Positions 1 to 64,000 of a stretch of DNA of 64,000 nucleotides are shown piece by piece. The notes below the pieces were generated by a model. The model was not told where the DNA came from and searched no databases. It worked only from the letters and a program-made list of their open reading frames with translations. Numbering within the stretch: position 1 is the first letter of the stretch; every line of letters begins with the position of its first letter. The position numbers and the translations under genes were made by a program. Location: positions 1-64,000 of the forward strand of contig CANGEW010000003.1 of assembly GCA_947452965.1 (NCBI GenBank), given 5' to 3'. This stretch comes from Chitinophagaceae bacterium. GTDB lineage: Bacteria > Bacteroidota > Bacteroidia > Chitinophagales > Chitinophagaceae.

Positions 1-434
1 ATAGAAGCAATGACATTTTGTTGTGTTTTTTCACCAAATCCCTTGTAAAGCTTTAGTCTGTTTTCTTTACATGCATAAAGCAATTCTCCTACAGTTTCGA
101 TTTGCATTTCTTTCCAAATAGTATTAATTTTTTTAGGTCCAATGCCTTTGATTTGGAGCATTTCTAAAATACCTTCTGGAGTTTTTTGAATGAATGAGTC
201 TAGCGCTTCAACTCGTCCGGTTGTAATGAGCTCGATTACTTTTTGCGCAGTAGATGCGCCAATTCCTTGAATAGAAGCAATGTTAGCATGTTCAATAGTT
301 GTCAATGGAACAGTTAGTTTCTCAATATTGAATGCCGCTGATGTGTATGATTTTATTTTAAAAGCATTTTCGCCATGAATTTCCATTAGTTTGGCTAAAA
401 GGGATATTGTGTCGGCGATTTGATAATTATCCAT
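1..434 (-). CDS. polX: DNA polymerase/3'-5' exonuclease PolX, N-terminal part (gene runs off the window)
   Basis: An open minus-strand frame starts at ATG 432-434 (MDNYQIADTISLLAKLMEI) and stays open to the window edge, giving about 144 residues. The sequence shows the helical N-terminal 8-kDa-like domain (HGENAFKIKSYTSAA) followed by helix-hairpin-helix turns: IQGIGASTAQKVIEL near residue 55, LQIKGIGPKKINTIW near residue 95, and LYKGFGEKTQQNV near 130. In the PolX family this domain binds gapped DNA. The palm domain and the C-terminal PHP exonuclease domain (whole family about 570 aa) would lie outside the window. The role is gap-filling repair synthesis, known for the family and not visible here. 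A terminator of the upstream gene lies at 478-507, so this gene probably has its own promoter. Confidence 0.88.
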   Translation of the reverse strand, partial: MDNYQIADTISLLAKLMEIHGENAFKIKSYTSAAFNIEKLTVPLTTIEHANIASIQGIGASTAQKVIELITTGRVEALDSFIQKTPEGILEMLQIKGIGPKKINTIWKEMQIETVGELLYACKENRLKLYKGFGEKTQQNVIAS

Positions 435-477
435 ATAGTAATATTGTAAGTATTAAAAGAGGAGAGGGAAGTGTTGC

Positions 478-507
478 AAAAAAAAAAGTCTCGGTAAAAA
501 CCGAGAC
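478..507 (-). terminator. Rho-independent terminator of the histone-like gene
   Basis: A perfect 8-bp stem, GTCTCGGT at 488-495 pairing with ACCGAGAC at 500-507 around an AAAA loop, is followed on the minus strand by an uninterrupted T run (A run 478-487 on the plus strand). It lies 28 bp past the stop codon of the lysine-rich gene and separates it from polX. Confidence 0.9.
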
Positions 508-535
508 AGTATCTTTTGCTGTTAGCAAAAATAGC

Positions 536-718
536 TTACTTCTTTTTTGGAGCAGCTTTCTTAGGAGCAGCTTTTTTAGCAGCAGCTTTCTTAGGAGCAG
601 CTTTTTTAGCAGCAGCTTTCTTAGGAGCAGCTTTTTTTACAGCTTTTTTAGGAGCAGCTTTCTTTGCAGCAGCTTTCTTAGGAGCAGCTTTTTTTACAGC
701 TTTTTTCTTTGTTGCCAT
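536..718 (-). CDS. Histone H1-like lysine/alanine/proline-rich small basic protein
   Basis: A 60-residue protein made almost only of Lys, Ala and Pro: MATKKKAVKK followed by repeats of the type KKAAPKKAAA. It resembles the basic tails of histone H1 and of bacterial H1-like or HU-tail proteins. It has no globular domain, signal peptide or membrane segment. By composition it should bind nucleic acid without sequence specificity; that is inference. The opposite strand is also open across this repeat, but the start (ATG 716-718), the strong terminator at 478-507 and the basic composition favour the minus strand. The DNA is a roughly 30-bp tandem repeat that could change copy number. It is monocistronic by context, facing the same way as rpmA. 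Confidence 0.8.
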   Translation of the reverse strand: MATKKKAVKKAAPKKAAAKKAAPKKAVKKAAPKKAAAKKAAPKKAAAKKAAPKKAAPKKK

Positions 719-807
719 TTTTTTTTAATTTAATTGGTTAGTAAATAATAATTAAAAATAAATATTATTTTCTAATTACCAAAAAAAAGTTTAAAAAAAT
801 ATTTTTT

Positions 808-1062
808 TTAAATAGCAGCAACAGAAACTAAAGTTTTATCTCCTTTAGATTTTCTGAATTCTACCACCCCATCAGTTAAAGCAAAAATTGTAAAATCTCT
901 ACCTAAGCCAACGTTTTTACCAGGATGATAAACAGTTCCGCGCTGACGTAAAATAATATTACCTGCAGCAGCAGATTGCCCACCATAAATTTTCACTCCA
1001 AGTCTTTTACTTTGTGAATCACGACCATTTTTTACTGATCCTTCACCTTTTTTATGTGCCAT
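808..1062 (-). CDS. rpmA: 50S ribosomal protein L27
   Basis: The 84-residue protein begins [20 protein letters not shown] and contains [22 protein letters not shown], the family hallmark; full length for L27. In the 50S subunit the N-terminal tail of L27 reaches the peptidyl-transferase centre. This version starts directly with MAHKKG and has no N-terminal extension of the kind cleaved in Firmicutes. It lies 41 bp downstream of rplU on the same strand, the conserved rplU-rpmA order, so the two are almost certainly co-transcribed from the promoter near 1432. Confidence 0.98.
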
Positions 1063-1103
1063 TGTTTAAAATTTGAATTTTGAAAAATTTACTTCAAAAT
1101 TAA

Positions 1104-1409
1104 TTATGCGATTGCAGTTACTTTGATGTGAGTATACTGTGTACGATGTCCGTGCTTCTTACGGAAGCCCTTTCTTCTTTTCATTTTAAAGGCAATTACT
1201 TTGTCGCCTTTAACTAAGTCATTTACGACTTCTGCTTTTACAACAGCACTTACATTGGCTCCGATATTCACAGAACCGCCGTTATCTGTCATTAAAACGT
1301 CTTTGAATTCAACTGAATCACCAGTTTTACATTCAATATGAGGAACATACAAGCTGTCTCCTGCTTTTACTTTGAATTGCTGACCCGCAATTTTAACTAC
1401 TGCTAACAT
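1104..1409 (-). CDS. rplU: 50S ribosomal protein L21
   Basis: A 101-residue protein, MLAVVKIAGQQFKVKAGDSL, with the conserved C-terminal stretch FKMKRRKGFRKKHGHRTQYT that binds 23S rRNA. The length is that of the plain L21 family. Many Bacteroidota carry L21 with an extra C-terminal helix-hairpin-helix extension; this one ends at TAIA without it, and a free-standing protein resembling that extension is found at 61042-61374. It is the first gene of the rplU-rpmA pair, with a -7 box 22 bp upstream. Confidence 0.98.
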   Translation of the reverse strand: MLAVVKIAGQQFKVKAGDSLYVPHIECKTGDSVEFKDVLMTDNGGSVNIGANVSAVVKAEVVNDLVKGDKVIAFKMKRRKGFRKKHGHRTQYTHIKVTAIA

Positions 1410-1431
1410 AATGTACCTAAATTTAGGACGG

Positions 1432-1439
1432 CAAAGGTA
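1432..1439 (-). promoter_or_regulatory. Promoter -7 box of rplU-rpmA
   Basis: On the minus strand this reads TACCTTTG, an exact match to the Bacteroidota -7 consensus TAnnTTTG, 22 bp before the rplU ATG. No convincing -33 TTTG is seen at the expected distance. Confidence 0.6.
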
Positions 1440-1634
1440 AGTATTTTAGTTAATTTCAGGAACATTTTTTTGATTTTTTTTATTTCTATCGATTTTTTGA
1501 AATAAGAGCCTTTATTCTTGAGAATATCTATTGGTATAGCATTTTTCGTTTTTTTGCCATAATCCTATATAAATATTCACTTTGTAACACGATTTTTCCC
1601 CTACTTTAGTCGAAAACGATTTACTTTCGTGCCT

Positions 1635-2402
1635 ATGTTTAAGCCCTTTCGTCGCTTTTTTCAAATCGTGTATAATATTTATGCAACGTTCATTTTTTTT
1701 ATTTTCTTGAGTGTTCTTTTTCCTATTGTTTTACTAACATATTTTTTACCTAGTAAAAAAAGGGGCAATGCCATCTATAATATCGCTCGTGTATTTTTAG
1801 ATATAGCTCTTTTATTATTGGGGATTTTTCATAAGAATATTTTTGAGGTGCCTCATGATACTAAAAAGCCTATGATCTTTGTATTTAATCATATCTCTTA
1901 TTTGGATTCATTAATTTTAGTCGCAACCATTCGTAAGCAAAATATCAGAGGCTTGGGGAAATATGAAATAGGGAAGATTCCTATTATCGGTTTTATTTAC
2001 AGAAGTGCTGTTATAACTGTAAAGAGATCAGATAAAACTAATAGACAAAAAAGTGTAGCGTTGCTGAAAGAAGCTGTTAATAATAATATCTCAATCGCTA
2101 TTGCGCCCGAAGGTACCTTTAACGAAACCAGTAAGCCTCTCTTGGATTTTTTTGATGGCGCTTTTAGAATCGCAATTGAAACAAACACTCCGATAAAGCC
2201 ATTATTGTTTTTAGACACTTACGACAGAATGCATTATGGAAGTTTGTTTTCCCTGACACCTGGAAAGTCTAGGTCAGTTTTTTTAGAAGAAGTTTCTGTA
2301 GAAGGCTATGACTTGAGCAATTTGCAAGAACTAAAACAAAAAGTATTTCAAAAGATGGAGTTAGCCTTGGTTCATTATAAAGCCAGCTGGATTAAAAATT
2401 GA
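1635..2402 (+). CDS. plsC: 1-acyl-sn-glycerol-3-phosphate acyltransferase (PlsC family)
   Basis: The 255-residue protein transfers an acyl chain to lysophosphatidic acid in phospholipid synthesis at the inner membrane (family role). It has an N-terminal hydrophobic segment (IFFIFLSVLFPIVLLTYFL, residues about 18-37), the catalytic NHISYLDSL motif (NHX4D type, near residue 85) and APEGTFNE (EGT block, near residue 160). An in-frame GTG lies six bases upstream at 1629; ATG 1635 is preferred because a -7-like TACTTTCG covers 1622-1629. The stop overlaps the priA start (TGATG), so the two are probably translationally coupled. Confidence 0.9.
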   Translation: MFKPFRRFFQIVYNIYATFIFFIFLSVLFPIVLLTYFLPSKKRGNAIYNIARVFLDIALLLLGIFHKNIFEVPHDTKKPMIFVFNHISYLDSLILVATIRKQNIRGLGKYEIGKIPIIGFIYRSAVITVKRSDKTNRQKSVALLKEAVNNNISIAIAPEGTFNETSKPLLDFFDGAFRIAIETNTPIKPLLFLDTYDRMHYGSLFSLTPGKSRSVFLEEVSVEGYDLSNLQELKQKVFQKMELALVHYKASWIKN

Positions 2403-4879
2403 TGAGCGAAAACAGTAACATATTATTCAATGAAAATAGCTCAGGTGTTTGGGCCGAAATCATTTTGCCTTTAGCCTTGCCACAAGTATACACCTATGAA
2501 GTGCCCATAGATTTAATTGCAAAAGCCATTATTGGTTGTAGGGCAGAAGTAGTTTTTGGTAAAAATAAGAAGTATACAGGCATTATAAAATCAATTAACT
2601 ATCAGAAGCCTCCATATCCCACTAAGTCGATTATAAATGTGTTGGACGAATGTCCAATTGTATATCCTCAACAATTACATTTATGGAATTGGATGAGTCA
2701 ATATTATATGTGCTCCGAAGGAGAGGTAATGGCAGCGGCTCTTCCTTCGAATTTTAAGTTAAATAGTGAAACTATTTTGGTTATTAATGAGGATGCCGGA
2801 GATGATTTTTCGATGTTAAACGATGAGGAATTTGTTGTTGCCGAAGCCTTGCAAATCAGAAAGCAACTTCAAATGTTTGAAATCGTTCAGCTGATGGATG
2901 GGGCACGCGTGTATCCTGTAATCAAAAGCTTGTTAGAAAAAAATATTTGTTTTGCTTGGGAACAATTATCAGAAAAATATCAACCCAAAAAAACAACCAT
3001 TGTTGAGCTGCACAAAAAGTATGATAATGAGAATTCACTCTCCCAATTATTGAATAATTGGAAAGGGGCGCCCAAACAAATGGAACTATTGTTATCTTTC
3101 CTGCATCTTCAAAAAACCATGGGCATTGTTTATAAGAAATCATTGCTAGAAAAAGCAAAAGCAACAGATGCTCAATTAAATGCCTTAAGTGAAAAAGAGA
3201 TTTTAGTTACTTCCAAAATTAACATTGATAGAATTAAACAACTCCCCAAATCAATCAATATCGACTTCCAATTATCTGATAAGCAGTCAGATTGCCTAGC
3301 TCAATTAAAAGAAACCTTTGCTAAAAAAAATGTATGTCTGTTGCAAGGGGTAACAGGTAGTGGTAAAACGCTTTTATATATTAAACTCATTGAAGAGCAG
3401 ATTTTATTGAATAAACAAGCTTTATATCTTCTTCCCGAAATCGCTTTGACCTCTCAAATTATTAGACGGTTACAAAAATATTTCGGCGGTCATATTGCTG
3501 TGTATCATTCTAAGTTTAATGATCAGGAAAGAGTGGAACTGTGGAATAAAATTAATTCAGGTGAAATCAACATTGTTTTAGGTGCCAGAAGTGCAATTTT
3601 TTTGCCTTTTAATAACCTAGGTTTGATTATTGTAGATGAAGAACATGATGCGTCTTTTAAACAGCAAGATCCTGCACCAAGATACCAGGCAAGAGACACC
3701 GCAATCTATTATGCTTCACTTTTTAATGCCAAAGTATTGTTAGGAAGTGGTACTCCTTCTGTAGAAAGCTATTATAATGCAACACAACAAAAATATGGCT
3801 TTGTTCAATTAACAGAAAGATACGGCGGAATCGAAATGCCTTCTATTGAGATTGTAAATACTGCTCAAGTAGCTCAAAAAGGTAAAGTAATGATCAGTCC
3901 TCAATTAAAAGAAGCGATTGAAAAAACATTACAACAAAAAAAACAAGTAATTCTTTTTCAAAATAGACGTGGCTACAATCCATACATATATTGCGGAACC
4001 TGTGGCTTTATTCCGCAATGCCATCATTGTGATGTGTCATTAACCCTGCATAAGTTCAGTAAAAAATTACATTGTCATTATTGCGGAAGCCTATATCCAA
4101 ATCTAGTTCAATGTACCGCTTGTGGTAGTAATCAATGGGTAGAAAAAAACTTTGGAACAGAAAAAATCGAAGAACAACTCGAACAAGATTTTTCTGAATA
4201 TAGAGTAGGCAGAATGGATGTTGATGCGGTGAAAGGTAAAACCGCTCATGATACATTGATTCAACAATTTGAACAGCATCATATTGACATATTAGTAGGT
4301 ACTCAAATGGTAGTGAAAGGGCTAGATTTTGATAATGTAAGTTTAGTAGGAGTGTTAGATGCAGATGGATTATTAAGCTTTGTCGATTTTAGAGTGCATG
4401 AAAGAGCTTTTCAATTAATGGAACAAGTGAGTGGAAGATCGGGCAGAAAAGGCTCACAAGGAAAAGTATTGATTCAAGCGGTTAATGTAAAACATCCTGT
4501 TATAAAGATGGTTCAGCAGCATGATTATGCTGCGTTTTTTAAATTTGAGATTGCAAACAGAAAGGAATTTTTCTACCCGCCATTTAGCAGGTTGGTATTA
4601 ATTACATTAAAACACAAGGACAATGATACAGTGAAGTTGGCCTCACAAAAACTTGCAGCCTTGTTAAGAAGCGATTTTAAAGACTATGTAATGGGACCCG
4701 CACAACCCGTTATCGGAAGATTAAGAAATCAATATTTAATGGAAATCATGTTAAAGCTCCCAAAAGATGCGGGGATGTCTTTTAAAAATAAAAAAGTAAT
4801 ACAACATCATATAAATATACTTTTATCTGAAAAAAAGTTCAAATCAATTACTATTATTGCAGATGTAGATCCGGCATAA
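2402..4879 (+). CDS. priA: Primosomal protein N' (replication restart helicase PriA)
   Basis: An 825-residue superfamily 2 helicase that reloads the replisome at stalled forks. An N-terminal 3'-DNA-binding domain (residues 1 to about 110) is followed by Walker A GVTGSGKT near residue 316, the Walker B-type DEEHD near 411, then the cysteine-rich zinc segment CGTCGFIPQCHHC, CHYC and CTAC (about 528-573), and helicase motifs VGTQMVVKGLDF and QVSGRSGR. Full length for the family. The start chosen is ATG 2402, which overlaps the plsC stop; a TTG three bases earlier is also in frame. murB follows after 50 bp on the same strand, so plsC-priA-murB may form one transcript ending at the hairpin at 5984. 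Confidence 0.97.
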   Translation: MSENSNILFNENSSGVWAEIILPLALPQVYTYEVPIDLIAKAIIGCRAEVVFGKNKKYTGIIKSINYQKPPYPTKSIINVLDECPIVYPQQLHLWNWMSQYYMCSEGEVMAAALPSNFKLNSETILVINEDAGDDFSMLNDEEFVVAEALQIRKQLQMFEIVQLMDGARVYPVIKSLLEKNICFAWEQLSEKYQPKKTTIVELHKKYDNENSLSQLLNNWKGAPKQMELLLSFLHLQKTMGIVYKKSLLEKAKATDAQLNALSEKEILVTSKINIDRIKQLPKSINIDFQLSDKQSDCLAQLKETFAKKNVCLLQGVTGSGKTLLYIKLIEEQILLNKQALYLLPEIALTSQIIRRLQKYFGGHIAVYHSKFNDQERVELWNKINSGEINIVLGARSAIFLPFNNLGLIIVDEEHDASFKQQDPAPRYQARDTAIYYASLFNAKVLLGSGTPSVESYYNATQQKYGFVQLTERYGGIEMPSIEIVNTAQVAQKGKVMISPQLKEAIEKTLQQKKQVILFQNRRGYNPYIYCGTCGFIPQCHHCDVSLTLHKFSKKLHCHYCGSLYPNLVQCTACGSNQWVEKNFGTEKIEEQLEQDFSEYRVGRMDVDAVKGKTAHDTLIQQFEQHHIDILVGTQMVVKGLDFDNVSLVGVLDADGLLSFVDFRVHERAFQLMEQVSGRSGRKGSQGKVLIQAVNVKHPVIKMVQQHDYAAFFKFEIANRKEFFYPPFSRLVLITLKHKDNDTVKLASQKLAALLRSDFKDYVMGPAQPVIGRLRNQYLMEIMLKLPKDAGMSFKNKKVIQHHINILLSEKKFKSITIIADVDPA

Positions 4880-4929
4880 TTTTTTAAAAAATAAATAATT
4901 CTAAAACGAAATACAATAAGAGCAATTAG

Positions 4930-5946
4930 ATGAAGATTCTGCAGAACATATCATTAAAGCCTTTCAATACGTTTGGCATGGATGTGCCTGCAAAATATTT
5001 TGCATTTTTTCAAACCTCTGATCAATTATTGGAAATACTATCCAGTGACATTTGTGCTTCATCAGACACCTTGCTATTAGGCGGGGGAAGCAACCTGTTG
5101 TTTACTAAAAATATAAATGGCATTGTATTAAAAGACGAAATAAAGGGGATTGAATTATTACAAGAAACCGACGAGCATTATTTTGTAAAAGTGGGCGCTG
5201 GAGAAGTTTGGCATGATTTTGTAATGTATTGTGTTCAAAAAGGGTATGCTGGTCTGGAAAATCTTGCATTAATACCAGGCTGTGTAGGAGCAAGTCCGAT
5301 GCAAAATATTGGTGCCTATGGTGTAGAGATAAAAGATGTGTTTCATTCTTTAGAAGCCATGCACATCAAAGATAAAAGCGTGAATGTTTTTTTAAATAAA
5401 GATTGCGAGTTTGGTTATAGAGAGAGTGTGTTCAAGAATAAATATAAAAATCAATTCGCCATCACTTCGGTAACTTTCAAATTGCAAAAAAAGCCTTCTT
5501 ATAATATTACTTATGGGGCTATAAGTAAAGAATTGGAAAATATGGGGGTAAAAGACTTGTCCTTGCATGCCATTTCTCAAGCGGTGATTAACATCAGACA
5601 AAGTAAATTACCTAATCCAATTGAAATTGGTAATGCCGGAAGTTTTTTTAAAAATCCAGAAATTGATGTAAAGCATTTTGAGACAATTCAACATGATTAT
5701 CCTTCAATTATTGGATATGCTACAGGCGAAAACAGGATAAAATTAGCAGCCGGTTGGTTGATTGAACAATGTGGTTGGAAAGGTTATAGGGAAGGGGACG
5801 CAGGCTGTTATGCCAAGCAAGCTTTGGTATTGGTAAATTATGGCAATGCTAAAGGAGAGGACGTGCTTCAACTTAGTGAAAAAATCATTGCTTCAGTTGA
5901 AGCTAAATTTGGTGTTCGATTAGAAAGAGAAGTGAACATTATGTAA
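4930..5946 (+). CDS. murB: UDP-N-acetylenolpyruvoylglucosamine reductase MurB
   Basis: This 338-residue FAD enzyme reduces UDP-GlcNAc-enolpyruvate to UDP-MurNAc, the second committed step of peptidoglycan synthesis, in the cytoplasm. Seen in the sequence: the FAD-binding loop LGGGSNLLF near residue 51, IPGCVGASPMQNIGAYG near 117, YRESVFK near 160, and the catalytic-serine segment GNAGSFFKNP near 234. The absence of a short C-terminal domain truncation and the YRESVFK loop fit the E. coli-like type I MurB. The gene ends at a strong bidirectional terminator. Confidence 0.97.
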   Translation: MKILQNISLKPFNTFGMDVPAKYFAFFQTSDQLLEILSSDICASSDTLLLGGGSNLLFTKNINGIVLKDEIKGIELLQETDEHYFVKVGAGEVWHDFVMYCVQKGYAGLENLALIPGCVGASPMQNIGAYGVEIKDVFHSLEAMHIKDKSVNVFLNKDCEFGYRESVFKNKYKNQFAITSVTFKLQKKPSYNITYGAISKELENMGVKDLSLHAISQAVINIRQSKLPNPIEIGNAGSFFKNPEIDVKHFETIQHDYPSIIGYATGENRIKLAAGWLIEQCGWKGYREGDAGCYAKQALVLVNYGNAKGEDVLQLSEKIIASVEAKFGVRLEREVNIM

Positions 5947-5983
5947 CTGATAGAAAATTGTATAAAGGGATATAAAATAAAAA

Positions 5984-6007
5984 ACGCCTCGTTTGAGGCG
6001 TTTTTTA
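5984..6007. terminator. Bidirectional Rho-independent terminator between murB and the barrel protein gene
   Basis: ACGCCTC (5984-5990) pairs with GAGGCGT (5995-6001) around GTTT. It is followed by T6 on the plus strand and preceded by an A-rich run, so it also works for the convergent minus-strand gene ending at 6026. Confidence 0.93.
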
Positions 6008-6025
6008 TTTATCAAAATGCAATAA

Positions 6026-6733
6026 TTATTTATGGCATAAGTTATATCCAAAATGCACATCAAAATAAGCTTGATTGAATTTTTGGTCGGTTACTTTATT
6101 AAGATTGTTTAATCCAAAATTTAAATCCCCACTAACTGTATAAGGTCCAAATTTGTAACCACCTCTTAGTAAAAATCCAAAACTAGCGCTAGACAACTTA
6201 TTATTAGTCTGTAAATCAACGTATCCCTGAGCAATGGTTGCTGCAGCTCCTGGCGAATTAACTGCACTTGTAACACTTGCACCACTTCTGCTAAAATCTG
6301 AATTTAATGCTACTGAAACATTAACACCACCCCCAGCAAAGAAGCCTTTTGGTAAATCGTATAAAGCTACAACAGGTATGTTGATATAGTCGTTTGTGTA
6401 TTTTTCTTCCCAAATTGTTGATTCGCTTTTTGGCAAATCATTTGATCTTTTAAATGTCGCTGAGGTGTGTTGGTATCCTAAGCCAGAAGCAAGTGACACT
6501 TGTTTATTAAGGCGATAAGAAACATCCATACCTAAACCATAAGTTAATGCACCTTCTGATTTGAAATCCATTGAATAATTTGGAGTACTTAAAACCTTCC
6601 CACCAGAAAGTTGAGTCCAATCAGTTTTTGATGCTCTAGATACACCTAAACTAACATAAGGTCCATAAGATAATTGTGCTTTTGCCATGAAAGAAAAAGC
6701 GGTAATTGTGGTAAGTAGAATTAATTTTTTCAT
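6026..6733 (-). CDS. Outer-membrane beta-barrel protein (PorT/OmpW-like), secreted
   Basis: A 235-residue protein with a clear signal peptide (MKKLILLTTITAFSFMAKAQ), then alternating hydrophobic/polar strands typical of small Bacteroidota outer-membrane barrels: YGPYVSLGVS, ALTYGLGMDVSYRL, SLASGLGYQHTS, NIPVVALYDLPKGFFAGGGVNVSV, SFGFLLRGGYKF, SGDLNFGLNNL and a final YFDVHFGYNLCHK. The family fold is an eight-stranded barrel ('outer membrane beta-barrel protein' families); the precise function is unknown. It is separated from the giant gene upstream by a terminator at 6814-6840, so it should have its own promoter in the 114-bp gap, though no exact TAnnTTTG box was found there. Confidence 0.75.
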   Translation of the reverse strand: MKKLILLTTITAFSFMAKAQLSYGPYVSLGVSRASKTDWTQLSGGKVLSTPNYSMDFKSEGALTYGLGMDVSYRLNKQVSLASGLGYQHTSATFKRSNDLPKSESTIWEEKYTNDYINIPVVALYDLPKGFFAGGGVNVSVALNSDFSRSGASVTSAVNSPGAAATIAQGYVDLQTNNKLSSASFGFLLRGGYKFGPYTVSGDLNFGLNNLNKVTDQKFNQAYFDVHFGYNLCHK

Positions 6734-6813
6734 CTTTAATTTAATAAGTTGGTTTATGAATTTTTGTGTAATTTAAAATATATTTTTATTTCAAAAAAAA
6801 AAAAAATAGAAAA

Positions 6814-6840
6814 TGGGGGTAATTTTTTATGTTACCCCCA
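6814..6840 (-). terminator. Rho-independent terminator of the 2963-aa gene
   Basis: TGGGGGTAA (6814-6822) pairs perfectly with TTACCCCCA (6832-6840). Reading the minus strand, the hairpin is followed by TTTTCTA and then a 14-base T run. It begins eight bases past the stop codon. Confidence 0.88.
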
Positions 6841-6847
6841 TATATCA

Positions 6848-9800
6848 CTACAGTTTTTCTACTTTTTTGATTACTTTATGTTCACCTTGTATGATTTCCA
6901 TAAAATAGGTTCCTCTTTGTAATTTGCTGCCTATCAATATATTAGATTTGTTATAGAAGGTTGCTCTTTCTTCTATTTTACCAAAGGCATTCATTACTCT
7001 TATAGATATTGGTGCGTTAACACCTGATAAAATATTTATAGCAAATGTTGTAGTTGTAGGGTTCGGTGTAACCATAACATCCCAATTGTTATCTGTTGGG
7101 GTAATTGCTGCAGTACCTCTTGCGATTAATGAACCCGAACAACTTGTAGTCATGGTTATGCTAGCTTGACTGTTCGCAACTAATACATTATTGATTCTAC
7201 TCTCAAAACTGTATAAACAATTAGGTGCTGTGCTTCCTGTATAAGAAGATCCAATAACTGATTTTGAGTCATATTTAACAGAGAGTACGTACTTGGCACC
7301 AATTGTAGCATTTGTAATACTTACTCTGCCTTGGCCTGTTGAAACGGTCACACCTGTTGCTACTTTAGTACAGCTGCCATTCCATAAAGTTGCTTGGTCT
7401 GTTTGTTGTATGCTAAATAGTCCAAATGTGCTAATAGATTTAGACTGCACAATATCAACGCTAAAACTAGCAGATGGGGCAGTGATAGTTGTATAATAGA
7501 AGAACTGACCCGGAGTAACGTTTGTTACTTTTCCGCAAGAAGCTGTGTAACACAATGAACTTACTTTTTGACCTAAGCCAGCATTAAAGTCACTACAAGC
7601 CGTTGTTGTGTGATATATTCCAGTTAATGGACAAGTAGCAATAATTATTACAGCAGTAGTTGCACTTGAAATACAACCTGTTGCATTTTTAGCAGTTACA
7701 CTATATGTACCCGCGCTTACTCCTGTAAAGGTTGAACCAGATTGGTAGGTACTTCCATTTATGCTATAGGTAAAACCAGTACCCGTTGGAGCTGAAATGG
7801 TTATCGTGCCTGTAGATAATGAACAAGTAGGTTGTGTAATATTTACTGTCGGTGCGTTTGGTTTGGTAGGTGCTGCACTTATGTTAGCAACAGTAGCTGT
7901 TGATGTACAAGCAACACAACCGCTGCTATTCTTTACTGTTACATTATAAGTTCCGGGAATTACACCAGAGAAGATAGTGCTTGATTGATAAGCACTTCCA
8001 TTGATACTATATGTTAAACCTGTACCTGTTGGAGCCGAAATAGTTATGGTTCCAGTAGCAACAGCGCATGTTGGTTGTGTAACAGATACTGTTGGCGCAA
8101 CAGGTGTAGAAGGAGCAGTGCTAATGGTAGCAGTTGTTACTGTTGAAATACAATCAGAAGTATTTTTAGCAGTAACACTATATGTACCCGCGCTTACTCC
8201 TGTAAAGGTTGTACTTGATTGGTATGTACTTCCATTGATACTGTATGTTAACCCCGTTCCGGTTGGAGCAGTAATTGTAATTGAGCCTGTAGGAACTGAA
8301 CAAGTAGGCTGCGTAATACTAACGGTTGGAGCATTCGGTTTGGTTGGTGCTGCATTTATGGTAGCAACAGTAGCTGTTGATGTACAAGCAACACAACCGC
8401 TGCTATTCTTTACCGTTACATTATAAGTTCCCGCAATTACACCAGAGAAGATAGTACTTGATTGATAAGTGCTTCCATTGATGCTATATGTTAAACCTGT
8501 ACCTGTTGGAGCCGAAATAGTTATGGTTCCAGTAGCAACTGCACAAGTTGGTTGTGTGATATTAATAGAAGGAGCCGCTGGTGTTGTAGGCGCAGCACTT
8601 ATTGTTGCAGACGCAGCATTTGAAATACAACCTGAAGCATTTTTAACAGTTACGCTGTATGTACCTGAAGCTAAACCAGAGAACGTTGCAGTTGATTGGT
8701 AAGTACCTCCATTAATGTTATAAGTTATTCCTGTGCCAGTAGGCGCAGTTATTTTAATAGAACCTGTTGCAATACTACATGTAGGCTGTGTAACAGTTAA
8801 TGTAGGAGTAGCAGGCTTAGTAGGCGCTGCATTAATCACAGCAGATGTAGCATTGGAAGTGCAAACATTGCATCCTGTGCCTGTTCTTACTGTTACATTA
8901 TAGGTTCCTGAAGCTACACTATTAAAGGTTGTACCAGATTGATATGTGCTACCGTTGATGCTGTAAGTATAGCTCGAACCCGTAGGTGCAGTTATGGTAA
9001 TTGATCCTGTTGAAACTGCACAAGTTGGTTGAGTGATACTAACAGTTGGAGCATTAGGTTTTGCAGGAATTGCATTAACCACAGCAGAAGTAGCATTGGA
9101 TGTACAAACATTACATCCTGTACCTGTTCTAACGGTTACATTATATGTGCCCGAAGCCACCCCGCTAAAGGTTGTACTTGTTTGGTAAGTACTTCCATTG
9201 ATGCTATATGTATACCCCGAACCAGTAGGTGCAGTTATGGTAATGGTACCAGTTGTTACGGAACATGTGGGCTGTGTAATTGAAATAGTTGGCGCGTTAG
9301 GTTTGGTAGGCGCTACATTTATTGTTGCAGCAGTTGCATTAGAAATACAACCATCATTATTTTTAACGGTAACATTATAAGTGCCCGAAGCTACATTGTT
9401 AAAAGTAGTATCTGCTTGATAGTTGATTCCATTGATACTGTATGAATATCCAGCACCTTTAGGAGAACTTATTTTTATTGTGCCTGTTGTTACCAAACAA
9501 GTAGGCTGAGTAACACTAACAGTTGGAGCATTTGGTTTAGCTGGAGCTACATTAATTACTGCAGTGGTAGCATTTGAAATACAACTACCATTTTTTACTG
9601 TAACAGAATAACTTCCGCTTGATACATTTTTAAATGCAGTATCAGCTTGGTAGTCCAAGCCATTAATACTATATGTAAGTCCTGCAGCAACAGGAGAGGT
9701 TATCGTAATACTTCCAGTATTCACAGCACAGGTTGGCTGAATGGTAGAAACTGTTGGCGCCTCACTAGTGGTCGGTTGTGCATTAATAGTAACTGATGTT

Positions 9801-12800
9801 GGATCTGATTCACATGTGCCATTTTTTACAGTTACATTATAAGTATTTGCCGAAACATTTGTGAACAAAGTATCTGCTTGGAAGTCTGTGCCATTAATAC
9901 TATAAAATAATCCAGTTCTAATAGGAGCCGTAATTGCAATAGATCCAGTTGATACAGAGCAGGTAGGTTGTATTGCATGAGTGCTAGGGGCGGCTGTTTT
10001 GATACAGTTTACAGTAATAATCACCATTGCCGTGTCGCAATCTCCATCTATATCACAAACTGAATAATAGAAAGTGTCTTTGCCATTGTAATTGGCATCT
10101 GGCGTGTACGTATAGTCACAACCGTTAAATACCAATGTTCCGTGAGAAGTGGTTGAGACTAGATTCCAGTTATTTCCTCCGTCGCCACTTGCTGTATCAT
10201 TGTCGCAAACTTTTTCATTTAACACGCCGTCTTCATCAACAGAAGCTGTATCGTTTTCTGCAATAGGGAAATCGTCCACAGAATTAATGGTAATGACTAC
10301 CATAGCTGTATCACAATCTCCATCTATATCGCATAATGAATAGTAGAAGGTATCTTGGCCATTATAATTAGAATCAGGCGTGTATGTATAATCACATCCG
10401 TTAAAAACTAATGTTCCATGAGAAGAAGTTGAAACTAGGTTCCAATTATTTCCTCCGTCGCCACTTGCTGTATCGTTGTCGCAAACTTTTCCATTTAATA
10501 CGCCGTCTTCGTCAATAGAAGCGGTGTCATCATTTGCAATTGGTAAACTATTTTGCAATTCAATAATAACAGTATCGCTGTTTAAACTTGCTTTACCTGC
10601 ATTATCAACATTCTTAAATGGAATTTTGATTTTGATTTTTCCTCCATCGTTAGGATCTACTAGAATTTGTTGAGTAGGATTTCCATTTGCGTTTGTTGGA
10701 ATGGTAATGCTTCCTGGCCAATTTGAGCAGGTTGTTGCTGGAGGACAATTTCCGCCATTGGTGTAAGTAGTACCGTTGATAGTAATAGAATTTACATTAC
10801 TAGGGAAATCTGTAATAATAATTGAGTCGATAATTCCATTAGATGGATCTGTTCCATTGAAAGAGGTTGGTGGTACTGTGATGTTTCCAAAACCACCTTT
10901 ATTTTTTTCATTTTTAATGGTGTCTGCTGCAATTGCGGTAGGCAATTCCTCAACACCCCAATCTATATTATTGATGAAAAGATTTCCTGTGGTGAAATTT
11001 GTTCTAATAATCGGACTTGTATTTTTCCAGTGAATATCTGAAATTTCAGCGTTTGGCTCACTACTTCCAACTGTTGTAACAGAAGAAGTTAGGATTAATT
11101 TTAAATCAGATCTATTAGCTGGGATGCCCGCTAATGTGTATGTGCCATCGGGATTAACCGTTGAGTAGTCAATCACATTCCCAGTGCTATCAACACAATA
11201 AACGTACAATGAATTTTGAATATTAGTTCCATTTTCTGGTGTTGAGTAAATAGTATTAAATGTGTTATTAGCACTACCATTCACATCATTCCAAACAGTA
11301 CCAGAAATTTTAATAATCGGGCTAGGTTGTATCATTATGCTAGCCAATCCAATGTCATACTTACGAACATGGGCTGGACAGTTTGCATCTGTTGGTGCAG
11401 GCATTGAGTCATAAAGTACATATTCAAAAGAATCAACACCAATGAAATTAAAGTTGGGTTCATATAATACTTCTCCATTGAAAATACTTACGCTGCCATG
11501 TTTTGGTTGTAATAAACCATTTCCGCTAGGATAAGATATCAATTGAATATTTAGGAAGTTGCCGTCTGCATCTGTATCGTTAGATAAAACATCAACATAT
11601 AAATCTTGATTGATAGGTCCAACATTTGTAACTGTTGTAGTGTCGTACAGGTCATCTATTGCAACAGGAGCAGCATTGGCGGGTGTTCCATTCACTCCAA
11701 TTACAATTTTTGCATTTGAGCTCACTAAGCCTCCAAGGTCAGTAACATTATATACAATAGTATCATTTGCTATGCCAGGAATTCCGGGGAAACCTGGAGT
11801 AGGGTTGTAGGTATAAGTTCCATCTGAATTTTGAGTAATGCTACCGTGAGAAGGCCCCGCAATAAAATTCACAGTAAGGGTTTCGTTTTCAGGATCTGAA
11901 ATATCACCGGTTAAAGAAAAATTCTTTTCTTCACAAGCATAGGTATCCAGATTTTTGTTATTCGCTAGAGGAGTTTGATTGGTTACTGTTATTAAAACAT
12001 AAGCAGTGTCACAAAGTCCAACAGGATTACATCCGCTAGCTAATGTTTGACAACGTTCGTAAACCATGGTGTCTTTTCCATAGAATCCTTGTGAAGGAGT
12101 ATAAATAATATTGTTGCCACTAACAATATAGCTACCGTGACTAGGCTCACTTACAATGGTAGGGGCTGTTAGGCTAAGTCCTTGAGGGTCTGTATCATTA
12201 TTACAAACTTGTATTGTTTGTTGAGAGCCACTTTGTCCGCTGCTATAGTCTGTCACTAAGTTAGGGGCTGCGGCTTCAATTCTAATGAAAACATAGGCTT
12301 GATCTGTTAATGTTCCATCGGAGATTGTATAAATCAGGGTATCTGTTCTTGGTAGAGAACGATTGCCATTAGGAGTGTATCTGATTTTATTATTAATAAT
12401 TGAAACACTGCCAGTAGAAGTAGAGTTACAAGATGCAGCTGTAATGCTTATAGAATTAACATCCGGATCAGCATCGTTTACTAATGAGTTAATATCTATA
12501 GTTTTTCCTACAACGGAAGAGCTGTCATCTGGGTTAGCAAATGGGGCTCTATTAGGAATGTTACTACAAATGCCAGGTACTGAATATGTAATTACTAATT
12601 TAGGAGTTTGATTGGACGTTCCTTCTGAGGAAGTGATATAATATTTCTTATCAGTCTCGTTTGATGGGTTGGGTTGTTTTACAATCATTCCATAATTAGA
12701 ATAAGTACCACTCACCCAACTTTGAACTAATGATTTAACATTGAAGTCTTTGTAGCCATTAGCATAGGTGGTAGCAACAGAAGCGATTGGCGTACTTGAG

Positions 12801-15739
12801 AAGGTTCCTCCTGATGTTGTCCAGCTGTTAGAGCCATCTCTTTTATCCCAAGTTACACCTGATTCTGTCCAACTTTGCGTTAGTCTATACACAGCTAAAT
12901 TCAAATTGTAGTTATCACCACCTTCTTTGTAAATAGAGAAAATAGCACTTTGTATTACTGCATTGGATGGGATTGTGTTGATAGTATTAAATTGAAAAAG
13001 ATCACGTCTTTCTGAGGATGTTTTTTTTCCTAGTTCTAGTTTTGCATCGCTACCTTTATTTTCTGATGTTCTATCTTTTTTTATGTAGCTATCAATCATA
13101 TTACTCGTACTGCCTTGAATGGTTAGAGTCGTATTGCTTACTGAATTTAAAGATTTGTATTGACCGTTTCCGCATCCGTCATCTGTGATAGTGAAGTAAA
13201 CTTTTCCAGAAGAGCAGTATCCTAAATCATTGCAAATTTGGTAAGTTATCGAATCGCTACCATCGCTTCCTGATGGGTAATTTCCTGTACTTACATAAGT
13301 AATCGTATTGTCTGTGTTCACACTTACTAATCCATGCTTTGGATTGGCAATAACTTTTAGATGAAGAGGAAGATCTCCAGGATTGTCATCGTTGGCAATT
13401 ACATCAATATCAGTTGAAATATCTTCGCTACAAGTAACTTCATCTTCGTTGGCATTTACAACAGCAGCCACACAGCCCCAGTTTTCTACTCTCACTGCGT
13501 CTATCCATAACTGAGAAGAACCAGATGTGCGTTGAATTTTTAAATATTGCATACCAGATGCTGGGATCTTAAAATGTGCATCATCAATAAGATCGTTTGA
13601 GCTAGTAGAGAAGGAGCCCAAAGATGTATAGCTACTTCCGTTAGTACTATAAGAGAAGTTAGCAGTTACTGAGCTGCCATCATTTTGACTTGCTAAGTAT
13701 ACAACTACACTATCGAAGTTGCTTGAACTTTGAATTGATCCGAAGTTTAATGTCAATACATCACTATTGTTATCCAGAATTGCATAGGTAGTATTATCAG
13801 TTGGATCATAATCTTGTTCTGACAATGCATTGTTTCCTGTGCTAACGCTGGTGTTAGTTTGAGAAGTAGGGTAAGCTGAGCTTGCTACATCGAATACGCT
13901 CCCAGGAAAGCAGCCATGAATATCTGCAGTTCCAACTCCAACACTAATGGTTGAACTTGAGCAGGCTGCATGATTATCACAAACTGTATATGTTGCAGTT
14001 GCGGTTCCAAAGAAATTTGGATCAGGAGTAAATGTTACGGTAGTTCCGTTGGTAGTCCACGTTCCATTGTTTCCAGAAACACTTGTTACAGTAATGGGGT
14101 CATTATCTGGGTCGCTATCATTAGAAAGTACTTCAATGGTTTTGCTAACTCCTTCAGTGTAGCAATCTGCTGGAATACTTTCGTTGTCAGGATTTGCAAC
14201 AGGAGCTCTGTTACCTGGCTTAATGGTAACTGGAACGCTTTCAAAAGTTTGGCGCCCACAAGCATCTGTCATTTTTAAAGTAATTACAACATTAACAGGG
14301 TTAGTTACACTCTGAGGAATGAAAGTCGTTGCAAAAGAAGAAGTAGTACTGTTAGGTACAAAACTTCCAAAAGTTGCACCATTGTCCGTTCTTACACAAG
14401 TCCATGTAAATGTAATATTAGAAACTCCGCTTTGCAAAGCATAATTAGCTCTGATGTTATAGTTTTGAGTGGAAGATAAATTTCTGTCTGCAGGGATGCC
14501 GCTTATAGAATCAATTTTAATAGAGGCTTTATCGCCTGTAGACAAGAAGCTCCAGTTAAAAAACGCACGTTGTGCAGCTACATCACCAGCAGTTCCTTTA
14601 TTAATGCTATGTCCAGCTTCCATCATTACGTATCCACGATTATTATCACCGAAACCTTTTCCGTAAGCCATAATAACCGCCGGTCCAGCAGAATTGGTTG
14701 GAACGTTGGCTTGACTAGGATCATAAGTTATGATTTTAGTTGAGGGTCTCCAACCTTGTCCTAATACAGGAAGATATACTTGTTCAGATCCGTTAAGGTG
14801 AGCAGCATCGGTTATTCCAATAAATTGAGCAACAGGATCAGCTGCGGTTGCTAAAGTTCCACTAGTAACGGTGCCGGTTAGGGTATTGTATGGGATTGTT
14901 GCATTAGAGTGGCTGCCCCATAAAATCAAAGAGTTCTGAGCATAACTAGTAGATCCTGAAGAAGGTAAAATAATTCCAGTTCCTGAGGATGTTGCTTTTG
15001 TAGTTAAGAAATTAGTTTGTTGAGAAGTGTTGGCTGGGTTGTACATATTTTCTAAGGCACTTCCTGCGTGGCATCCTAACCAAATAGCACCTTTGTATTG
15101 TAAATTCCAATTCAATAAATTGCCATGAGTAGCCCAAGTAGGGTCGGCATGTGGCATTACAAAAATATCACTACAAGCTCCCAATTGTGCTGGAGCTAAA
15201 TAGTTGTATGCTGTTGAAGGAATACCTGCGTTAGAGAAGAAGCCAATAGCAATGGCACCGTTTTGAGCGTCCAATGTCCATGTAGGTACAGAAGAATATT
15301 TTAACGTAGTGTTTAAAGTTAAAGATGAGTTGGTGTAATTTCCTAACACACCTTGAGTATTCCAATAGGCGATTCTAGTTGCAACTGAACTGGAAATATA
15401 TTTTTTGTCAATGACAAACGTACCGCCTTTGTATGACACACCATTGTAAGTGAAGTCAACTCCATCTTTTGATTTGCTTGGATTGATGACTACAAAAATG
15501 GGTACATTGTAATTCTTTAATAAATCATACACCATACCAAAAGGTTTGAGCTCATGAGAAATATCTGTTGCTACAACATTGGTATGATTTCCCATGTTTA
15601 CAATGTAAGAGCCAGCAACAAAAGTCTCTGTAGTTTGTGCTTTGGTTACGATTACTGATAAAAAAGAGATCATTGCAACCGTAATTGTTTTTAGCATTGC
15701 AAGTCTAATTTTTTTTGCAGTGTTCATTTTTTGTTCCAT
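6848..15739 (-). CDS. Giant secreted multidomain adhesin-like protein with T9SS type A sorting domain (2963 aa)
   Basis: The signal peptide (MNTAKKIRLAMLKTITVAMI to TKAQ) is followed by about 400 residues I cannot assign, with GAIWLGCHAGSALENMY and VIMAYGKGFG blocks. Then come tandem Ig/cadherin-type repeats with 'NDSDPDNDPITV' and 'FTPDPNFFGTATATYTVCD' signatures (from about residue 510), a discoidin-like segment (610-760), a DNRLRE-type module (868-1051, RRDLFQF and NYGMIVKQ) and more cadherin-like units. Two almost identical 92-aa units follow (1733-1907), then ten units of about 80 aa (1915-2700), each with a QPTC..TG.I.I......YSING core resembling SprB-type repeats. The C-terminus (about 2883-2963, VTPNPTTTTFAINILSG to GTYFMEIIQGEHKVIKKVEKL) is a type A sorting domain, so export by T9SS and surface attachment are expected. 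Adhesion is inference. An alternative start is ATG 15727. Confidence 0.85.
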   Translation of the reverse strand: MEQKMNTAKKIRLAMLKTITVAMISFLSVIVTKAQTTETFVAGSYIVNMGNHTNVVATDISHELKPFGMVYDLLKNYNVPIFVVINPSKSKDGVDFTYNGVSYKGGTFVIDKKYISSSVATRIAYWNTQGVLGNYTNSSLTLNTTLKYSSVPTWTLDAQNGAIAIGFFSNAGIPSTAYNYLAPAQLGACSDIFVMPHADPTWATHGNLLNWNLQYKGAIWLGCHAGSALENMYNPANTSQQTNFLTTKATSSGTGIILPSSGSTSYAQNSLILWGSHSNATIPYNTLTGTVTSGTLATAADPVAQFIGITDAAHLNGSEQVYLPVLGQGWRPSTKIITYDPSQANVPTNSAGPAVIMAYGKGFGDNNRGYVMMEAGHSINKGTAGDVAAQRAFFNWSFLSTGDKASIKIDSISGIPADRNLSSTQNYNIRANYALQSGVSNITFTWTCVRTDNGATFGSFVPNSTTSSFATTFIPQSVTNPVNVVITLKMTDACGRQTFESVPVTIKPGNRAPVANPDNESIPADCYTEGVSKTIEVLSNDSDPDNDPITVTSVSGNNGTWTTNGTTVTFTPDPNFFGTATATYTVCDNHAACSSSTISVGVGTADIHGCFPGSVFDVASSAYPTSQTNTSVSTGNNALSEQDYDPTDNTTYAILDNNSDVLTLNFGSIQSSSNFDSVVVYLASQNDGSSVTANFSYSTNGSSYTSLGSFSTSSNDLIDDAHFKIPASGMQYLKIQRTSGSSQLWIDAVRVENWGCVAAVVNANEDEVTCSEDISTDIDVIANDDNPGDLPLHLKVIANPKHGLVSVNTDNTITYVSTGNYPSGSDGSDSITYQICNDLGYCSSGKVYFTITDDGCGNGQYKSLNSVSNTTLTIQGSTSNMIDSYIKKDRTSENKGSDAKLELGKKTSSERRDLFQFNTINTIPSNAVIQSAIFSIYKEGGDNYNLNLAVYRLTQSWTESGVTWDKRDGSNSWTTSGGTFSSTPIASVATTYANGYKDFNVKSLVQSWVSGTYSNYGMIVKQPNPSNETDKKYYITSSEGTSNQTPKLVITYSVPGICSNIPNRAPFANPDDSSSVVGKTIDINSLVNDADPDVNSISITAASCNSTSTGSVSIINNKIRYTPNGNRSLPRTDTLIYTISDGTLTDQAYVFIRIEAAAPNLVTDYSSGQSGSQQTIQVCNNDTDPQGLSLTAPTIVSEPSHGSYIVSGNNIIYTPSQGFYGKDTMVYERCQTLASGCNPVGLCDTAYVLITVTNQTPLANNKNLDTYACEEKNFSLTGDISDPENETLTVNFIAGPSHGSITQNSDGTYTYNPTPGFPGIPGIANDTIVYNVTDLGGLVSSNAKIVIGVNGTPANAAPVAIDDLYDTTTVTNVGPINQDLYVDVLSNDTDADGNFLNIQLISYPSGNGLLQPKHGSVSIFNGEVLYEPNFNFIGVDSFEYVLYDSMPAPTDANCPAHVRKYDIGLASIMIQPSPIIKISGTVWNDVNGSANNTFNTIYSTPENGTNIQNSLYVYCVDSTGNVIDYSTVNPDGTYTLAGIPANRSDLKLILTSSVTTVGSSEPNAEISDIHWKNTSPIIRTNFTTGNLFINNIDWGVEELPTAIAADTIKNEKNKGGFGNITVPPTSFNGTDPSNGIIDSIIITDFPSNVNSITINGTTYTNGGNCPPATTCSNWPGSITIPTNANGNPTQQILVDPNDGGKIKIKIPFKNVDNAGKASLNSDTVIIELQNSLPIANDDTASIDEDGVLNGKVCDNDTASGDGGNNWNLVSTSSHGTLVFNGCDYTYTPDSNYNGQDTFYYSLCDIDGDCDTAMVVITINSVDDFPIAENDTASVDEDGVLNEKVCDNDTASGDGGNNWNLVSTTSHGTLVFNGCDYTYTPDANYNGKDTFYYSVCDIDGDCDTAMVIITVNCIKTAAPSTHAIQPTCSVSTGSIAITAPIRTGLFYSINGTDFQADTLFTNVSANTYNVTVKNGTCESDPTSVTINAQPTTSEAPTVSTIQPTCAVNTGSITITSPVAAGLTYSINGLDYQADTAFKNVSSGSYSVTVKNGSCISNATTAVINVAPAKPNAPTVSVTQPTCLVTTGTIKISSPKGAGYSYSINGINYQADTTFNNVASGTYNVTVKNNDGCISNATAATINVAPTKPNAPTISITQPTCSVTTGTITITAPTGSGYTYSINGSTYQTSTTFSGVASGTYNVTVRTGTGCNVCTSNATSAVVNAIPAKPNAPTVSITQPTCAVSTGSITITAPTGSSYTYSINGSTYQSGTTFNSVASGTYNVTVRTGTGCNVCTSNATSAVINAAPTKPATPTLTVTQPTCSIATGSIKITAPTGTGITYNINGGTYQSTATFSGLASGTYSVTVKNASGCISNAASATISAAPTTPAAPSINITQPTCAVATGTITISAPTGTGLTYSINGSTYQSSTIFSGVIAGTYNVTVKNSSGCVACTSTATVATINAAPTKPNAPTVSITQPTCSVPTGSITITAPTGTGLTYSINGSTYQSSTTFTGVSAGTYSVTAKNTSDCISTVTTATISTAPSTPVAPTVSVTQPTCAVATGTITISAPTGTGLTYSINGSAYQSSTIFSGVIPGTYNVTVKNSSGCVACTSTATVANISAAPTKPNAPTVNITQPTCSLSTGTITISAPTGTGFTYSINGSTYQSGSTFTGVSAGTYSVTAKNATGCISSATTAVIIIATCPLTGIYHTTTACSDFNAGLGQKVSSLCYTASCGKVTNVTPGQFFYYTTITAPSASFSVDIVQSKSISTFGLFSIQQTDQATLWNGSCTKVATGVTVSTGQGRVSITNATIGAKYVLSVKYDSKSVIGSSYTGSTAPNCLYSFESRINNVLVANSQASITMTTSCSGSLIARGTAAITPTDNNWDVMVTPNPTTTTFAINILSGVNAPISIRVMNAFGKIEERATFYNKSNILIGSKLQRGTYFMEIIQGEHKVIKKVEKL
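7630..9995 (-). repeat. Ten tandem units of about 240-250 bp encoding QPTC/YSING repeats
   Basis: The ten units share QPTC, TG(S/T)I.I, YSING, (T/I)F..V..GTY.VT and C.S..T blocks. Units carrying CVACTST and CNVCTSN inserts alternate with plain ones. Two segments starting near 7917 and 8394 match almost base for base, a spacing of 477 bp (159 aa, two units), which shows a recent two-unit duplication. Confidence 0.85.
10018..10541 (-). repeat. Two near-identical 276-bp (92-aa) cadherin-like units
   Basis: The 16-mer AATCTCCATCTATATC recurs at 10039 and 10315, 276 bp apart. The encoded units (DEDGVLN, KVCDNDTASGDGGNNWNLVS, SHGTLVFNGCDYTYTPD, CDIDGDCDTAMV) differ at only a few residues. Aspartates in DEDG and DIDGDCD suggest calcium binding (inference). 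Confidence 0.85.
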
Positions 15740-16057
15740 TTGTACCGAGTGTTTTTAATAATTAATTTGTATTGTAATACAATACATGGTGATGAATGTG
15801 TAAGATCAAATTTTCTTGATTTCGCTTTGGTGCATTGTATTAACCTTTGCATAGGTAAATTGCATTATGTCAATACAAGACAAGCAATTAAAATCCATTG
15901 CAAGATTCTAATAAATACAAAAGTTTGAGGTGTAAGCGGTAGCTTTAAAAGGGGGTGGATAGGTTGAAACTTCTGCAAGATAAACAATAAATAGATATTT
16001 ATGCAGAAATCGTATGTTATATTATTTATTTCGTATTTCTATGTTACCTGGCGTTAT
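15740..16057. other. Intergenic stretch between two giant genes
   Basis: The 318 bp hold no supported gene. They must contain the promoter of the 2963-aa gene and the 3' end of the 1290-aa gene. A 7-bp inverted repeat, TTCTGCA (15971-15977) and TGCAGAA (16002-16008), encloses a second small stem (ATAAATA/TATTTAT). It lacks a following T run, so I do not call it a terminator. No exact TAnnTTTG box was found upstream of 15739. Confidence 0.5.
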
Positions 16058-19000
16058 TTAATTAAACAAGATGACTGTTCCTTTTCTTTCTACACTAACT
16101 CCTTTGTTATCAACACCTTTTACTATCCAAATGTAGGTCCCAATGGGTTGAATTTTACCATTATAAGTACCATCCCATCCTTTCATCCAATCATTAGTTT
16201 GGAAGAGAAGTTGACCGTTTCGATTGTATATTTTAAACCATTCTGTGTAGGCAATACCTGCCGGGACTACTTTGAATACGTCATTTAATCCATCTCCGTT
16301 TGGTGAAAATGCATTAGGGGTATTGTATTCGGGCCCAGGGAATACTCTAATAAAAACGCTATCTTTTTCTTTACATCCTATGCTATTGGAAACTGATACA
16401 ATAAAAAGTTGGTCTTGGTTTAAGATTACGATTGGGTTGCTTTTAATAGAATCTCTGGCGTACTTTAAAGGGAAAGTAGGATTCCATAAATAATAGACAC
16501 CACCACTGGCTTTTAGTTGATGTTCTTCGCCATTAATTGCAATCGTATCATTTCCCGCGAATGCTTTTACTTTTGGCAATATTTTTAAAATGATTAGGGC
16601 GGTATCGGTGCAAGAATTTTTTGATACAATTAATTGATAAGTTCCACCCGTTTTTACATTGTAAGGTGTGGGTATGATTGTATTATTAAACGACCAAATA
16701 GGGGCATTTGTGGAAGTGGTATCAATTTGTGTGGTAAGATTAATAGAGTCTCCATAGCACAATGATTTAAATCTATCTACTCCTAAATTCGGCTTGGGAA
16801 GAATGGTAACAATTGCCGGAACTCTGCTGCTTATGCAATCAGTGTTTTTGTTTCTGGTTTCTGCGTAAAAAGTAGTGGAGGTATTTACAACAGGTGTTGT
16901 GAAATTAAATACACTCGTGCCATTGGGTAGGATGTTACCACCAACAGGTTGGTTGTACCAGTCAGTTGTTTCATGAATACTATTTACACTTGCTGTTATG
17001 TTGACTGAAGAGGGACCACAAATGTTATAAACATTGTTTATGGTGCAAATACTTGGAGTTGCAGTGTCTACAAAAATTTTAATAGCGTTCGAATCAATAC
17101 AACCGTTTTGATTGATTCCCTTCACAGAATAAGTTTGAGATTGAATGGATTGAATTATAACTGATGGGGTATTTCCAAGTGATTGGTTCCATATATAGTT
17201 CGTTGCTCCAGATGCTGTAAGGCTGATTGAATTTCTGCTGCAAGTAATCGTATCGTTCCCGGTATTATTTGCTATACGAATAATAGGCTTTGTTGTATCC
17301 ACAAAAATGTTAATAAATGCTGAATCTATGCAACCTATATCATTGGTACCAATGACCGTATATTTTTCCGCTTGTAAAGTATTAATTGTAACAGATGCGT
17401 TATTGCCTAGAGCATGGCTCCATAAATATGTGATCGCACCAGCAGCAGTTAGGCTTATCGATGTAACATTGCAAGTTAGTGTATCATGCTGTGTATTATT
17501 ATTAATGCTCACAATTGGTTTTATTGTGTCAACCATTATGTTGATGGAGTTTGTATCATTGCAACCATTAGGGTTAGTTCCTACAACTGTGTAAGTTCTT
17601 GTAAGAAGATTATTGATAGTAACAGAAGCATTGTTCCCTAGAGAATAATTCCATAGGTATGAACTTGCACCGGTTGAAGTTACACTTATGGATGTCCTGT
17701 TGCATGTAAGTGTATCATTGCCAGTATTATTTATAATTGAAACTATCGGCTTTATTGTATCAACTTGTATTTTGATTAATTGCGTATCACTGCAACCGTT
17801 ATTGCCAGTACCCAACACTTTATATGTGGTTGCTTGCATAGAGGCTATGTTGACAGTGGCTGAAGTACCTAATGCGTGATCCCATATATAAGAACTTGCG
17901 CCTGTTGCCGTTACGTTTATGGAAGTTCTGCTACAAGTAATTGTATCATTTCCAGTATTATTAATAATAGCTAGTATCGGTTTAGTTGTATCCACTTCGA
18001 TTCTAATGGAATCGATGTTAGTACACCCATTAAGGTTAGTGCCCGTAAGAATATAGGTTTTAGTTTGTAAGGTAGTAATGTTAACATTAGGACTTGTTCC
18101 GAGTGATTGATTCCAAGAGTAAATGTTAGCACCTGAGGCAGTCAAACTGATGGAAGTTCTGCTACAAGTAAGTGTATCATTCCCATTATTGTTCAGGATA
18201 TTAAGTATAGGCTTTACTGTATCTACTTTGATCTTTATAGAATCCGAATTAGTACACCCATTAAGGTTAGTACCCGTAACGATATAGGTTCTAGCTTGCA
18301 TTGAACTAATGTTAACAGTTGGATTAGTTCCAAGTGATTGATTCCATGAGTAAGTATCAGCGCCTGAAGCAGTCAGACTGATTGAGGTTCTGCTACAAGT
18401 CAGTGTATCGTTTCCGGTTGTATTTGAGATGCTGATTTGGGGTGTGGGGTTTATTGTGATATTGAATGGAACTCTAGTGCTTTTTCCACAAGATGAAGAT
18501 GAATCAGAGACATAAAAAGTAATGTTTCTTACAGAATCTGTGGTATAACTTGGTTCTGTAGTGCTACCTATTCCACCTGTTGAATTAGTATACCATATTA
18601 ATGTATTGGCCGTGTTATGAGTTACATAAGAAGTCAGTTGTACTGCAGGACTATTTTTGCATATTGAAAGTGGCGTAACCGTTGGTGGGGGTGTTGCATT
18701 ATTAACATTGATAAAAAAGCTATCCTTAATTGGACAATTTGCAATTGGATTGCTAGAAGACACTACATAATAACAAGAGGCAGTAGGGTGTACAACAATA
18801 TCTTGCCCAGTTGCTGTAAATCCTGATGGCCCTGTCCAAGAGTAGCTTCCATTCCCGCCTGATGCATGAAGCCTCACACTATCTCCATTGCAAATACTGG
18901 ATGCTGAACTTGAGTTGCCTGCAAAGCCAGTAATACCCAAAACGTTTACCCCCGAAATTGGAAAAATAGTATAATCACAAACATCACCGGAAGCTCCATC

Positions 19001-19930
19001 AAACATTAAATAATAAGTAGTTCCAATCGTAAGTCCTGTTCCTTGAATTACTGCAGGTGCGTTTGAAGGAGGAATTATATAGTAACAACCTTTACTTGTA
19101 ACAGTTCCATTGCATGTCCCTGAAAAAAACATCATTTGGATTCCTTTTGATATAGAAGAGTTGTATACCCAAACATAAAAACTTGCAGTTGTTGCAGCAG
19201 CAACAAAACTTACAAAAGAATTATTGTTGATGGTGCCGCAAAATGCACTTGTAAGATTTGTCCAAACATGCGGAGGCGCATAGGCGCTTGATGTATTTCC
19301 GCAATACCCGTTAAAACTGCATACAGGCGTAGCATTGCTACAACTATTACCTGCGATTGGACTTATACCACAACTAGGTTTTACAGGAGGAACGGGAGCA
19401 GGAGTATTACTAAATGTGATGGAGCAATTAACTAAACGACCACCTGTTGTATTGCAGGAACTTGAATTGTCTTGAACACATATATACCAAGTTCCATTTG
19501 CATTTTGTCCGTTATTAAGTGCGCCAAAACTACAAATTGGTAAAAAGGTACCTGTGAATGGTGCGGCCTGTGTACAGATCGAATTTGTCGCCGATAATGA
19601 AAAAATTGTATTAGTATAGTTTGCACTAGATCCCCCATTAGCGTTTGAAAGTGGTATGGAGGTGCCATTGGGAGATTTTATTGAGATGATAAGTTCTTGA
19701 TCACAAGAATGAGTAATATTTATTTTTACTGAGGCTATTCCAAATGAACTACTTATATTGCCTATACCCGTAACAGTTATAGGAAAGCAGTTGGGAGCTG
19801 ATCCGTTGTCGGTGATGGTTCCTCCAGTTGTATTTGAAAATGTCTGAGAAAAAACGGGATTGCAAAAGACAATAAATAAAATCAGAACGATTGTTCTTAA
19901 TGCAATGGAATGTATAGGCTTTTGGTACAT
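16058..19930 (-). CDS. Secreted repeat protein with P-domain, six Ig-like repeats and T9SS type B sorting domain (1290 aa)
   Basis: The signal peptide region (SIALRTIVLILFIVFCNPVFSQ) is followed by a proprotein-convertase-type P-domain (residues about 30-185: VKINITHSCDQELIISIKSP, NGTWYICVQDNSS). Next come a cysteine-containing beta domain (about 200-340), an Ig-like block (SICNGDSVRLHASGGNGSYSW) and six 77-residue repeats (about 490-960) built on GNDTLTCSRTSISLTASGA and GTNLNGC. The C-terminus is the 'gliding motility-associated' type B domain: NTPNAFSPNGDGLNDVFKV, YNRNGQLLFQT, WKDGTYNGK-like WDGTYNGK, GTYIWIVKGVD. Type B cargo is exported by T9SS. A surface or extracellular role is inferred; no catalytic motif was seen. 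It lies between two other T9SS proteins on the same strand. Confidence 0.85.
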   Translation of the reverse strand: MYQKPIHSIALRTIVLILFIVFCNPVFSQTFSNTTGGTITDNGSAPNCFPITVTGIGNISSSFGIASVKINITHSCDQELIISIKSPNGTSIPLSNANGGSSANYTNTIFSLSATNSICTQAAPFTGTFLPICSFGALNNGQNANGTWYICVQDNSSSCNTTGGRLVNCSITFSNTPAPVPPVKPSCGISPIAGNSCSNATPVCSFNGYCGNTSSAYAPPHVWTNLTSAFCGTINNNSFVSFVAAATTASFYVWVYNSSISKGIQMMFFSGTCNGTVTSKGCYYIIPPSNAPAVIQGTGLTIGTTYYLMFDGASGDVCDYTIFPISGVNVLGITGFAGNSSSASSICNGDSVRLHASGGNGSYSWTGPSGFTATGQDIVVHPTASCYYVVSSSNPIANCPIKDSFFINVNNATPPPTVTPLSICKNSPAVQLTSYVTHNTANTLIWYTNSTGGIGSTTEPSYTTDSVRNITFYVSDSSSSCGKSTRVPFNITINPTPQISISNTTGNDTLTCSRTSISLTASGADTYSWNQSLGTNPTVNISSMQARTYIVTGTNLNGCTNSDSIKIKVDTVKPILNILNNNGNDTLTCSRTSISLTASGANIYSWNQSLGTSPNVNITTLQTKTYILTGTNLNGCTNIDSIRIEVDTTKPILAIINNTGNDTITCSRTSINVTATGASSYIWDHALGTSATVNIASMQATTYKVLGTGNNGCSDTQLIKIQVDTIKPIVSIINNTGNDTLTCNRTSISVTSTGASSYLWNYSLGNNASVTINNLLTRTYTVVGTNPNGCNDTNSINIMVDTIKPIVSINNNTQHDTLTCNVTSISLTAAGAITYLWSHALGNNASVTINTLQAEKYTVIGTNDIGCIDSAFINIFVDTTKPIIRIANNTGNDTITCSRNSISLTASGATNYIWNQSLGNTPSVIIQSIQSQTYSVKGINQNGCIDSNAIKIFVDTATPSICTINNVYNICGPSSVNITASVNSIHETTDWYNQPVGGNILPNGTSVFNFTTPVVNTSTTFYAETRNKNTDCISSRVPAIVTILPKPNLGVDRFKSLCYGDSINLTTQIDTTSTNAPIWSFNNTIIPTPYNVKTGGTYQLIVSKNSCTDTALIILKILPKVKAFAGNDTIAINGEEHQLKASGGVYYLWNPTFPLKYARDSIKSNPIVILNQDQLFIVSVSNSIGCKEKDSVFIRVFPGPEYNTPNAFSPNGDGLNDVFKVVPAGIAYTEWFKIYNRNGQLLFQTNDWMKGWDGTYNGKIQPIGTYIWIVKGVDNKGVSVERKGTVILFN
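17040..18450 (-). repeat. Six tandem 231-bp units encoding 77-aa Ig-like repeats
   Basis: The phrase CTGCTACAAG recurs at 18159 and 18390, a spacing of 231 bp. Each unit encodes NDT(L/I)TC.RTSI.(L/V)T..GA..Y.W, a central SLG or ALG..(P/A).V.I, Y.V.G.N..GC and VDT.KP. Divergence is moderate, so the expansion looks older than that at 41284. Confidence 0.85.
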
Positions 19931-20000
19931 GAAAATAATCTTTAATAGAAAACGTAAGCTAATAAATTATTTGCTATTTACTACAGCTTATTGAATAAAA

Positions 20001-20030
20001 AAAGCTCGATCATACATATGATCGAGCTTT
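20001..20030 (-). terminator. Rho-independent terminator of the 1978-aa gene
   Basis: A 13-bp perfect stem, AAAGCTCGATCAT (20001-20013) with ATGATCGAGCTTT (20018-20030), has an ACAT loop and is followed on the minus strand by TTTTATTC. It lies 20 bp past the stop codon and 71 bp before the next giant gene, so the two genes are transcribed separately. Confidence 0.9.
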
Positions 20031-20050
20031 CAGTGTATTCATTAAATCTT

Positions 20051-23000
20051 TTATTTTATTAAGACTAGTGTACCTTTTTTTTCTATTGTTGCCCCATTTT
20101 TATCAACCCCTTTAACAATCCAAACATAGGTTCCTGGAGGTTGTGGTTTGCCATTGAATGACCCATCCCATCCTTTCATCCAGTTATTAGATTGGAAAAT
20201 AAGCTGCCCAGATCTATTGTAGATTTTAAAGTATTCAGTGTATGCAATTCCAGCTGGAACAACTTTAAATACGTCATTTAAACCATCGCCGTTAGGGGAG
20301 AAGGCGTTTGGTGTATTGTAATCTGGACCTGGGTACACTCTAACGAAAATACTATCTGATGCATGGCATCCAATACTATTAGCAACGGAAACAATAAAAA
20401 GTTGGTCTTGGTTTAAAATTACAATTGGGTTGCTTTTAACCGAGTCTTTTTGGTATTTCAAAGGAAAGGTCGGTGTCCATGAATAATAAACACCACCAGT
20501 TGCTTTTAGTTGATGATCTTGCCCAATAATCGCAATGGTATCATTACCTGCTTTTGCATTTACAGGCGGAAGTATTTTTACAGAGATTAAGACGGTATCC
20601 TTACATCCGTCGATCGAAGTTGCTTCAAGTTGATAGGTAGTATTTGCTTTTACGTTGTTAGGCAAGCTATCTATTCCGTTAACACTCCATCTTACATTTT
20701 GATAACTGTTCGTATTAATAAATGGAGGGTTCAATAAATTAATGGAATCTCCAAAGCAAATAGATTTAGAACGATTGCTACCTATTTCTGGTTTTGATTT
20801 TACAACTACATCATGTGTTATTGGTAATCCAGTACAGCCATTTGCTGATGGGGTAATCGTATACGTTATAACCCCAAGAAGAGGCGTGCTAGTTGTTAGA
20901 TATTGCTGAATAACATTTCCACTATCGCTCAATCCTCCATTTACTCCGTTATTTGTTGATGTCCACGAATAGGTGGTATTGTTAAGATTACTACTCAATT
21001 GTACATGGGAATAACTTGCAGAACAGATAGAGTCAAATGAAGGCATTGCTGTTGCGATAGGCAGGCTTTTGATAATTACGCTAGTTTGTGTTGAATCCAT
21101 ATTACAACCAGCAGAGGCAGGAATATGATACGTTATTGTGTATGATCCAGCAATACTATTCACAGGGATAATACTACCGGTGTTTGGAGTAAGGTCTAAT
21201 CCTGATGGGGTAGAAGAGTAAGTGCCACCTGAATATGCATCCGTCCCGGATAAGAATACTGATTGCGGGTTAGTTAATGATATACAAAAAGGAGCAGAAG
21301 CGTATTGAATATTCGCAGTTGGCGCTTTGGTAATCGTTAAAGTAGTTTTAGCTGAATCTATACTACAACCAGCCGAAGCAGGGATGGTATATTTTACGGT
21401 ATATGAACCTGGTAAACTTGCATTAGCTTGAATCTCTCCAGTAGAAGAATTAATAGTTAGTCCACTTGGATTAGAGGTGAATACACCACCCGCAAAAGCA
21501 AACTGACCATTGATGCTTACGGGCTGAGCGCTTGCTAAAGAAGTACAATAAGGCGTTCCACCGTATAAAATACTAGCTGATGGGGCTTTGGTTATTATAA
21601 TCGTATCAACTGCTTTCTCAGCATTACAGCCTGCAAATGCTGGAATATTATATGTGATAAAGTATGTCCCAGAGTCTGACAAACTTGGGTTGATAGCCCC
21701 TGTGGTTGCATTTAATGTGATGTTACTAGAAGGCAAGCTTGTAAATGTTCCTCCAGTATATGCACCAGAAGTATTACTAAATGTAACCGTTTGGTCCGTT
21801 AACAAAGAAGTACAGAATGGAGCACCCGTATAATCAATGTTTGCGGTAGGAGCCTTGGTTATTACAATGGTGGTTTTTGCAGAATCGATACCACATCCAC
21901 CCGATGCAGGTATTGTATATTTTACAATGTAAGTTCCTGCTAAGCTGCTATCTGCTCTAACTGCTCCATTAGAATTATCTATATGAAGTCCTGCAACATC
22001 TGAGGTAAATGTTCCACCTAGGTAAGCGAATAATCCATTTAATTGAACGAATTGAGGAGTGTTTAATGAGCTACAATAGGGCGTGCTTGGGTATAAAATA
22101 TTTGCTGAAGGTGCTTTTGTAATCACAATATTCGTTTTTGCACTATCAACACCACATCCAGCAGATGCAGGAATGATATAAGTAACCGTATAATAACCTG
22201 AATCACTATGCCCTGGATCAATACTGCCATTCGTTGCATTCAGATTTAAACCAGCGGGAGAACTTATAAAAAATCCTCCATTGAATGCATCTGTACCTGT
22301 TAGTGCAACCGGTTGGCTGGTTACGATTGAGGTACAATATGGAGTGCCAATATAATTAATTGTTGCAGTGGGCGCTTTTGTAATTACGATAGTTGTTTTT
22401 GCAGAATCTATTCCACAACCTCCAGATGCAGGGATTGTGTATTTTACAACATAAGTTCTAGCCACGCTACTATCAGCTCTAAAAGTACCTGTAGTTGAAT
22501 CGATGTGTAATCCAATTGAATCTGCTGTAAATACTCCAAATAAGTATGCATTCGTTCCAGTTAAATTAACGGATTGAGGTATTGGTAGATTACTACAAAA
22601 CGGACTACCAGTGTAGGATATTGCTGCTGATGGAGCGCTTGTAATTACTAAAGTAGTATCCTTGTCATAAGCCCCACATCCAGACAAAGCAGGTAGGTGA
22701 TATCGAACTGTATAAGTGTTTGGTGTACTCAAACTTGGGTTTATGGCGCCAGTTGTTGAATTGATACTGAGGCCTGAACTCAATGAAGAGAACGTTCCGC
22801 CTGATGTTCCTGTAAAATTAATTGATTGATCGGTTGAAACGGTTGAACAATAAGGACTACCGGGGTATTCAAATGTAGCTGTTGGGTTGTTTAATATCAC
22901 TACAGTAGTATCTGCATGAACTGCTGCACAGCCAACGCCAGGTATGTCATAGCTAACAATATATGTATTAGGAATACTAGTATTGGGGTTAATATCACCG

Positions 23001-25987
23001 GTGGTAGGATTGATAGAAAGTCCTGAAGGTGTTGCAGAATAGGTGCCCCCAGTGAATGTACCTGTACCATTAAGTGTAGCGGATTGATTTGTTGAAATCG
23101 TGTGACAATAAGGCGCGCCAGCATAAGTAATTCTTGCACTTGAAGGTGCATTATTTGTGATTGCAATAGAACTAGATGCAACACAGCCAATGGGAGAAAT
23201 GGCTGTCATAGTATAAGTAACGTTTGATGTTGGACAAACGGTTGGTGTATCAGTGTAATAATTAGAGATGTTTGTTAAGGGACTCCATGAAATATTGTAC
23301 TGCTTTACCCATATAGTAAAATTAGTGATACTTCCCGTCGACGCAGCTCTAGAGTCTTTTACATTTAAAGTCCAGGCTCCGTTTACAGACCCGGTGTAAC
23401 TGCTATATACGGAAGATGGAATAGTAAAAGTGCCCGCTGTAGTTAGTGGAGTTAGACCTGAATTATATATGGTTCCATCAGGGGCTTTTAAAGTAATTGC
23501 ATTTGGATTGCTTGTAAATCCTATATCACCTGGTCGAGTGTGAGTAATAGAAAATTTAATCGAATCTATGATGGTAGCAGAGTTAACTAAACCACTAACA
23601 TTGATTATATCATTAACTCCAACTGTACTGTTGTCTGGTATACTATAAGAACCTGTATTAGAAAAGTTTTTTGTTGTGAGACCTTCTGATACAGAGGATG
23701 TGGCATGCAATTTAAAGCAATTGTTTGAGCTGCCTAAACATACAGTTGTATCTGAACGTAATACAATAGTTGGACTGGGGTCAACATTTATGGTTACAAC
23801 TTGAGGAGTACCTGCACAAGTACCAGTTACAGATGTTGGAGTAACGGTGTACAATACTGCTTGAGAAGTAGTAGATGCATTAAGTAAAGTGTTATTGATA
23901 CTGCTTCCCGTTTGTTGAGTAAGACTCTCACCTGTAGTGTTTGGGTTATCTGCAGCCACCCAACTATAAGTTGAACTCACATTGCTTGTTAATGTGAAGT
24001 TGGTTGTATTTCCTGTGCATATAGTTTTAGTGGTATTACTAAGTATGGGCAATGGTGTTACAGTAATGGTTGTTGAAAATGCAGTGCCTACACAAGTGCC
24101 ATTCGAAGGAGTAACGGTATAGGTTATACTTTGTGATGAGGATGATGAGCTTGATATCGTTCCAAATATGTTTGACTGTGCAGTTGCTTGTGCTGCTTGT
24201 CCACTAAGATTCGTATTTGTACCCACAGTCCATGTATAAGTTGTACCCACAGGAACCACATTAGTAGCCGGAACTCCGTTTACAGGTGTAATGGTGAAAC
24301 TAGATCCGCTGCAAACTGCTTGAGTAATTGCTGCAATGGTAGGCTTAGGCGTTATGAAAGCTATAACAGCAGTTCTTGTTCCTGAAACACAATTTGTAAT
24401 TGGATTTCTTGTCTCTGCATAATAGGTTGTTGTGACAGAAATCGAAGGTGTTGTAAAAGTAGCACTTCCTGTTCTTAATTTTGTTCCTCCAGTGGGACTA
24501 GAATACCAATCAATGGTTTCACCTGCATTATTGGGTGTAACTGAAATGGTAAGGGTTCCTGTTCCACATCTTGTTGCATTGGTAAAAACAACGGGTGCAT
24601 TTGGAGAAGGTATAACATTGACGATAATCGGCACTCGGTAACTTTCTAGACATCGGTTATAATTAGATACAAAGTAGGTAGTTGTGCCAATGGTATTTGT
24701 GGAAGGGGTAGGTGCAGTGTTACTGAAAATACCACTTAGTGTATCTGTATACCATCGCAAAGACATATTATTATTTACAGGAACTGTAGTAGCTCTGAGA
24801 GGAACGGCTGTTGAATATTGACAAAAAGTAAGAATAGAATCGGTTGCTGCAATTTTTGGCCTTGAAGGCATAACACCACTATCCAGTACCACTCTAAGTG
24901 TATCTATTCCATAAATGAATTGTCCAGGATTAAGGATATCTCTATATTTTGTTTTGATGATAAATCTTGTGACACCCGTAAGATTAGGGTTAATACATCT
25001 AAAATTTACATCATAAGTACCATTGCCAACATCTACTGTATCTCCTACAGTTACAAAATGTCCCAGCGTATCGTATAGTGAAACACTGTCTAAAAGAGGA
25101 ACACCGGAAGAAGGAACAAAACGCCAAGTTTCATTCATGCCAGCTGTGCCCCATTGTGGAGAACTGGCTTTTCTATTGGCGGGCATTGTAGCCTTATTTC
25201 TTCTGTAGTTTTGTAATCCAATCATCGTTCTTCCATCATTCCATGCAGTTGCTCCAGTGCAATATTGATTGCTATATACAAACACTTCAATAATTCCAGT
25301 TCCCTCGTAAAGTACAATTTGATGAGTATTTTGGATCTGAGGGTTACAGCTAAACAAAGGCACTTGATAAAAACTCAATACAAACTTTCTGTAGGGTGCA
25401 ACACCTACTACATCGTATTTTATTTTTCTATTCGCTGATGTTGTCACACCCATATCTAAATCATGATAGGGTCCCATGATGAGTGATTTGTCATATAATG
25501 AATCGGGCAAGTCCATAGGAACTACACCAGTACCAGGGGTAGCAGTACGAAAATTTCCTGCAGTATCTTTTAGCATTTGGTAATGAGAAAATAGTCCGGC
25601 ATTTGTAATATCGAATGATATGATTCCATTTGAACTTACTACGAGCTTGTTATACGGACTTGAAGCATCATCATAAAATGGAAATCTAAATGGAAGCGTT
25701 ACTGCGCTTGTATATATATCATCAGTGGTGATCGAAGTAGATGTTCCTCCAAGATTTACTGATGAATACGGCAAAAAGCAAGTGCTAGTTGAACTTGAAA
25801 ACAAGACAGGTGAATAGGATGCAGTGGATGACTTAATATTGGGGATTTTTGCAACGATATCGGCACAAACATTTGTACACGCATTGGCAGGAACTCCACA
25901 AGTTCCTCCAAATACAAAAGTGTACTGAGCAAAAGATTTCAAAGACCCAATGAAAATGAGTAGCAACAAGGATATTTTTCTTATCAT
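20051..25987 (-). CDS. Secreted repeat protein with P-domain, eight repeats and T9SS type B sorting domain (1978 aa)
   Basis: The signal peptide MIRKISLLLLIFIGSLKSFAQ is followed by a roughly 300-residue N-terminal beta domain (SITTDDIYTSAVTLPFRFPFYDD, MGPYHDLDMGV, IVLYEGTGIIEVFV) typical of Bacteroidota proteins that precede Ig-like arrays. Ig-like blocks follow (about 370-750), then an internal P-domain-like segment (about 770-900: DSIKFSITHTRPGDIGF, LNVKDSRAASTGSI) and eight tandem repeats of about 87 aa (about 950-1640: Y.G.P(Y/F)C, G.F.S...GL.I....G.I, YT(V/I)(T/K)Y.IPAS.GC). The type B C-terminus is NTPNAFSPNGDGLNDVFKV to GTYVWIVKGVDKNG. Its last 150 residues are nearly the same as those of the 1290-aa neighbour, pointing to tandem duplication of the 3' halves. 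Confidence 0.85.
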   Translation of the reverse strand: MIRKISLLLLIFIGSLKSFAQYTFVFGGTCGVPANACTNVCADIVAKIPNIKSSTASYSPVLFSSSTSTCFLPYSSVNLGGTSTSITTDDIYTSAVTLPFRFPFYDDASSPYNKLVVSSNGIISFDITNAGLFSHYQMLKDTAGNFRTATPGTGVVPMDLPDSLYDKSLIMGPYHDLDMGVTTSANRKIKYDVVGVAPYRKFVLSFYQVPLFSCNPQIQNTHQIVLYEGTGIIEVFVYSNQYCTGATAWNDGRTMIGLQNYRRNKATMPANRKASSPQWGTAGMNETWRFVPSSGVPLLDSVSLYDTLGHFVTVGDTVDVGNGTYDVNFRCINPNLTGVTRFIIKTKYRDILNPGQFIYGIDTLRVVLDSGVMPSRPKIAATDSILTFCQYSTAVPLRATTVPVNNNMSLRWYTDTLSGIFSNTAPTPSTNTIGTTTYFVSNYNRCLESYRVPIIVNVIPSPNAPVVFTNATRCGTGTLTISVTPNNAGETIDWYSSPTGGTKLRTGSATFTTPSISVTTTYYAETRNPITNCVSGTRTAVIAFITPKPTIAAITQAVCSGSSFTITPVNGVPATNVVPVGTTYTWTVGTNTNLSGQAAQATAQSNIFGTISSSSSSSQSITYTVTPSNGTCVGTAFSTTITVTPLPILSNTTKTICTGNTTNFTLTSNVSSTYSWVAADNPNTTGESLTQQTGSSINNTLLNASTTSQAVLYTVTPTSVTGTCAGTPQVVTINVDPSPTIVLRSDTTVCLGSSNNCFKLHATSSVSEGLTTKNFSNTGSYSIPDNSTVGVNDIINVSGLVNSATIIDSIKFSITHTRPGDIGFTSNPNAITLKAPDGTIYNSGLTPLTTAGTFTIPSSVYSSYTGSVNGAWTLNVKDSRAASTGSITNFTIWVKQYNISWSPLTNISNYYTDTPTVCPTSNVTYTMTAISPIGCVASSSIAITNNAPSSARITYAGAPYCHTISTNQSATLNGTGTFTGGTYSATPSGLSINPTTGDINPNTSIPNTYIVSYDIPGVGCAAVHADTTVVILNNPTATFEYPGSPYCSTVSTDQSINFTGTSGGTFSSLSSGLSINSTTGAINPSLSTPNTYTVRYHLPALSGCGAYDKDTTLVITSAPSAAISYTGSPFCSNLPIPQSVNLTGTNAYLFGVFTADSIGLHIDSTTGTFRADSSVARTYVVKYTIPASGGCGIDSAKTTIVITKAPTATINYIGTPYCTSIVTSQPVALTGTDAFNGGFFISSPAGLNLNATNGSIDPGHSDSGYYTVTYIIPASAGCGVDSAKTNIVITKAPSANILYPSTPYCSSLNTPQFVQLNGLFAYLGGTFTSDVAGLHIDNSNGAVRADSSLAGTYIVKYTIPASGGCGIDSAKTTIVITKAPTANIDYTGAPFCTSLLTDQTVTFSNTSGAYTGGTFTSLPSSNITLNATTGAINPSLSDSGTYFITYNIPAFAGCNAEKAVDTIIITKAPSASILYGGTPYCTSLASAQPVSINGQFAFAGGVFTSNPSGLTINSSTGEIQANASLPGSYTVKYTIPASAGCSIDSAKTTLTITKAPTANIQYASAPFCISLTNPQSVFLSGTDAYSGGTYSSTPSGLDLTPNTGSIIPVNSIAGSYTITYHIPASAGCNMDSTQTSVIIKSLPIATAMPSFDSICSASYSHVQLSSNLNNTTYSWTSTNNGVNGGLSDSGNVIQQYLTTSTPLLGVITYTITPSANGCTGLPITHDVVVKSKPEIGSNRSKSICFGDSINLLNPPFINTNSYQNVRWSVNGIDSLPNNVKANTTYQLEATSIDGCKDTVLISVKILPPVNAKAGNDTIAIIGQDHQLKATGGVYYSWTPTFPLKYQKDSVKSNPIVILNQDQLFIVSVANSIGCHASDSIFVRVYPGPDYNTPNAFSPNGDGLNDVFKVVPAGIAYTEYFKIYNRSGQLIFQSNNWMKGWDGSFNGKPQPPGTYVWIVKGVDKNGATIEKKGTLVLIK
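21065..23145 (-). repeat. Eight tandem units of about 260 bp
   Basis: Eight copies of a unit beginning A.I.Y.G.P(Y/F)C and ending VDSAKT.(I/V)ITKAP are visible; the middle units that share IPASGGCGIDSAKTTIVITK are the closest to one another. Both DNA and protein drift toward the ends of the array. Confidence 0.8.
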
Positions 25988-26123
25988 AATATAGCATTAT
26001 AAGTGCTATAAAAGTATAGAAAAATAATAATAATTACGAATAAACTTCTAAATAATATGTAGCTGTAATAAAGAGTTTGAATTACAGAATTATTTATATT
26101 TTTTTATTTATTTATTTGATAGT

Positions 26124-27614
26124 TTAGTCTACTGTAGTGATTTTGATAATATTGGTGGGTAGATGTTTTTCAACTGGTGTGCTACCCGTATTGATGACAA
26201 CGTCTCCTTTGTTGATAAAACCTCTTGATTTTAAAATAGTTATTTGATCGTAAATAATATCATCTAAGCTGTCTTCTTCCTCATAGAAAAATGCTCGAAC
26301 CCCCCAGCTTAAGCTAAGTTGACTAATTAATGCCTTTTCTTTGCTGAAAATGTATAGTGGCGACTTGGGTCGATAGCTGCTAAGCATAAAAGCAGTATAT
26401 CCACTTTGTGTCATTCCTATGATTGCATCAGCTTGGGCGTCGTTTGCCAATTTGCATGCATTGTAACAAATTGCATCACTTAAATAGGTAGGAGAATGAG
26501 GTTGAGGTGTAAGAATATCATCGCGATTGTAGTCGTATACTGAATTCTCAACATTCATAATAATCTTACTCATAGTTTCAACAACTAAAGCAGGGTAGTT
26601 GCCAGTAGCGGTCTCGCCACTCAGCATTACAGCATCCGCACCTTCTAGCACTGCATTGGCCACATCACTTACTTCACTTCTGTTAGGCTTCGTTCTGTCG
26701 ATCATACTTTCCATCATCTGTGTTGCAACAATAACTGGTTTTGCTCGGTGCATACACTTTCTGATAATGTCTTTTTGTATTACAGGGACCTGTTCAATCG
26801 GCACTTCTACACCCAAATCTCCGCGAGCTACCATGATGCCGTCGCTTTCATTTATGATATCCTTGAGATTCCTCAATGCTTCGGGCATCTCTATTTTTGC
26901 AATCACTTTGATTTTGCTGTTCTTTTCTTTGAGCCTGCTTTTGAGGTCTACAATATCAATTGTTTTTCTAACAAATGACAGGGCTACCCAGTCGATTTCT
27001 TGCTCTATGATAAATGCTAAATCAGCAATGTCTTTTTCAGTAAGTGAGGGCATGCTTAATGCACTGTCTGGAAGATTTACGCCTTTTTTTGGAAGCAAGA
27101 TGCCTCCTAATGAAACGGTTACTAAAATTTCTGTCGGGCTAAGGATTTTTGTAACACGCACTTCCATTTTTCCATCATCCAAAAAAATTCTTTCTCCTTC
27201 TTGTACATCACGGGCAAGGCTAGGGTAGGAAACGTATATTTTATCTTTTGTGCTAACAATTTTTTCAGTCGTAAAAATATAATCTTGACCTGATTTTAAT
27301 TCCAACTTACCTCCTTCAATTTCACCCACACGTAACTTAGGTCCCTGAAGATCTCCTAAAATAGCAATATTGAATGGCTCTTTCTTATTAATCTCGCGAA
27401 TCAACTCGATTACCTTTTTTTTATCATCATGATTGCCATGAGAAAAGTTAAGTCTGAAAACATTTACCCCGGCTTTTACAAGCGATAAAAGGCCATCGTA
27501 CGTGTCGCAAGAAGGGCCAACCGTTGCTACTATTTTTGTTCTCTTATGCGAATGTGTAATCCCCGCATTTCTGTCCATCCCTTCAAAAAGATATTTGCCT
27601 AAATTTTTTCCCAT
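26124..27614 (-). CDS. pyk: Pyruvate kinase
   Basis: A 496-residue glycolytic enzyme converting phosphoenolpyruvate and ADP to pyruvate and ATP. Motifs: RTKIVATVGPSCDTYDG near the start, FRLNFSHG (potassium and substrate site), IAKIEMPEAL with the catalytic lysine (about residue 240), MVARGDLGVEV (metal site), PTRAEVSD-like PNRSEVSD and GADAVMLSGETA, and a C-terminal regulatory domain ending in GDVVINTGSTPV. About 20 residues longer than E. coli PykF at the N-terminus (MGKNLGKYLFEGMDRNAGITH). It lies 21 bp downstream of pfkA on the same strand; this pfkA-pyk pair joins two irreversible control steps of glycolysis in one transcript. Confidence 0.97.
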   Translation of the reverse strand: MGKNLGKYLFEGMDRNAGITHSHKRTKIVATVGPSCDTYDGLLSLVKAGVNVFRLNFSHGNHDDKKKVIELIREINKKEPFNIAILGDLQGPKLRVGEIEGGKLELKSGQDYIFTTEKIVSTKDKIYVSYPSLARDVQEGERIFLDDGKMEVRVTKILSPTEILVTVSLGGILLPKKGVNLPDSALSMPSLTEKDIADLAFIIEQEIDWVALSFVRKTIDIVDLKSRLKEKNSKIKVIAKIEMPEALRNLKDIINESDGIMVARGDLGVEVPIEQVPVIQKDIIRKCMHRAKPVIVATQMMESMIDRTKPNRSEVSDVANAVLEGADAVMLSGETATGNYPALVVETMSKIIMNVENSVYDYNRDDILTPQPHSPTYLSDAICYNACKLANDAQADAIIGMTQSGYTAFMLSSYRPKSPLYIFSKEKALISQLSLSWGVRAFFYEEEDSLDDIIYDQITILKSRGFINKGDVVINTGSTPVEKHLPTNIIKITTVD

Positions 27615-27635
27615 TTTATTCTTTTATTAATTTAA

Positions 27636-28622
27636 TTATGATGCTAATATTTTGACCATCTTTATCCATTCGTCATTAATTCTTTGTTTCTTTTTCACTG
27701 CTTCGTTCAAGGGAATGGAGTGCATTTTGTTGTTTACGATACCTACAAACACATTGAATTTTCCCTCCAATAAACAGTCCACTGCATGATAACCCATTCT
27801 GCTTGCGATCACTCTGTCCATACAGCTTGGAGATCCTCCTCTTTGAATATGTCCAAGTATGCAAACCCGAACTTCTGTTTTAGGTAATTTATCTTTAATA
27901 TAATTTGATACTTCATTAGCGCCACCAAACTCTTCTCCTTCTGCTACGATAATGATATTTACGAGTTTTTTTCTTTTTTCTTTTTCCTTAAGGGCTTCAA
28001 TAATCTCGTCGATATTGGTTTTTCTTTCAGGAATTAAAATGTTTTCAGCCCCTGTAGCAATACCACTGTGTAGCGCAATATACCCGGCATCTCTGCCCAT
28101 CACTTCTATAATAAAAAGCCGGTCATGTGCATCGGCTGTGTCTCTTATTTTATCGATGGCTTCCACTGCTGTATTTACGGCTGTATCAAATCCAATTGTA
28201 AAATCAGTGCCGGCAATGTCTTTATCAATTGTGCCTGGAAGTCCGATGCAGGGGATGTTATATTCATTACTAAAAACCTGTGCCCCACGAAAACTCCCAT
28301 CTCCGCCAATAATAACAAGTCCTTCTATTCCTCTTTTTTGTAGGTTTTTATATGCTTTAGATCTTCCCTCTGGCGTCATAAATTCTTTGCAACGAGCAGT
28401 TTTTAAAATGGTGCCTCCGCGTTGTATGATATTAGCTACACTTTTCGTATCCATTTTAATGATATCGTCGTTCACCATACCACTATAACCATGTAAAATA
28501 CCAAACACTTCCATTTTATGGTAAATAGCAGTTCTTACTACGGCTCTAATGGCCGCGTTCATGCCGGGACTATCTCCTCCGCTTGTTAATATCCCAATTT
28601 TATGGATGCTCTTTGCTGACAT
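27636..28622 (-). CDS. pfkA: ATP-dependent 6-phosphofructokinase
   Basis: This 328-residue enzyme phosphorylates fructose 6-phosphate. It has the ATP site GILTSGGDSPGMNAAIRAVVR and GGDGSFRGA, the active-site loop LPGTIDKDIAGTDFTIGFDTA (catalytic Asp in TIDKD), and MGRDAGYIAL for substrate binding. GGDGS with glycine after GGD is the ATP-dependent signature rather than the PPi-dependent GGDDS form. ATG 28622 is chosen; an in-frame TTG at 28643 would overlap the probable promoter leader. pyk follows after 21 bp. Confidence 0.97.
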   Translation of the reverse strand: MSAKSIHKIGILTSGGDSPGMNAAIRAVVRTAIYHKMEVFGILHGYSGMVNDDIIKMDTKSVANIIQRGGTILKTARCKEFMTPEGRSKAYKNLQKRGIEGLVIIGGDGSFRGAQVFSNEYNIPCIGLPGTIDKDIAGTDFTIGFDTAVNTAVEAIDKIRDTADAHDRLFIIEVMGRDAGYIALHSGIATGAENILIPERKTNIDEIIEALKEKEKRKKLVNIIIVAEGEEFGGANEVSNYIKDKLPKTEVRVCILGHIQRGGSPSCMDRVIASRMGYHAVDCLLEGKFNVFVGIVNNKMHSIPLNEAVKKKQRINDEWIKMVKILAS

Positions 28623-28650
28623 GATTTCTGAATAATTAACCAAAACCTTT

Positions 28651-28658
28651 CAAAATTA
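28651..28658 (-). promoter_or_regulatory. Probable -7 box of pfkA-pyk
   Basis: The minus strand reads TAATTTTG, matching TAnnTTTG, 28 bp before the pfkA ATG at 28622. No clear -33 element, so support is moderate. It lies in the 94-bp gap after argS. Confidence 0.45.
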
Positions 28659-28716
28659 AACAATCTAATTCAATTTTGCTATTAATATGAATGGTTATTT
28701 GTACTATAATTAACAA

Positions 28717-30492
28717 CTACATCCTTTCTGGCATTTGAATGCCTAACAATTGCATGCCGCTTTGCAAAACATTTGAAGTCATAACTGCAATATATAAACG
28801 AAGTTGCTTTTTTTCATGTGATTCAGCATTGGAAATAGAAAGCTCTGCATATAATGAATTGAATGTTTTGGCAACATTAAATAGGTAATTGGCTATGCAG
28901 GAAGGGTTTAATTCTTTTGCGGCTTCTATTATAATTGAAGGGAATTGTTCAAGATTGAAGATGACTTCTTTTTCTAAAGGCAACAAAGCCGAATAGTTAT
29001 TATTTTTTTCAAGTGTAGGTTCTTTTCTCAATATACTTTTGATTCTTGCATAAGTATATTGAACAAATGGCCCTGTAAATCCATGAAAATCTATAGATTC
29101 TTCAGGGTTAAAAATCATTTTCTTTTTAGGATCAACGCGTAACAAATAAAACTTCATAGCACCTAAACCGATAGTGTTGTAAAGATGTTTTAAATCTTCT
29201 TCAGAAAAATCCTTCACTTTTCCAAGTGCTTCTGTGTGTTGTTTTGCGGTGGCAATCATTTCAGCTACAATGTCATCTGCGTCTACAACGGTTCCTTCTC
29301 TGCTTTTCATTTTTCCGGTGGGTAATTCAACCATGCCATAACTCAAGTGGTAAATATCATCGGCATAGGGCAGTCCTAATTTCTGTGCAATTAGCTTGAG
29401 TACTTTCATGTGATAATTTTGCTCATCACCAATTACATAAATGCTCTGATCTATTTTATATTGATCATATTTTTGTTTGGCTAACCCGATGTCTTGAGTA
29501 ATGTAAACGGAAGTACCGTCTTTTCTTAGCACTAATTTCTCATCAAGACCATCTGGTGTCAAATCAATCCAAACACTGCCATCGTCTTTTTTGTGAAATA
29601 CATTTTTTTGAAGTCCTTCTTGAACAATGTCCTTGCCTAAAAGATACGTGTTGCTTTCGTAGTATGTTTTATCAAAATCACATCCTATTTTTTTATAAGT
29701 TTCTTCAAATCCTTCATATACCCAATGGTTCATTTTCTCCCAAAGCTCCATTACTTCTGGCTTTCCTGCTTCCCAATCCAGCAGCATTTGTTGTGTTTGC
29801 AGCATGATGGGTGCATTTTTTTCTGCTTCAGCCTCACTCATACCCTTGTTTTTTAATTCTGCAATTTGTTGTTTGTAGGCGTCATTAAATTTTACATAAT
29901 AATCTCCTACAAAGTGATCTCCTTTCGTTTGGGTAGATTGAGGGGTGGCGCCATTTGCAAAAAGTTGCCATGCAATCATGCTTTTGCAAATATGAATACC
30001 CCTGTCATTTACGATACAACTTTTGAGTACCTCGTATCCATTCGCTTTTAATATTTCTGCAACACTCCAGCCTAAGAAATTGTTTCTAAGATGACCCAAA
30101 TGTAGAGGCTTATTTGTATTGGGAGAAGAGTACTCTACCATCACTTTTTTTCCATTCATGGCTTGTTTGCCAAAACAAATATCATGGTAGTTTTTTTGTA
30201 AAAAAGCAATCCAGTATTCATCATTGATGGTTACATTTAAAAATCCTTTTATGATATTATAACTGGAAAATAATTCAGGTTGTTTTGATAACAGTTCTGT
30301 GCCTAGTTTATTGCCAATTTCATCAGGGGATAATTTGAGTGATTTGACTAAAGAAAAAAGTACAATAGTATAATCTCCTTCAAATTCAGGCTTGGTTTGG
30401 TTGATTTGAAAGTCTTTCTCTGAAAAATCATTTTCAAAAAGGGAATGTAAAGACCTGATTGTCGCTTGCTGGATACTTTTTACGATGCTCAT
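28717..30492 (-). CDS. argS: Arginyl-tRNA synthetase
   Basis: A 591-residue class I aminoacyl-tRNA synthetase that charges tRNA-Arg. The N-terminal additional domain (residues 1 to about 110) is followed by SSPNTNKPLHLGHLRN, the HIGH motif as HLGH near residue 128, and GKMKSREGT near residue 394 in place of a canonical KMSKS, as is usual for ArgRS. A DALR-type anticodon-binding domain fills the C-terminus (FVQYTYARIKSILRK onward). Length normal. The start ATG at 30492 lies only 4 nt after a perfect -7 box (30497-30504), predicting a leaderless or nearly leaderless mRNA. Confidence 0.97.
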   Translation of the reverse strand: MSIVKSIQQATIRSLHSLFENDFSEKDFQINQTKPEFEGDYTIVLFSLVKSLKLSPDEIGNKLGTELLSKQPELFSSYNIIKGFLNVTINDEYWIAFLQKNYHDICFGKQAMNGKKVMVEYSSPNTNKPLHLGHLRNNFLGWSVAEILKANGYEVLKSCIVNDRGIHICKSMIAWQLFANGATPQSTQTKGDHFVGDYYVKFNDAYKQQIAELKNKGMSEAEAEKNAPIMLQTQQMLLDWEAGKPEVMELWEKMNHWVYEGFEETYKKIGCDFDKTYYESNTYLLGKDIVQEGLQKNVFHKKDDGSVWIDLTPDGLDEKLVLRKDGTSVYITQDIGLAKQKYDQYKIDQSIYVIGDEQNYHMKVLKLIAQKLGLPYADDIYHLSYGMVELPTGKMKSREGTVVDADDIVAEMIATAKQHTEALGKVKDFSEEDLKHLYNTIGLGAMKFYLLRVDPKKKMIFNPEESIDFHGFTGPFVQYTYARIKSILRKEPTLEKNNNYSALLPLEKEVIFNLEQFPSIIIEAAKELNPSCIANYLFNVAKTFNSLYAELSISNAESHEKKQLRLYIAVMTSNVLQSGMQLLGIQMPERM

Positions 30493-30496
30493 GGTA

Positions 30497-30504
30497 CAAA
30501 AGTA
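30497..30504 (-). promoter_or_regulatory. Promoter -7 box of argS
   Basis: The minus strand reads TACTTTTG, followed by TACC and then the argS ATG. With a transcription start a few bases after the box, the mRNA would begin at or next to the start codon. The -33 element is weak. Confidence 0.6.
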
Positions 30505-30621
30505 GTAAATGTTTAAAGTTATTTTAGAGGAAATCTTAGTAAACTTCTATCTCTCCGAAGGTTTTTTCAAAGTTATTAAGGTAGTGTTTATTATTTTTTA
30601 GATGTTTAAAGTGATGAAACC

Positions 30622-32294
<1,673 letters not shown>

Positions 32295-32342
32295 TTTGAC
32301 CCGTTCAAATTCATAATTTTTTTTATTAATATTATTTTTAAT

Positions 32343-32350
32343 TATTTTTG
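32343..32350 (+). promoter_or_regulatory. -7 box of the small barrel protein gene
   Basis: TATTTTTG fits TAnnTTTG and ends 9 nt before ATG 32360. No TTTG at the -33 distance. Confidence 0.5.
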
Positions 32351-32359
32351 TAAAGCAAT

Positions 32360-32827
32360 ATGAAAAAACACCTCTTTATATTTATCCTTGTTTCTTTTGT
32401 GGTAGCATCTTCTGAATCTAAAGCACAAACTAAATTTTTTAATCCTTTTGGCACTGCGGTCGGTGGACGGTTTTATCCTGGCGCCTTGTCTATTAAACAA
32501 TATGTGTTTAATCAAAATGCTTTTGAATTAAATGGCTATTATTGGAATGGTGGCAGAGTTACATTGTTGTATGAGGTAAATAGAAAAATAGTTGGGTTAA
32601 AAGGGTTAAGTTGGTATGTAGGACCTGGTGTACATATCTCTTTTTACGATGGCAAAGATTTACAGGGGACTCTCATGGGATTAGATGCAGTAGTTGGATT
32701 AGATTTGAAAATGAAAGCGATTCCTTTTGATTTCTCATTAGATTGGCAGCCTTCTTATGATTTTGGCGGAGGGGCTAATTTCTCTGGACTTTGGGGTGGA
32801 TTGGGTATCAGATATTTTATTAAGTAA
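32360..32827 (+). CDS. Small secreted beta-barrel-like protein, unknown function
   Basis: A 155-residue protein: signal peptide MKKHLFIFILVSFVVASSESKAQ, then strands such as GTAVGGRFYPGALSIKQYVF, NAFELNGYYWNGGRVTLLYEV, GLSWYVGPGVHISFYDG, LMGLDAVVGLDLKMKAIPFDFSLDWQPSYDF and LWGGLGIRYFIK. The alternating pattern and terminal aromatic strand suggest a small outer-membrane barrel; no specific family is recognised. A -7 box TATTTTTG at 32343-32350 sits 9 nt before the ATG. Confidence 0.75.
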   Translation: MKKHLFIFILVSFVVASSESKAQTKFFNPFGTAVGGRFYPGALSIKQYVFNQNAFELNGYYWNGGRVTLLYEVNRKIVGLKGLSWYVGPGVHISFYDGKDLQGTLMGLDAVVGLDLKMKAIPFDFSLDWQPSYDFGGGANFSGLWGGLGIRYFIK

Positions 32828-32876
32828 TTTTTTGTCTTTACAAAATAAACTTCTGAAAAAAAATATTTTCGGATTA

Positions 32877-33347
32877 ATGACACATATTTTCACAAAGTGT
32901 ATCGATTTTTTTCATCCTCCTTTTAAGCGGGTAATGCCTATCGTTACTTTTAGGTATGCTGTTTGTGGCAGTATAAATACTTTGCTTGGATTGGTAATGT
33001 ATTATGTCTTTTATCATTTTGTTTTTAATAAAACGGTTTTTGAATTAGGCTTTATTGCATTGAAGCCTCATATTGCTGCTTTATTAGTATCTGGCACTTT
33101 TACCTTTTGCTTTGGATTCGTTTTGAATAAATTTCTAGTTTTTGTAGAATCTAACATTAAAGGCAGGGTGCAACTATTCAGATATTTTTTATCCTTTGCT
33201 TTTAATCTGTTTTTCAACTTCGTTATGCTAAAATTACTGGTAGAAGTGTGCAAATGGGATGCTTTTGTCAGCCAAGTTGCCACAACCATACTTGTGATAT
33301 TCATTAGCTATATTACTCAAAAATACTTCACGTTTAAGACAAAATAA
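32877..33347 (+). CDS. GtrA family membrane protein
   Basis: A 156-residue integral membrane protein with four hydrophobic segments: FRYAVCGSINTLLGLVMYYV, IAALLVSGTFTFCFGFVLNKFLVF, FRYFLSFAFNLFFNFVMLKLL and VATTILVIFISYITQKYFTF. The spacing, the FRY..CG..N start and the final QKYFTF are typical of GtrA/DPMS-like proteins that help move undecaprenyl-linked sugars across the inner membrane. ATG 32877 gives the usual length; upstream frame extensions would overlap the preceding gene. No glycosyltransferase partner lies next to it. Confidence 0.88.
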   Translation: MTHIFTKCIDFFHPPFKRVMPIVTFRYAVCGSINTLLGLVMYYVFYHFVFNKTVFELGFIALKPHIAALLVSGTFTFCFGFVLNKFLVFVESNIKGRVQLFRYFLSFAFNLFFNFVMLKLLVEVCKWDAFVSQVATTILVIFISYITQKYFTFKTK

Positions 33348-33471
33348 CATTACAAATTGCTGATATTCAATAATTTGTATTTTATGTAAGAAATTTCCTT
33401 CTTTTTTAAAAATTTAGAAGATAAGAATAATTTAGTTCTGCATGTATGACATTTTTACACAAAAACTGTCT

Positions 33472-33487
33472 TGGCATAATGATTGTC
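33472..33487 (+). promoter_or_regulatory. Possible sigma-54-type -24/-12 element before dnaK
   Basis: TGGCAT at 33472-33477 and TTGT at 33483-33486 have the -24/-12 spacing of sigma-54 promoters (TGGCAC-N5-TTGC), with T in place of the final C. It lies 35 bp before the dnaK ATG. No TAnnTTTG box is seen in this gap. Confidence 0.35.
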
Positions 33488-33521
33488 ATTAATAGAGCAA
33501 TCACAATTAAAATTTAAAAAA

Positions 33522-35417
33522 ATGGGAAAAATTATAGGGATTGACCTAGGAACCACCAACAGTTGTGTTTCCGTAATGGAAGGTAACGAGCCAGTTGTAA
33601 TTGCAAATGATGAAGGGAGAAGAACCACTCCGTCAGTAGTTGCCTTCTTGAAAAATGGGGAAAGAAAAGTCGGTGATCCTGCAAAACGTCAGGCGATCAC
33701 GAATCCTCAAAATACAATTTCAAGTGTTAAGCGCTTTATGGGGAGAAGATTTGATGAAGTAACTGAAGAAAGCACTCACTGGAGTTATAATGTCGTAAAA
33801 GGTGATAACAACACGGTTAGAATTGATATCGATGGCAGAATGTATACACCTCAGGAAATCAGTGCAATGGTGTTACAAAAAATGAAAAAGACTGCTGAAG
33901 ATTATTTGGGTCAGGAAGTGAATGAGGCAGTAATTACTGTTCCTGCCTATTTTAATGATGCACAACGTCAGGCCACAAAAGAAGCCGGAGAAATTGCTGG
34001 ATTAAATGTTAGAAGAATTGTAAACGAGCCAACTGCTGCAGCATTAGCGTATGGATTGGATAAAAAAGGAACCGACCAAAAAATAGCTGTGTTTGATTTA
34101 GGGGGAGGTACGTTCGACGTTTCTGTTTTAGAACTAGGAGATGGAGTATTTGAAGTAAAGTCTACTAACGGTGACACACACCTTGGTGGAGATGATTTTG
34201 ATAAGGTAATTATGGATTGGTTAGCAGATGAGTTCAAAAATGAAGAGGCTATTGACTTGCGTAAGGATCCAATGGCTTTACAACGTTTAAAAGAAGCTGC
34301 CGAAAAAGCCAAAGTTGAATTGTCTTCTTCTTCAGAAACTGAAATCAATTTGCCTTATATCACGGCTGTTGACGGAGTTCCTAAGCATTTGGTAAAAAAA
34401 TTATCAAGAGCAAAATTTGAGGCATTGGCCGATAATTTATTTGAACGTTGCTTAAAGCCTTGTGAAGCGGCTTTGAAAGATGCAGGTATCAGTACCTCTC
34501 AAATAGACGAAGTGATTTTAGTGGGTGGAAGCAGCCGTATTCCTAAAGTACAGGAGATCGTAGAAAAATTCTTCGGAAAAAAACCAAACAGAAGCGTAAA
34601 TCCTGATGAGGTGGTAGCAATAGGTGCGGGTATTCAGGGGGCTGTATTAACAGGTGAAGTAAAAGATGTATTGTTATTGGATGTTACTCCATTAAGTTTG
34701 GGTATCGAAACCATGGGTGGTGTCATGACAAGATTGATTGATAGTAATACAACCATACCCACTAAAAAGTCTGAAGTGTTTAGTACAGCAAGTGATAATC
34801 AACCGGGTGTGCAAATACATGTATTGCAGGGAGAACGTCCTATGGCAAATCAAAACAAAAGCTTAGGTATGTTTAATCTAGATGGTATTCCTCCTGCTCC
34901 ACGTGGCGTTCCTCAAGTAGAGGTAACATTTGATATCGACGCAAACGGTATTTTACATGTAAGTGCGAAAGATAAAGGAACAGGCAAAGAACAGAAGATT
35001 CGCATTGAAGCAGGTAGTGGCTTAAGTAAAGAGGAAATTGAAAAAATGAAAAATGAGGCTAAGGCTAATGAAGCTTCGGATAAGGCTGAACGTGAAAAAG
35101 TAGAAAAAATTAATCAGGCCGATAGCTTAATCTTCCAAACAGAGAAACAGTTAAAAGAGTTTGGCGATAAAATTTCTACAGATAAAAAAGCGCCTATTGA
35201 AGCGGCCTTAGAAAAGTTAAAAGAAGCGCATAAATCTCAGGATCTTGGAGCTATCGATGCTGCAATGAATGAAATGAACACCGCTTGGACAGCAGCTAGC
35301 GAAGAAATGTATAAAGCTACACAAGAAGCAGGAGCACAGCCGGAAGGGCAAGCAGGTGCGCAAACAAATCCAGGTTCAGAAAATGTAACAGATGCTGAAT
35401 TTGAAGAAGTGAAATAA
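33522..35417 (+). CDS. dnaK: Molecular chaperone DnaK (Hsp70)
   Basis: The 631-residue protein starts [21 protein letters not shown]. The nucleotide-binding domain has the phosphate loops [10 protein letters not shown] and [27 protein letters not shown] and [11 protein letters not shown]. The substrate domain follows the linker [19 protein letters not shown], and an acidic tail ends [11 protein letters not shown]. Full length. ATG 33522 is chosen over an upstream in-frame TTG because family members start at [10 protein letters not shown]. No dnaJ or grpE is adjacent. Terminator at 35440. Confidence 0.98.
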
Positions 35418-35439
35418 TCCTTATGTGAATGATAAGTAT

Positions 35440-35470
35440 AGCCACGAATGAGAACTTCGTGGCTTTTTTT
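35440..35470. terminator. Rho-independent terminator after dnaK
   Basis: AGCCACGAA (35440-35448) pairs with TTCGTGGCT (35456-35464) and is followed by a T run to 35470. It sits between two convergent genes; the T run overlaps the 3' end of the minus-strand gene. Confidence 0.92.
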
Positions 35471-36296
35471 ATTCGAAGAAAACTTTTACAGTTTGATAGA
35501 ATAGTCTGTTGCTGGCAAATTGCTGTTGAATAGACTGTTGTTTTTCTGAATAACCTTGTAAACCAAATAAGCTGGCAGCATTGCCTTTGTTGATGGCGAT
35601 TTCCAAATAGCCTGCAGAATTAAAAAAAGCTAATTTGTCTCCTTCTTGAACATCTGCATAGGATTCGCTGATTTTATCAATTGTCTCGTTTCTTTTAAAT
35701 ACAATAGAAAACTTTCTTCCTTTTCTGGTTTCCTCAAACTCTATTTTATTGATATTAACGATCACGTTTTCAAAATTGTCAATAAAAATAATTTGTCCTT
35801 CAATATGATTTTCCGAAATAATCGGTTTAAGCGGTTGTTTATCTTTTATGTTTACCGGTACCCCAACATCTTCGATTGTTTTACCCGCATTTAATTCAAA
35901 AATTGCTTTGGCAAATACATTGGTACAAAACAGGGCACTCTTTTGATGCAGTTTTTCCAATTCTAGTGCCACTACTTTTTGGGGCGTATCTTCAAGAATC
36001 ATGGTTAATAAACCATTGTCGGCACATCCAATAAAATGACCATTATGCTCTGCTAAAAGCATGTGCTCTGGATTCTCATCAAACAGGTTTACTAAAATAA
36101 GATGAAAGGTGCCGGTAGGGTAGTTTTTGATTGCATTTCTGCTTACATAGGCTGCCTGGGGATAATTGAAAGCACTAATGGAATGGGTAATGTCTATGAT
36201 ATTTAAATCCTGCTGATATCTTAATAGCTGGCCTTTAATGGCTCCCGTAAGGAAGTCTTTTTCGCCAATATCGGAAATCAGTGTTAAAAGAGGCAT
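35469..36296 (-). CDS. S-adenosyl-L-methionine hydroxide adenosyltransferase (DUF62 family)
   Basis: A 275-residue member of the SAM hydrolase/halogenase superfamily: TLISDIGEKDFLTGAIKG at the N-terminus with the SAM-binding aspartate, IIDITHSISAFNYPQAAYV near residue 35, and IGCADNGLLTMIL near 88. A C-terminal barrel (IIFIDNFENVIVNINK onward) completes the usual fold. The family splits SAM into adenosine and methionine using hydroxide; a halogenase role is not suggested by context. A -7-like box TATGTTTG (minus, 36351-36358) lies 54 bp upstream. Confidence 0.9.
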   Translation of the reverse strand: MPLLTLISDIGEKDFLTGAIKGQLLRYQQDLNIIDITHSISAFNYPQAAYVSRNAIKNYPTGTFHLILVNLFDENPEHMLLAEHNGHFIGCADNGLLTMILEDTPQKVVALELEKLHQKSALFCTNVFAKAIFELNAGKTIEDVGVPVNIKDKQPLKPIISENHIEGQIIFIDNFENVIVNINKIEFEETRKGRKFSIVFKRNETIDKISESYADVQEGDKLAFFNSAGYLEIAINKGNAASLFGLQGYSEKQQSIQQQFASNRLFYQTVKVFFE

Positions 36297-36376
36297 GTTT
36301 TTTATTTTACTATAAAACTAGCAATCAGTTATGATGAGTAAAGTTACAAACAAACATAAAGAGTAGATGCATAAAA

Positions 36377-37186
36377 TTACTTTATCAGCTTGTTCTTTTT
36401 GAAGAAAAATTTATAGGTTAAAGTATCTGCAAGTGATGGGAATAGTTTATTAAGCCAAACGGTTTGTTTTCCTTGAGCAGACAAAATAAGCGTTCGTTTC
36501 TTTTTACTGATAGCCTGTAGGATATGCTGCGCGCATTCTTTACTTGTCATCAAGTTATTTTCTTCAAGTGGACTTTCTCCTTGCGCATCGCCCTTTTCAT
36601 TAAGTGCCACATTTCTGATGTTGCTTTTGGTAAAGCCCGGGCACACCCACATTACATGTACACCGGTGTGCAATAATTCTGTTTTGATTGCCTCGAGCCA
36701 TCCATTGAGAGCGAATTTACTTGCAGAGTAACCACTTCTTCCGGGTAAGCCTCTATATGCAGCGATAGAAGAAATTCCTACGATTGTACCTTTCGATTGT
36801 AATAGTGCCGGCAGGGCAATTTTTGTGCAATACACAGCGCCAAAAAAGTTTACGTCCATTACTTTTTTGATGACATCCAAATCGCAATCAATGAGTAGGG
36901 ATCTCATAGAAATACCGGCATTGTTAATAAGGATGTCTATCTTTCCATAATGAGATAGGGTTGATTGAATGAATTGAGTGCAGTTATTCTGATTACTAAT
37001 ATCGGCTTCCATTACAAATAATTGCTGGGAAGAAAAGGCGTCTTTTAAATTTTGGAGCTTTTGTGTATTTCTGCCACAGGTTGAAATATTCGCACCCAAT
37101 GGGATGAGTAATTCAATTAAAGCTTTGCCGATACCATCTGAGCCGCCTGTAATAACGACGACTTTATTATTAAAAAAAGAGTTCAT
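36377..37186 (-). CDS. Short-chain dehydrogenase/reductase
   Basis: A 269-residue Rossmann-fold oxidoreductase. TGGSDGIGKAL near residue 13 binds NAD(P), NNAGIS near 91 and the catalytic YSASK near 155 with an upstream serine (VGISSIAAY) complete the classical SDR set. The closest general type is the DHRS7/YqjQ-like 'SDR family oxidoreductase'; the substrate cannot be deduced. The C-terminus carries a hydrophobic/basic tail (LADTLTYKFFFKKNKLIK). A -7 box (37201-37208) lies 14 nt upstream of the ATG. The DUF62 gene follows after 80 bp and could be co-transcribed. Confidence 0.92.
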   Translation of the reverse strand: MNSFFNNKVVVITGGSDGIGKALIELLIPLGANISTCGRNTQKLQNLKDAFSSQQLFVMEADISNQNNCTQFIQSTLSHYGKIDILINNAGISMRSLLIDCDLDVIKKVMDVNFFGAVYCTKIALPALLQSKGTIVGISSIAAYRGLPGRSGYSASKFALNGWLEAIKTELLHTGVHVMWVCPGFTKSNIRNVALNEKGDAQGESPLEENNLMTSKECAQHILQAISKKKRTLILSAQGKQTVWLNKLFPSLADTLTYKFFFKKNKLIK

Positions 37187-37200
37187 AATAAAAATTCAGA

Positions 37201-37208
37201 CAAAAATA
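37201..37208 (-). promoter_or_regulatory. -7 box of the SDR gene
   Basis: The minus strand reads TATTTTTG, matching TAnnTTTG, 14 nt before the ATG. No clear -33. Confidence 0.5.
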
Positions 37209-37281
37209 AGTGAGTATTCTTGCTGTTTGGAAAGAATTATACCGAATTGTTAATAATAATTTTGAAATCTTTATTAAAATA

Positions 37282-37313
37282 TTTGATTGAAATAGTGAAT
37301 TATACTATTTTTG
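37282..37313 (+). promoter_or_regulatory. Promoter of tRNA-Lys
   Basis: TTTG (37282-37285), a 20-bp spacer and TATTTTTG (37306-37313) match the Bacteroidota consensus exactly, 22 bp before the tRNA 5' end. Confidence 0.85.
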
Positions 37314-37335
37314 CACTCCTTTAATTAGGGTAGGA

Positions 37336-37408
37336 GATTTGGTAGCTCAGTTGGTAGAGCAATACACTTTTAATGTATGGGTCCTGGGTTCGAGTCCCAG
37401 CCAGATCA
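37336..37408 (+). tRNA. tRNA-Lys (anticodon TTT)
   Basis: A 73-nt cloverleaf: acceptor GATTTGG with CCAGATC, D-arm GCTC/GAGC, anticodon stem ATACA/TGTAT around CTTTTAA (anticodon TTT), T-arm CTGGG-TTCGAGT-CCCAG, discriminator A. CCA is not encoded. A promoter lies upstream and a terminator follows 5 bp downstream, so it is a single-gene transcript. Confidence 0.98.
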
Positions 37409-37413
37409 CAGAA

Positions 37414-37444
37414 AAGACTTTACAGCCATGTAAGGTCTTTTTTT
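37414..37444 (+). terminator. Rho-independent terminator of tRNA-Lys
   Basis: AAGACTTTACA (37414-37424) pairs with TGTAAGGTCTT (37429-37439), one G-T pair, followed by T7. Confidence 0.88.
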
Positions 37445-37611
37445 ATGCAGTAAAATCAAGGGGTTTGAATTTTAGTTTTTGGATTTTTACTTCTGTTGTT
37501 TCAGTAATGTTACACTTTGTTTTTGTAGAACATCACATTTACTCGAGGGGGGTAATGAGGCACGTGGTTATTTTTGAAAACAAGAATTCTCCAAACCCGT
37601 ATAAATTTTTC

Positions 37612-38034
37612 TTATTGTTCAATAAAATACTCTTCTCCTGAAACATAAATTGTTGGATTTGAAGTTAATCCCTGAGGAAACGATGGATTATAGTAGTAGC
37701 CTGATTGAAAAGAAAGGATACTATTAGGAGCTAGCCAAATTGGACTGGTTTTTTCAGCGGGATTTGAAACACTGTCTAATATGTATGAATTATTAATTTT
37801 AATTTTTGAAGCAGCTAAACTGCTTAAAGCAAAACTGATATAATTTATTTTCCAATAAACATTATCGGGAACAGTTAATGTGAAATAAGTGAAGTTGGTA
37901 CTTAATTGGATGCCTCTCTTACTTGAATCAATTGTAATAATTCTATTTAATTTCAAAAATTTCTCGGGTTGACATAGTGCTATATTGCTTGAGAATAAAC
38001 AAATTAGAATAACTCCAACAATTATTTTATTCAT
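37612..38034 (-). CDS. Small secreted protein, unknown
   Basis: A 140-residue protein with signal peptide MNKIIVGVILICLFSSNIALCQ, then LKLNRIITIDSSKRGIQL, FTYFTLTVPDNVYWKINYIS and WLAPNSILSFQSGYYYN. The pattern suggests a small all-beta extracellular domain; no known family is recognised. It starts 7 bp after the stop of the upstream gene (38042-38372), so the two form an operon. Bacteroidota often pair such short proteins with 'NVGIGTTTP' proteins like its neighbour. Confidence 0.7.
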   Translation of the reverse strand: MNKIIVGVILICLFSSNIALCQPEKFLKLNRIITIDSSKRGIQLSTNFTYFTLTVPDNVYWKINYISFALSSLAASKIKINNSYILDSVSNPAEKTSPIWLAPNSILSFQSGYYYNPSFPQGLTSNPTIYVSGEEYFIEQ

Positions 38035-38041
38035 ATAAGGT

Positions 38042-38372
38042 TTAATTTTTAATATAGAAATGAGTTTGCACTCTCTTGATATTCGTGTTGTCTGTAGAAC
38101 TAGATATTGAGGCTATAGCTATCCATGATGAGGCATTGTAATACCAAAATCCCCTCGTGCTATCTATTTGATAAATCATCAAACCCTCAGCAGGATTTTG
38201 AATAGCATTGCGTTGGTTCATTGTCATGCGTGGAATAAGAATACCTTTTGCCGTGTCTGTAATATCAAGTGCTGCAGATGGGTGAGGGGTGTTAGTGCCA
38301 ATTCCTACATTTTGTGAAAATGCAATTGAGCAAGAAAACAAAATGAAAATAAATAGAAAAAATCATTTTCAT
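38042..38372 (-). pseudogene. NVGIGT-type secreted protein with one-base frameshift in the signal peptide
   Basis: The main frame (from 38341 down) reads FSCSIAFSQNVGIGTNTPHP, then LDITDTAKGILIPRMTMNQRNAI, NPAEGLMIYQID and FWYYNASSW. This is the short repeat-like domain found at the N-terminus of many Bacteroidota surface and fibre-type proteins; here it ends after about 100 residues. There is no ATG in that frame. ATG 38372 opens a different frame; removing one base from the six-base homopolymer at 38357-38362 joins it to give MKMIFLFIFILFSCSIAFSQ, a perfect signal peptide. A -7 box at 38389-38396 fits start 38372. Either a sequencing error, a real inactivation, or slippage-controlled expression. 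Confidence 0.7.
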
Positions 38373-38677
38373 ATATAAAACATTTTATCAAATATATAGT
38401 AAAATCATCATTGGATCCACCAAAATTTTCATTTTTGAATATCAACAAATAAATCGTGATAGATCAAAAGAGATTAGTGAACCAACGCGTTAATCTCAAT
38501 TAGCTAATCAATGTTTCTTTCGTCGACATCTTCGCTTATTTAATGCGATTAACTCTTGTAGCATTATAATGTCTAATTTATGAAGTAGCTAATTGAGTAT
38601 TTATAATAATTTTATTGTATATTGTAACGTTTTTATTTTTTATAATCGCAATAATATTGCAGTTGTATTTTTTTTTT
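38373..38677. other. Intergenic stretch with nested inverted repeats
   Basis: About 300 bp between divergent genes, without a supported coding sequence. CTCAATTAGCTA (38495-38506) and TAGCTAATTGAG (38586-38597) form a perfect 12-bp inverted repeat 79 bp apart. GAGATTA (38470-38476) and TAATCTC (38491-38497) overlap its left arm. This could be an operator region or remains of a small element; no target-site duplication was seen. Confidence 0.5.
38389..38396 (-). promoter_or_regulatory. -7 box of the NVGIGT-type gene
   Basis: The minus strand reads TATATTTG. It lies 16 nt before ATG 38372 and supports that start. A TTTG occurs 24 bp further upstream (38421-38424), a long spacer. Confidence 0.5.
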
Positions 38678-41600
38678 ATGAATAAAGTATTTTTGTTTAT
38701 ATTACTTTACGCCCCGCTTCTTTTAATTGCTCAACATCAATCTAAAATCAAGTTTATTGAAAATAAAGGGCAATACAATTGTTTGGAAAGTTATAAACTG
38801 AATATGAGCGATGGTAGCCTTTATTTTGGTTTACATAACATTACATACAATTTTATTGATCAAAAATCAATAGAAGAACTTGAAAATAAAAATATTCAAG
38901 ATAGGTTAATTAAGGGCCATTGCGTAAAAGTTACATTTTTGAATGCAAAAAATAATACCACCATCACACCTTTGTCAAAATGTGCAGACAAGTTTAATTT
39001 TTATGTAGGAAAAGATAAGAGTAAATGGCAAACAGATGTTTCAGCATACAGTGAATTATACTATAAAAATTTATATAAGAGTATTGATTTAAAGTATTAC
39101 GAAGGTCCAAGTGGACTTAAATATGATTTTGTATTGTATCCAGGCGCTAATTATCATGACATTGCAATGGATTATCAAGGCCAAAGTCGTTTGTTTATCA
39201 AAAATGGAGTTTTAGTAGTTACAACTAGTGTTAACAAGTTTTTTGAGGCAAAACCGTATGCTTATCAGTTATGTGAAGATGGCTCTAAGAAAAAAGTCGA
39301 ATGCCTGTATCAGCTAAAGAATAATAAAGTCTCATTTTATTTCCCCAATGGGTATGATCAAGCAAGAGAACTAATTATTGATCCTGCCGTTATATTTTCT
39401 ACATATTCGCCTTCGCCTGTATTCATGTCCCCCGACGCAGCGACCTATGACTCAAATGGTGATTTTTACACTTCTGCTGGAGTATTATCTACAGGATACA
39501 TTGCCACGCCTGGTGCATTTTCTACTTCATATTCAGGTAGCTGGGATATGATTATTGAGAAGTACTCTTCGAATGGTCATAACCTTTTATTTTCTGCTAT
39601 TTTTGGCGGTTCAGGTATGGAATATCCATATAGTCTTTTTTGCGATAAAAACAATAATTTATTTATTCTTGGAACTACTTCAAGTACTAATTTTCCAACC
39701 ACCATTGGTTGTTTTGATACTTCTTTAGGAGGGTTAAATGGGATGTCTCAGGATTATTGCATTTCAAAAATTAATAGTACTGGTAATACTTTGCTTTCTT
39801 CAACATATTTAGGGGGAGATGATAATGAAGGCGGTATGTTTCAACAAAACGTTTCCTCTATTTCGACTGACAATATTGGAAATGTTTATATATGTGGTAT
39901 CACTTCATCTTCAGATTATCCAACTACTGCAGGTGTATTTCAACAAACATTTAATGGTGGAGGCTCTGATGGAGTTATTACAAAATTCAATAACAATCTA
40001 TCATCTATTGTTTGGTCAAGTTTTCTTGGAGGTTCATTGGATGACAACGTTTGTGATATTAAAATTGCTCAGAATGGAAACATTTGTGTTGTTGGGGTTT
40101 CGCAAAGTTTAGATTTAGCTGCTGCAAGTAATTCAGTAAATTCAAGCAATTTTGGAGGGCAAGATGGATTTGTTTCTGTAATTAACTCTAATGCAACATC
40201 AATATTGCATACTGCATATTTAGGTACAGTAGGCACAGATATGGCTAAGTTTATTCAGACAGATGCTTCTAATGATATTTATATAATAGGTAGTACTGAT
40301 AATTCATCGTATCCTGTAACTACAGGTGCTTTAAATTTACCGGGTCAAAATAACTATTTTGTACATAAATTAAACAGTAACTTAAGTGCTACAATATTTT
40401 CATGTTGTATCGGTGGTAACGCTAGTTCAACTTTTGTTCCTACTTCTTTTGGTATTGATAAGTGCAATAATATTTATTTCTCTGTTTCTAATGCCGCTGG
40501 TGGATTCCCCACCACTCCTGATGCAGTTTACCAACAATCAAAAAGTATCTATTTGTGTTCAATTGATAAACAAGGCAGTACACAAAGATATGGTAGTTAC
40601 TTTGGTGGAGATCCCAATCGAGCCCATATACATATATCCACTAACAACAGAATTAATGATGAGGGGATTTTATTTCATTCTGAATGTACTACAGCTCAAG
40701 ATTATGATTTAATAAATGAAGTTTCACCTAAAGTCAATGGGGGTAGTTATGTTGATGCATCTTTTAAGTTTGATGTTGGATATCAGAAGTCTGGATTTAA
40801 TACAGGGTTTAGTTTTTCAAACCCAACTTGCGGCCCAGAGGGGACCATTACGATAAGTACAATTGGGGGTTCAGGTAATTTTAGTTATAATTGGAGCCCA
40901 AATGTTTCCAATAGTTCAGTTGCCAATAATTTGCCACTAGGAACTTATAGTATTCTTGTAGAGGATTTAAATGCAATATGTGGAGTTGACACACAAAGAA
41001 TAAATATTACGTTAACCGAAAGTCATAATTTAAACAAAACATCATGTGATTCTTATTCTTGGAATGGGACTACTTACACAAGTGCTGGAGAATACCATCA
41101 TTTCAATACGATTTGTGGCTTAGAAGATACGTTGAATCTTACAATTAATAAAACTACTTTTTCAGATACATTTGCTATTGCATGTGATTCATTTATTTGG
41201 CATAATTCAACTTTTTATCAATCAACTGACACGCCTAAATTGACTATTACAAATGCATCAGGTTGTGATAGTGTAGTGACTTTACACTTAACAGTGGGTC
41301 ATGCAAATACGGGAGATACAACTGCGTTTGCTTGTGATAATTTTACATGGTATGGCACGACTTATAATGTTACATCAAGTCCGACTCATACTTTCAAGAA
41401 TGCATCAGGTTGTGATAGTGTGGTGATTTTACACTTAACAGTGGGTCATGCAAATACGGGAGATACAACTGCGTTTGCTTGTGATAATTTTACATGGTAT
41501 GGCATGACTTATAATGTCACATCGAATCCGACTCATACTTTCAAGAATGCATCAGGTTGTGATAGTGTAGTGGCTTTACACTTAACAGTGGGTCATGCAA

Positions 41601-42466
41601 ATACGGGAGATACAACTGCGTTTGCTTGTGATAATTTTACATGGTATGGCACGACTTATAATGTCACATCAAGTCCGATCCATATTTTCAAGAATGCATT
41701 AGGTTGTGATAGTGTAGTGACTTTGCACTTAACAGTTAATAAAAAACCATATTTGGGAAAAGATATGCAAATTGATTCTTGTTTAGGAGCGAAATTGAAT
41801 CTATTGAGTTTGTATAATACGTTGAATTTGTCTTCACAATGGTTTATTAATAATACGTTGGTTACAAATCCTCAAAATATAACAAACCAAGGACAATATA
41901 ATTTAATTGCCTCTGATTTGAATGGGTGTAAAGACACAGCAATAGTTTTCTATTATACACATAATGTTATTGCAAATGCAGGAAATGATGGCGTAACTCA
42001 AATAGGCGTGCCTTATCAAATCAATGGGGCAGGCGGCATTCGTTGTGAATGGAGTAACCCTAATTTAATGAACAATTCTCATATTTATAATCCATTGGTT
42101 AATATAATTAATGATACTCGGTTTGATATTACGGTTTATGATTCATACGGATGTAAGGATTCTGATTTCTTAATCGTTAAAGTAGTTGACTTAGATTTTT
42201 ATATGCCCAATGCATTTACTCCAAACAAGGATGGATTGAATGATGTATTTAGGCCATTGGTATTCCAACTCAAAGATTTTATTTATTTTAAGATATTTAA
42301 TCGGTTCGGAGAAAAGGTTTTTGAGACAAACAAAACTGGAGTTGGGTGGGATGGTAAATACAAAGGTGTAGATCAGGAAATTGGAAATTATGTTTGGATG
42401 TTACAATTTGAAGATGTACACAGAGTAACAAGAAATTACAAGGGAAATGTTTTGTTGATAAGATAA
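38678..42466 (+). CDS. Secreted beta-propeller (SBBP-type) protein with T9SS type B sorting domain (1262 aa)
   Basis: ATG 38678 gives signal peptide MNKVFLFILLYAPLLLIAQ; the longer frame from 38615 only adds a second hydrophobic stretch. Residues about 25-240 form the FIENKGQY domain that precedes SBBP propellers in Bacteroidota. Residues 240-680 carry propeller-type repeats (TYLGGDDNEGGM, SFLGGSLDDNV, AYLGTVGTDM, each followed by D..GNIYI-like strands and (Y/F)P(T/V)T.G). After an Ig-like block come one divergent and three almost identical 49-residue repeats (TGDTTAFACDNFTWYG, NASGCDSVV.LHLTVGHA). The type B C-terminus is MPNAFTPNKDGLNDVFRPL to IGNYVWMLQFEDVH. Extracellular or surface location via T9SS is expected; ligand unknown. 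Confidence 0.87.
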   Translation: MNKVFLFILLYAPLLLIAQHQSKIKFIENKGQYNCLESYKLNMSDGSLYFGLHNITYNFIDQKSIEELENKNIQDRLIKGHCVKVTFLNAKNNTTITPLSKCADKFNFYVGKDKSKWQTDVSAYSELYYKNLYKSIDLKYYEGPSGLKYDFVLYPGANYHDIAMDYQGQSRLFIKNGVLVVTTSVNKFFEAKPYAYQLCEDGSKKKVECLYQLKNNKVSFYFPNGYDQARELIIDPAVIFSTYSPSPVFMSPDAATYDSNGDFYTSAGVLSTGYIATPGAFSTSYSGSWDMIIEKYSSNGHNLLFSAIFGGSGMEYPYSLFCDKNNNLFILGTTSSTNFPTTIGCFDTSLGGLNGMSQDYCISKINSTGNTLLSSTYLGGDDNEGGMFQQNVSSISTDNIGNVYICGITSSSDYPTTAGVFQQTFNGGGSDGVITKFNNNLSSIVWSSFLGGSLDDNVCDIKIAQNGNICVVGVSQSLDLAAASNSVNSSNFGGQDGFVSVINSNATSILHTAYLGTVGTDMAKFIQTDASNDIYIIGSTDNSSYPVTTGALNLPGQNNYFVHKLNSNLSATIFSCCIGGNASSTFVPTSFGIDKCNNIYFSVSNAAGGFPTTPDAVYQQSKSIYLCSIDKQGSTQRYGSYFGGDPNRAHIHISTNNRINDEGILFHSECTTAQDYDLINEVSPKVNGGSYVDASFKFDVGYQKSGFNTGFSFSNPTCGPEGTITISTIGGSGNFSYNWSPNVSNSSVANNLPLGTYSILVEDLNAICGVDTQRINITLTESHNLNKTSCDSYSWNGTTYTSAGEYHHFNTICGLEDTLNLTINKTTFSDTFAIACDSFIWHNSTFYQSTDTPKLTITNASGCDSVVTLHLTVGHANTGDTTAFACDNFTWYGTTYNVTSSPTHTFKNASGCDSVVILHLTVGHANTGDTTAFACDNFTWYGMTYNVTSNPTHTFKNASGCDSVVALHLTVGHANTGDTTAFACDNFTWYGTTYNVTSSPIHIFKNALGCDSVVTLHLTVNKKPYLGKDMQIDSCLGAKLNLLSLYNTLNLSSQWFINNTLVTNPQNITNQGQYNLIASDLNGCKDTAIVFYYTHNVIANAGNDGVTQIGVPYQINGAGGIRCEWSNPNLMNNSHIYNPLVNIINDTRFDITVYDSYGCKDSDFLIVKVVDLDFYMPNAFTPNKDGLNDVFRPLVFQLKDFIYFKIFNRFGEKVFETNKTGVGWDGKYKGVDQEIGNYVWMLQFEDVHRVTRNYKGNVLLIR
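41284..41724 (+). repeat. Three near-identical 147-bp tandem repeats
   Basis: The motif ACACTTAACAGTGGGTCATG begins at 41284, 41431 and 41578, exactly 147 bp apart; a changed copy of its start is at 41725. Units differ by only a handful of bases. A fourth, diverged unit (150 bp) precedes them at 41134. The array stays in frame, 49 residues per copy. Confidence 0.95.
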
Positions 42467-42528
42467 TTTTGATTAAGTATGTTATAGAATAAAGTTATAA
42501 AAGTTCAATAATTTTTTTAACATCTCCA

Positions 42529-42909
42529 CTAAATTTGATAAATAATACTCCAAGTATCATAACATAATGCAATAAACTTCTCTCCAGTATAATATACTAA
42601 TATCATAAAAGTGCATTCTCTGCCTAGTTCATCGGTACAAGTGTATAATTGATATTCTTTGTCCTCCTCCTTTTGAATATCATTTTTGCATTTAATTTTA
42701 TAAATAGAATTAGCAAGATCAGTTGCGGTAATAGAATCGCCTCTCATTGTGAAAGTAATTCCAGCTGGGTGTCTATCTTCAAATACAAATGAATCTTGTG
42801 CATTTTTTGTACCATACATTGAATACCTGGCAAATACACTACCTACTTGAGAATAAGAAGCGATAGTCAAAGCAATAAGCGTAACGATTAATACGATTGT
42901 CTTTTTCAT
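42529..42909 (-). CDS. Small secreted protein, unknown
   Basis: A 126-residue protein: signal peptide MKKTIVLIVTLIALTIASYSQ, then ARYSMYGTKNAQDSFVFED, ITFTMRGDSITATDLANSIYKI and ECTFMILVYYTGEKFIALCYDTWSIIYQI. Three cysteines remain in the mature part (CKND, CTDELGRECTF). No family recognised. It is convergent with the giant gene ending at 42466 and isolated on its upstream side. An inverted repeat at 42957-42988 lies about 50 bp upstream and could be its operator. Confidence 0.65.
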   Translation of the reverse strand: MKKTIVLIVTLIALTIASYSQVGSVFARYSMYGTKNAQDSFVFEDRHPAGITFTMRGDSITATDLANSIYKIKCKNDIQKEEDKEYQLYTCTDELGRECTFMILVYYTGEKFIALCYDTWSIIYQI

Positions 42910-43457
42910 TTGATATAGTTTTTAGTGTGAAAAAAAATGATCCAATGAGAAAAGAGGATATCAGTGCTTTTATATAAGGACTGATATCAATTGTATTAAA
43001 AGACGATTGGTTTAAAAATGTGAGGAATGCTTATAGAGTGGGTAAATGAGATATTTGTTTTTGCAGAAATGAGTTGTATAAAAGTGGTAGGAGAAAGCAT
43101 AGTTCAAATTTGAGTGGTTAATTGCTTGCCTATATAAATCTAATAAATATGAACGATGCATTTATTGTGATGCGTATAGTTAAAATCAAAACCAACAAAA
43201 TTTTAACAAAGATCAAGGCGGATAATTGGGTAATAACAAGAAGTTATTAAGTGATCTTAATCCACTTGAGTTCAAACTTTTGGGAGGAAGTTGAGCGTTT
43301 GATAAAGTTTTAGCCATAGCATACCAAACAACCCGAAATATCTCGTTTGCTGGAATGCTGGAAAAACTACAGATTAAATGCATGGCTATGTGTAAAGTGT
43401 ACAATTTTTATACCCAAGACAAAACCTTTATCGCTCTTCAAGTGTTGAGTATATATT
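42910..43457. other. Gene-poor 548-bp stretch
   Basis: No supported gene. GATATCAGT (42957-42965) and ACTGATATC (42980-42988) form a perfect 9-bp inverted repeat. From about 43295 the plus strand is open into the next gene region (residues like VLAIAYQTTRNISFAGMLEKLQ) without a start codon; it may be debris of a lost gene, not recognised. Confidence 0.45.
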
Positions 43458-44243
43458 ATGATTCAAGCCTATAATTTTTTAGCCAGCTGGCAGTTGTTTC
43501 CCGAAAAGGGAGTTTATCAAAGTGGAGATCGTCCAAAAAGTGGGTTCTACAAAATCGAGACTAACGACGCTAAGGATGTCATTAACATCAGCCATAGTTG
43601 GGTAACTCTTGAAAATGATGCATTTACAACACAATACAGCATCAAAGCAGACGGCCTTTTGCATCCATTCGAAAACAATGAGCTGGCAGACCACTCGAAG
43701 GTTACCTTCGCCGACACCATCAACTTTGAAATACATTTTTACCGTGCTGGACAATTGGTTTTGCATGTGATGCACCATATCCTGCCGAACGGATATTTGA
43801 AAATCACCCAACTGGGCAGCAAGGATAGCACAGATTTTAGCAATACAGAGATCTACCACAAACAGATGAGCGTGCTCCCTTATTCTACTTCGGTAAGTGG
43901 GGTCGTGATAAAGCCTACACAGGAGGGCGTAATCAAACACAAGGCCCTAACGGCTATGGAAGAGCAAACCAACATGCAGCTGGATCAAATCAGAAAGCAA
44001 ATAGAACTGCTTGCCATGCAGGCGCAGGAAATACAAAAGAGGAAGGAACTTTCTATGATGGTCTATGCCGCCAAGCTTTCCTTTACACCAATTATTGGCC
44101 AAACTTATTTTCTATACTCCAAGAATGATGACAGTTATGTACTGTCAATGATATCGCCCGCGGAATGGGGTGGAAATGGCCCCTTCAAGTCGTTCGAAGG
44201 TGCGGTTCGACTGATGGCCGATCATACCTGGATGGAGATGTAA
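43458..44243 (+). CDS. DUF2452 family protein
   Basis: A 261-residue cytoplasmic protein. The C-terminal half, from about residue 155 (KALTAMEEQTNMQLDQIRKQ, then EIQKRKELSMMVYAAKLSFTP and YFLYSKNDDSYVLSMISPAEWG), matches the DUF2452 family (human C1orf50 relatives), whose function is unknown. A helical, probably coiled-coil stretch (residues 163-195) leads into a compact C-terminal domain. The N-terminal half (residues 1-100, beta-rich) is not assigned. The gene uses many more G/C-ending codons than its neighbours and lies beside a recombinase remnant, which suggests horizontal origin. No TAnnTTTG box close upstream. Confidence 0.8.
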   Translation: MIQAYNFLASWQLFPEKGVYQSGDRPKSGFYKIETNDAKDVINISHSWVTLENDAFTTQYSIKADGLLHPFENNELADHSKVTFADTINFEIHFYRAGQLVLHVMHHILPNGYLKITQLGSKDSTDFSNTEIYHKQMSVLPYSTSVSGVVIKPTQEGVIKHKALTAMEEQTNMQLDQIRKQIELLAMQAQEIQKRKELSMMVYAAKLSFTPIIGQTYFLYSKNDDSYVLSMISPAEWGGNGPFKSFEGAVRLMADHTWMEM

Positions 44244-44253
44244 AAGCAACTAG

Positions 44254-44481
44254 AAATCAATCGAGTTGGAAATTAATGCCATAGATCAGAAATTAAGCAA
44301 GAGTCATCTTTAGAGTTCGAACTTGGAAATAGCTGTAAAAAAAGGAATAAGCATTAGCCGAAATGCTTGTCATTTGTGGGCTACAAGAGATTATACCAAT
44401 AAACAACGCTTGCAATATTTGATATGCCCCGATGGGATTTTGTATAATAAAGAAAAAACACAGTTCGAACTCCAAGAGTAA
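44254..44481 (+). pseudogene. Serine recombinase C-terminal remnant
   Basis: Reading this frame: KSIELEINAIDQKLSKSHL, an in-frame TAG at 44311-44313, then SSNLEIAVKKGISISRNACH, LWATRDYTNKQRLQYLICPD, GILYNKEKTQFELQE and a stop at 44479-44481. The ending strongly resembles the C-terminal coil and 'LQ.L.FP.GI.Y....' tail of Bacteroidota large serine recombinases. The catalytic N-terminal domain and the middle are absent, so only about 75 codons remain. It begins 10 bp after the DUF2452 gene and ends 49 bp before the ssrA terminator, so it marks a decayed mobile element next to ssrA. Identification is from pattern memory, not a search. Confidence 0.6.
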
Positions 44482-44530
44482 ATAGTCTATTCACCGCAAT
44501 CTCTTATCTATCCTACATTTCACCGGAAAA

Positions 44531-44560
44531 TAAAAATGGTCAACCTACACAGATTGACCA
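44531..44560 (-). terminator. Rho-independent terminator of ssrA
   Basis: TGGTCAA (44537-44543) pairs with TTGACCA (44554-44560). On the minus strand the hairpin is followed by TTTTTATTTT. It lies 14 bp past the tmRNA 3' end. Confidence 0.82.
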
Positions 44561-44574
44561 AAATTCTCGCTGGG

Positions 44575-44943
44575 TGGAGCTGCAGGGAATCGAACCCTGG
44601 TCCAAACATATTCGCCATAAGCTTTCTACATGTTTATTTACGCATTCATTGTAGGGAAAGGGCAGGGGCGCAACAAACCAACCATTTCCTTAGAAGGATG
44701 ATCTTAAACAACCGTCACTTCATTCGGTTGCAGCAATCTGTGTTTTTTTTGAGTCGGCGGCGGAGCGTGGTAACAGATCAACCTGCTCGGCGGCCCAAAT
44801 GGATGCTAATCTATCGATTAAGCAGCCATGGCATACGTAGTATTGCCATTTGAAGTTTGAATATTCAGATTTAAGTGCTAATTATCCAACGCACTACATG
44901 CTTACACTTACAAAGATCTATGCTGTCAAAACCGGTCAGCCCC
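44575..44943 (-). ncRNA. ssrA: tmRNA (SsrA), tag GNTTYAMAA
   Basis: The 5' end GGGGCTGACCGGTTTTGACA and 3' end (TTCGATTCCCTGCAGCTCC, then A) pair as a tRNA-Ala-like acceptor (GGGGCTG with CAGCTCC, one G-T). The tag reading frame is 44818-44847 on the minus strand: GGC AAT ACT ACG TAT GCC ATG GCT GCT TAA, giving GNTTYAMAA with the hydrophobic AMAA degradation end. The RNA rescues stalled ribosomes and tags the incomplete product for proteolysis. CCA is not cleanly encoded (ACCCA). A -7 box lies at 44961-44968 and a terminator at 44531-44560. Single, non-permuted gene of 369 nt. Confidence 0.96.
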
Positions 44944-44960
44944 GAGTATTTATAGCTATG

Positions 44961-44968
44961 CAAAGATA
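44961..44968 (-). promoter_or_regulatory. -7 box of ssrA
   Basis: The minus strand reads TATCTTTG, a perfect TAnnTTTG, 17 nt before the mature tmRNA 5' end. The -33 region is only T-rich. Confidence 0.65.
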
Positions 44969-45024
44969 GTAACTGTCAGGGTTAAAAAACTGCTAATGGT
45001 TAGTTCAGTTCGAAATATTGCAAA

Positions 45025-45077
45025 GGTTCCAGAAGTTCCGAGGGTTAACCTATTGAACCACTCAAACATCTTAAACC
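45025..45077. repeat. Inverted 9-mer module 1 (between ssrA and prfC)
   Basis: Direct 9-bp units GGTTCCAGA and AGTTCCGAG lead into the palindrome GGTTAACC (45043-45050). The reverse-type units TATTGAACC, ACTCAAACA and TCTTAAACC follow, all in strict 9-bp register. Same design as modules 2 and 3. Confidence 0.75.
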
Positions 45078-45085
45078 TTTTTGTC

Positions 45086-45201
45086 AGTTCCAAAGGTTGC
45101 AAAAGTTCCAAGGGTTACAAAGGTTCTAATGGTTAACCTTTTGAACTTCTTGAACGTCTTGAACCTATTGAACCACTCAAAACTCTCAAACCTCTTAAAC
45201 C
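45086..45201. repeat. Inverted 9-mer module 2 (abuts prfC stop codon)
   Basis: Five direct units (AGTTCCAAA, GGTTGCAAA, AGTTCCAAG, GGTTACAAA, GGTTCTAAT), the palindrome GGTTAACC (45131-45138), then seven reverse-type units (TTTTGAACT, TCTTGAACG, TCTTGAACC, TATTGAACC, ACTCAAAAC, TCTCAAACC, TCTTAAACC). The last base is part of the prfC stop codon, so the whole module is the prfC 3' UTR. Transcribed, it would form an imperfect hairpin with arms of more than 40 bases. Confidence 0.85.
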
Positions 45202-46787
45202 TACTTATGAATCTCACTGGTAAAATGGAACTCAATATCCGGATTATTAGTTCTTTCTGTATTTAGGAACCATTCACTTTGCGCTAAATATACCACATGA
45301 CCGTCTTTATCCTCGGCAATATTGGCTTGTTTGTATTTAGTAAAGTCATCCAGTTTTTTGGGGTCTTTGCTGGTTAACCAACATGCTTTATAAAAAGGCA
45401 AATTGTTCATTTGAACAGATGCTCCATATTCTTGCAGAAGTCTGTATTGTATAACCTCAAATTGAAGTTCACCCACACAACCGATGATTTTTTTATTGCC
45501 TCCAAATTGGGTAAACAATTGGGCAACACCTTCATCAGTCAACTGCAACAACCCTTTCTCCAATTGCTTGGTTTTCATTGGATCTCTATTTACCACCTCT
45601 TTAAAAATTTCAGGAGAAAAACTAGGAATTCCGGTAAAAAAATACTTTTCCCCTTCGGTCAATGTATCCCCAATTTTAAAGTTTCCTGTATCAAATAAAC
45701 CAACCACATCACCCGGATACGCTTCTTCTATTACATCTTTTTGACGCGCCAAAAAGCTATAAGGATTAGAAAAGCGAACATCCTTTTCCAACCGAACATG
45801 CTTATAAAAGGTATTTCTTGCAAACTTCCCACTACAAACTCTTAAAAAGGCAATCCTATCCCTGTGCTTTGGATCTAAATTGGCATGTATTTTAAAAATA
45901 AACCCGCTAAACTTATCCTCTTCAGGTGCTACATCACGAGCAGTTGTTTGTCTTACTCTAGGAGTTGGAGCAATTCTTACAAACGTATCCAGCATCTCCT
46001 TCACTCCAAAATTATTCACAGCGCTACCAAAAAAAACAGGGGCTGTCTTGCCAGATAGATAGTCATCTAAATTCAATGCACCATACACTCCATCAATTAA
46101 CTCTACATCTTCTCTCAAAATAGAGGCGTCTTTTTCACCTATTTTAGAATCTAATATAGAGTCATTTAAATTATTGATATTTAACACATTATCATCATTT
46201 GCTTTTGTTCCTGCTGTGAATAATACCAAGCTTTTCTCATGCAAGTCATACACCCCTTTAAAATCCTTTCCACTGTTAATGGGAACGGTCATTGGATGTA
46301 ATTGAATCTTCAACTCCTGTTCAATCTCCTCTAGCAAATCAAACCGATTCTTACCATCTCTATCCATTTTGTTGATGAATACAATCACAGGCGTTTTTCT
46401 CATTGAAATAACTTCCATCAATCTGCGGGTTTGCTCTTCCACTCCATTTACACTATCTACTACCAGAACAACACTATCTACCGCCGTTAAGGTTCTGTAA
46501 GTATCTTCCGCAAAATCTTTATGGCCCGGTGTATCCAAAAGATTAATCAAATGATCTTTATACTCAAAAGTCATCACACTCGTTGCCACACTGATACCTC
46601 TTTGACGCTCAATTTCCATGAAATCGCTGGTAGCATGTTTTTTGATTTTATTGCTTTTAACGGCACCTGCTGTTTGAATGGCTCCCCCAAACAATAGGAA
46701 CTTCTCTGTTAAAGTGGTTTTACCGGCATCCGGGTGAGAGATAATGGCGAATGTTTTCCTTTTATTTATTTCGTTGATGTACTTCAT
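45201..46787 (-). CDS. prfC: Peptide chain release factor 3 (RF3)
   Basis: A 528-residue translational GTPase that removes RF1/RF2 from the ribosome after termination. G1 [16 protein letters not shown] (residues 13-28), switch [12 protein letters not shown]3 [17 protein letters not shown] and G4 [11 protein letters not shown] are all present; the C-terminal half ([20 protein letters not shown]) is typical of RF3 and separates it from EF-G. Length is as in E. coli. It lies between purB and ssrA on the same strand, with inverted 9-mer modules on both sides, and has its own promoter 11 nt upstream. Confidence 0.97.
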
Positions 46788-46798
46788 AATTCAGGGTG

Positions 46799-46806
46799 CA
46801 AAGTTA
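46799..46806 (-). promoter_or_regulatory. -7 box of prfC
   Basis: The minus strand reads TAACTTTG followed by CACC, the classic Bacteroidota context, 11 nt before the prfC ATG. It lies downstream of module 3, which therefore is not in the prfC leader. Confidence 0.65.
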
Positions 46807-46834
46807 CGAAAAAGTTCAGTCGTTCTGTTTTATG

Positions 46835-46924
46835 GGTTTCATAGGTTCAAGAAGTTTCAGAAGTTCGAGAGGTTTCAGAAGTTAAACTTATTGAACCTTT
46901 GTAACCTATAGAACCTTTGTAACC
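46835..46924. repeat. Inverted 9-mer module 3 (between purB and prfC)
   Basis: Five direct units (GGTTTCATA, GGTTCAAGA, AGTTTCAGA, AGTTCGAGA, GGTTTCAGA), the near-palindromic centre AGTTAAACT (46880-46888), then TATTGAACC, TTTGTAACC, TATAGAACC and TTTGTAACC in 9-bp register. It lies 35 bp after the purB stop codon and 28 bp upstream of the prfC -7 box. Confidence 0.85.
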
Positions 46925-46958
46925 TCCGGAAGAATCTTTACGTTTTGACAGATACAAA

Positions 46959-48302
46959 TCAGTTGGCCGAAACGACTCCCGTATAATTATGTGGAGTAAT
47001 TCTCTTTAATTCCGCTTTCACTTCTTTTGAGACTTTCAGTTTTGCTATAAACTGATGAATCGCTTTCTTGTCTATTTTGTTGCCCCTGGTTAATTCTTTG
47101 AGTGCCTCGTATGGGGCAGGATAATTTTCTCTTCGTAAAATGGTTTGTATGGCTTCTGCAACCACTGCCCAATTTGAATCTAAGTCTATTTTTATTTTTG
47201 GTTCATTTAGAATAAGCTTTTGAAGTCCTTTTTCCAATGATTGTATCGCGATGGCGGTATGTGCTAACGGGACTCCAATATTCCTTATTACGGTACTGTC
47301 TGTAAGGTCTCGTTGTAATCGTGAAATAGGAAGTTTTGCAGATAAATGTTCTAATAAAGCATTCGCAATTCCAAGATTACCCTCGGCATTTTCAAAATCT
47401 ATAGGGTTTACTTTATGGGGCATTGCGCTGCTGCCTACTTCCCCTTTTTTTATTTTTTGTTTGAAATAATCCATGCTTATATAAGACCAAATGTCTCTGC
47501 ATAAATCAGTTAAAATTGTATTGATGCGTTTGATGGCATCAAAGTGTGCTGCCAAAATATCATAATGTTCAATTTGAGTAGTGAATTGTTGACGCTCTAT
47601 CCCCAATTTTTCTTCTAAGAATTCATTTCCGAATTTCACCCAATTGTATTTGGGAAAGGCGATGTGGTGGGCATTGAAATTTCCAGTAGCACCGCCAAAT
47701 TTTCCTGAAAAAGGGATATAGCTAAATAATTGAATTTGGTTTTCTATACGTTCAACAAATACCATTAACTCCTTGCCTAATTTGGTTGGAGATGCCGGTT
47801 GACCATGTGTTCTGGCTAGTAATGGTATATGTTTCCACTCAATAGAAAGTTTATGTATTTGATGTTGTAAATTTAATAAGTTGGGTAAATAGATTTGTTC
47901 TACTGCATCTTTCCATAACAGGGGAATGGCAGTATTATTGATGTCTTGCGAGGTTAAACCAAAATGAACCCACTCTTTTATATTTCCTAACCCAAGTTCA
48001 TCTAGTTTCTTTTTTAAAAAATATTCAACTGCTTTTACGTCATGATTTGTGATGCTTTCGGTAGTTTTTATTTCTGCTGCTTGATTGACATCAAAATCAG
48101 ACACGATTTTTTCAATGGCTGCTTTATGGGTATTGGAAAGTTTAAAAAACTTTTTTTCTGCTAAAAAAATGAAGTAAGCAACTTCAACTTTTAATCGGTA
48201 ATGTATTAGTGCATATTCTGAAAAGAAATTAGATAATTCTTTTGTCGCTTTCGCATAGCGACCATCAATAGGAGAGATGGCGGTAAGAGTATGGTGATTC
48301 AT
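46959..48302 (-). CDS. purB: Adenylosuccinate lyase
   Basis: A 447-residue enzyme with two roles in purine synthesis: SAICAR to AICAR and adenylosuccinate to AMP. It begins MNHHTLTAISPIDGRYAKAT and contains TSQDINNTAIP near residue 120, ARTHGQPASPTKLGKEL near 168 and the signature loop GEVGSSAMPHKVNPIDFENAEGN near 290. It belongs to the longer E. coli-like PurB group. ATG 48302 is preferred to an upstream in-frame start because the -7 box at 48307-48314 lies just before it and the family starts at this motif. Confidence 0.97.
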   Translation of the reverse strand: MNHHTLTAISPIDGRYAKATKELSNFFSEYALIHYRLKVEVAYFIFLAEKKFFKLSNTHKAAIEKIVSDFDVNQAAEIKTTESITNHDVKAVEYFLKKKLDELGLGNIKEWVHFGLTSQDINNTAIPLLWKDAVEQIYLPNLLNLQHQIHKLSIEWKHIPLLARTHGQPASPTKLGKELMVFVERIENQIQLFSYIPFSGKFGGATGNFNAHHIAFPKYNWVKFGNEFLEEKLGIERQQFTTQIEHYDILAAHFDAIKRINTILTDLCRDIWSYISMDYFKQKIKKGEVGSSAMPHKVNPIDFENAEGNLGIANALLEHLSAKLPISRLQRDLTDSTVIRNIGVPLAHTAIAIQSLEKGLQKLILNEPKIKIDLDSNWAVVAEAIQTILRRENYPAPYEALKELTRGNKIDKKAIHQFIAKLKVSKEVKAELKRITPHNYTGVVSAN

Positions 48303-48306
48303 ATCG

Positions 48307-48314
48307 CAAAAATA
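48307..48314 (-). promoter_or_regulatory. -7 box of purB
   Basis: The minus strand reads TATTTTTG, ending 4 nt before the purB ATG; a TTG (minus, 48333-48335) lies 18 bp upstream. The mRNA would be leaderless or nearly so. Confidence 0.6.
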
Positions 48315-48403
48315 CGAATATTGCCGAAAGGACAACAGTACAAATTCAATTGGTTTTTAACATAGGCTTCTCTTTTGTTTGAATAGGATTGACATAAAAA
48401 AAC

Positions 48404-48411
48404 TAATTTTG
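48404..48411 (+). promoter_or_regulatory. -7 box of mqnA
   Basis: TAATTTTG ends 5 nt before ATG 48417; TTTG at 48378-48381 gives a 22-bp spacer. Predicts an essentially leaderless mRNA. Confidence 0.6.
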
Positions 48412-48416
48412 CCTGA

Positions 48417-49172
48417 ATGTTACAAGAGGAAAAAAAGGTTATAGTTGCAGCCGTAAGCTATTTAAATACCAAGCCATTGGTGTACGACTTTGAAAACGGG
48501 GCGATGAGTCATCTTCTAGAATTTACATTCGACTATCCAGCTAATGTGGCTTCTATGTTAATAAAAGGACAAGTGGATTTGGGTTTGGTTCCTGTGGCTA
48601 TTATCCCACAATTAGCAGATTCTTATATTATCTCTGATTATTGCATTGGCGCTTCTAAGCCTGTTGCAAGTGTTTGTTTATTTAGTGAGGTGCCTATGCA
48701 TGAAATTCAACAAATTATTTTGGATTATCAAAGCCGAACGTCTGTTGCTTTGCTTAAAGTTTTGGTTAAGGAGCATTGGAAGATTCATCCCGAATTTGTG
48801 AATGCTGATCATGATTTTGAAAATAATATTAAGGGTACTACTGCAGGATTGATTATAGGAGACAGGGCATTGATTCATAGAGAAAAAACAGCTTATGTGT
48901 ATGACTTGGCTGAAGAGTGGCAGTGCATGACAGGGTTACCCTTTGTTTTTGCCGTTTGGTTAGCCAATAAAAAATTATCTGCTGATTTTGTTTCTTCTTT
49001 TAACAGGTGTTTAAAAAATGGATTGGATAACATAGATACATTAGTTGCCACGACTCCGTTTCCTTACTACGACTTATCAGTCTATTATAAAAATAACATC
49101 GACTATTTACTTGATGATTCTAAGCGAGAGGGGTTAAAGCTGTTTTTAGAGAAAATAAAAACAATTGATTAA
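48417..49172 (+). CDS. mqnA: Chorismate dehydratase MqnA (futalosine menaquinone pathway)
   Basis: The 251-residue protein dehydrates chorismate, the first step of the futalosine route to menaquinone. Family features seen: VAAVSYLNTKPLVYDFENG at the N-terminus, LIKGQVDLGLVPVAIIPQL near residue 58, GASKPVASVCLFSEVP near 87, and GDRALI followed by DLAEEWQCMTGLPFVFAVW (about 143-185). It is a periplasmic-binding-protein-like fold without a signal peptide, so cytoplasmic. Other mqn genes are not in this window. Its stop overlaps the convergent flippase gene by 4 bp. Confidence 0.93.
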   Translation: MLQEEKKVIVAAVSYLNTKPLVYDFENGAMSHLLEFTFDYPANVASMLIKGQVDLGLVPVAIIPQLADSYIISDYCIGASKPVASVCLFSEVPMHEIQQIILDYQSRTSVALLKVLVKEHWKIHPEFVNADHDFENNIKGTTAGLIIGDRALIHREKTAYVYDLAEEWQCMTGLPFVFAVWLANKKLSADFVSSFNRCLKNGLDNIDTLVATTPFPYYDLSVYYKNNIDYLLDDSKREGLKLFLEKIKTID

Positions 49173-50668
49173 TCTCTTTTCTTGGTAAATCTATTTTGAA
49201 TACTGCTCAACACTTGTTTTACATCCGGAGAGATGTTTCGCCAGTAAAACAATCCCACATACATAGGAATGAAGATGATTAAAGTAACAATGATAGCTTG
49301 TATGCCTGCCATACTTCTTGTTGCTGCAAATGAGGCTGTGTAAGATAGTAGTCCAATGAACAGTAGCTCAACTGTTTTAAAACTAAAAGGTTGCATTTTG
49401 AATTTCTTCCATAAGAAAACGATTCGAATAATATTGTAAATCGTGAATGAAATCAGGTTTGCGAATGCGGGACCTAAAATTCCATATTTCGTGGTGAGCG
49501 TATAACTAAGCGGTATAATCATTAGGGTTAGTAAAAGGCTTGTCCATAATTCAAATCGCCAATAAGAAGAGGAGCCGATGATTTGAGAGTTTACGCCTGT
49601 ACCTGTTTCAATGATTGTCACCATTCCTAATAAGAAGAAAACCCATTTACCCTCAAGATAGGCGGGGTTGATATTGAAAACGGAAATGCCATTATCAAAG
49701 TTTAACCAAATGCAACAAAAAATAAATAAAGAAAACCCGAGCATATTGATGGATGTTCTCTGGTAGATTCTTTGAATCTCTGTTAGATTTTTGTCTTTCC
49801 AGGCTCTTGATAATATGGGTATCGTTATTGAGACTAATCCTCTGAATGGTGCTTGCATCAATGATACCATATAAGTAGCTAATCCAAATATACCTACCTT
49901 TCCAAGGTTCTGTTTCGCGGCTAATACCAGCCCATCAATACTTTGACGAAGTATGTTGACAAGCACTACAAAAAAAGTAAATACAAGAATGTAGATGATT
50001 TTTTTTCTGAATTTTTTTGTAACCCTACTAAATGAAAATGTTATTAATAGTTTTCTTTCAGATTGTAAATGGAAGGCAAGTATGAAAAAGATAATTGCAT
50101 ATTGAAATGTAAATAGTAAAATGAAAGTATGAAAAGAGATGACCCCACTAATTTCAAGTGTGATGATGGTAAATGTGTAAATTCTTAAAACGGTTTCTTT
50201 CAAGAAACTTGCCCAAACTCCTTTGCCAAATCCAAATGAGTAAATTTCCAGTATATTATATAGTAATACGAAGAAGCCCATTGGTAATATCCAAAAATAA
50301 TAATCAACCAAGAGCGGCGAATTAGCACTAAATTTTCTTATTACAATCGGCTCTAAAAAATAAAAGCCAATGGCAGTTAACAAAAAACCTCCCATTGAAA
50401 TCAAAAATGCAATGCCTAACAAATCATTTTTCTTTGGTTCTAAATTGTCTTCGTAGTAGGGAAAAAATTTAAAAATAAAGGAAGGCGTTCCCAGGCATGA
50501 AAATGCAAATACTAACTGACTGATTTCAATCAAAACTCTTGTAAGTCCGTTTTGGTCAGTGGCGAACCAATTTTTATTGGTAAGAAAATAAGTATTTAGT
50601 GCGCCAATCAGAAACCCTATATAGGTCCATATCGTAGCTTTCAGACTTTTTTTTCTTATTTGAGACAT
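49169..50668 (-). CDS. Oligosaccharide flippase family protein (Wzx-like)
   Basis: A 499-residue integral membrane protein with 12-14 hydrophobic helices, beginning KSLKATIWTYIGFLIGALNTYFL and including FLISMGGFLLTAIGFYFL, FFVLLYNILEIYSFGFGKGVW and ATYMVSLMQAPFRGLVSITIPIL. The layout is that of the MATE-like polysaccharide transporter superfamily, which moves undecaprenyl-linked sugar units across the inner membrane. It is the last gene of a minus-strand operon after a glycosyltransferase and two methyltransferases (gap 27 bp), which supports a surface-polysaccharide role. Confidence 0.88.
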   Translation of the reverse strand: MSQIRKKSLKATIWTYIGFLIGALNTYFLTNKNWFATDQNGLTRVLIEISQLVFAFSCLGTPSFIFKFFPYYEDNLEPKKNDLLGIAFLISMGGFLLTAIGFYFLEPIVIRKFSANSPLLVDYYFWILPMGFFVLLYNILEIYSFGFGKGVWASFLKETVLRIYTFTIITLEISGVISFHTFILLFTFQYAIIFFILAFHLQSERKLLITFSFSRVTKKFRKKIIYILVFTFFVVLVNILRQSIDGLVLAAKQNLGKVGIFGLATYMVSLMQAPFRGLVSITIPILSRAWKDKNLTEIQRIYQRTSINMLGFSLFIFCCIWLNFDNGISVFNINPAYLEGKWVFFLLGMVTIIETGTGVNSQIIGSSSYWRFELWTSLLLTLMIIPLSYTLTTKYGILGPAFANLISFTIYNIIRIVFLWKKFKMQPFSFKTVELLFIGLLSYTASFAATRSMAGIQAIIVTLIIFIPMYVGLFYWRNISPDVKQVLSSIQNRFTKKRD

Positions 50669-50695
50669 AATCGCTTTTGTGATAAAAAATACTAG

Positions 50696-51538
50696 TTATT
50701 CGTACTTCCCAAATTTATTCCTTTTATAATCAATATAGCCCCTAATTATAAAATATAGCGTTTTTGTTTTTTGTTTTCCATAAATGAGGTTGTTTTTAAT
50801 ACGAATCCACATGTCGTTTTCGGTTCTTTTCACTTCTTTTGGAAAATGCTTTTTATAAAGCTTTTTGGTGAGGCGTGAATTTCTTATTATATAATAAAGT
50901 CTTATGGGAGCGTGAAGCGATCTTGTGTTATTCTTTGAATTGAATTGATGTATTTTTTTTGTATCTCCAAGAGAGTGATTCATGAAAATACTATTCAATT
51001 GAATGATTTTAAAATTTTTTAATCTTGCACGATAGCAGTATTCGTGATCTACTTCATCAATAAATAAATTATCATTGAAGTTGCCAATTTTTTCAAAATT
51101 TTGTAGGTGTAACATTGACCCGGAGGTAATCAATGAATTCACATCTTCACACTGAATTTGATTTGTTTTTTTTATGAAAGTAGGACCAATGACAGCAATA
51201 TTATTTTGATCTGAAAGTTTTTCAAATTCAATGAAGTATTGTTCTAATGAATGATTTTCAAAGTAAGAATCTTGGTCCATCGTCAACAACCATTGGTAGC
51301 CTTTGTTTATGGCGATTTCAGCCCCTTTATTTAGTGCCGTAGCCACACCAAGATTGGCTTTATTATCAATCAGAAAGCAATTTTTTTTATTAAATGCTTC
51401 TGTAATAGAAGGGTAATTGCTTTCTGAGTTATTAATGATGATGTGTAAATCAAAATAATTTGAGTAAGAAAGAATTGACTTAATGTTTTCTTCACTGGGA
51501 TGATACAATACCGTAAGTGCAGCAATGGTTGGTTTCAT
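50696..51538 (-). CDS. Glycosyltransferase family 2 (rhamnosyltransferase-like)
   Basis: A 280-residue GT-A enzyme with no signal peptide. N-terminal IAALTVLYHPSEENIKSI, IDNKANLGVATALNKGAEIA (nucleotide-sugar loop) and WLLTMDQDSYF (DXD-type metal site near residue 95) fit the rhamnosyltransferase branch of GT2, as does DEVDHEYCYRARLKNFKII near 168. The sugar substrate cannot be read from sequence. It abuts the upstream methyltransferase gene with no gap. Confidence 0.9.
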   Translation of the reverse strand: MKPTIAALTVLYHPSEENIKSILSYSNYFDLHIIINNSESNYPSITEAFNKKNCFLIDNKANLGVATALNKGAEIAINKGYQWLLTMDQDSYFENHSLEQYFIEFEKLSDQNNIAVIGPTFIKKTNQIQCEDVNSLITSGSMLHLQNFEKIGNFNDNLFIDEVDHEYCYRARLKNFKIIQLNSIFMNHSLGDTKKIHQFNSKNNTRSLHAPIRLYYIIRNSRLTKKLYKKHFPKEVKRTENDMWIRIKNNLIYGKQKTKTLYFIIRGYIDYKRNKFGKYE

Positions 51539-52366
51539 TTACCCAATTTTATCGGAAGGAAATTTTGGATTTTGGTATACAGGGTTTTCCCAATTCAGAA
51601 AAATGCTGTTATCAATTGGATTATTTGTTTTCTGAAGAAGCATAACAATATTAAAAGGGTTGAAATGTCCGATATGGCAAATTTTAAAACCCGCTTCATT
51701 GGTTAATTCTGCTACCAGTGGTGCATTGAACACATGGTGATGCACACATCGGTTATGAATGTTATTATGAGTCCTTTGTATTAATTCTTCTTTGGAAGAT
51801 ATACCTGGATCTTTTGACAAATCATGTAAATGGATTACTTCTTCAAAATGAGTTGTGTCCTCTTCGGTAACATTTTTTTCGAAATCCTGAATTAAATGTT
51901 TTAATGTGGTAACAGGTCTTTTGTTGTCAAATGTTTGGTCTTTGTGAGGCACTACCAAAACCATGAATCCCTCATTTTTTATGATTCGTTTCCACTCAAG
52001 AAGGGCTTTGATAGGATTGGCGATATGTTCAATGCTGTGACATGACAATACAAAATCATATTGCTGATCTTTTATCATGCCTAAATTAATACCATCTGCG
52101 ATATATTGGTATCCAGTCTTATTTTCAAATTTGTAATGGTTGCCTTCAGAAATATTTCCTTCCCAAACCGTAGAGCTACTGAAATTACATCCATCAAGTC
52201 CCTCTATTACTGAATAGATAGGCAGAAATCCTTTAGATGTAAATGCATGACTTGGTCCGCCGATTTCAATGCCGCATAGTTTTTTTAATGCTGACAAGTA
52301 AACAGAAGCCTGCTTCAGTCTTTTAGGGAAAAACGACCTGTAGGTTTTTTCTAATGTGGTGAGCAT
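51539..52366 (-). CDS. Class I SAM-dependent methyltransferase
   Basis: A 275-residue protein with a variant motif I (LCGIEIGGPSHAFTSKG near residue 30), YQYIADGINLGMIKDQQYDFVLSCHSIEHIANPIKALLEW (motifs II-III, about 85-125) and MVLVVPHKDQTFD. It fits the methyltransferase 11-type families linked to surface-sugar clusters. It overlaps the FkbM gene upstream by 1 bp and abuts the GT2 gene downstream, so translational coupling is likely. Substrate unknown. Confidence 0.85.
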   Translation of the reverse strand: MLTTLEKTYRSFFPKRLKQASVYLSALKKLCGIEIGGPSHAFTSKGFLPIYSVIEGLDGCNFSSSTVWEGNISEGNHYKFENKTGYQYIADGINLGMIKDQQYDFVLSCHSIEHIANPIKALLEWKRIIKNEGFMVLVVPHKDQTFDNKRPVTTLKHLIQDFEKNVTEEDTTHFEEVIHLHDLSKDPGISSKEELIQRTHNNIHNRCVHHHVFNAPLVAELTNEAGFKICHIGHFNPFNIVMLLQKTNNPIDNSIFLNWENPVYQNPKFPSDKIG

Positions 52367-53139
52367 TATTTTCTGGTTTCAGGTTTTAAGCAAAGTATGT
52401 TTTCTCCACGAACGTAAGTAATCCAGTCAAATCGAGCCATTTCCTTAAAGAAAATTTGAGAGATTCCGGGTTTTAGCCAATCATGCAGCTCAGTGATGAT
52501 ACAATCGCTCGAATGTATCCATGGCGTGTTGTTGAACTCGAATACTTCTTTTTCTGCTCCTTCAATGTCAATTTTTAGAATGGATATTGAAGGGATTTGA
52601 TATTCTTTCATTAAGCCGTTGATCGTAACTCCTTTGATGGAATTTTCGGTAGGCTGTGTGAGCGTTTCTACCATGAATCCGGCACTTTTTTCTTGTTCGT
52701 TTTTAATATACAGCAACTCTTCTGTATGCCATAATGCAGCGTGTATGCAATGGATATTTTTGTAGTTTTTAGTATTTTCTTGTAAGAGGGTAAAGTTATT
52801 GTTATCGGGCTCGATAGAGAGAATGGTTGCCTGAGGGAATTTAGTAGCAAAATAGATGGCAGCTAATCCGATATTAGCACCGGCATCAATAATCCATTTG
52901 ATTTTATCTGGATTTGGATAATCGAAATAATATTGATTTTCGCAAAATACTTGTTCAAATATATACGGATCTGATTGATCTTTTCTGAGGGTAATTTGAT
53001 TTTTGAAATAGCTGCAATTGATCTTGTATTTGCCATTTTTTGCAAATAATAAGTTCCAGAAAATTTTTATTCCGGTGGCGAAAGAAAAATATCTAATTAA
53101 GTTAACTAATTTGATAGTTTGTAGACCTAGTTTTCTCAA
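52366..53139 (-). CDS. FkbM family methyltransferase
   Basis: A 257-residue protein with KWIIDAGANIGLAAIYFATK (SAM-binding motif I near residue 72), ILSIEPDNNNFTLLQENT (acidic ribose-binding end), and the family's SILKIDIEGAEKEVFEF near 190 followed by ITELHDW. FkbM enzymes O-methylate sugars and related groups. It is the first gene of the four-gene polysaccharide operon. The 208-bp gap upstream holds no clear TAnnTTTG box. Confidence 0.9.
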   Translation of the reverse strand: MRKLGLQTIKLVNLIRYFSFATGIKIFWNLLFAKNGKYKINCSYFKNQITLRKDQSDPYIFEQVFCENQYYFDYPNPDKIKWIIDAGANIGLAAIYFATKFPQATILSIEPDNNNFTLLQENTKNYKNIHCIHAALWHTEELLYIKNEQEKSAGFMVETLTQPTENSIKGVTINGLMKEYQIPSISILKIDIEGAEKEVFEFNNTPWIHSSDCIITELHDWLKPGISQIFFKEMARFDWITYVRGENILCLKPETRK

Positions 53140-53347
53140 TGCGATTTTTTTATTTGCGAATGTAATTCAAATTAATGAAAATGAATACTAATCAGAGGTT
53201 CTTATGTATTGTATTTATACCAATTATCTATGATTTTTTATTTGTGACTGAGGTTAAGGTTAGTAGATAAGATGTATTTCCATATAATACATTTATTATG
53301 ATTGAGATTTATGGCTATTTCAATATAAAAACTTTTCTTTGTGTAGT

Positions 53348-54298
53348 ATGAATCCTTCGATTTCCATTTGTATTCCTGCATATAAGAACACTACTTATTT
53401 GGAAGTATTATTGCATTCCATTGAAATACAAACTTTCAAAGATTTTGAAGTGGTGATTACTGATGATAGTCCGGGCGATGAAGTGTTGACCTTGTGCAAA
53501 AAATATGAGAGTAAATTTTCGCTTGTTTACCAGAAAAATAACCCAGCAAAAGGTTCTCCTGCAAATTGGAATAAAGGCATTCGATTGGCAAAAGGAAAAT
53601 GGATTAAGATTATGCATGATGATGACTGGTTCGTACATGAAAATGCCTTGCAATTATTTTATGATCACACTATTCGATTTCCTAATACTGATTTTTTCTA
53701 TTCGGCATACAACAATGTGCAACATGCAAGCGGAAGCATAGAGAAAATAACCAATGGAATTTTTGGAAGGACATTGTTGAAATGGTCTCCATTGAATTTG
53801 TTCAGTAAAAACAGGGTGGGTAATCCCAGTTGCACACTCATTAAAAATTTTGAAGGATTGCAATATGATGAACGATTAAAATGGGTAGTAGATTTCGATT
53901 TTTACATGACACAATTTTTAAAAGGGTCTTCGTATCAGTATGTGTCGGAAGTGCTGATTAATGTGGGAATAGGAGAGGAGCAGATTACCAATGATTGTTT
54001 GAAAAATCCTGTAGTAGAGATTCCCGAAAATTTTATCTTAATTGAAAAATACGGCAACCGTATTTTTAAAAATATATTAGTATTCGATTATTACTGGAGG
54101 TTGCTGAGGAATTGCGATATTAGAAGTAGAGAGGATATTGCGAAGTATTATTCAGTTAATGATTTGAATCCTGTGATTGGGATGATGTTGAAGCATCAAT
54201 TGCGTATTCAACTAACTCATTTAAAAAAGCCAATTATATCCAAGCTGTTGATGATACGATGTTATGTTTCATACATTATAAAAGGGGCTTTGAAATAA
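53348..54298 (+). CDS. Glycosyltransferase family 2
   Basis: A 316-residue GT-A enzyme: ISICIPAYKNTTYLEVLLHS, DFEVVITDDSPGDEVL (UDP-binding, near residue 40), GSPANWNKGIRLAKGKWIKI and MHDDDWF (DXD-type site near 95). The remainder is helical, with no strong membrane segment. It is divergent from the polysaccharide operon and probably serves the same pathway. ATG 53348 is preferred over an in-frame TTG nine bases upstream. The stop codon lies within the loop region of the terminator at 54281-54306. Confidence 0.9.
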   Translation: MNPSISICIPAYKNTTYLEVLLHSIEIQTFKDFEVVITDDSPGDEVLTLCKKYESKFSLVYQKNNPAKGSPANWNKGIRLAKGKWIKIMHDDDWFVHENALQLFYDHTIRFPNTDFFYSAYNNVQHASGSIEKITNGIFGRTLLKWSPLNLFSKNRVGNPSCTLIKNFEGLQYDERLKWVVDFDFYMTQFLKGSSYQYVSEVLINVGIGEEQITNDCLKNPVVEIPENFILIEKYGNRIFKNILVFDYYWRLLRNCDIRSREDIAKYYSVNDLNPVIGMMLKHQLRIQLTHLKKPIISKLLMIRCYVSYIIKGALK

Positions 54299-54306
54299 GC
54301 CCCTTT
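54281..54306. terminator. Bidirectional terminator overlapping the GT2 stop codon
   Basis: AAAGGGGCTT (54281-54290) pairs perfectly with AAGCCCCTTT (54297-54306). It is followed by ATTTTTG and preceded on the other strand by TTTATAATG. The left arm codes for the last residues of the glycosyltransferase and the TAA at 54296-54298 straddles loop and right arm. It also serves the convergent M13 peptidase gene. Confidence 0.85.
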
Positions 54307-54331
54307 ATTTTTGCATAACAAAAGATTCATT

Positions 54332-56362
54332 TTACCAGATTTTTACTCGTAAACTGTCTGGTCTAAACATCGGTGAGTTAGGTTTGATATTGAAAGTGCT
54401 GTAAAACTCATCAACATCCACAAAGGGGCCATTGACTCTGTATTTAGCAGGAGAGTGAACATCGGTCATTAATCTGTTTTTTAATTGTTCTTCTCTTGTG
54501 TGTCCTAGCCATCCCAATGCATATCCAAGAAAATAACGTTGCATAGGTGTATAGCCTGCAATGGCTTTTCCTTCTTTGTACTGAGTGGTTTTTTTGAAAG
54601 CTTCAATTCCAAGAAGAATGCCGCCCAAATCTGCGATATTTTCTCCCAATGTAGCTTTACCATTTATATGATATCCCTTTACCGGCTCAAATTCATTGAA
54701 TTGATTGATCATTACTTCCGCCTTTTTATTAAAGGCCGCCTCATCGGTTTTGGTCCACCAGCTCACCAAATTTCCTTTTTCGTCAAATTGTCTTCCTTCA
54801 TCGTCAAAGCCGTGTGTAATTTCATGTCCAATGGTACTTGCTCCGCCATAGCCATATACAACCGCGTCATCAAGTTCTTCATCTCTGTATCCAGGCACTG
54901 TAAATATGCCTGCAGGCAGAACGATTTCATTGTTGCTAGGGTTATAATAGGCGTTGTAGGTTTGTGGTGTCATGTCCCATTCGTCTCTATCCACGGGCTT
55001 ACCTAATTTGCTGTATTCGTAATTATGCCACCAAATATTTGCATTGATGTAATTGGATGCTAATCCTTCTTTACTGATTTGCATGGAGGAGAAGTCTTTC
55101 CATTTATCTGGGTAACCAACTTTACTTTTGATAGCGGCTAATTTGATATAAGCTTTTTGTTTGGTGCTGTCAGACATCCACGTTAGTTTACTTATTCTGT
55201 CTTTCAATGCCTCTTTGATAGCATCAACCATTACGGTATATCTTTTTTTCGCAGTTTCGTTAAAAAACTCTTTTACATATAGTTGTCCTAGCATTTCTCC
55301 CATGAGGCTTTCTTCCAATTGAATGGCTCTTTTCCAGCGTGGTTTCCTTACTTTGGCACCGCTGAATAGTTTGTTGAATTCGAAAGACTCTTTTCCATAA
55401 GCATCAGGCAGTACAGCTGCCATATCGCTAATGAGATTGAACTTTAAATAGCTTTTCCAATTATTAATGGGCGTTGATGTTAAAAGTCCGTTTAAGGCAA
55501 CAAAGAATTCGGGTTGTCCCACAATTACTGAATCTACTTTTGTTACACCTATTATTGGGAGATAATTGCTCCAGTTGATATTATTAGACTTTTTACTTAA
55601 GTCGGCTACAGACATTTTATTGTAATTCTTATAAGGATCTCTTAGGTCTTCTATTTTTCGAGAGGCTGCAGCCAGCTTGGTTTCCAGTTGTAAAATATTG
55701 CTTGCATCTATTTTAGCAATTGCGGCATCTTCTCCCGACATGGTAAGGATATGAGTAATGAAGTTGACATATTGATTTCTAATGTTTACGGTAGTGGAGT
55801 CGTTTTTGAAATAATATTCTCTTTCTGGAAGTCCTAGTCCGCCTTGATTTAATTGATAAGACATGACTTCACTGTTTTTTGCATCTTGTGCTACGTAGTC
55901 AGAAAACAGGGTGGATGAACCGATTTTTTTCAGCTCCGCAACAGTGGTAATTAGTGAGTTGACATCACTAATCTTATCTATTTTAGTTAGCCAGGGTTGT
56001 AGAGGCGTTAAGCCTTGTTTTTCAATAGTTGCAGAATCCATTGCCGTGGACCAGAAGTCACCAATTTTTTGGTTGTTAGATCCTTTTTTATCATTAGAGG
56101 CTGCTGCTTTTTCGCTGATTTCTCTCAATCGTTTCATGTTTTCTTCAATTACGAGGTTGCCAATACCCCAGGCTGATTGTTCGGCTGGTATAGGATTTTT
56201 TTTGATCCAACCGCCATTGGCAAAGTCAAAGAAATCAATGCTGGGAGACACAGTGGTGTCAATATTCACAGCCACTACATCAGGTTTTGAAGCGGTGTCT
56301 TTTTTGTTGTTGCAAGCACTTAGTGCAAATAATAAACTTACCGAAAGCAATAATTTATTCAT
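54332..56362 (-). CDS. M13 family metallopeptidase, lipoprotein
   Basis: A 676-residue neprilysin/PepO-type zinc peptidase. The lipoprotein signal MNKLLLSVSLLFALSAC gives lipidation at Cys17, so it is anchored in a membrane facing the periplasm or surface. The N-terminal M13 domain (SPSIDFFDFANGGWIKKNPIP near residue 40) is followed by the catalytic NAYYNPSNNEIVLPAGI, HEITHGFDDEGRQFD (HEXXH near residue 512) and ENIADLGG (third zinc ligand, near 574). Length and motifs complete. It is monocistronic and shares a terminator with the GT2 gene. Confidence 0.96.
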   Translation of the reverse strand: MNKLLLSVSLLFALSACNNKKDTASKPDVVAVNIDTTVSPSIDFFDFANGGWIKKNPIPAEQSAWGIGNLVIEENMKRLREISEKAAASNDKKGSNNQKIGDFWSTAMDSATIEKQGLTPLQPWLTKIDKISDVNSLITTVAELKKIGSSTLFSDYVAQDAKNSEVMSYQLNQGGLGLPEREYYFKNDSTTVNIRNQYVNFITHILTMSGEDAAIAKIDASNILQLETKLAAASRKIEDLRDPYKNYNKMSVADLSKKSNNINWSNYLPIIGVTKVDSVIVGQPEFFVALNGLLTSTPINNWKSYLKFNLISDMAAVLPDAYGKESFEFNKLFSGAKVRKPRWKRAIQLEESLMGEMLGQLYVKEFFNETAKKRYTVMVDAIKEALKDRISKLTWMSDSTKQKAYIKLAAIKSKVGYPDKWKDFSSMQISKEGLASNYINANIWWHNYEYSKLGKPVDRDEWDMTPQTYNAYYNPSNNEIVLPAGIFTVPGYRDEELDDAVVYGYGGASTIGHEITHGFDDEGRQFDEKGNLVSWWTKTDEAAFNKKAEVMINQFNEFEPVKGYHINGKATLGENIADLGGILLGIEAFKKTTQYKEGKAIAGYTPMQRYFLGYALGWLGHTREEQLKNRLMTDVHSPAKYRVNGPFVDVDEFYSTFNIKPNSPMFRPDSLRVKIW

Positions 56363-56459
56363 AGTAGATAATTTGTCTCAATGTAGGAAAATCTATTTAG
56401 TTGTAAAAAATATTTTAATGAATGCGTTTGGTATTAACAATTGTACGATTTTCGCAAGT

Positions 56460-57056
56460 ATGACACCCGAACGTTCAGAAAGACTCACAGCTGTTTTGAA
56501 TAAGCGACAGTTGAATGTAACCATTGTATTGGAAAATGTGGCAGACCCTCACAATATTTCTGCGGTTATGCGTACTTGTGATGCCATTGGTATACAGGAA
56601 ATTTACATATTAAATACGGTTATTCCCAGGCATAAAAAATGGTGCGCAAAAAGCAGTTCTAGTGCATCTAAATGGTTGACAATTCATCAGTTTTCCGATG
56701 TTGCCACTTGTTTTGAAGCGGTTAGAAAAAGGTATGATAAAATCTACACCACACATTTAAGTTCGGATGCGGTTGATTTATACGATTTGAACCTTACAGA
56801 AAAAGTAGCGTTGGTATTTGGGAATGAGCATAGTGGTGTTTCTGAAGAACTGATTGGTTTAGCCGATGGTAATTTTATTATCCCACAAGTGGGTATCATT
56901 AAATCATTAAATATTTCAGTAGCGTGTGCAGTTAGTCTTTATGAGGCTTTCCGTCAAAAAAAAATAGCCGGACATTATGATCAGCCTCAAATTACCGGAC
57001 CTGCATTAGAGCAATTGCGAACTGAATGGGGTTTCCTTGAATCAGAAACAGAATAA
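56460..57056 (+). CDS. trmH: tRNA (guanosine-2'-O-)-methyltransferase TrmH (SpoU family)
   Basis: A 198-residue knotted (SPOUT) methyltransferase. MTPERSERLTAVLNKRQLNV aligns by pattern with the TrmH N-terminus; VLENVADPHNISAVMRTCDAIGI is motif 1 with the catalytic Arg, KVALVFGNEHSGVSEEL is motif 2, and FIIPQVGIIKSLNISVACAVSLYEA is motif 3 forming the knot. It probably methylates Gm18 in the tRNA D-loop. ATG 56460 is chosen; ATG 56418 is in frame but adds 14 residues unlike the family. aat follows, overlapping by 20 bp. Confidence 0.93.
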   Translation: MTPERSERLTAVLNKRQLNVTIVLENVADPHNISAVMRTCDAIGIQEIYILNTVIPRHKKWCAKSSSSASKWLTIHQFSDVATCFEAVRKRYDKIYTTHLSSDAVDLYDLNLTEKVALVFGNEHSGVSEELIGLADGNFIIPQVGIIKSLNISVACAVSLYEAFRQKKIAGHYDQPQITGPALEQLRTEWGFLESETE

Positions 57057-57711
57057 AACAATTCGATTGATTTGGTTAAACAGTGATATTTCTTTTCCCG
57101 ATGTTTCTTTGGCTGATGAAGACGGCTTGTTGGCTGCTGGAGGCGATTTGTCGCCGCAGCGTTTATTGCTTGCTTATCGAAACGGAATCTTTCCCTGGTA
57201 TAATGAAGAAGATCCCATATTATGGTGGAGTCCGCATCCAAGGTGTGTGTTATTTCCAGAAAAATTGCGGATTAGTAAAAGTATGCAGCAAGTTATCAGA
57301 AGCCATCAATTTCGTTTTAAAATCAATCATTCATTCAGAGAAGTCATTACTGCCTGTAAAACTATTCAACGTAAAGAAGGGAATGGTACTTGGATTCATC
57401 AGGATATCATTGACGCCTACACGAAGTTTTTTGAAATGGGATACGCTATGAGTGCAGAAACTTACTTTCAGGGAAAGTTGGTAGGAGGGTTGTATGGTGT
57501 AAAAATTGGCAAGGTGTTTTTTGGCGAAAGTATGTTTACTGAGGTTTCAAATGCCAGTAAATTTGCACTGATTCAATTAGTATTACAATTAAAAAAAGAA
57601 GGTTTGCAAATAATAGACTGTCAAATGCAAACCAACCATTTGATGAGTTTAGGAGCCGAAATGATAGACAGGAGTTTGTTTACAGTCTTATTAAAGAAAC
57701 ATTGTTTTTAA
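57037..57711 (+). CDS. aat: Leucyl/phenylalanyl-tRNA--protein transferase, TTG start
   Basis: A 224-residue transferase that adds Leu or Phe to N-terminal Arg/Lys of proteins, marking them for ClpS-ClpAP (N-degron pathway). Motifs: DGLLAAGGDLSPQRLLLAYRNGIFPWYN, ILWWSPHPRCVLFPEKL, GNGTWIHQDIIDAY and GGLYGVKIGKVFFGESMF. No ATG exists in frame before the conserved region, so initiation must be at TTG 57037, inside trmH, or TTG 57067. Overlap with trmH suggests translational coupling. Confidence 0.93.
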   Translation: MNQKQNKTIRLIWLNSDISFPDVSLADEDGLLAAGGDLSPQRLLLAYRNGIFPWYNEEDPILWWSPHPRCVLFPEKLRISKSMQQVIRSHQFRFKINHSFREVITACKTIQRKEGNGTWIHQDIIDAYTKFFEMGYAMSAETYFQGKLVGGLYGVKIGKVFFGESMFTEVSNASKFALIQLVLQLKKEGLQIIDCQMQTNHLMSLGAEMIDRSLFTVLLKKHCF

Positions 57712-57779
57712 TAGTACACAACGGCCTTTTGATTACTGGTTATAAGTTGAGAGGAATGTATCTGAGTCATTTGGACTAA

Positions 57780-58220
57780 TTAGGATATTTTTTCCTTATG
57801 TTTAGATATAAGAATGGTTTTGTCTCTTCTGGTAATATACCAAGTCATAGTACCCCATTTTCTATTACTAAATTTTCCAAAATAACCAAATAATCCACCT
57901 ACACCAAAAGTGCGGATGCTGCAACGTAAGTCTTCTTTATTAAGTTTTACAATACTTTGAATATCCTTTTTTTTAATGATAATATTAGAAATAGGTCGAT
58001 TGATCAAAATCGAGTCATTATCAAGTGTATAGCTTTGTGGACAAAAAGCGTATGTGATTGAATAAATTACAATCAATAATATTGATGAGAATAAAGATGC
58101 AGAGAAGCTAGCATCCGTATTCATTGCCCAAAAAGGAATCAACGCAATGATGAGGAATAGAATAGTTATGGAAATGGTTGTAATCCTGGCAGTGGTGTCC
58201 AAAGAGGCTTTGAAAGTCAT
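57780..58220 (-). CDS. PH-domain-like membrane protein
   Basis: A 146-residue protein with two adjacent membrane helices (TTISITILFLIIALIPFWAM and LFSSILLIVIYSITYAF, residues about 14-65), then a beta-rich part (YTLDNDSILINRPISNIIIKKKDIQSIVKL, GLFGYFGKFSNRKWGTMTWYITRRDKTILIS). This is the layout of bacterial PH-domain proteins of the DUF304 type. Function unknown. It starts 9 bp after the DUF6580 gene, so the two share an operon. Confidence 0.75.
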   Translation of the reverse strand: MTFKASLDTTARITTISITILFLIIALIPFWAMNTDASFSASLFSSILLIVIYSITYAFCPQSYTLDNDSILINRPISNIIIKKKDIQSIVKLNKEDLRCSIRTFGVGGLFGYFGKFSNRKWGTMTWYITRRDKTILISKHKEKIS

Positions 58221-58229
58221 ATACCAGAA

Positions 58230-58775
58230 CTACCCACGAACTTTTGATAAATAAGTGCTTTGAATCACATGAAAGCTTCCAAAAAATAACATACTAAAAG
58301 ATAAATCAGTAATTATCCCATTTTTTAGGAAAGGGATACCAGCCGCCAAGCAAGATGCCCACCCTTCAAAACCAGGTCCGTAGGTTAATCCATTGTCAAA
58401 TAGGAAGCAATTGGTATTGCTAAGTAGAAAAAATAATAAGCTTGAAGCAATGGATAATCCTGCAATATTTTTTACTGATTTTGAATTTACAAAGAAACCT
58501 AAAATAGTTACGAACAATAAAGAAGCATAGTTGCCAATTTGGCCCATGCCATAGAATCCAGGAGCGATATTAAAAACCTCGAGCATGATGTCAGAAGTAA
58601 ACATGGCTAGTAAAGGCATAGCAAAAGCCATTTTTTTATCTTTTATAACAGCCCCGCTAAATAATGAGATGGCGATGATGGGATTGAAAGAATTTGGGAA
58701 AGTAATTACTTTCATCAATGCAGCAAAAATCACTAAAGCTGTTCCAATATATAAATTCGATTTTGTTTGGTTCAT
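58230..58775 (-). CDS. DUF6580 family membrane protein
   Basis: A 181-residue protein with five or so hydrophobic segments: IGTALVIFAALMKVI, NPIIAISLFSGAVI, AFAMPLLAMFTSDIMLEVF, YASLLFVTILGFFV, IAGLSIASSLLFFLLSNTNCFLF and LSFSMLFFGSFHVI. The pattern (FNPIIAISLFSGA near the start, a central TSDI(M/L)L and a final F..GSFHV) fits DUF6580, resembling ECF-transporter S components. ATG 58790 is in frame, but a -7 box ends 1 nt before it, so ATG 58775 is chosen. Confidence 0.8.
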   Translation of the reverse strand: MNQTKSNLYIGTALVIFAALMKVITFPNSFNPIIAISLFSGAVIKDKKMAFAMPLLAMFTSDIMLEVFNIAPGFYGMGQIGNYASLLFVTILGFFVNSKSVKNIAGLSIASSLLFFLLSNTNCFLFDNGLTYGPGFEGWASCLAAGIPFLKNGIITDLSFSMLFFGSFHVIQSTYLSKVRG

Positions 58776-58791
58776 TTTATAATATTTCATA

Positions 58792-58799
58792 CAAAAATA
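58792..58799 (-). promoter_or_regulatory. -7 box of the DUF6580-PH operon
   Basis: The minus strand reads TATTTTTG, ending 1 nt before ATG 58790 and 16 nt before ATG 58775. It argues for the downstream start. Confidence 0.55.
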
Positions 58800-58881
58800 G
58801 GTAAATAAGTGCTTGTTTTTTCATTCTGTTTTATGGCTTTTATCCTCATATTGTTAATATGTATGTTTTCTAACTTCCCAT

Positions 58882-59232
58882 ATGGCCAAACATAATGAAA
58901 TTGGAAAATACGGAGAACGTCTTGCCGTAGTGTTTTTTGAAAATTTAGGGTATCAAATTATACATAAAAACTGGCGGTATGGACATTTGGAAATCGATTT
59001 GATTGCACATAAGAGAGGCGTTTTGCATTTTATTGAAGTGAAAACAAAATCATCTAATCGATATGGTTTTCCGGAAGAAGAAGTATCCAAACAAAAACTA
59101 CAAAAATTAATTAATGCTTCTGAAGAATTTTTGAGAGCGTTCCCGGACTGGCAAAACATACAATTTGATATTTTGGCTATTACTTTAAAGCCAAGTATAG
59201 CCTATTTTCTAATAGAAGATGCTTATATGTAA
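58882..59232 (+). CDS. yraN: YraN family protein (UPF0102, endonuclease-like fold)
   Basis: The 116-residue protein begins MAKHNEIGKYGERLAVVFFENLGYQI and has GHLEIDLIAHKRGVLHFIEVKTK (residues about 33-57). The E...D...EVK arrangement is the restriction-endonuclease/Holliday-resolvase-like core, conserved here. The cellular role of the family is unsettled. A single gene between a divergent operon and pruA. Confidence 0.92.
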   Translation: MAKHNEIGKYGERLAVVFFENLGYQIIHKNWRYGHLEIDLIAHKRGVLHFIEVKTKSSNRYGFPEEEVSKQKLQKLINASEEFLRAFPDWQNIQFDILAITLKPSIAYFLIEDAYM

Positions 59233-59365
59233 AACTTAATGTTAATCATCAATATTGTAATGCTTTTGTATTTATTTTTTCAGATTTTTACTATTAACTT
59301 GCATGATGGTTGATGAGTTTTACTATCTGATCAACCTCTCTTTTTAATGTACTAAAATTCAATTT

Positions 59366-61000
59366 ATGCAATACGGAGATTTTTACTATCCACAGCCTAG
59401 CAATGAACCAGTATTGAATTATGCTCCTGGTAGTCCTGAAAAGTTGGCTTTAAAAAGTGCAATTAAAGAATTGAAGGCTCATAAAATTGACGTTCCTATG
59501 TACATCGGAACCGAGGAAGTGAGAACGGATAAAAAAGTAGCTATGCGTCCCCCTCATGAACATGCACATGTTTTGGGGTATTACAATGTTGGAGATGCAA
59601 AACATGTAACAAAAGCAATTAATGCGGCATTAAAAGCAAAGGATAAGTGGTCCAATATGACTTGGGAAAACAGGGCTAATATATTTTTAAAAGCAGCAGA
59701 TCTAATTGCTACAAAATATCGTCCTTTTTTGAATGCGGCAACGATGTTGGGGCAGAGTAAAAATGTGATTCAAGCAGAGTTGGATGCAGCTTGTGAGCTG
59801 ATTGACTTTTTAAGATTTAATGTTCATTTTGTTAGTGATATTTATCGTCAACAGCCGCTTAGCGGAGCGGGTATGAATAATAGAATGGAATATCGCCCTC
59901 TTGAAGGTTTTGTGTTTGCTTTGTCGCCTTTTAATTTTACTGCGATTGGAGGTAATTTGCCTACCAGTGCTGCGATGTGTGGCAATGTGGTTGTTTGGAA
60001 ATGTGCAAATACACAAGTATACAGCGCTCAATTATTTATGAGGATATTAAAAGAAGCAGGTTTGCCTGATGGAGTGATTAATTTAATTTTTGTAGATGGA
60101 GCAACAGTTGGCGAGGTTGTTTTTAATCATCCTGAATTTTCTGGTATACACTTTACCGGTAGTACCGGTGTTTTTAATAAAATGTGGGAAACCATTGGGA
60201 AGAACATGGGCATGTATAGGTCCTATCCAAGAATAGTTGGAGAAACAGGGGGTAAGGATTTCGTTATTGCTCACAAATCAGCAGATGTGGATGTGGTAGT
60301 AACCGCTTTGGCGAGAGGCGCTTTTGAATATCAGGGTCAAAAATGTTCTGCTGCATCTAGAGCATACATTCCTTCTAATTTAGCTCCGCTAATCAAGAAG
60401 AAACTTGTTGAAGTAGTAAAGTCCATGAAAATGGGAACTGTGGAAGATTTCACTAATTTTATCAATGCGGTGATTGATGAGAAAAGTTTTGATAAACTAG
60501 AAGGATATATAAAGTCAGCCCGGAAACGCGATAGTAATTGTAAAATATGGGTAGGAGGCAAGTGTGATAAATCTCAAGGATATTTCATAGAGCCAACTAT
60601 TATAGAAACATTCGACCCGCATTATGTTACCATGGAGGAAGAGTTATTTGGGCCAGTGCTTACCATGTATATATATGATGAGAACAAGTTTGAAGAAACC
60701 TTGAAATTAGTCGATAACACCTCTGCTTATGCTTTAACAGGAGCGATTATCTCAAAAGATCGATTTGCAGTAGAATTAGCTACAAACAAATTAAGAAATA
60801 GCGCGGGTAATTTTTATATTAACGATAAGCCAACCGGAGCGGTAGTTGGGCAACAACCATTTGGTGGCGCAAGAGCAAGTGGTACCAATGATAAGGCAGG
60901 CTCTATGTTGAACATGTATCGTTGGTTGAGTGCCAGAACAGTGAAAGAAACATTTAATCCGCCAACGAATTTCACATATCCATTTATGCTGGAAAAATAA
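59366..61000 (+). CDS. pruA: 1-pyrroline-5-carboxylate dehydrogenase
   Basis: This 544-residue aldehyde dehydrogenase oxidises glutamate semialdehyde to glutamate, the second step of proline breakdown. The stand-alone form (no proline dehydrogenase domain). Seen: FALSPFNFTAIGGNLP near residue 187, GNVVVWKCANTQVYSAQL, ETGGKDFVIAH with the catalytic Glu near 295, GQKCSAASRAYIP with the catalytic Cys near 329, and EELFGPVLTMYIYDE. Full length for this subfamily. No putA/prodh gene is adjacent. Confidence 0.96.
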   Translation: MQYGDFYYPQPSNEPVLNYAPGSPEKLALKSAIKELKAHKIDVPMYIGTEEVRTDKKVAMRPPHEHAHVLGYYNVGDAKHVTKAINAALKAKDKWSNMTWENRANIFLKAADLIATKYRPFLNAATMLGQSKNVIQAELDAACELIDFLRFNVHFVSDIYRQQPLSGAGMNNRMEYRPLEGFVFALSPFNFTAIGGNLPTSAAMCGNVVVWKCANTQVYSAQLFMRILKEAGLPDGVINLIFVDGATVGEVVFNHPEFSGIHFTGSTGVFNKMWETIGKNMGMYRSYPRIVGETGGKDFVIAHKSADVDVVVTALARGAFEYQGQKCSAASRAYIPSNLAPLIKKKLVEVVKSMKMGTVEDFTNFINAVIDEKSFDKLEGYIKSARKRDSNCKIWVGGKCDKSQGYFIEPTIIETFDPHYVTMEEELFGPVLTMYIYDENKFEETLKLVDNTSAYALTGAIISKDRFAVELATNKLRNSAGNFYINDKPTGAVVGQQPFGGARASGTNDKAGSMLNMYRWLSARTVKETFNPPTNFTYPFMLEK

Positions 61001-61041
61001 TTGAATTATTTATTATATAAAATTTAAATAGAACCATCTGT

Positions 61042-61374
61042 ATGCCGACGAAGAAAAAGATTCTGAAAAAAGTAACATCCACTGTAACAAAAAAAACAAT
61101 TACTACTAACAAAGCGCTTTCAAAATCAAGTAAAGAGGATTTGACAAAAATTTTGGGAGTCACTGAATCGATAGCAAGAATACTCAATAATTACAAGATT
61201 CAAACCTACCAAGATTTAGGTGGTTGTACCATTAAAAACATTATGATGATGTTGGATGAAAAGAAAATGTTAGATAAAGCCAAATATTACACAACTTGGG
61301 GAAGGCAAGCCAGATTGGCCAAGGTAGGAGATTGGGAAGGTCTTAAGAAATTTAAAGGGGAACTAAAATCATAG
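61042..61374 (+). CDS. Small helix-hairpin-helix protein (L21-extension/DUF4332-like)
   Basis: A 110-residue protein: a Lys/Thr-rich N-terminal tail (MPTKKKILKKVTSTVTKKTI), then a helix-hairpin-helix domain (DLTKILGVTESIARILNNYKIQTYQDLG) and an ending TTWGRQARLAKVGDWEGLKKF. That ending resembles the C-terminal extension attached to L21 in many Bacteroidota, here free-standing. DNA or RNA binding is likely from the fold; the role is unknown. It lies 41 bp after pruA and ends 6 bp before pyrR, so it is probably co-transcribed with both. Confidence 0.78.
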   Translation: MPTKKKILKKVTSTVTKKTITTNKALSKSSKEDLTKILGVTESIARILNNYKIQTYQDLGGCTIKNIMMMLDEKKMLDKAKYYTTWGRQARLAKVGDWEGLKKFKGELKS

Positions 61375-61380
61375 GAGTCT

Positions 61381-61887
61381 ATGCAAACATTACTCAATGC
61401 TTCTCAATTGCAACTTATTACGAAGAGGTTAGCCAGTCAATTGTTAGAAAACGAATATGATCTCAGCCAAGTGGTATTTGTAGGGTTACAGCCAAGAGGG
61501 ATTAAGTTTAGCGATGCTATTATGGATGTCATCGGAACACTTACCGATAAAAAAATTCATTATGGGTTGTTAGATATTACTTTTTATAGAGATGATATTC
61601 GTAAGGAATTGCATGAACCTAAAGCCACCACATTGCAGTTGTCGCTTGAAGGTAAAAAAGTGATTTTGATTGACGATGTTTTATATACTGGCAGAAGTAT
61701 TCGTGCTGCTTTGGATGCATTGCAGGATTTTGGTCGTCCTCAAAAAGTGGAATTGTGTGTATTGGTAAACAGAAGATTTAATAGAGAGCTTCCCATACAG
61801 CCAGATTTTTGCGGGATTACCATTGATTCTCCTACTGAACAGAAGGTAAGAGTGGATTGGGAAAAACATGAAGTGATCATGTATTAA
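61381..61887 (+). CDS. pyrR: PyrR: pyr operon regulator / uracil phosphoribosyltransferase
   Basis: A 168-residue type I phosphoribosyltransferase: ELYDLSQVVFVGLQPRGIKFSD-like start (residues 21-42), DITFYRDDIRKE near 60, the PRPP loop VILIDDVLYTGRSIRAALDAL near 95, and CVLVNRRFNRELPI with RVDWE at the end. PyrR senses UMP and, in Gram-positives, controls pyr mRNA attenuation. No attenuator was recognised before pyrB here, which has its own promoter, so a mainly enzymatic role is possible. It starts 6 bp after the HHH gene. Confidence 0.93.
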   Translation: MQTLLNASQLQLITKRLASQLLENEYDLSQVVFVGLQPRGIKFSDAIMDVIGTLTDKKIHYGLLDITFYRDDIRKELHEPKATTLQLSLEGKKVILIDDVLYTGRSIRAALDALQDFGRPQKVELCVLVNRRFNRELPIQPDFCGITIDSPTEQKVRVDWEKHEVIMY

Positions 61888-61907
61888 TCTTTTTATAGGA
61901 ATTTTAC

Positions 61908-61938
61908 TTGCTGTTTTTTAAAAATTGTAATAACTTTG
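61908..61938 (+). promoter_or_regulatory. Promoter of pyrB
   Basis: TTG (61908-61910), a 20-bp spacer and TAACTTTG (61931-61938) match the consensus; the box ends 7 nt before the pyrB ATG at 61946. Confidence 0.7.
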
Positions 61939-61945
61939 ATGCTTA

Positions 61946-62884
61946 ATGCAACTATCTACCAAACATCTATTGGGCATTAAAAATCTTACTGTTTCTGATA
62001 TTTCCTCTATTTTAACAACGGCTCAACAATTTAAAGAGGTTTTACAGCGCCCCATCAAAAAAGTTCCATCCTTAAGAGATATAACCATCGTAAATCTTTT
62101 TTACGAAAACTCAACCAGGACCAGAATTTCTTTTGAACTGGCTGAAAAGCGTTTAAGTGCCGACACTATTAATTTTTCTGCTTCGGGATCTTCTGTATCA
62201 AAAGGTGAAACCTTATTAGATACAGTGAATAATATTTTGAGCATGAAGGTGGATATGGTTGTGATGCGTCATAGCGCCAGCGGGGCTCCTCATTTCTTGG
62301 CAAAGCATTTGCCCAATACAGCCGTTATTAATGCCGGAGATGGCATCAATGAACATCCAACACAGGCTTTATTAGATGCGTTTTCAATTATCGAAAAAAC
62401 GGGTTCTCTGCAAGGTAAAAAAGTGTTGCTGATAGGAGATATCATGCATTCTAGAGTGGCGCTTAGTAATATTTATCTGTTGAAAAAAATGGGAGCGGAA
62501 GTGATGTTGTCGGGTCCACCTACCTTAATACCTAAACACACGAAGGAAGCATTTGGAGTGCAAGTAGAATATAATTTAAAAAAAGCTTTGCAATGGTGTG
62601 ATGTGGCAAATGTATTGCGTATTCAACTAGAAAGACAAAATCAAGTCTTGTTTTCTTCTCTGCGTGAGTACAATATGACCTATGGGGTTACTAAAAAACT
62701 GTTATCAGAAATAGATAAAGACATTATCATCATGCATCCAGGCCCAATAAACCGTGGTGTTGAAATTGATAGTGATGTGGCAGATAGCAATCAATCAATT
62801 ATCTTAAAGCAAGTAGAAAATGGAGTGGCGGTAAGAATGGCTGTATTATATTTGCTTTCTGGTAGAAATGAATTCAATCATTAG
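61946..62884 (+). CDS. pyrB: Aspartate carbamoyltransferase catalytic chain
   Basis: This 312-residue enzyme makes N-carbamoyl-aspartate, the first committed step of pyrimidine synthesis. FYENSTRTRISFELAEKRL near residue 52 holds the STRTR carbamoyl-phosphate loop; MRHSASGAPHFLA near 105, GDGINEHPTQALLDAFSI near 131 and IMHPGPINRGVEI near 264 complete the active site. No pyrI regulatory-chain gene is adjacent. pyrR lies 58 bp upstream. Its promoter sits 7 nt before the ATG. Confidence 0.97.
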   Translation: MQLSTKHLLGIKNLTVSDISSILTTAQQFKEVLQRPIKKVPSLRDITIVNLFYENSTRTRISFELAEKRLSADTINFSASGSSVSKGETLLDTVNNILSMKVDMVVMRHSASGAPHFLAKHLPNTAVINAGDGINEHPTQALLDAFSIIEKTGSLQGKKVLLIGDIMHSRVALSNIYLLKKMGAEVMLSGPPTLIPKHTKEAFGVQVEYNLKKALQWCDVANVLRIQLERQNQVLFSSLREYNMTYGVTKKLLSEIDKDIIIMHPGPINRGVEIDSDVADSNQSIILKQVENGVAVRMAVLYLLSGRNEFNH

Positions 62885-62903
62885 TTGTCCTAAATTTTCT
62901 TTG

Positions 62904-63377
62904 ATGCAACGTATCTGTCTTTTTCCTGGAACCTTTGATCCTTTTACACTGGGTCACAAAGATATTATTGACAGAGCTTTGCCTTTATTTGATAAATTAT
63001 ATATCGGCATAGGTACCAATGCCAATAAAAAACCAATGTTTACTGAGCAACAAAGAATTCAATGGATTAATGATATTTATACTGGTAATGACAAAGTGGA
63101 AGCAGTGATTTATGAAGGGCTAACGGTAGATTGTTGTAAAAAAATAAATGCGTCTTTTATTTTGAGAGGCATCAGATATGTGAATGACTTTGAGTATGAA
63201 AAGGCTATTGCAGATATGAATCGAAGCATTGCCGACAACATAGAAACGGTGTTTTTGACTTGCTTACCACAATATACTTCGGTTGCCTCTACTTTGGTCA
63301 GAGATGTAATCAAATATGGAGGAGATGTTTCAAAATTTCTTCCAGAACAAGTCAATGCTTCTCTTGCTAATCGTTAA
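62904..63377 (+). CDS. coaD: Phosphopantetheine adenylyltransferase
   Basis: A 157-residue enzyme of coenzyme A synthesis, joining ATP and 4'-phosphopantetheine to dephospho-CoA. It starts MQRICLFPGTFDPFTLGHKD with the nucleotidyl-transfer TLGH motif, then RGIRYVNDFEYEKAIADMN near residue 88, and ends with the second ATP motif as YTSVASTLVRDVIKYGGD (ISS-type). ATG 62904 gives the usual family N-terminus; the frame extends upstream to an ATG overlapping pyrB. The stop overlaps the convergent Nudix gene by 4 bp. Confidence 0.96.
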   Translation: MQRICLFPGTFDPFTLGHKDIIDRALPLFDKLYIGIGTNANKKPMFTEQQRIQWINDIYTGNDKVEAVIYEGLTVDCCKKINASFILRGIRYVNDFEYEKAIADMNRSIADNIETVFLTCLPQYTSVASTLVRDVIKYGGDVSKFLPEQVNASLANR

Positions 63378-64000
63378 TTTTCTTTTAGAAATTGTTTTAT
63401 TAGTTCTTGAATAGTTCCATAAGTGTTACTTAATGGGATGTTCACATCGTTTACATGAAACCATTCCACAGCAGTAATCTCTTCTTCTAGTTGTGGCTGA
63501 AGAAGTTGACGGGTATTGCTATAAAAAGCAAACCAATGACCGATTTTTAATATGTTTTCATCATTCATTTGATATACATGATAAGTGTTCATGATTTTTT
63601 TTTGAAGTAATAAGTCTGTTGCGCCTGTTTCCTCTTGTATTTCTCTTTGGGCGCCGATTTCAGGTGTTTCGCCCTTTTCTAATTTTCCTTTGGGTAAATC
63701 CCATTTACCTCTTCTAAAAATAAACAGTAATTCCTTCTGCTGATTTTCGATAATACCACCCGCAGCTTCGATGATAGTATATTGTTTAAAAATAAAATCC
63801 TGTATTTCAGAAAAATTAGTTGTAAGAATCAGTGCTTTATCAATGTGGGAATTTTGAAGTTTTTGTAATATGACTTTGATCTGATCTTCGGAAGGATTTA
63901 AAAAAATAGAATCTGATGGGAGCGTATTGTTGATTTGGCTTTTTTCAGATATTGCTTCTTGGATTATTAAGGAGTTCTCATTAAAATAGATGGTGATTAA
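63374..64000 (-). CDS. Nudix hydrolase, C-terminal part (gene enters from beyond the window)
   Basis: An open minus-strand frame runs from the window edge to the stop at 63374, about 208 residues, with its start outside. The Nudix box lies at about 63621-63689: GKLEKGETPEIGAQ followed by REIQEETGA, which fits GX5EX7REUXEEXGU exactly. It is preceded by FIFRRGKWDLPKG and followed by HWFAFYSNT and ITAVEWFHVNDV. An N-terminal region of about 90 visible residues (IYFNENSLII, HIDKALILTTNFSEIQ) precedes the Nudix domain. Members hydrolyse nucleoside diphosphates linked to another group; the substrate is not evident. Confidence 0.88.
   Translation of the reverse strand, partial: LITIYFNENSLIIQEAISEKSQINNTLPSDSIFLNPSEDQIKVILQKLQNSHIDKALILTTNFSEIQDFIFKQYTIIEAAGGIIENQQKELLFIFRRGKWDLPKGKLEKGETPEIGAQREIQEETGATDLLLQKKIMNTYHVYQMNDENILKIGHWFAFYSNTRQLLQPQLEEEITAVEWFHVNDVNIPLSNTYGTIQELIKQFLKEN

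Follow-up and report, generated by a model that had tools for sequence, protein, structure and literature searches.

Inward-facing arrays of 9-bp units behind stop codons of Chitinophagaceae: a possible BIME-like boundary element at gene 3' ends

The spacers on both sides of prfC in a Chitinophagaceae bacterium contain modules of tandem 9-bp units with a defined sequence, a fixed order of two inward-facing arms, a distinct polarity within the spacers and a preferred location behind stop codons; between orthologs the phase of the GTT triplet is conserved without covariation of the arms. We tentatively interpret the modules as a BIME-like, dispersed, non-coding 3'-end boundary element of Chitinophagaceae which is read by a putative unit-binding protein, an interpretation that appears plausible, if somewhat short of probable. 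This estimate refers to the whole statement; anatomy, place and polarity are better supported than the presumed protein reader and boundary role.

Architecture and occurrence of the modules

Three modules around prfC had been described in the first-pass annotation of the window (the whole analysed stretch of 64,000 nucleotides). All of them were recovered by an arm scan and in the sequence, with slightly wider edges at 45008-45076, 45087-45200 and 46827-46923. The unit length of exactly 9 bp and the centres, GGTTAACC twice and AGTTAAACT once, agree with that description, and neither the scan nor, for GTT-type arrays, a tandem-repeat program found further copies in the 64 kb. The features are as follows:

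44572..44943, - strand: ssrA (tmRNA), context gene (Rfam RF00023, E 1.3e-42)
45008..45043, + strand: module 1, left arm, 4 units, class B (scan 21.9 bits; arm class)
45044..45049, no strand: module 1, centre GTTAAC (sequence; loop listing)
45050..45076, - strand: module 1, right arm, 3 units, class A (scan 28.4 bits; arm class)
45087..45131, + strand: module 2, left arm, 5 units, GTTCCAAAG-type, class B (scan 38.9 bits; arm class)
45132..45137, no strand: module 2, centre GTTAAC, inside GGTTAACC (sequence; loop listing)
45138..45200, - strand: module 2, right arm, 7 units, GTTCAAGAG-type, class A (scan 66.7 bits)
45201..46787, - strand: prfC, 528 aa, context gene between the modules (ORF; translation; relatives in named genomes)
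46827..46880, + strand: module 3, left arm, 6 units, class A, GTTTCAGAA/GTTCAAGAA (scan 52.5 bits; arm class)
46879..46923, - strand: module 3, right arm, 5 units, class B, GTTACAAAG-type (scan 33.5 bits; arm class)
46959..48335, - strand: purB, 458 aa, context gene (ORF; translation)

We take the 528-aa ORF to be prfC, encoding release factor 3, and the 458-aa ORF to be purB. Modules 1 and 2 lie in the prfC/ssrA spacer, the outer unit of the right arm of module 2 abutting the prfC stop codon, and module 3 in the prfC/purB spacer, its right arm 35 nt from the end of the purB ORF. An Rfam search of positions 44400-47400 revealed tmRNA alone above its curated cut-off and, over the modules, only sub-threshold matches to miRNA models at 46823-46915 (best 29.4 versus a cut-off of 83 bits). 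The genes purB, prfC and ssrA are co-oriented in the window; by eye, prfC and purB look convergent in several relatives with an array between their ends, which resembles a rearrangement confined to this region, the gene ends that carry arrays being the same. Elsewhere in the window, about 10 copies of a 15-bp tandem repeat at 543-706 overlap an ORF at 407-733 (+); read on the - strand, this repeat would be lysine/alanine-rich (an unchecked reading).

The unit consensus, based on seed units of the genome under study (G000) and of genomes G005 and G011, is GTT-C/T-A/C-A-A/G-A-G with the general form GTT-Y-N-A-R-A-G. A module consists of a GTT arm, a loop and an AAC arm, the arms facing inward: among neighbouring arms less than 90 nt apart, 38 pairs follow the order GTT-then-AAC, 4 the opposite order and 12 point in the same direction, and of the four opposite pairs three lie between consecutive modules and one before unpaired GTT arms in locus L151. 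Arms comprise 2-8 units, the 50 modules used for folding are 48-141 bp long and built of GTT-N6 units, and many arrays have one detectable arm only. The proposed continuation of the 9-bp register across the centre applies to the modules of the window but not to a set of 38 modules, whose loops of 0-83 nt are mostly out of register; the view that the spacing and the facing-arm plan outweigh the exact bases was borne out.

The order of the units along the arms is common to different copies. Counted from the outer end, the same-index identity in G011 is 0.608 versus 0.575 ± 0.004 after shuffling of units, and 0 of 300 shuffles were as high in each of G011, G005, G098 and G092; counted from the inner end, the values in G044 are 0.599 versus 0.505 ± 0.011. 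The signal is weak in G000 (8/300 shuffles for the outer, 139/300 for the inner end) and G049 (10/300 and 7/300) and not significant in G102 (69/300 and 162/300). In G000, the two arms belong to different classes in 18 of 19 modules, one being class A (GTTTCAGAG, GTTCAAGAG) and the other class B (GTTCCAAAG, GTTGCAAAG), compared with 9.7 ± 2.2 under the null model; three loci contribute more than one module to this count, one of them four and the others two each. This rule is absent in G011 (11/24) and in G005 and G011 together (15/33), and the set of G017, G044 and G049 held no two-arm module for the test.

The draft genome comprises 2,335,374 bases in 93 contigs and is 86.9% complete. Its nearest prfC relatives in named genomes, with 89-93% identity among the best 80 of 593 matches (a set which may lack the genome's own record), come from records of Ferruginibacter, Chitinophagaceae, Sphingobacteriales or Bacteroidetes, suggesting that it is probably Ferruginibacter-like. 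The 9-bp arrays exceed chance and occur genome-wide: when 455,620 bases of the present genome were scanned with a unit profile whose training set was three of the scanned genomes, 27 arms reached at least 14 bits versus 4 in one first-order resample, and 19 versus 0 reached 22 bits. A DNA query found 16 places in the genome, a pattern of five GTT at 9-bp spacing gave 31 matches versus 0 for the reversed pattern, and a two-arm pattern gave 42 versus 2 for its control, the matches overlapping in both pattern counts.

Over larger sets of genomes, the two-arm pattern has matches in 14 of 20 chosen genomes and none in 6, and the five-unit pattern in 45 of the 93 genomes of the genus. The highest five-unit counts belong to small genomes, namely G049 (634; control 117), G083 (351; 46), G044 (224; 22) and G096 (221; 36), and as these controls are nonzero, part of the counts reflects other period-9 or simple repeats. 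In a family sample the five-unit pattern occurs in 67 of 244 genomes, some of the printed matches looking like coding or other repeats and the count of G325 equalling its control; GTTYAA-type units recur in the Chitinophagaceae genera g20, g39, g61, g66, g87, g98 and g106. A stricter pattern matched 5 of 345 genomes of a phylum sample; three of these belong to the 12 family members in it, and the other two, with one odd match each, to the 333 genomes from outside the family. The searches of the genome and its relatives thus reveal a genome-wide intergenic element with copies beyond the three of the window, and not the purely local drift considered as an alternative in the first-pass annotation. 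No account of 9-bp inward-facing repeats or of their letters was found among the literature matches listed, which cover open-licence papers.

Placement in spacers and conservation between orthologs

Spacers of at least 60 bp were surveyed in fetched stretches of seven genomes with simple ORF calls of at least 300 nt. Arrays are present in 17 of the 71 convergent spacers, in 45 of the 325 co-directional ones and in 7 of the 149 divergent ones; since the stretches were picked in part for holding matches, these rates are too high in absolute terms. Of 79 stop-side array edges, 30 are no more than 15 nt away from the stop codon versus 14.7 ± 3.0 upon random placement (maximum 24 in 1000); of 59 start-side edges, 7 are that close to the start versus 10.0 ± 2.5. 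Single arms of ten genomes, each counted once per flanking gene, are predominantly GTT-sense up to 40 nt from the stop codon (30 versus 6 AAC-sense, p 7e-5) and reversed farther away (GTT 11 versus AAC 24, and 12 versus 30). With respect to start codons, AAC-sense arms are in the majority within 150 nt (GTT 4 versus 11, and 13 versus 28) and GTT-sense arms beyond this distance (22 versus 9). Both the placement and the polarity speak for a function at transcription-unit ends. In co-directional spacers of eight genomes, terminator-like sites accompany 12 of 85 array-bearing gene ends versus 129 of 425 others (p 0.002); the deficit is not significant in convergent spacers of these genomes (19/66 versus 72/176, p 0.10), and in their divergent spacers the figures are 2/12 versus 27/202.

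Orthologous arms could be aligned for the species pairs G011/G005 and G092/G098, while two further pairs yielded no aligned arms. Pooling the alignments of these pairs gives 10 changes among 259 cases for unit positions 1-3 and 75 among 514 for positions 4-9. Whole arms differ at 85 of 773 positions (0.110) versus 347 of 3666 (0.095) in other aligned intergenic DNA (p 0.20), about as much as the coding flanks (1677/15833; 0.106); as whole arms differ no less than intergenic DNA or coding flanks, the constraint lies on the GTT and not on the arm. Because arms were found by GTT in one species, other GTT/AAC triplets in aligned intergenic DNA served as control. In-phase GTT triplets changed in 0 of 28 cases from G098 to G092 (control 7/25, p 0.003), in 0 of 27 from G092 to G098 (7/29, p 0.011) and in 4 of 50 from G005 to G011 (21/72, p 0.006); the comparison from G011 to G005 is not significant (6/54 versus 13/63, p 0.21), and the two directions of one species pair share loci and are not independent. 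Positions 7 and 9 change most in the G092/G098 pair (10/27 and 10/26; from G098 to G092 11/29 and 10/29) and do not stand out in the G005/G011 pair. That the GTT phase is conserved while the arms do not covary speaks for the units, and not a stem, being what is recognised; of the roles originally suggested, the protein-binding array gains support from the conserved phased GTT and the self-spreading element from the unit order common to copies. The identity of G005/G011 orthologs was seen to vary between about 72 and 99% along the genome, as if segments had recently been exchanged between the species.

The spacers themselves turn over rapidly. Of 11 spacers of G011 compared with G005, 9 could be aligned. 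Arms are identical in L195 and L196 (flank segments 79-99% alike) and altered by an indel and substitutions in L213 (flanks 96-99%), L212 and L203 retain recognisable modules in diverged spacers, and the remaining aligned spacers differ strongly. Compared with the single module of G011 at L203, G005 carries three tandem copies (L155), the second arm of the last one being decayed. Of 27 chosen relatives, 24 yielded a prfC gene, and for 20 of them the gene end could be placed. Scoring 9-bp arms follow the stop codon in four of these 20 (G011, G012, G090, G094); in G092 and G043, an array of the GCTGGATAG type and one of the AAAAAGT type, respectively, were recognised by eye at this position. At prfC of named Ferruginibacter-like genomes (L056, L057, L058, L060), further short-period arrays in facing or tandem arrangement are visible by eye, namely TTAAACGCC-type 9-mers, ATTACGA-type 7-mers and AAAGCTG-type repeats. 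Among 31 module comparisons between sister species with an ortholog, which cover both directions of two pairs and overlap, 26 have arms in both species and 5 in one only; 66 modules had no usable ortholog. None of these five loci is a clean empty site, as the other species has 39-198 bp there. By eye, four of them hold another short-period array instead: G011 has a CAGCTTATC-type array at the G005 module L160:9890-9976, 8-bp arrays are found in G092 at L258 of G098 and in G011 at L165 of G005, and a 7-bp array in G005 at L199 of G011. The fifth locus (L160:1355) contains a degenerate remnant.

Arm pairing and competing explanations

Alternatively, the modules might act as RNA hairpins, base pairing between the two arms in the mRNA serving to terminate or stabilise transcripts (as terminator or 3' stabiliser) and the 9-bp period being a tolerant way of building a long stem. 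We regard this explanation as rather unlikely. It is in line with the position of the modules after stop codons, the scarcity of canonical terminators beside arrays in co-directional spacers and the folding of 50 modules, with a mean z of -4.0 and -4.3 on the two strands and z < -2 in 40 and 44 of them; yet any facing-arm plan would give good folding on both strands. Selection for the RNA hairpins suggested in the first-pass annotation found no support in the pairing of arms. Own arms are no more complementary than swapped ones (0.689 versus 0.696 ± 0.010; 38 modules), their energies are worse by 2.76 kcal/mol (p 0.0015; 44 of 48 modules testable), and no compensatory change between arms emerged from these swaps. 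In G000 alone own arms reach 0.454 versus 0.526 ± 0.021, and 499 of 500 swaps equalled or surpassed them; with the best slip, G005 shows a similar tendency (480/500 swaps, 9 modules), and G011, G092 and G098 are neutral, the test by genome having left out G102 (5 modules) and G012 (1).

Strand-specific features point in the same direction. In the transcribed strand of 35 co-directional modules, 64 mismatches are G.U-compatible versus 92 A.C, the opposite of what stem selection would favour (p 0.03). Among 27 co-directional modules, 9 fold better on the sense strand (p 0.058), and when a margin of 3 kcal/mol is required, the more stable fold is on the gene strand in 6 modules and on the other strand in 14; mismatch strand asymmetry within modules showed no excess over random arm pairs. 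The many arrays with a single detectable arm also speak against a hairpin. Selection for an RNA stem found no support in swapped arms (identity and energy), in the G.U/A.C comparison or in the better-folding strand relative to the gene strand.

A selfish dispersed repeat of the MITE or REPIN kind, copying itself into tolerated sites behind stop codons and serving no host function, is also fairly improbable. The unit order common to copies, the pairing of one arm per class in G000, reminiscent of the two ends of a mobile element, the patchy copy number among relatives and the tandem duplication of a module at one locus are compatible with it. On the other hand, orthologs retain the phased GTT, the polarity rule extends to arrays of other sequence (see below), and no clean empty site was met at the five one-species-only loci, with 66 further modules lacking a usable ortholog. 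Moreover, Y1_Tnp (PF01797), the sole transposase family tested, has 0 matches in the array-bearing genomes G000 (86.9% complete), G017, G097 and G105; it is present in 79 of 90 genomes of the genus, with or without arrays.

Neutral replication slippage and template switching in spacers with unrecognised units is very unlikely: several short-period sequences coexist, spacers change rapidly between species and whole arms are no more conserved than other intergenic DNA, but one unit consensus recurs at many loci of several genomes and in other genera, the polarity is inward, GTT is constrained with positions 7 and 9 free in the G092/G098 pair, and the arms are unlike recent inverted copies of each other.

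Other short-period arrays, related systems and a proposed role

The 9-bp GTT modules are accompanied by further arrays. A count of intergenic arrays over fetched stretches of 11 genomes gave 184, with periods of 7 (64), 8 (15), 9 (92), 10 (6), 11 (4) and 12 bp (3). In non-GTT arrays, G exceeds C in 33 of 45 cases in the left half of the spacer versus 12 of 55 in the right half (p 2.8e-7), the corresponding figures for GTT arms being 36/45 and 7/39; purine content does not separate the halves for non-GTT arrays (28/45 versus 25/55). A background strand skew of spacers was rejected as the cause of this polarity, since it amounts to +0.029/-0.033 in array-free spacers versus +0.094/-0.103 in array spacers with the arrays masked. 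Near 9-bp arms (L007, L039, L041, L045, L156, L163 and others), 7-bp GTTTGGN / AAACACC, 9-10-bp GCTGGATAG and 7-bp AAAATGT and AAAAAGT arrays were noticed. Loci L174, L177, L178, L181, L182 and L184 of G049, G017 and G044 carry 8-bp arrays of the CACGAAGG / CGCAAAGA type which precede a core AACCTTTTGAACNNATTGAACNNATTGAACCTTTTGAAC; its NN pairs vary, the rest is largely kept, and several copies share a lead ending in ...CTTCC before the core.

A more general version of the boundary concept is conceivable, in which spacers carry a sequence-independent code of short-period arms with the G-rich strand inward. Period and strand polarity, not the motif, would be read, and units (9-bp GTT, 9-bp GCTGGATAG, 7-bp GTTTGGN, 8-bp CACGAAGG) would swap at orthologous sites. 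We consider it improbable; it builds on the non-GTT polarity and the array swaps at orthologous loci, both with small numbers.

Several known systems resemble the modules in part. Intrinsic and bidirectional terminators are also inverted repeats behind stop codons and most frequent between convergent genes, whereas the modules show no sign of stem covariation. In the Nostoc tRNA-Leu intron, P6b is a degenerate heptanucleotide stem with two facing arms of degenerate tandem units; it is a single intron stem, and the modules are dispersed and devoid of arm covariation. Cyanobacterial STRR heptamers have several unit sequences per genome, and the 184 arrays of the 11 genomes likewise are tandem and intergenic, of fixed short period and of several sequences per genome. 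According to PMC4679880, the TAACTGA repeats of Beggiatoaceae and some Bacteroidetes are 7-bp intergenic direct repeats with a patchy distribution, located mostly just before start codons in the Maribeggiatoa genome, with one inverted case. STRR and TAACTGA repeats share with the present arrays the short period, intergenic position and patchy distribution, whereas the modules differ from TAACTGA repeats by 9-bp units, two inward-facing arms and a frequent position just after stop codons.

BIMEs of E. coli presumably act as two-sided boundaries at the ends of transcription units. Like REP, BIME and REPIN elements, the modules are dispersed, intergenic, inverted and mosaic. REP-type elements are found mostly between convergent or co-directional genes, and REPs are palindromes of 20-40 bp, most of them tagged GTAG or CGTC, as described in PMC3733652. 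The modules share the preference for co-directional and convergent over divergent spacers; in contrast to tagged palindromes, their arms are composed of tandem 9-bp units, and by eye no GTAG/CGTC tag is common to the 50 modules. Membership in the REP/RAYT system was rejected, as the tagged palindrome of 20-40 bp is not found and no RAYT partner was detected in several array-bearing genomes. The BIME, with its similar intergenic distribution, is the nearest functional analogue, although two defining REP features are lacking.

For the preferred reading, a boundary element recognised by protein, we propose the following scenario. A putative oligomeric protein would contact the phased GTT triplets along the arms with one protomer per 9 bp, with the leading (GTT) arm of any transcript running into the spacer as an alternative target to the DNA. 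Such a complex might, similar to BIMEs, form a two-sided boundary at transcription-unit ends which stops RNA polymerase or shields the 3' end and separates convergent transcription. Short-period arrays of other sequence with the same inward polarity seem able to replace the module. As 48 of the 93 genomes of the genus lack a match to the five-unit pattern, the function would be dispensable or served otherwise.

If this scenario is correct, members of a bacterial family mark their gene ends by a repeat which keeps phase and facing direction and leaves many letters free. Such marks would tend to escape both motif searches and RNA covariation searches, and the scenario would help to explain other short-period intergenic repeats in these genomes. 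With a defined unit, a defined place and paired species, the modules offer a starting point for finding the reading factor.
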